DNA from: Deltaproteobacteria bacterium RBG_13_61_14
GTDB lineage: Bacteria > RBG-13-61-14
DNA: 9,203 nt
Reading direction: 5' to 3'
NCBI GenBank assembly: GCA_001797815.1
Contig: MGQK01000088.1
Span: forward strand, 14,294-23,496
Part shown: positions 1-9,203 of the stretch, piece after piece
Position numbering within the stretch: the stretch's first letter is position 1
Layout: every line of letters begins with the position of its first letter
The notes under the pieces: model-generated
What the model was told of the DNA's origin: nothing
What the model saw: only the letters and a program-made list of their open reading frames with translations
Database searches by the model: none
Made by a program: the position numbers and the translations under genes

Positions 1-22
1 CCTGACACCTGACACTTGACAC
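1..22. repeat. Short tandem repeat upstream of hslU
   Basis: Three near-perfect copies of a 7-base unit (CTGACAC, CTGACAC, TTGACAC) sit just before the hslU ribosome binding site. They resemble the tandem-unit spacers found elsewhere in this window, although the unit differs. Any opposing arm of an inverted repeat would lie to the left of the window. No promoter is claimed here. Confidence 0.55.
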
Positions 23-39
23 TCTAGGATTGGAGACGG

Positions 40-1371
<1,332 letters not shown>

Positions 1372-1390
1372 CTCGAAGGGGGCAATTTTT

Positions 1391-1468
1391 GATTTTGGAT
1401 TTTAGATTTTGGATTTTTAATCACCATCCGACAGCTAATCCAAAATCGGAAATCTAAAATCTAAAATC
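1391..1468 (+). repeat. Imperfect inverted repeat of GATTTTRG units after hslU
   Basis: The left arm (1391-1417) is tandem GATTTTGG/GATTTTAG units. The right arm (1437-1468) is the near reverse complement, with units such as ATCCAAAATC and CTAAAATC. Together they can fold into a long A/T-rich hairpin occupying most of the spacer between hslU and the next gene. It could end or attenuate hslU transcription, or be a non-coding repeat insertion. It lacks the GC-rich stem plus T-tract of a classical terminator. The next gene's ribosome binding site begins right after the right arm. Confidence 0.7.
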
Positions 1469-1482
1469 GGTGGGAGCGCATC

Positions 1483-3015
1483 ATGGGAAAAATTTTGGTG
1501 GTGGACGACGAGCTTTTCTACCGCGAGCTAACGGCGGACATCCTCCGCAAGGAAGGCCACCAGGTGACCGCGGCCAAGGACGGCCGCGAGGCCCTGGACC
1601 TGTTCAAGCGCGACGAGTTCGATCTTTGCCTGCTGGACGTGGTCATGCCCGGCTCCTTTGACGGCCTGACCGTGCTGGGCAAGGTCAAGCACACCGACCC
1701 GGACCTGCCGGTGATCATGCTCAGCGCCCATGAGGACCAGCGCCTGGTGCTGCGGGCGCTGCGGCAGGGCGCTTTCGACTACCAGCGCAAGCCGATCTCG
1801 GCGCAGGAGCTCAAGATCGCGGTGGACCGGGCCCTGGCCACGCGCAAGCTGGCGAAGGATCACAAGAACAAGCTGAAGCGGCTGGCCAGCCTGGAGGAAG
1901 GCTCCAAGCGGTTGGCCGGCTGGGCGGGCCAGAAGTTCCGGATCGAGGACCTGGAGCGCGAATACGAGATGTTGGAGACCACGGTCAACCTGGTCTCGGG
2001 AGTGCTGGAGTGCGAGCGGGTGAGCGTGATGCTCTTGGACCCTGCCGAGAAGAGGCTGCGGGTGGCGGTGGCCACCGGCTTGAGCAAAAGCCAGATCCGG
2101 CAGGAGTCCAAGGAGGCGGGCAAGAGCATTTCCAACTACGTGCTCGAGACCGGGGAGGCGGTGCTGGTGACCGACGTGGCCTCGGACGAGCGGTTCAAGG
2201 AATCGGAATACGCCAGCCAGTACCGGACCGGCTCGTTCGTGATCGCGCCGCTGAAAGTAGGCGACCGGATCATCGGGACCATCAACGCCAACGACAAGAA
2301 GGACAGCCAGCCCTTCATCGAGGACGACCTGGTTTTGCTCAAGACCTTTTCCCACCAGATCTCGCTCGGCTTTGTCCATGCCATGGCCCTGGCCGACCTG
2401 GACCGGGAGCGCAACCGGCTCAAACTCCTGAGCGAGCTCCAGCGCATCCTCTTCCAATACCTGGAGCCGGAGGAAATGCTCCGCCAGATCCTGATCAAGT
2501 GCCAGCAAATCCTGGAGGTGGTCTCCGCCGCCGTCTTTCTCAAAGACGAGCTCTCCGGCGAGCTCTGGCTCCGGATCGGGCTGAACGCGGGCAAGGAGAT
2601 CAGCGGAATCCACCGCATCCCGGTGGGCAAGTCCATCACCGGGCTGGTGGCCGAGTCGAACAAGATCCTGATCGTGAACAACCCGGCCAAGGAGCCGCGC
2701 TTCGTGGACGAGTTGGAGTGGCCGGAGAAAGGGGTCATCCGCAACCTGATGGCGGCGCCCTTGATGTTATCGGACCAGACCATCGGGGTGATCCGGCTCC
2801 TCAACCGGCGGGAGGGGAATTTCTCCGCCGAGGACGGCCGGCTGCTCAAGGACATTGCCGACTCCCTGGCCGTGGCCCTGCGCAACCTTCAGTTTTATGA
2901 GAAACTGAAAAAGAGCGTGGACGAGGTCATTATCACCAACCAGATGCTCCAGCGGGCCAACGACGAGCTGAACCTCAAGGCCAAGGAACTGGAAGCACTG
3001 AAGAAGAGGCATTAG
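1483..3015 (+). CDS. Response regulator with receiver and two GAF domains
   Basis: A 510-residue cytoplasmic signalling protein. The N-terminal receiver (about 1-120) has acidic pocket D8/D9, phospho-acceptor D52 (LLDVVMPG), S81 and the conserved K103 in RKP. GAF 1 spans about 155-298 and GAF 2 about 325-470; both contain typical pieces such as GKSISNYV, GKSITGLV and APLxxxxxxIGxI. A helical, probably coiled-coil tail (471-510) ends the protein. No histidine kinase, GGDEF, EAL, HD or DNA-binding domain is visible, so the output is unknown; it may act by protein contact, for example on a kinase encoded elsewhere. The ATG is supported by GGGAG at 1472-1476, six bases upstream. It lies between hslU and argB without an evident functional tie to either. 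GAF ligands cannot be predicted from the sequence. Confidence 0.9.
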   Translation: MGKILVVDDELFYRELTADILRKEGHQVTAAKDGREALDLFKRDEFDLCLLDVVMPGSFDGLTVLGKVKHTDPDLPVIMLSAHEDQRLVLRALRQGAFDYQRKPISAQELKIAVDRALATRKLAKDHKNKLKRLASLEEGSKRLAGWAGQKFRIEDLEREYEMLETTVNLVSGVLECERVSVMLLDPAEKRLRVAVATGLSKSQIRQESKEAGKSISNYVLETGEAVLVTDVASDERFKESEYASQYRTGSFVIAPLKVGDRIIGTINANDKKDSQPFIEDDLVLLKTFSHQISLGFVHAMALADLDRERNRLKLLSELQRILFQYLEPEEMLRQILIKCQQILEVVSAAVFLKDELSGELWLRIGLNAGKEISGIHRIPVGKSITGLVAESNKILIVNNPAKEPRFVDELEWPEKGVIRNLMAAPLMLSDQTIGVIRLLNRREGNFSAEDGRLLKDIADSLAVALRNLQFYEKLKKSVDEVIITNQMLQRANDELNLKAKELEALKKRH

Positions 3016-3103
3016 GCATTAGACTTTAGACTTTAGGCTTCAGAACCCCCATCGCCAGCGCCAGTTTCTTCGACTAAAGCCTAAAGCCTAATGTCTAATG
3101 CCT
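3014..3103 (+). repeat. Imperfect inverted repeat between response regulator and argB
   Basis: The left arm (3014-3040) has units GCATTAG, ACTTTAG and GCTT. The right arm (3076-3103) is close to its reverse complement (AAAGCCT, AATGTCT, AATGCCT). The arms start at the stop codon of the response-regulator gene and end shortly before the argB ribosome binding site. The 10-mer GCCTAAAGCC at 3079-3088 recurs at 5817-5826. The hairpin could act as a terminator or mRNA stabiliser, or be a mobile-type repeat; its function is not shown. Confidence 0.7.
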
Positions 3104-3124
3104 TTGCGCAAAGCCTCTGCGCGG

Positions 3125-3135
3125 AAGGAGGAGGA
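3125..3135 (+). promoter_or_regulatory. Strong ribosome binding site fixing the argB start
   Basis: AAGGAGGAGGA lies seven bases before the ATG at 3143 and is the best Shine-Dalgarno match nearby. It rules against the in-frame ATG at 3098, which lies inside the right arm of the inverted repeat and would add 15 residues not expected in the family. Confidence 0.8.
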
Positions 3136-3142
3136 AGTCGGA

Positions 3143-4024
3143 ATGGAGAAGGCGTTGGAGCGGGCGCGGATCCTGGTGGAGGCGCTCCCTTATATCCGGG
3201 AGTTTGCCAAGAAGACCATTGTCATCAAATACGGCGGGCACGCCATGGTCGAGCCCACCCTGCGCCAGGCCTTTGCCCAGGACATCGTGCTGCTCAAGGC
3301 GGTGGACATCCACCCGGTCGTGGTCCACGGCGGCGGGCCCCAGATTGACCAGGTGCTCGAGCGGATGGGGGTCCAGGCCAAGTTTGTGGACGGCATGCGC
3401 GTGACCGACAGCGAGACCATGGACGTGGTCGAGATGGTGCTGGGCGGCAAGGTGAACAAGGACATTGTCTCCCTGATCAACCGCGAGGGCGGCAAGGCCG
3501 TCGGGCTTTCCGGCAAGGACGGCACTCTGATCCTGGCCCGGCCTTACCAAAAGCCGATCCGGGAAGGGGACCCCCGGCCGCCGGAGCTGATAGACCTGGG
3601 CCACGTCGGCGAGGTGGAGCGGGTCAATGCCGAATTCCTGATCGGCCTGTGCGGACAGGAGATCATCCCGATCATCGCGCCGGTGGGGGTGGATGCGAGC
3701 GGCCGCACCTTTAACATCAACGCCGACCTGGTCGCCGGCGCGGTGGCCGCGGCGCTTCATGCGGAAAAACTGATCCTGCTCACCGACGTGGCCGGCGTGC
3801 TCGACCTCCAGGGCAGCCTGATCTCCTCCCTGCACGTGGACCAGGCGGGGAAATTGATCGCCGACGGCGTGGTCCGCTCGGGCATGATCCCCAAGCTGGA
3901 TTGCTGCGTGGACGCGCTCAAGCGCGAGGTGAACAAGGCCCACATCATTGACGGCCGGGTGCCCCATGCCGTGATCCTGGAACTCTTTACCGACGCCGGG
4001 ATCGGGACCGAGATTTATCGCTGA
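3143..4024 (+). CDS. argB: Acetylglutamate kinase (arginine biosynthesis)
   Basis: Phosphorylates N-acetyl-L-glutamate with ATP, the second step of the acetylated ornithine/arginine pathway, in the cytoplasm. From the ATG with the strong ribosome binding site it is 293 residues, normal for the family. Motifs of the amino acid kinase fold are KYGGHAM (29-35, with transition-state Lys29), VHGGGPQI (61-68), RVTD (86-89), FNINAD (190-195), LLTDVAGV (212-219) and SGMIPKL (246-252, catalytic Lys251). The N-terminal helix (about 1-22) and the C-terminal block KAHIIDGRVPHAVILELF (265-282) are features of the hexameric, arginine-inhibited form, so feedback inhibition by arginine is likely. No other arg gene follows; the next genes are the tiny putative selenoproteins, which have their own candidate promoter. 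Confidence 0.96.
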   Translation: MEKALERARILVEALPYIREFAKKTIVIKYGGHAMVEPTLRQAFAQDIVLLKAVDIHPVVVHGGGPQIDQVLERMGVQAKFVDGMRVTDSETMDVVEMVLGGKVNKDIVSLINREGGKAVGLSGKDGTLILARPYQKPIREGDPRPPELIDLGHVGEVERVNAEFLIGLCGQEIIPIIAPVGVDASGRTFNINADLVAGAVAAALHAEKLILLTDVAGVLDLQGSLISSLHVDQAGKLIADGVVRSGMIPKLDCCVDALKREVNKAHIIDGRVPHAVILELFTDAGIGTEIYR

Positions 4025-4065
4025 GCCAATCCGGCTCGCCCCTCCCTTTGGGCACACGCGCTTCC

Positions 4066-4094
4066 TTGACAGCCGGGATTTTGGAGGCTATTCT
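4066..4094 (+). promoter_or_regulatory. Sigma-70-type promoter before the small membrane-protein pair
   Basis: A perfect TTGACA (4066-4071) is followed after exactly 17 bases by TATTCT (4089-4094, four of six matches to TATAAT). The predicted transcript start is near 4101, which is the A of the next ATG, so the mRNA would be leaderless or nearly so. A GGAGG at 4083-4087 lies inside the promoter spacer, 13 bases before the ATG, and would be transcribed only by read-through from argB. Confidence 0.6.
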
Positions 4095-4100
4095 AAGAAC

Positions 4101-4277
4101 ATGAATAGTTTTTGGATCTTGACGGGCATTCTCGTTCTTTGGTTCGCCCTCAACCGCTGGATTCTGCCCCGCTTCGGAGTCAAGACCTGAATGGCCCCGG
4201 AATGCGACGTCCGTGACCGACGTCCAAGCCAAACCTCCTGCTCCTCTCCGCCTTCCTCCCAGGAGCCGTCCCCATGA
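4101..4277 (+). CDS. Putative small membrane selenoprotein, UxxxC motif (in-frame TGA read as Sec)
   Basis: With the TGA at 4188-4190 read as selenocysteine this encodes 58 residues; read as stop it gives only 29. Residues 3-18 (SFWILTGILVLWFALN) form one transmembrane helix, followed by basic NRWILPRFGVKT, then Sec30-MAPE-Cys34 and a Ser/Pro-rich tail. The UxxxC spacing suggests a redox-active or metal/chalcogen-binding pair near the membrane surface. Three observations favour readthrough. A hairpin with SECIS geometry starts 16 bases after the TGA. The extended frame stays open to 4277. Its stop then overlaps the next gene's ATG as ATGA, a classic translational-coupling junction. From memory, and unchecked, small proteins with GVxTCMSGxC at this position exist in other bacteria, which would make this a Sec/Cys pair. 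The function is unknown. If the TGA is a stop, a 29-residue single-helix peptide remains. Confidence 0.65.
4203..4226 (+). promoter_or_regulatory. Candidate bacterial SECIS hairpin 1
   Basis: GACGTC (4206-4211) pairs with GACGTC (4219-4224) around the loop CGTGACC (4212-4218). Two further pairs, T4203-A4226 and G4204-C4225, form below a bulged C4205. The apical loop begins 21 bases after the TGA and has G in its second position, followed by T. This fits the general model of bacterial SECIS elements, in which SelB recognises a short loop with an early G about 16-37 nt after the UGA. The element lies inside the extended coding region, as it must in bacteria. Confidence 0.6.
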
Positions 4278-4492
4278 ACGCCCCGACTCGACCCCGGCGC
4301 GTCTGGCCCTGGCTGGGCCTGGCCCTCGGCGCCCTGCTCGGCGGGCTTTACGGCCACTACCTCGGCTGCCACCGGGCTTGACCCCTGACCGGCAACCTGT
4401 GGTTCACAGGTCTCTTCGGCGCCGTCCTCGGATATTCCCTCTTCGACCTCTTCTTCTCCGGCCCTCGCCCCCAACCTCCCCACCCGGAATAA
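4274..4492 (+). CDS. Putative DUF6132-like membrane selenoprotein, CxxxU motif (in-frame TGA read as Sec)
   Basis: Reading the TGA at 4379-4381 as Sec gives 72 residues, about the usual size of DUF6132 proteins. The layout is a basic N-terminus (MNAPTRPRR), helix 1 (about 11-31, Gly/Leu-rich), GCHRAUPLTGN (31-41, with Cys32 and Sec36), helix 2 (about 42-61, containing GLFGAVLGYSLF) and a Pro-rich tail. DUF6132 proteins, as I recall them, carry GCxxGxCPITSNP between two helices followed by a YGAxxG motif; the TGA falls exactly on the second Cys of that motif, and recognisable family sequence continues after it. The ATG has AGGAG at 4261-4265, eight bases upstream, and overlaps the preceding stop (ATGA). 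The biochemical function of the family is unknown; a membrane thiol/selenol pair suggests redox or metal/chalcogen handling, which is inference. selA, selB and selC are not in the window. Confidence 0.78.
4395..4411 (+). promoter_or_regulatory. Candidate bacterial SECIS hairpin 2
   Basis: ACCTGTG (4395-4401) pairs perfectly with CACAGGT (4405-4411) around a GTT loop (4402-4404). The loop starts 20 bases after the TGA at 4379-4381 and begins with G then T, matching the bacterial SECIS model. The first hairpin of this pair has nearly the same spacing (21 bases) but an unrelated stem sequence, so the similarity is structural rather than a sequence duplication. Confidence 0.7.
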
Positions 4493-4505
4493 TTCCTATT
4501 TTTTT
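4486..4505 (+). terminator. Weak possible terminator after the selenoprotein pair
   Basis: GGAA and TTCC (4486-4489, 4493-4496) flank the TAA stop codon and are followed by seven consecutive T (4499-4505). The four-pair stem is short and AT-containing, so termination would be weak at best. The T-run may simply belong to the following promoter region. Confidence 0.25.
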
Positions 4506-4506
4506 G

Positions 4507-4535
4507 TTGCATTGCACAAAATCTTGAACTATGAT
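4507..4535 (+). promoter_or_regulatory. Candidate promoter for the dodecin gene
   Basis: TATGAT (4530-4535, five of six matches to TATAAT) lies 17 bases after TTGCAT (4507-4512, a weak -35 keeping only TTG). Transcription would start near 4542 and leave an untranslated leader of roughly 180 bases before the dodecin start. Confidence 0.45.
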
Positions 4536-4582
4536 CGGGTTTCGGCTAGATTGGATGACGGCGGCGAGAGCAAGGGGCGATC

Positions 4583-4635
4583 ATTTTCCAGGCCTCCGCG
4601 GGACTGGACCGTGCGGCTGAGCACGCCTTGAAAAT
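4583..4635 (+). promoter_or_regulatory. Long stem-loop in the dodecin leader
   Basis: ATTTTCCAGGC (4583-4593) pairs with GCCTTGAAAAT (4625-4635) in ten pairs with one C/T mismatch. Inside, CCGC (4596-4599) can pair with GCGG (4613-4616). It sits about 40 bases after the predicted transcript start and about 90 before the dodecin ATG. It might be a cis-regulatory RNA or a stabilising 5' structure; I do not recognise a known riboswitch class. The rest of the 4493-4724 spacer holds only GCCGG-rich short palindromes (about 4664-4697) and the ribosome binding site. Confidence 0.4.
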
Positions 4636-4724
4636 AGATGGGAGTTTCTGATCCAGAACAGGCCGGCGAGCCGGACCCAAGCCGGCTTCGAACCGGAATT
4701 AAATTTTAAGAAGGAGGAATGAAA

Positions 4725-4937
4725 ATGCCGGACAGCACCTACAAGATCATCGAGCTGGTGGGGACCAGCAAAACGTCCTGGGAAGAGGCGGCCAAGAATG
4801 CCGTCGAGACCGCGTCCAAGTCCCTCAAGGACCTCCGCATTGCCGAGGTCAACCAAATGGACATGAGGGTCGAGAACGGCAAGGTGGTCGCCTTCCGCGC
4901 CCGGGTCAAGGTTTCCTTCAAGTATATGGGCAAATAA
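4725..4937 (+). CDS. Dodecin family protein
   Basis: A 70-residue protein with the dodecin beta-alpha-beta-beta pattern: YKIIELVGTS (6-15), helix EEAAKNAVETASKSL (20-34), then EVNQMDMRVENGKVVAFRAR and VKVSFKY (61-67). Dodecins assemble into hollow dodecamers that store or buffer flavins or related ligands in the cytoplasm. In classical members a Trp in an LDWFEV-type strand stacks the flavin; here the matching segment is LRIAEV, with Ile39 in that place, and the only Trp is at 19 in TSWEEA. Flavin binding is therefore uncertain. AAGGAGGA at 4711-4718 is six bases from this ATG; the in-frame ATG at 4719 directly abuts it, too close to be used. The gene appears monocistronic, with its own candidate promoter and a strong hairpin downstream. 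Confidence 0.88.
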   Translation: MPDSTYKIIELVGTSKTSWEEAAKNAVETASKSLKDLRIAEVNQMDMRVENGKVVAFRARVKVSFKYMGK

Positions 4938-4965
4938 TCACTCGGCATCTTTGCTCTAAGGACCG

Positions 4966-5009
4966 GGGCCAGCGGACCGCTCAGGGGAGAGGTCAGCTGG
5001 CCCTCTTTT
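4966..5009 (+). terminator. Intrinsic terminator between convergent genes
   Basis: GGGCCAGC (4966-4973) pairs with GCTGGCCC (4996-5003). The stem continues inward through a G/A mismatch to GACC/GGTC (4975-4978, 4991-4994), another G/A mismatch, and CTC/GAG closed by an AGGG loop. TCTTTTC follows. It lies 28 bases after the dodecin stop and 20 bases before the end of the minus-strand methyltransferase, so it could also stop transcripts from the opposite side, though no T-tract is evident in that direction. Confidence 0.7.
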
Positions 5010-5022
5010 CCCCGGCCCAATC

Positions 5023-5778
5023 TTATCTCTTCGGCTTGCGCGCGATCAACAACTGGCGCCGGCTGTCCGGCAGGAGAGGCGAAAGGTCCAGCCCGCCGGA
5101 GGCGGAGGCGACGGTCAGGCCAGCCCTTTCGATCATTGCCGCCAGCTCGTTGGGCGCGTAAATCCGGAGATCAAACCCGCCCAGGTCCAGGACCCGGGTT
5201 CCCCGAACCACCCGCCAGCTTGACTTCATCCGCGCGGTCAAGGGATCAAACTCATGGCGGCGCACAACCAAGTCGCGGCCGATCGCCGAGACCTCCCAGG
5301 TCCGGTAGTTCTTCATCAGGCCGTTGCGGTTCATGGTCTCGATCAGAAATTTTCCGCCCGGCCGCAGCGCGCGGGCGATCCTTTCCAGCACCTCTTGGTT
5401 GGTTCCATCGTCGTAATAACCGAAGCTGGTAAAGATATTGATCACCGCGTGGAACTCGGAGGCAAAGGCCGGCTCGCGCATGTCGCCCCGGAGAAAACGC
5501 GCCTTCACTTTTTGCCGCCCTGCCTCGCGCCGAGCCCGCCGCAGGTAACCCTCGTTCAAATCGAAGCCGGTAACCTCCAGGCCCAGCCTGGCCAGCACGA
5601 TCGAGTGCCGGCCGATCCCGCAGCACAAATCCAGGACCCGGTCGCCCCGGCGCAGGCGCAAGGCCCGCTTCACCGCCTGGGCTTCCCGCGGCGCGGATTC
5701 CCACTTGCTTTCCAGTTCGATCCGGCGATAAGTCTCCGTGAAAAAAGTCTCGGTCCAGTGCCGCTCCCGCCTGGTCAC
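5023..5778 (-). CDS. Class I SAM-dependent methyltransferase
   Basis: A 251-residue cytoplasmic enzyme with a Rossmann-type methyltransferase fold that transfers a methyl group from S-adenosylmethionine. Motif I is VLDLCCGIGRHS (48-59), the acidic residue ending strand 2 is in GFDLNE (Asp73), then RGDMREP (97-103) and post-motif FTSFGYYDD (116-124), followed by ARALRPGGKFLIET (145-158). The C-terminal part has an antiparallel-strand pattern. The substrate cannot be told; both small molecules and cofactors are possible. I chose the GTG start because GAGGAG (complement of 5785-5790) lies six bases upstream. The TTG ten codons earlier, at 5808, falls in the intergenic repeat and has no comparable site. 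It is 54 bases downstream of the acyl-CoA dehydrogenase on the same strand and may be co-transcribed with it, without an obvious shared pathway. Confidence 0.88.
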   Translation of the reverse strand: MTRRERHWTETFFTETYRRIELESKWESAPREAQAVKRALRLRRGDRVLDLCCGIGRHSIVLARLGLEVTGFDLNEGYLRRARREAGRQKVKARFLRGDMREPAFASEFHAVINIFTSFGYYDDGTNQEVLERIARALRPGGKFLIETMNRNGLMKNYRTWEVSAIGRDLVVRRHEFDPLTARMKSSWRVVRGTRVLDLGGFDLRIYAPNELAAMIERAGLTVASASGGLDLSPLLPDSRRQLLIARKPKR

Positions 5779-5797
5779 TTGCTTCTCCTCTTTCCGT

Positions 5798-5826
5798 CTA
5801 ACGCCCAAAGACTAACGCCTAAAGCC
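5798..5826. repeat. Tandem 14-base repeat between dehydrogenase and methyltransferase genes
   Basis: Two copies of a 14-base unit (CTAACGCCCAAAGA at 5798-5811 and CTAACGCCTAAAGC at 5812-5825) fill this short spacer. The second copy contains GCCTAAAGCC, which also occurs in the inverted repeat before argB (3079-3088). It belongs to the same style of intergenic repeat but shows no opposing arm here. Confidence 0.5.
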
Positions 5827-5832
5827 TTCTTC

Positions 5833-6978
5833 CTACCGCCCCCGCAGCACTTCCTTGGCAATCAGCCGGGTCTGGATCTGGCTGGTGCCGCCCCCGATCT
5901 CGCCCAGCTTGGCGTCGCGCAGGAACCGCTCGACGTGATACTCCTTGATATACCCGTAGCCGCCGTGGATCTGCACCGCGTCCAGCGCGGAGCGCACCGC
6001 CATCTGCGAGGCAAAGAGCTTGGCGATCGCGGCCTCCTTGATGATGCTCCGGCCCCGCATGCACAGGGTCACCACCTTGTAGCAATACTCCCGCGCCACC
6101 TCCAGGCCCGTGGCCATGTTCGCGATCATCTCCTGCACCAATTGGAACTCGGCCAGCGGTTTCTCGAACTGCACCCGCTGGTTCGCGTATTTCACCGAGG
6201 CCTCGAGACACGCCTGCATCACCCCGATCGAGGTGCTCGCGCCCATGCTCCGCTCCGCGTCCAGGGTCTTGAACATCTCCGGAAAACCCTGGCCCTCGGC
6301 GCCGATCAGGTTCGCCTTGGGCACCTCCACGTCCTCCATGAACACCTCCGAAGTCGGCGAGCAGCGCATCCCCAGCTTGTCGAACTTCTCGCCCACCTCA
6401 AGCCCGGGCATGCCCCGCTCGAGCAGGAGCTGCAAGCCGCCCCGGGCGCCCTTGGTCCCGGGCAAGCGCGCGATGCAGATGAAATACTCGGCCAGCGGCG
6501 CGTTGGTGATGAAGGTCTTGCTGCCCTTGACGATATACTTGTTCCCGTCCGGCCGCGCCACCGTCTGGAGCGCGAGCGCGTCCGAGCCGGCGTTGGGCTC
6601 GGTCAGCATCCAGCTCGCCAGCTTCCTCCCGCTCGCCACCTCGGCAATATACCTGCGCTTCTGCTCCTCGGTGCCATACATCTCCAGGGTGTGGCAAAAG
6701 TTGAGCGAGCAGACGTTGATGCTCATGCCCAGTCCGGCCGCGCCCCGCGCCACCTCTTCCTTGACCAGCGCCGTGCTCAACAAGTCCGCCCCAGCCCCGC
6801 CGTATTCCGGACTCACGCTCGGCGCTAAAAAGCCCAGCTCGCCCATCTGGCGGTAAGCTTCCAGCGGAAACTTGTTCTCCCGGTCCAGTTCCGCGGCAAT
6901 CGGAATGATCTCCTCATCCACAAACTTCCGCACCGCCGCCCGCAGCGCCCGGTGCTCGTCATTCAAATACACCGACAT
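5833..6978 (-). CDS. Acyl-CoA dehydrogenase with helix-G-type catalytic Glu
   Basis: A 381-residue FAD enzyme that forms the 2,3-double bond of an acyl-CoA and passes electrons to ETF; full length for the family. The N-terminal helical domain holds PSVSPEYGGAGAD (53-65), the middle domain has the flavin signature WMLTEPNAGSDA (123-134), and the C-terminal domain has FEKPLAEFQLVQ (271-282) and the second signature QIHGGYGYIKEYHVERFLRDAK (336-357). In most members the catalytic base is the Glu of YEGTxQIQ; here that stretch is IGGGTSQIQ (361-369), with Gly363 in place of Glu. Instead LDAERS (239-244) offers Glu242, where isovaleryl- and long-chain acyl-CoA dehydrogenases carry theirs. A branched- or aryl-substituted substrate is therefore plausible but unproven. 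GAGGAG (complement of 6985-6990) lies six bases before the ATG. Confidence 0.92.
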   Translation of the reverse strand: MSVYLNDEHRALRAAVRKFVDEEIIPIAAELDRENKFPLEAYRQMGELGFLAPSVSPEYGGAGADLLSTALVKEEVARGAAGLGMSINVCSLNFCHTLEMYGTEEQKRRYIAEVASGRKLASWMLTEPNAGSDALALQTVARPDGNKYIVKGSKTFITNAPLAEYFICIARLPGTKGARGGLQLLLERGMPGLEVGEKFDKLGMRCSPTSEVFMEDVEVPKANLIGAEGQGFPEMFKTLDAERSMGASTSIGVMQACLEASVKYANQRVQFEKPLAEFQLVQEMIANMATGLEVAREYCYKVVTLCMRGRSIIKEAAIAKLFASQMAVRSALDAVQIHGGYGYIKEYHVERFLRDAKLGEIGGGTSQIQTRLIAKEVLRGR

Positions 6979-7121
6979 CTTTCACTCCTCGGGAAACAGG
7001 TTTTCAACCGGTTCACCTCACGTCCAAACTCGAACTCAAAACAAGTCTTGTCCGCATGCCGCGCCTTCATCGGCGTGGTCGCCCCGCCTACGATCGCGAC
7101 TTTGCGCAAGGGCTTGCCCAT
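6963..7121 (-). pseudogene. Probable N-terminal remnant of a thiolase gene
   Basis: A 52-residue ORF on the minus strand begins MGKPLRKVAIVGGATTPMKA and continues RHADKTCFEFEF. This resembles the first 30 or so residues of thiolase-type acetyl-CoA acetyltransferases (KVAIVGxxxTPF, then DKTxxELAFEA). After about residue 32 the resemblance stops, and the frame ends at a TGA just inside the acyl-CoA dehydrogenase gene; an intact thiolase has about 400 residues. The ATG is only six bases after the mannosidase stop, and the tail overlaps the dehydrogenase ribosome binding site and start. A deletion that removed the thiolase body from a thiolase/dehydrogenase operon would explain this. The alternatives are a genuine small ORF or chance; the assignment rests on a short match from memory. 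Confidence 0.4.
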
Positions 7122-7127
7122 GACGAC

Positions 7128-9203
7128 CTACTTCAGCTCTAGTCTTACTGTTGCCACTTCGCCCGGGCTGAGCTTGATCGTGAACGTATTTTTTTCAACC
7201 GGAAGCTCGCCTTTAAATAATGGCACACCATCGGTGCGTGCGCGGGTCGCGGAGGTGAGGGCCTTCGCGTCACGCAGAGTGATCTTCGTCTCGCCCCCGG
7301 CGCCGGAAGACTCATCGAGGCGAAGCAGCAGCGACCGCTCGGCCAAGGGCCGGATCATGCTGACCAGAACTGAGGCATTCGACGATTGAACCATATCCAC
7401 CGCCTCAGGTCCAAATCCGCGGCTGAACTGCGCTGCTTGGGTTTTAGCCTCGGCTTCGTCCTGGGCCGCGAAACTGGTCAGCCGGCTCAAAAACGTGAAT
7501 TCGCCGTCGCGGGGCGCTCCCAGGAAGGAATGACCGTAAGCGGTCCAGCCCAGGACCAAGTGTTGAAATCCTCCCCCAAAAGGGCCGGTGATGGGGTCTT
7601 TGTCCAGCGATCCGGGAAGGACCACCCCGGAATTGTCAGAAGTAAAAGCAATGCCGAAGCCATCGCCCATAGCCAGCAAGTAGTGGTTGAAGACCGCATC
7701 TGCTGGCGTTCCATACATCCAACCGAAAACTTGAGTCAGCGCATTGATGCCGGGAAAGTTTGGGTCGGCCATGCGCGCGCCGGGGATCAGGTCGCCGCTG
7801 CCGATTGGCGAACTCGGAGCGAAGCGATACGGATTATAAGGACCTTCCACAATCAAAGGTCGGTCAGCCGGGACCTCAAGAGGGTAAGTGAAGGTGTGGT
7901 CTACGATTTGATCCTTTTGGCTTTTGACTCGTTGGAAAAAGGTTGCCTCCTTCGTTCCGCAATCCAACCAGATCTCCTGGCTCACTTCTTCCACCGGCCC
8001 CAGATCCACCTTGAGAAGGTGAGCAACTCCTTTGATAAGGAAGCCTGGAATCCTGATGCCCAGCGATTCCTTGATAAACTTGGTCAGCGCCTTAACCCCA
8101 TCAGGATTGCGGGCGAGCTTGCCGCTGATCTTGACCCATGCCCTCTGCGGCCCCGCCTCTATAATCTCCACCTTGACCTGCTTGAATCCCGGACGATGAA
8201 ATACGTTCCCGCGCGTGCCCGCATCTTCGCCCCGGGCCACCACCACATACTGGTTCAACTGATAGGGACCTGATCCCACCAATTCCCGACCAAGCTCTTT
8301 GTCATACAGACTCGAAACGCCGCCGGTTTTCCTGTCCACTTCGAGATGGTAAAACCGGTTCTCCATGATGACCTTCCCGCCCTCCTCGCGGGCCAACACC
8401 TCGCCCGGCGGGCAGAGGGAGACTTGACAGATGACGGGCGGGTAAATGGGTAATTGACTTTCGATCTTTTTAATGCGTGCAATCCACTCCCTTCGAGTCT
8501 CTTTCCACTCCGCGGTGTCTTCCTTGGTGTATTTGGTGTTGCCGAACGGCACCGGGCCCGGGTTGTGGTCGTTGTTGAGGCTAATTAGCTTGTAAGCTTC
8601 AAGAATTGGAGCCGCAATCTCCGGTAGCTTTCCTCCTTGCATGACGTCAAAGGCGGCTTTGGTCTCAATGCTCGGAATCATGCTTTCAAAATGCCGCTCC
8701 ACCGCGGTCCGCTCCGGATCGGTCTGGGCCAGGGCAAAGAAAATCTGCTCGCCCCAGAAGCCGGGGAGTTCCCCGCGCAGGCTGGGGATATCTTTTCCGT
8801 AACGGGCCTCCGCCTCCGAGAAAAACTCCGCGGGCGTAGAGATAATCAGTTTGGGATAAGCCCAACGCTGGTCCCAGAGCTTCGCCAGCTCCGAGGGGGT
8901 GGCGTCCTGCGGACCGTTGTCCACCGCGTGGGCCGGGTAAAAAGGCAGGAAGTAGATATCAAAAGGATAGTCCCAATGCGCGCCGAAGAAATCGAAATGC
9001 TCCTGCACAATCTGGGGAGGCGTTCCCTCGGTCTCCAGCGACTTGAGGTAAGGCCCCAGCCGCGACTCGATTTCCGAGAGCGCCGTCTCGCTGATCGGCA
9101 GGTCCGGCTTCATGGCCAGGTCAAAGTTCTCGCCGTAGCCGTTGAGGTTGGGCGTGAGCCAGGCCAGGATTTTCTCGTTGCCCACCGGCGGCTGGAGGTA
9201 AAA
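7128..9203 (-). CDS. Glycoside hydrolase family 38 (alpha-mannosidase-like), 5' end outside window
   Basis: The reading frame is open to the window edge (FYLQPPVGNEK at its visible start), so 691 C-terminal residues are seen of a protein probably near 900-1000. The visible part begins within the family 38 catalytic region. LIISTPAEFF (119-128) and RGELPGFWG (143-151) are typical of its end. A helical middle region follows, then the large beta-rich C-terminal domain starting at ENRFYHLEVDRKTGGVSSLY (281-300), then GRELVGSGPYQLNQY (305-319). The Asp nucleophile of the family (in a WxxDxFG-type motif) should lie in the missing part, so activity cannot be judged. The likely role is cleavage of alpha-mannosyl or related glycosides; substrate and location are unknown because any signal peptide is off the window. 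The GTG at 9185 is not taken as the start, because homologous-looking sequence continues past it. The gene looks less GC-rich than its downstream neighbour. Confidence 0.85.
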   Translation of the reverse strand, partial: FYLQPPVGNEKILAWLTPNLNGYGENFDLAMKPDLPISETALSEIESRLGPYLKSLETEGTPPQIVQEHFDFFGAHWDYPFDIYFLPFYPAHAVDNGPQDATPSELAKLWDQRWAYPKLIISTPAEFFSEAEARYGKDIPSLRGELPGFWGEQIFFALAQTDPERTAVERHFESMIPSIETKAAFDVMQGGKLPEIAAPILEAYKLISLNNDHNPGPVPFGNTKYTKEDTAEWKETRREWIARIKKIESQLPIYPPVICQVSLCPPGEVLAREEGGKVIMENRFYHLEVDRKTGGVSSLYDKELGRELVGSGPYQLNQYVVVARGEDAGTRGNVFHRPGFKQVKVEIIEAGPQRAWVKISGKLARNPDGVKALTKFIKESLGIRIPGFLIKGVAHLLKVDLGPVEEVSQEIWLDCGTKEATFFQRVKSQKDQIVDHTFTYPLEVPADRPLIVEGPYNPYRFAPSSPIGSGDLIPGARMADPNFPGINALTQVFGWMYGTPADAVFNHYLLAMGDGFGIAFTSDNSGVVLPGSLDKDPITGPFGGGFQHLVLGWTAYGHSFLGAPRDGEFTFLSRLTSFAAQDEAEAKTQAAQFSRGFGPEAVDMVQSSNASVLVSMIRPLAERSLLLRLDESSGAGGETKITLRDAKALTSATRARTDGVPLFKGELPVEKNTFTIKLSPGEVATVRLELK

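Follow-up and report, generated by a model that had tools for sequence, protein, structure and literature searches.

Overlapping genes for two probable small membrane selenoproteins in Deltaproteobacteria bacterium RBG_13_61_14

Two overlapping reading frames with internal TGA codons

The window, the whole 9,203-nucleotide stretch of DNA that was analyzed (G000:C88:14294-23496), comes from the genome of Deltaproteobacteria bacterium RBG_13_61_14 (4.7 Mb in 132 contigs). The original prediction, made from the sequence, was of two short ORFs with one in-frame TGA each; both were confirmed, flanked by argB and a dodecin gene (Table 1). With TGA read as selenocysteine (Sec, U), the ORF1 translation is MNSFWILTGILVLWFALNRWILPRFGVKT-U-MAPECDVRDRRPSQTSCSSPPSSQEPSP and the ORF2 translation is MNAPTRPRRVWPWLGLALGALLGGLYGHYLGCHRA-U-PLTGNLWFTGLFGAVLGYSLFDLFFSGPRPQPPHPE. 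The ORF1 stop codon that is reached after read-through overlaps the ORF2 start codon as ATGA, and the AGGAG described ahead of ORF2 is also present. The motif of the second protein is CxxxU, as had been proposed; for the first protein, UxxxC had been claimed, whereas the actual motif is U-x4-C (UMAPEC). A single promoter had also been proposed for the pair. A sigma-70-like promoter does occur as sequence, but it is putative, and it is so near the ORF1 ATG that, if it were used, the mRNA would be leaderless.

Elsewhere in the window, intergenic imperfect inverted repeats of ~30 nt with spacers of 21-37 nt occur at 1385-1468 and 3007-3103. They are composed of GATTTTAGATTTTGG-like and CTTTAGGCATTAG-like words, and similar words were seen by eye again near 5800-5830.

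Table 1. Features at and around the two ORFs, in window positions.
Feature	Position	Strand	Description
Sigma-70-like promoter (putative)	4066..4094	+	TTGACA-N17-TATTCT, upstream of ORF1; 10/12 matches, 0.2 expected by chance in the region
ORF1	4101-4277	+	ATG 4101, in-frame TGA 4188-4190, stop TGA 4275-4277; 58 aa, single TM
Sec codon of ORF1 (U30)	4188..4190	+	Nearly all relatives have TGA at this column; TGC in G425
SECIS-like hairpin of ORF1	4206..4224	+	6-bp stem GACGTC, 4206-4211/4219-4224; loop CGTGACC
Shine-Dalgarno-like AGGAG of ORF2	4261..4265	+	Within the ORF1 read-through region, 8 nt 5' of the ATG
ORF2	4274-4492	+	ATG 4274, in-frame TGA 4379-4381, stop TAA 4490-4492; 72 aa, two TM
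Sec codon of ORF2 (U36)	4379..4381	+	At the second Cys of GC-x4-C-P-[IL]-T; 7 other Sec forms at the same column
SECIS-like hairpin of ORF2	4395..4411	+	7-bp stem, 4395-4401/4405-4411; loop GTT
Dodecin-like gene	4719-4937		Just downstream of the ORF1/ORF2 pair

Selenocysteine machinery and conservation of the ORF1 family

All four of selA, selB, selC and selD, which the original prediction had proposed to look for, were found in the genome. Contig 7 carries selB (355 bits) and tRNA-Sec (68 bits); selA (562 bits) lies directly upstream of selB, and selD (373 bits) adjoins selA/selB. The region G000:C7:12752-18945 brings together selD, selA, selB, an AAA-ATPase-like ORF and selC, and the selD gene has one internal TGA of its own (a Sec-containing SelD). 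Reading of TGA as Trp under a reassigned code was rejected: argB ends with TGA (4022-4024) as a normal stop, and no relative that was read has Trp at the position.

A single-sequence search with ORF1 already obtained relatives with TGA. These define a family of ~47-65 aa with one transmembrane helix and the consensus LP[KR]LGVxTUMSxxC. Using a five-row profile search, we identified the family in 41 of 386 phylum-spread genomes; selB was present in all 41, compared with 171 of the 386 genomes overall (hypergeometric p=1.5e-16). A collection of species genomes was also scanned with a TGA-requiring pattern, which returned at least 118 stretches, and 80 of these were read. Among the matches listed, 78 of the 80 were clean family members from many phyla, including Deltaproteobacteria, Acidobacteria, KSB1, Armatimonadota, Planctomycetes, Spirochaetes, Verrucomicrobia, Zixiibacteriota, Margulisbacteria, Thermodesulfobacteria and others; the other two (L170 and L196) lacked a transmembrane helix and were dropped as chance matches. 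The clean members share a short N-terminus, ~17 hydrophobic residues, LP[KR][LFM]G[VI]xTUM, usually followed by xxC, and a short charged tail. The first Cys stands exactly five residues after U in 92 of the 118 loci among the matches listed.

Within the phylum of genome G046, 53 of 82 genomes carry the ORF1 family. No selB was found in nine of the 53, most of which are incomplete. One of these genomes, G415, is rated 100% complete and has a TGA-bearing ORF1 gene, and its missing selB reflects either an assembly gap or a relic. Another genome of this phylum, G425, has TGC at the Sec column of an otherwise typical gene that adjoins DUF6132. This natural Cys form is the one Cys homologue among ~90 genomes with matches, the rest having almost exclusively Sec. 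One further relative (G247:C168:3078-3197, L046) has Arg at the Sec column and early TAA stops; it ends soon after the column, and we took it to be a decayed gene or a sequencing error.

As the original prediction stated, perfect hairpins follow the two TGAs in the window. Of the 277 TGA triplets on both strands of the window, 4 are followed by a perfect stem of ≥6 bp whose loop has an early G, and both candidates are among these 4. Taken singly, the two hairpins are not unusually stable (folding z of -1.3 for ORF1 and -0.04 for ORF2), and the significance of the hairpin is at the level of the family, not from either window hairpin alone. A SECIS-like hairpin, defined for the family as one that starts 12-30 nt after the TGA, has a stem of ≥5 bp and carries G within the first two positions of its loop, occurs in 88 of 117 ORF1-family loci (75%) among the matches listed, compared with 14% of synonymous recodings made with local codon usage (Fisher p=1e-43). 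The natural sequences also form more stable folds than the recodings (Wilcoxon p=1e-17). In close ORF1-family pairs, synonymous change after the TGA was 0.30, compared with 0.13 expected from random mutation.

Standard annotation would stop at both UGAs, and the window hairpins on their own carry no significance; the locus could then be taken to encode a pair of short remnant peptides, each terminated by an ordinary stop, with no recoding. We find this explanation barely credible. In ORF1 the frame is open past the in-frame UGA and the flanking residues are conserved, with MSxxC conserved downstream; TGA is kept over phyla, and TAA and TAG are absent from the column in the members read. Family-level SECIS enrichment, the Cys form and the co-occurrence with selB, without exception in the phylum-spread sample, also argue for recoding. 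Chance ORFs were likewise rejected by conservation. Across both families, the sequence downstream is conserved in homologues, in which the first position is TGA (rarely Cys) and the second is either TGA or Cys.

ORF2, operon structure and gene neighborhood

Aligned to the Pfam family DUF6132 (PF19628), ORF2 scores 17.3 bits (E=0.0037), below the gathering score of 23.2. ORF2 does match L018 at E=1.4e-6, and L018 itself scores 38.7 bits against PF19628; in addition, 27 of 31 aligned relatives match PF19628 at E≤0.01. ORF2 thus has homology to an accepted member, and like DUF6132 it has a two-helix, glycine-rich architecture and the GC..C-P-L-T loop motif; it differs in having Sec for the second Cys and in the spacing Cx3U. 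Because ORF2 falls under the gathering score, we describe it as a probable Sec variant related to DUF6132 and not as a formal Pfam member. An AlphaFold model predicts a simple helix pair, with helices at 10-29 and 42-61 and the Cys/Sec pair in the loop between them, at low confidence (pLDDT 71.5, pTM 0.37).

DUF6132-like matches occur in 26 of the 386 phylum-spread genomes, and most of the non-Sec ones have Cys. In seven further DUF6132-like genomes, all with selB, TGA stands exactly at the second Cys (GCNSGGUGIT, GCNGGGUAIT, GCTTGGGUAIN, GCTNGUTLE, RCSGGVUALT, RCIGAKGUSIT and GCNGGUALFN), so that the Sec of ORF2 also occupies a Cys position of its homologues; this count leaves out G206, with TGA at the gene end, and G044, a false match.

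Both families are present in 31 genomes of the G046 phylum, on the same contig in 26. In all 26, the two genes are on one strand and ≤1.8 kb apart, and because of this the pairing is a conserved operon. Spacing is often ≤~80 bp, or else 300-450 bp, which is room for an FmdB zinc-ribbon gene (seen in G046 and L209). The presence of the two families in this phylum is uncorrelated (p=0.49), and the link is therefore physical, not obligate. Adjacency was also seen in L151, L209 and L218 (KSB1), some of which coincide with genes from the phylum search; in G106 the two genes are 2 kb apart. The conserved neighborhood across other bacteria, which the original prediction had proposed to look for, was thus found, and its view of a translationally coupled double-Sec pair stands as far as the operon link goes, but the overlapping double-Sec version is rare, with two cases seen: this window and L207, from a Deltaproteobacterium. 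On the match strand of L207 (reverse complement of the locus), the double-Sec tandem of overlapping ORFs lies at ~560-930; the second protein there is divergent and matches weakly, with UPLTCNP and without the first Cys.

We surveyed the neighbors of the 118 ORF1 loci among the matches listed, with family names taken from one example each and with CcdA, TlpA, RND and MBL neighbors assigned by eye. The recurrent neighbors were FmdB (20 loci), thioredoxin/TlpA (18), ArsR (16), rhodanese/YgaP-like/MBL (11), ECF sigma with zf-HC2 anti-sigma (8), RND pumps (8), DUF302 (5), DUF6132 (5) and CcdA (4). FmdB (p=1.6e-7), thioredoxin (p=8e-4), rhodanese/YgaP-like (p=5e-4) and ECF sigma with zf-HC2 (p=0.007) genes were nearer than the flanks predict. 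In L220 (G220, candidate division CSSED10-310), from ~537, a WCAPC-containing thioredoxin forms an in-frame fusion with an ORF1-type Sec domain. DUF6132 loci also have thioredoxin, ArsR and OsmC neighbors. At the window locus, neither thioredoxin nor rhodanese is adjacent to the pair, whose neighbors are argB and dodecin. Across the family, the thioredoxin, FmdB, rhodanese, YgaP-like and ArsR neighbors point to thioredoxin-linked thiol/sulfur redox at the membrane.

The same neighborhoods bear on three other roles for the pair as real selenoproteins. In the first, the pair would carry or release sulfane sulfur (S0) as a persulfide relay in sulfide detoxification or assimilation, acting with rhodanese, a YgaP-like membrane domain and MBL-fold dioxygenase-like proteins. 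Neighbors of these kinds are near in 10 of their 11 listed loci, OsmC lies beside DUF6132 or ORF1 at several loci, and many carriers bear the names of sulfate-reducing groups; thioredoxin and FmdB partners are commoner, however, and neither protein has a sulfur-transfer domain. We regard this role as possible, if on the doubtful side.

In the second, Sec/Cys pairs would bind Hg, Cu, As or similar soft metals and metalloids, with control by ArsR and adjoining RND efflux. A mercuric-transport-like selenoprotein is tabulated in a 2026 review (PMC13188914). ArsR repressors are near in 11 of their 16 loci (p=0.014), and at six loci an RND pump gene of the same orientation terminates 117-694 bp upstream (the proximity test scores these pumps as far because the genes are long). 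Against metal handling, ArsR regulators sense thiols too. We recognized no merA/merP, copA or arsB/arsC in the recurrent clusters, and redox better fits the thioredoxin, CcdA and FmdB neighbors, which makes metal handling unlikely.

In the third, the two proteins would sense redox state and signal thiol stress to an ECF sigma factor and its anti-sigma factor. ECF sigma and zf-HC2 genes lie near ORF1 at seven loci, and in five loci from Desulfobacterota they follow it directly, but they are missing from most loci, this one included, and we consider such a role very unlikely. In the five Desulfobacterota-type loci (L153, L159, L184, L194 and L202), the ORF1 gene is followed after ~65 bp by the ECF sigma and the zf-HC2 anti-sigma genes.

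Proposed role and relation to known selenoproteins

Our preferred reading is an operon of two genuine selenoproteins that most likely form a membrane-bound, thioredoxin-linked selenol/thiol redox unit, and we give it a probability of roughly 0.8. The computed evidence comprises the Sec machinery, the conserved UGA, the SECIS-like hairpins, selection past the UGA, the operon linkage and the neighborhood; from it we infer topology (by the charge rule), coupling, electron flow, substrate and the exact reaction, each as a proposal. Based on the K+R distribution, the ORF1 tail is predicted to lie inside and the DUF6132 loop outside. ORF1, with one transmembrane helix, would hold the selenol of its TUMSxxC motif just inside the membrane, and ORF2 would form a two-helix hairpin whose short outer loop bears the Cys/Sec pair. 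Ribosomes that read through the first UGA may thereby reach the ATGA overlap, which would couple the two products. Cytosolic thioredoxin would keep the ORF1 selenol reduced, and the pair would act at the membrane or across it, reducing or moving disulfide or sulfane-sulfur equivalents. The two-component membrane selenol/thiol module of the original prediction is supported as an interpretation, and none of the findings named as refuting it emerged from the checks made.

In a stronger form, which we advance tentatively and think rather improbable, ORF1 and DUF6132 would be a two-part transmembrane relay that runs from thioredoxin to the inner-face Sec and from there, as electrons or sulfane sulfur, to the outer-face Cys/Sec. 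DsbD/CcdA would likewise connect cytosolic thioredoxin with outside thiols, and ccdA-like genes are found near the ORF1 family at the four listed loci counted above; CcdA is polytopic, with its Cys within helices, and we saw no homology between DsbD/CcdA and the ORF pair. The YgaP-like membrane domain (PF11127) and rhodanese, recurrent neighbors of the family, are also small membrane proteins linked to sulfur transfer, but they have another motif and no Sec. Eukaryotic SELENOK and SELENOS are small selenoproteins that span the membrane once and have Sec in a disordered tail on the cytosolic side; the likeness to ORF1 is one of architecture, with no sequence relation claimed, and ~8 residues separate Sec from the end of the helix in the bacterial family.

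The multi-selenoprotein operons GrdA-GrdB, Sao and Tso (PMC13188914) resemble this locus in that adjoining selenoprotein genes are thought to cooperate. They involve other protein families, whereas here two very small membrane proteins are encoded by overlapping genes. A 2025 paper by Haft and Tolstoy is said to deal with the Tso operons. We compared its families through the review table and NCBIfam only.

The 2026 review tabulates 119 prokaryotic selenoprotein families (PMC13188914), among which neither the ORF1 motif or family nor DUF6132 or its Sec form is listed. Searches of 22 ORF1-family members gave no credible NCBIfam or Pfam match; weak Pfam matches of ORF1 (Arabinose_trans, ATP synthase 8 and others) were under the cut-offs and were rejected as scattered similarity between transmembrane helices. 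PDB sequence searches returned no match, and we found no paper linking DUF6132 with selenoproteins in the literature searched. Only the first of the two proteins therefore belongs to a family without a name, since the second relates to an existing Pfam family.

Judged from its sequences, the ORF1 family appears to be a widespread bacterial selenoprotein family that is missing from the catalogs checked (Pfam, NCBIfam and the 2026 table), yet it is present in about one-tenth of the phylum-spread sample and in most genomes of one phylum. It was likely missed because its members are short (47-65 aa) and have hardly any Cys homologues, whereas current predictors rely on Sec/Cys pairs; according to the deep-Sep authors, selenoproteins without Cys homologues may be missed by their method (PMC12013277). 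This suggests that further Sec-only microproteins remain hidden. DUF6132 gains a partner and a testable context, and among the matches listed, carriers of the ORF1 family exist in culture (Desulfocicer vacuolatum DSM 3385, Thermodesulfatator autotrophicus and Geomobilimonas luticola). If the relay is real, it would be a minimal selenium-based counterpart of DsbD/CcdA, of ~130 residues in all, that escaped notice owing to the tiny size of its first subunit and that subunit's near lack of Cys homologues.
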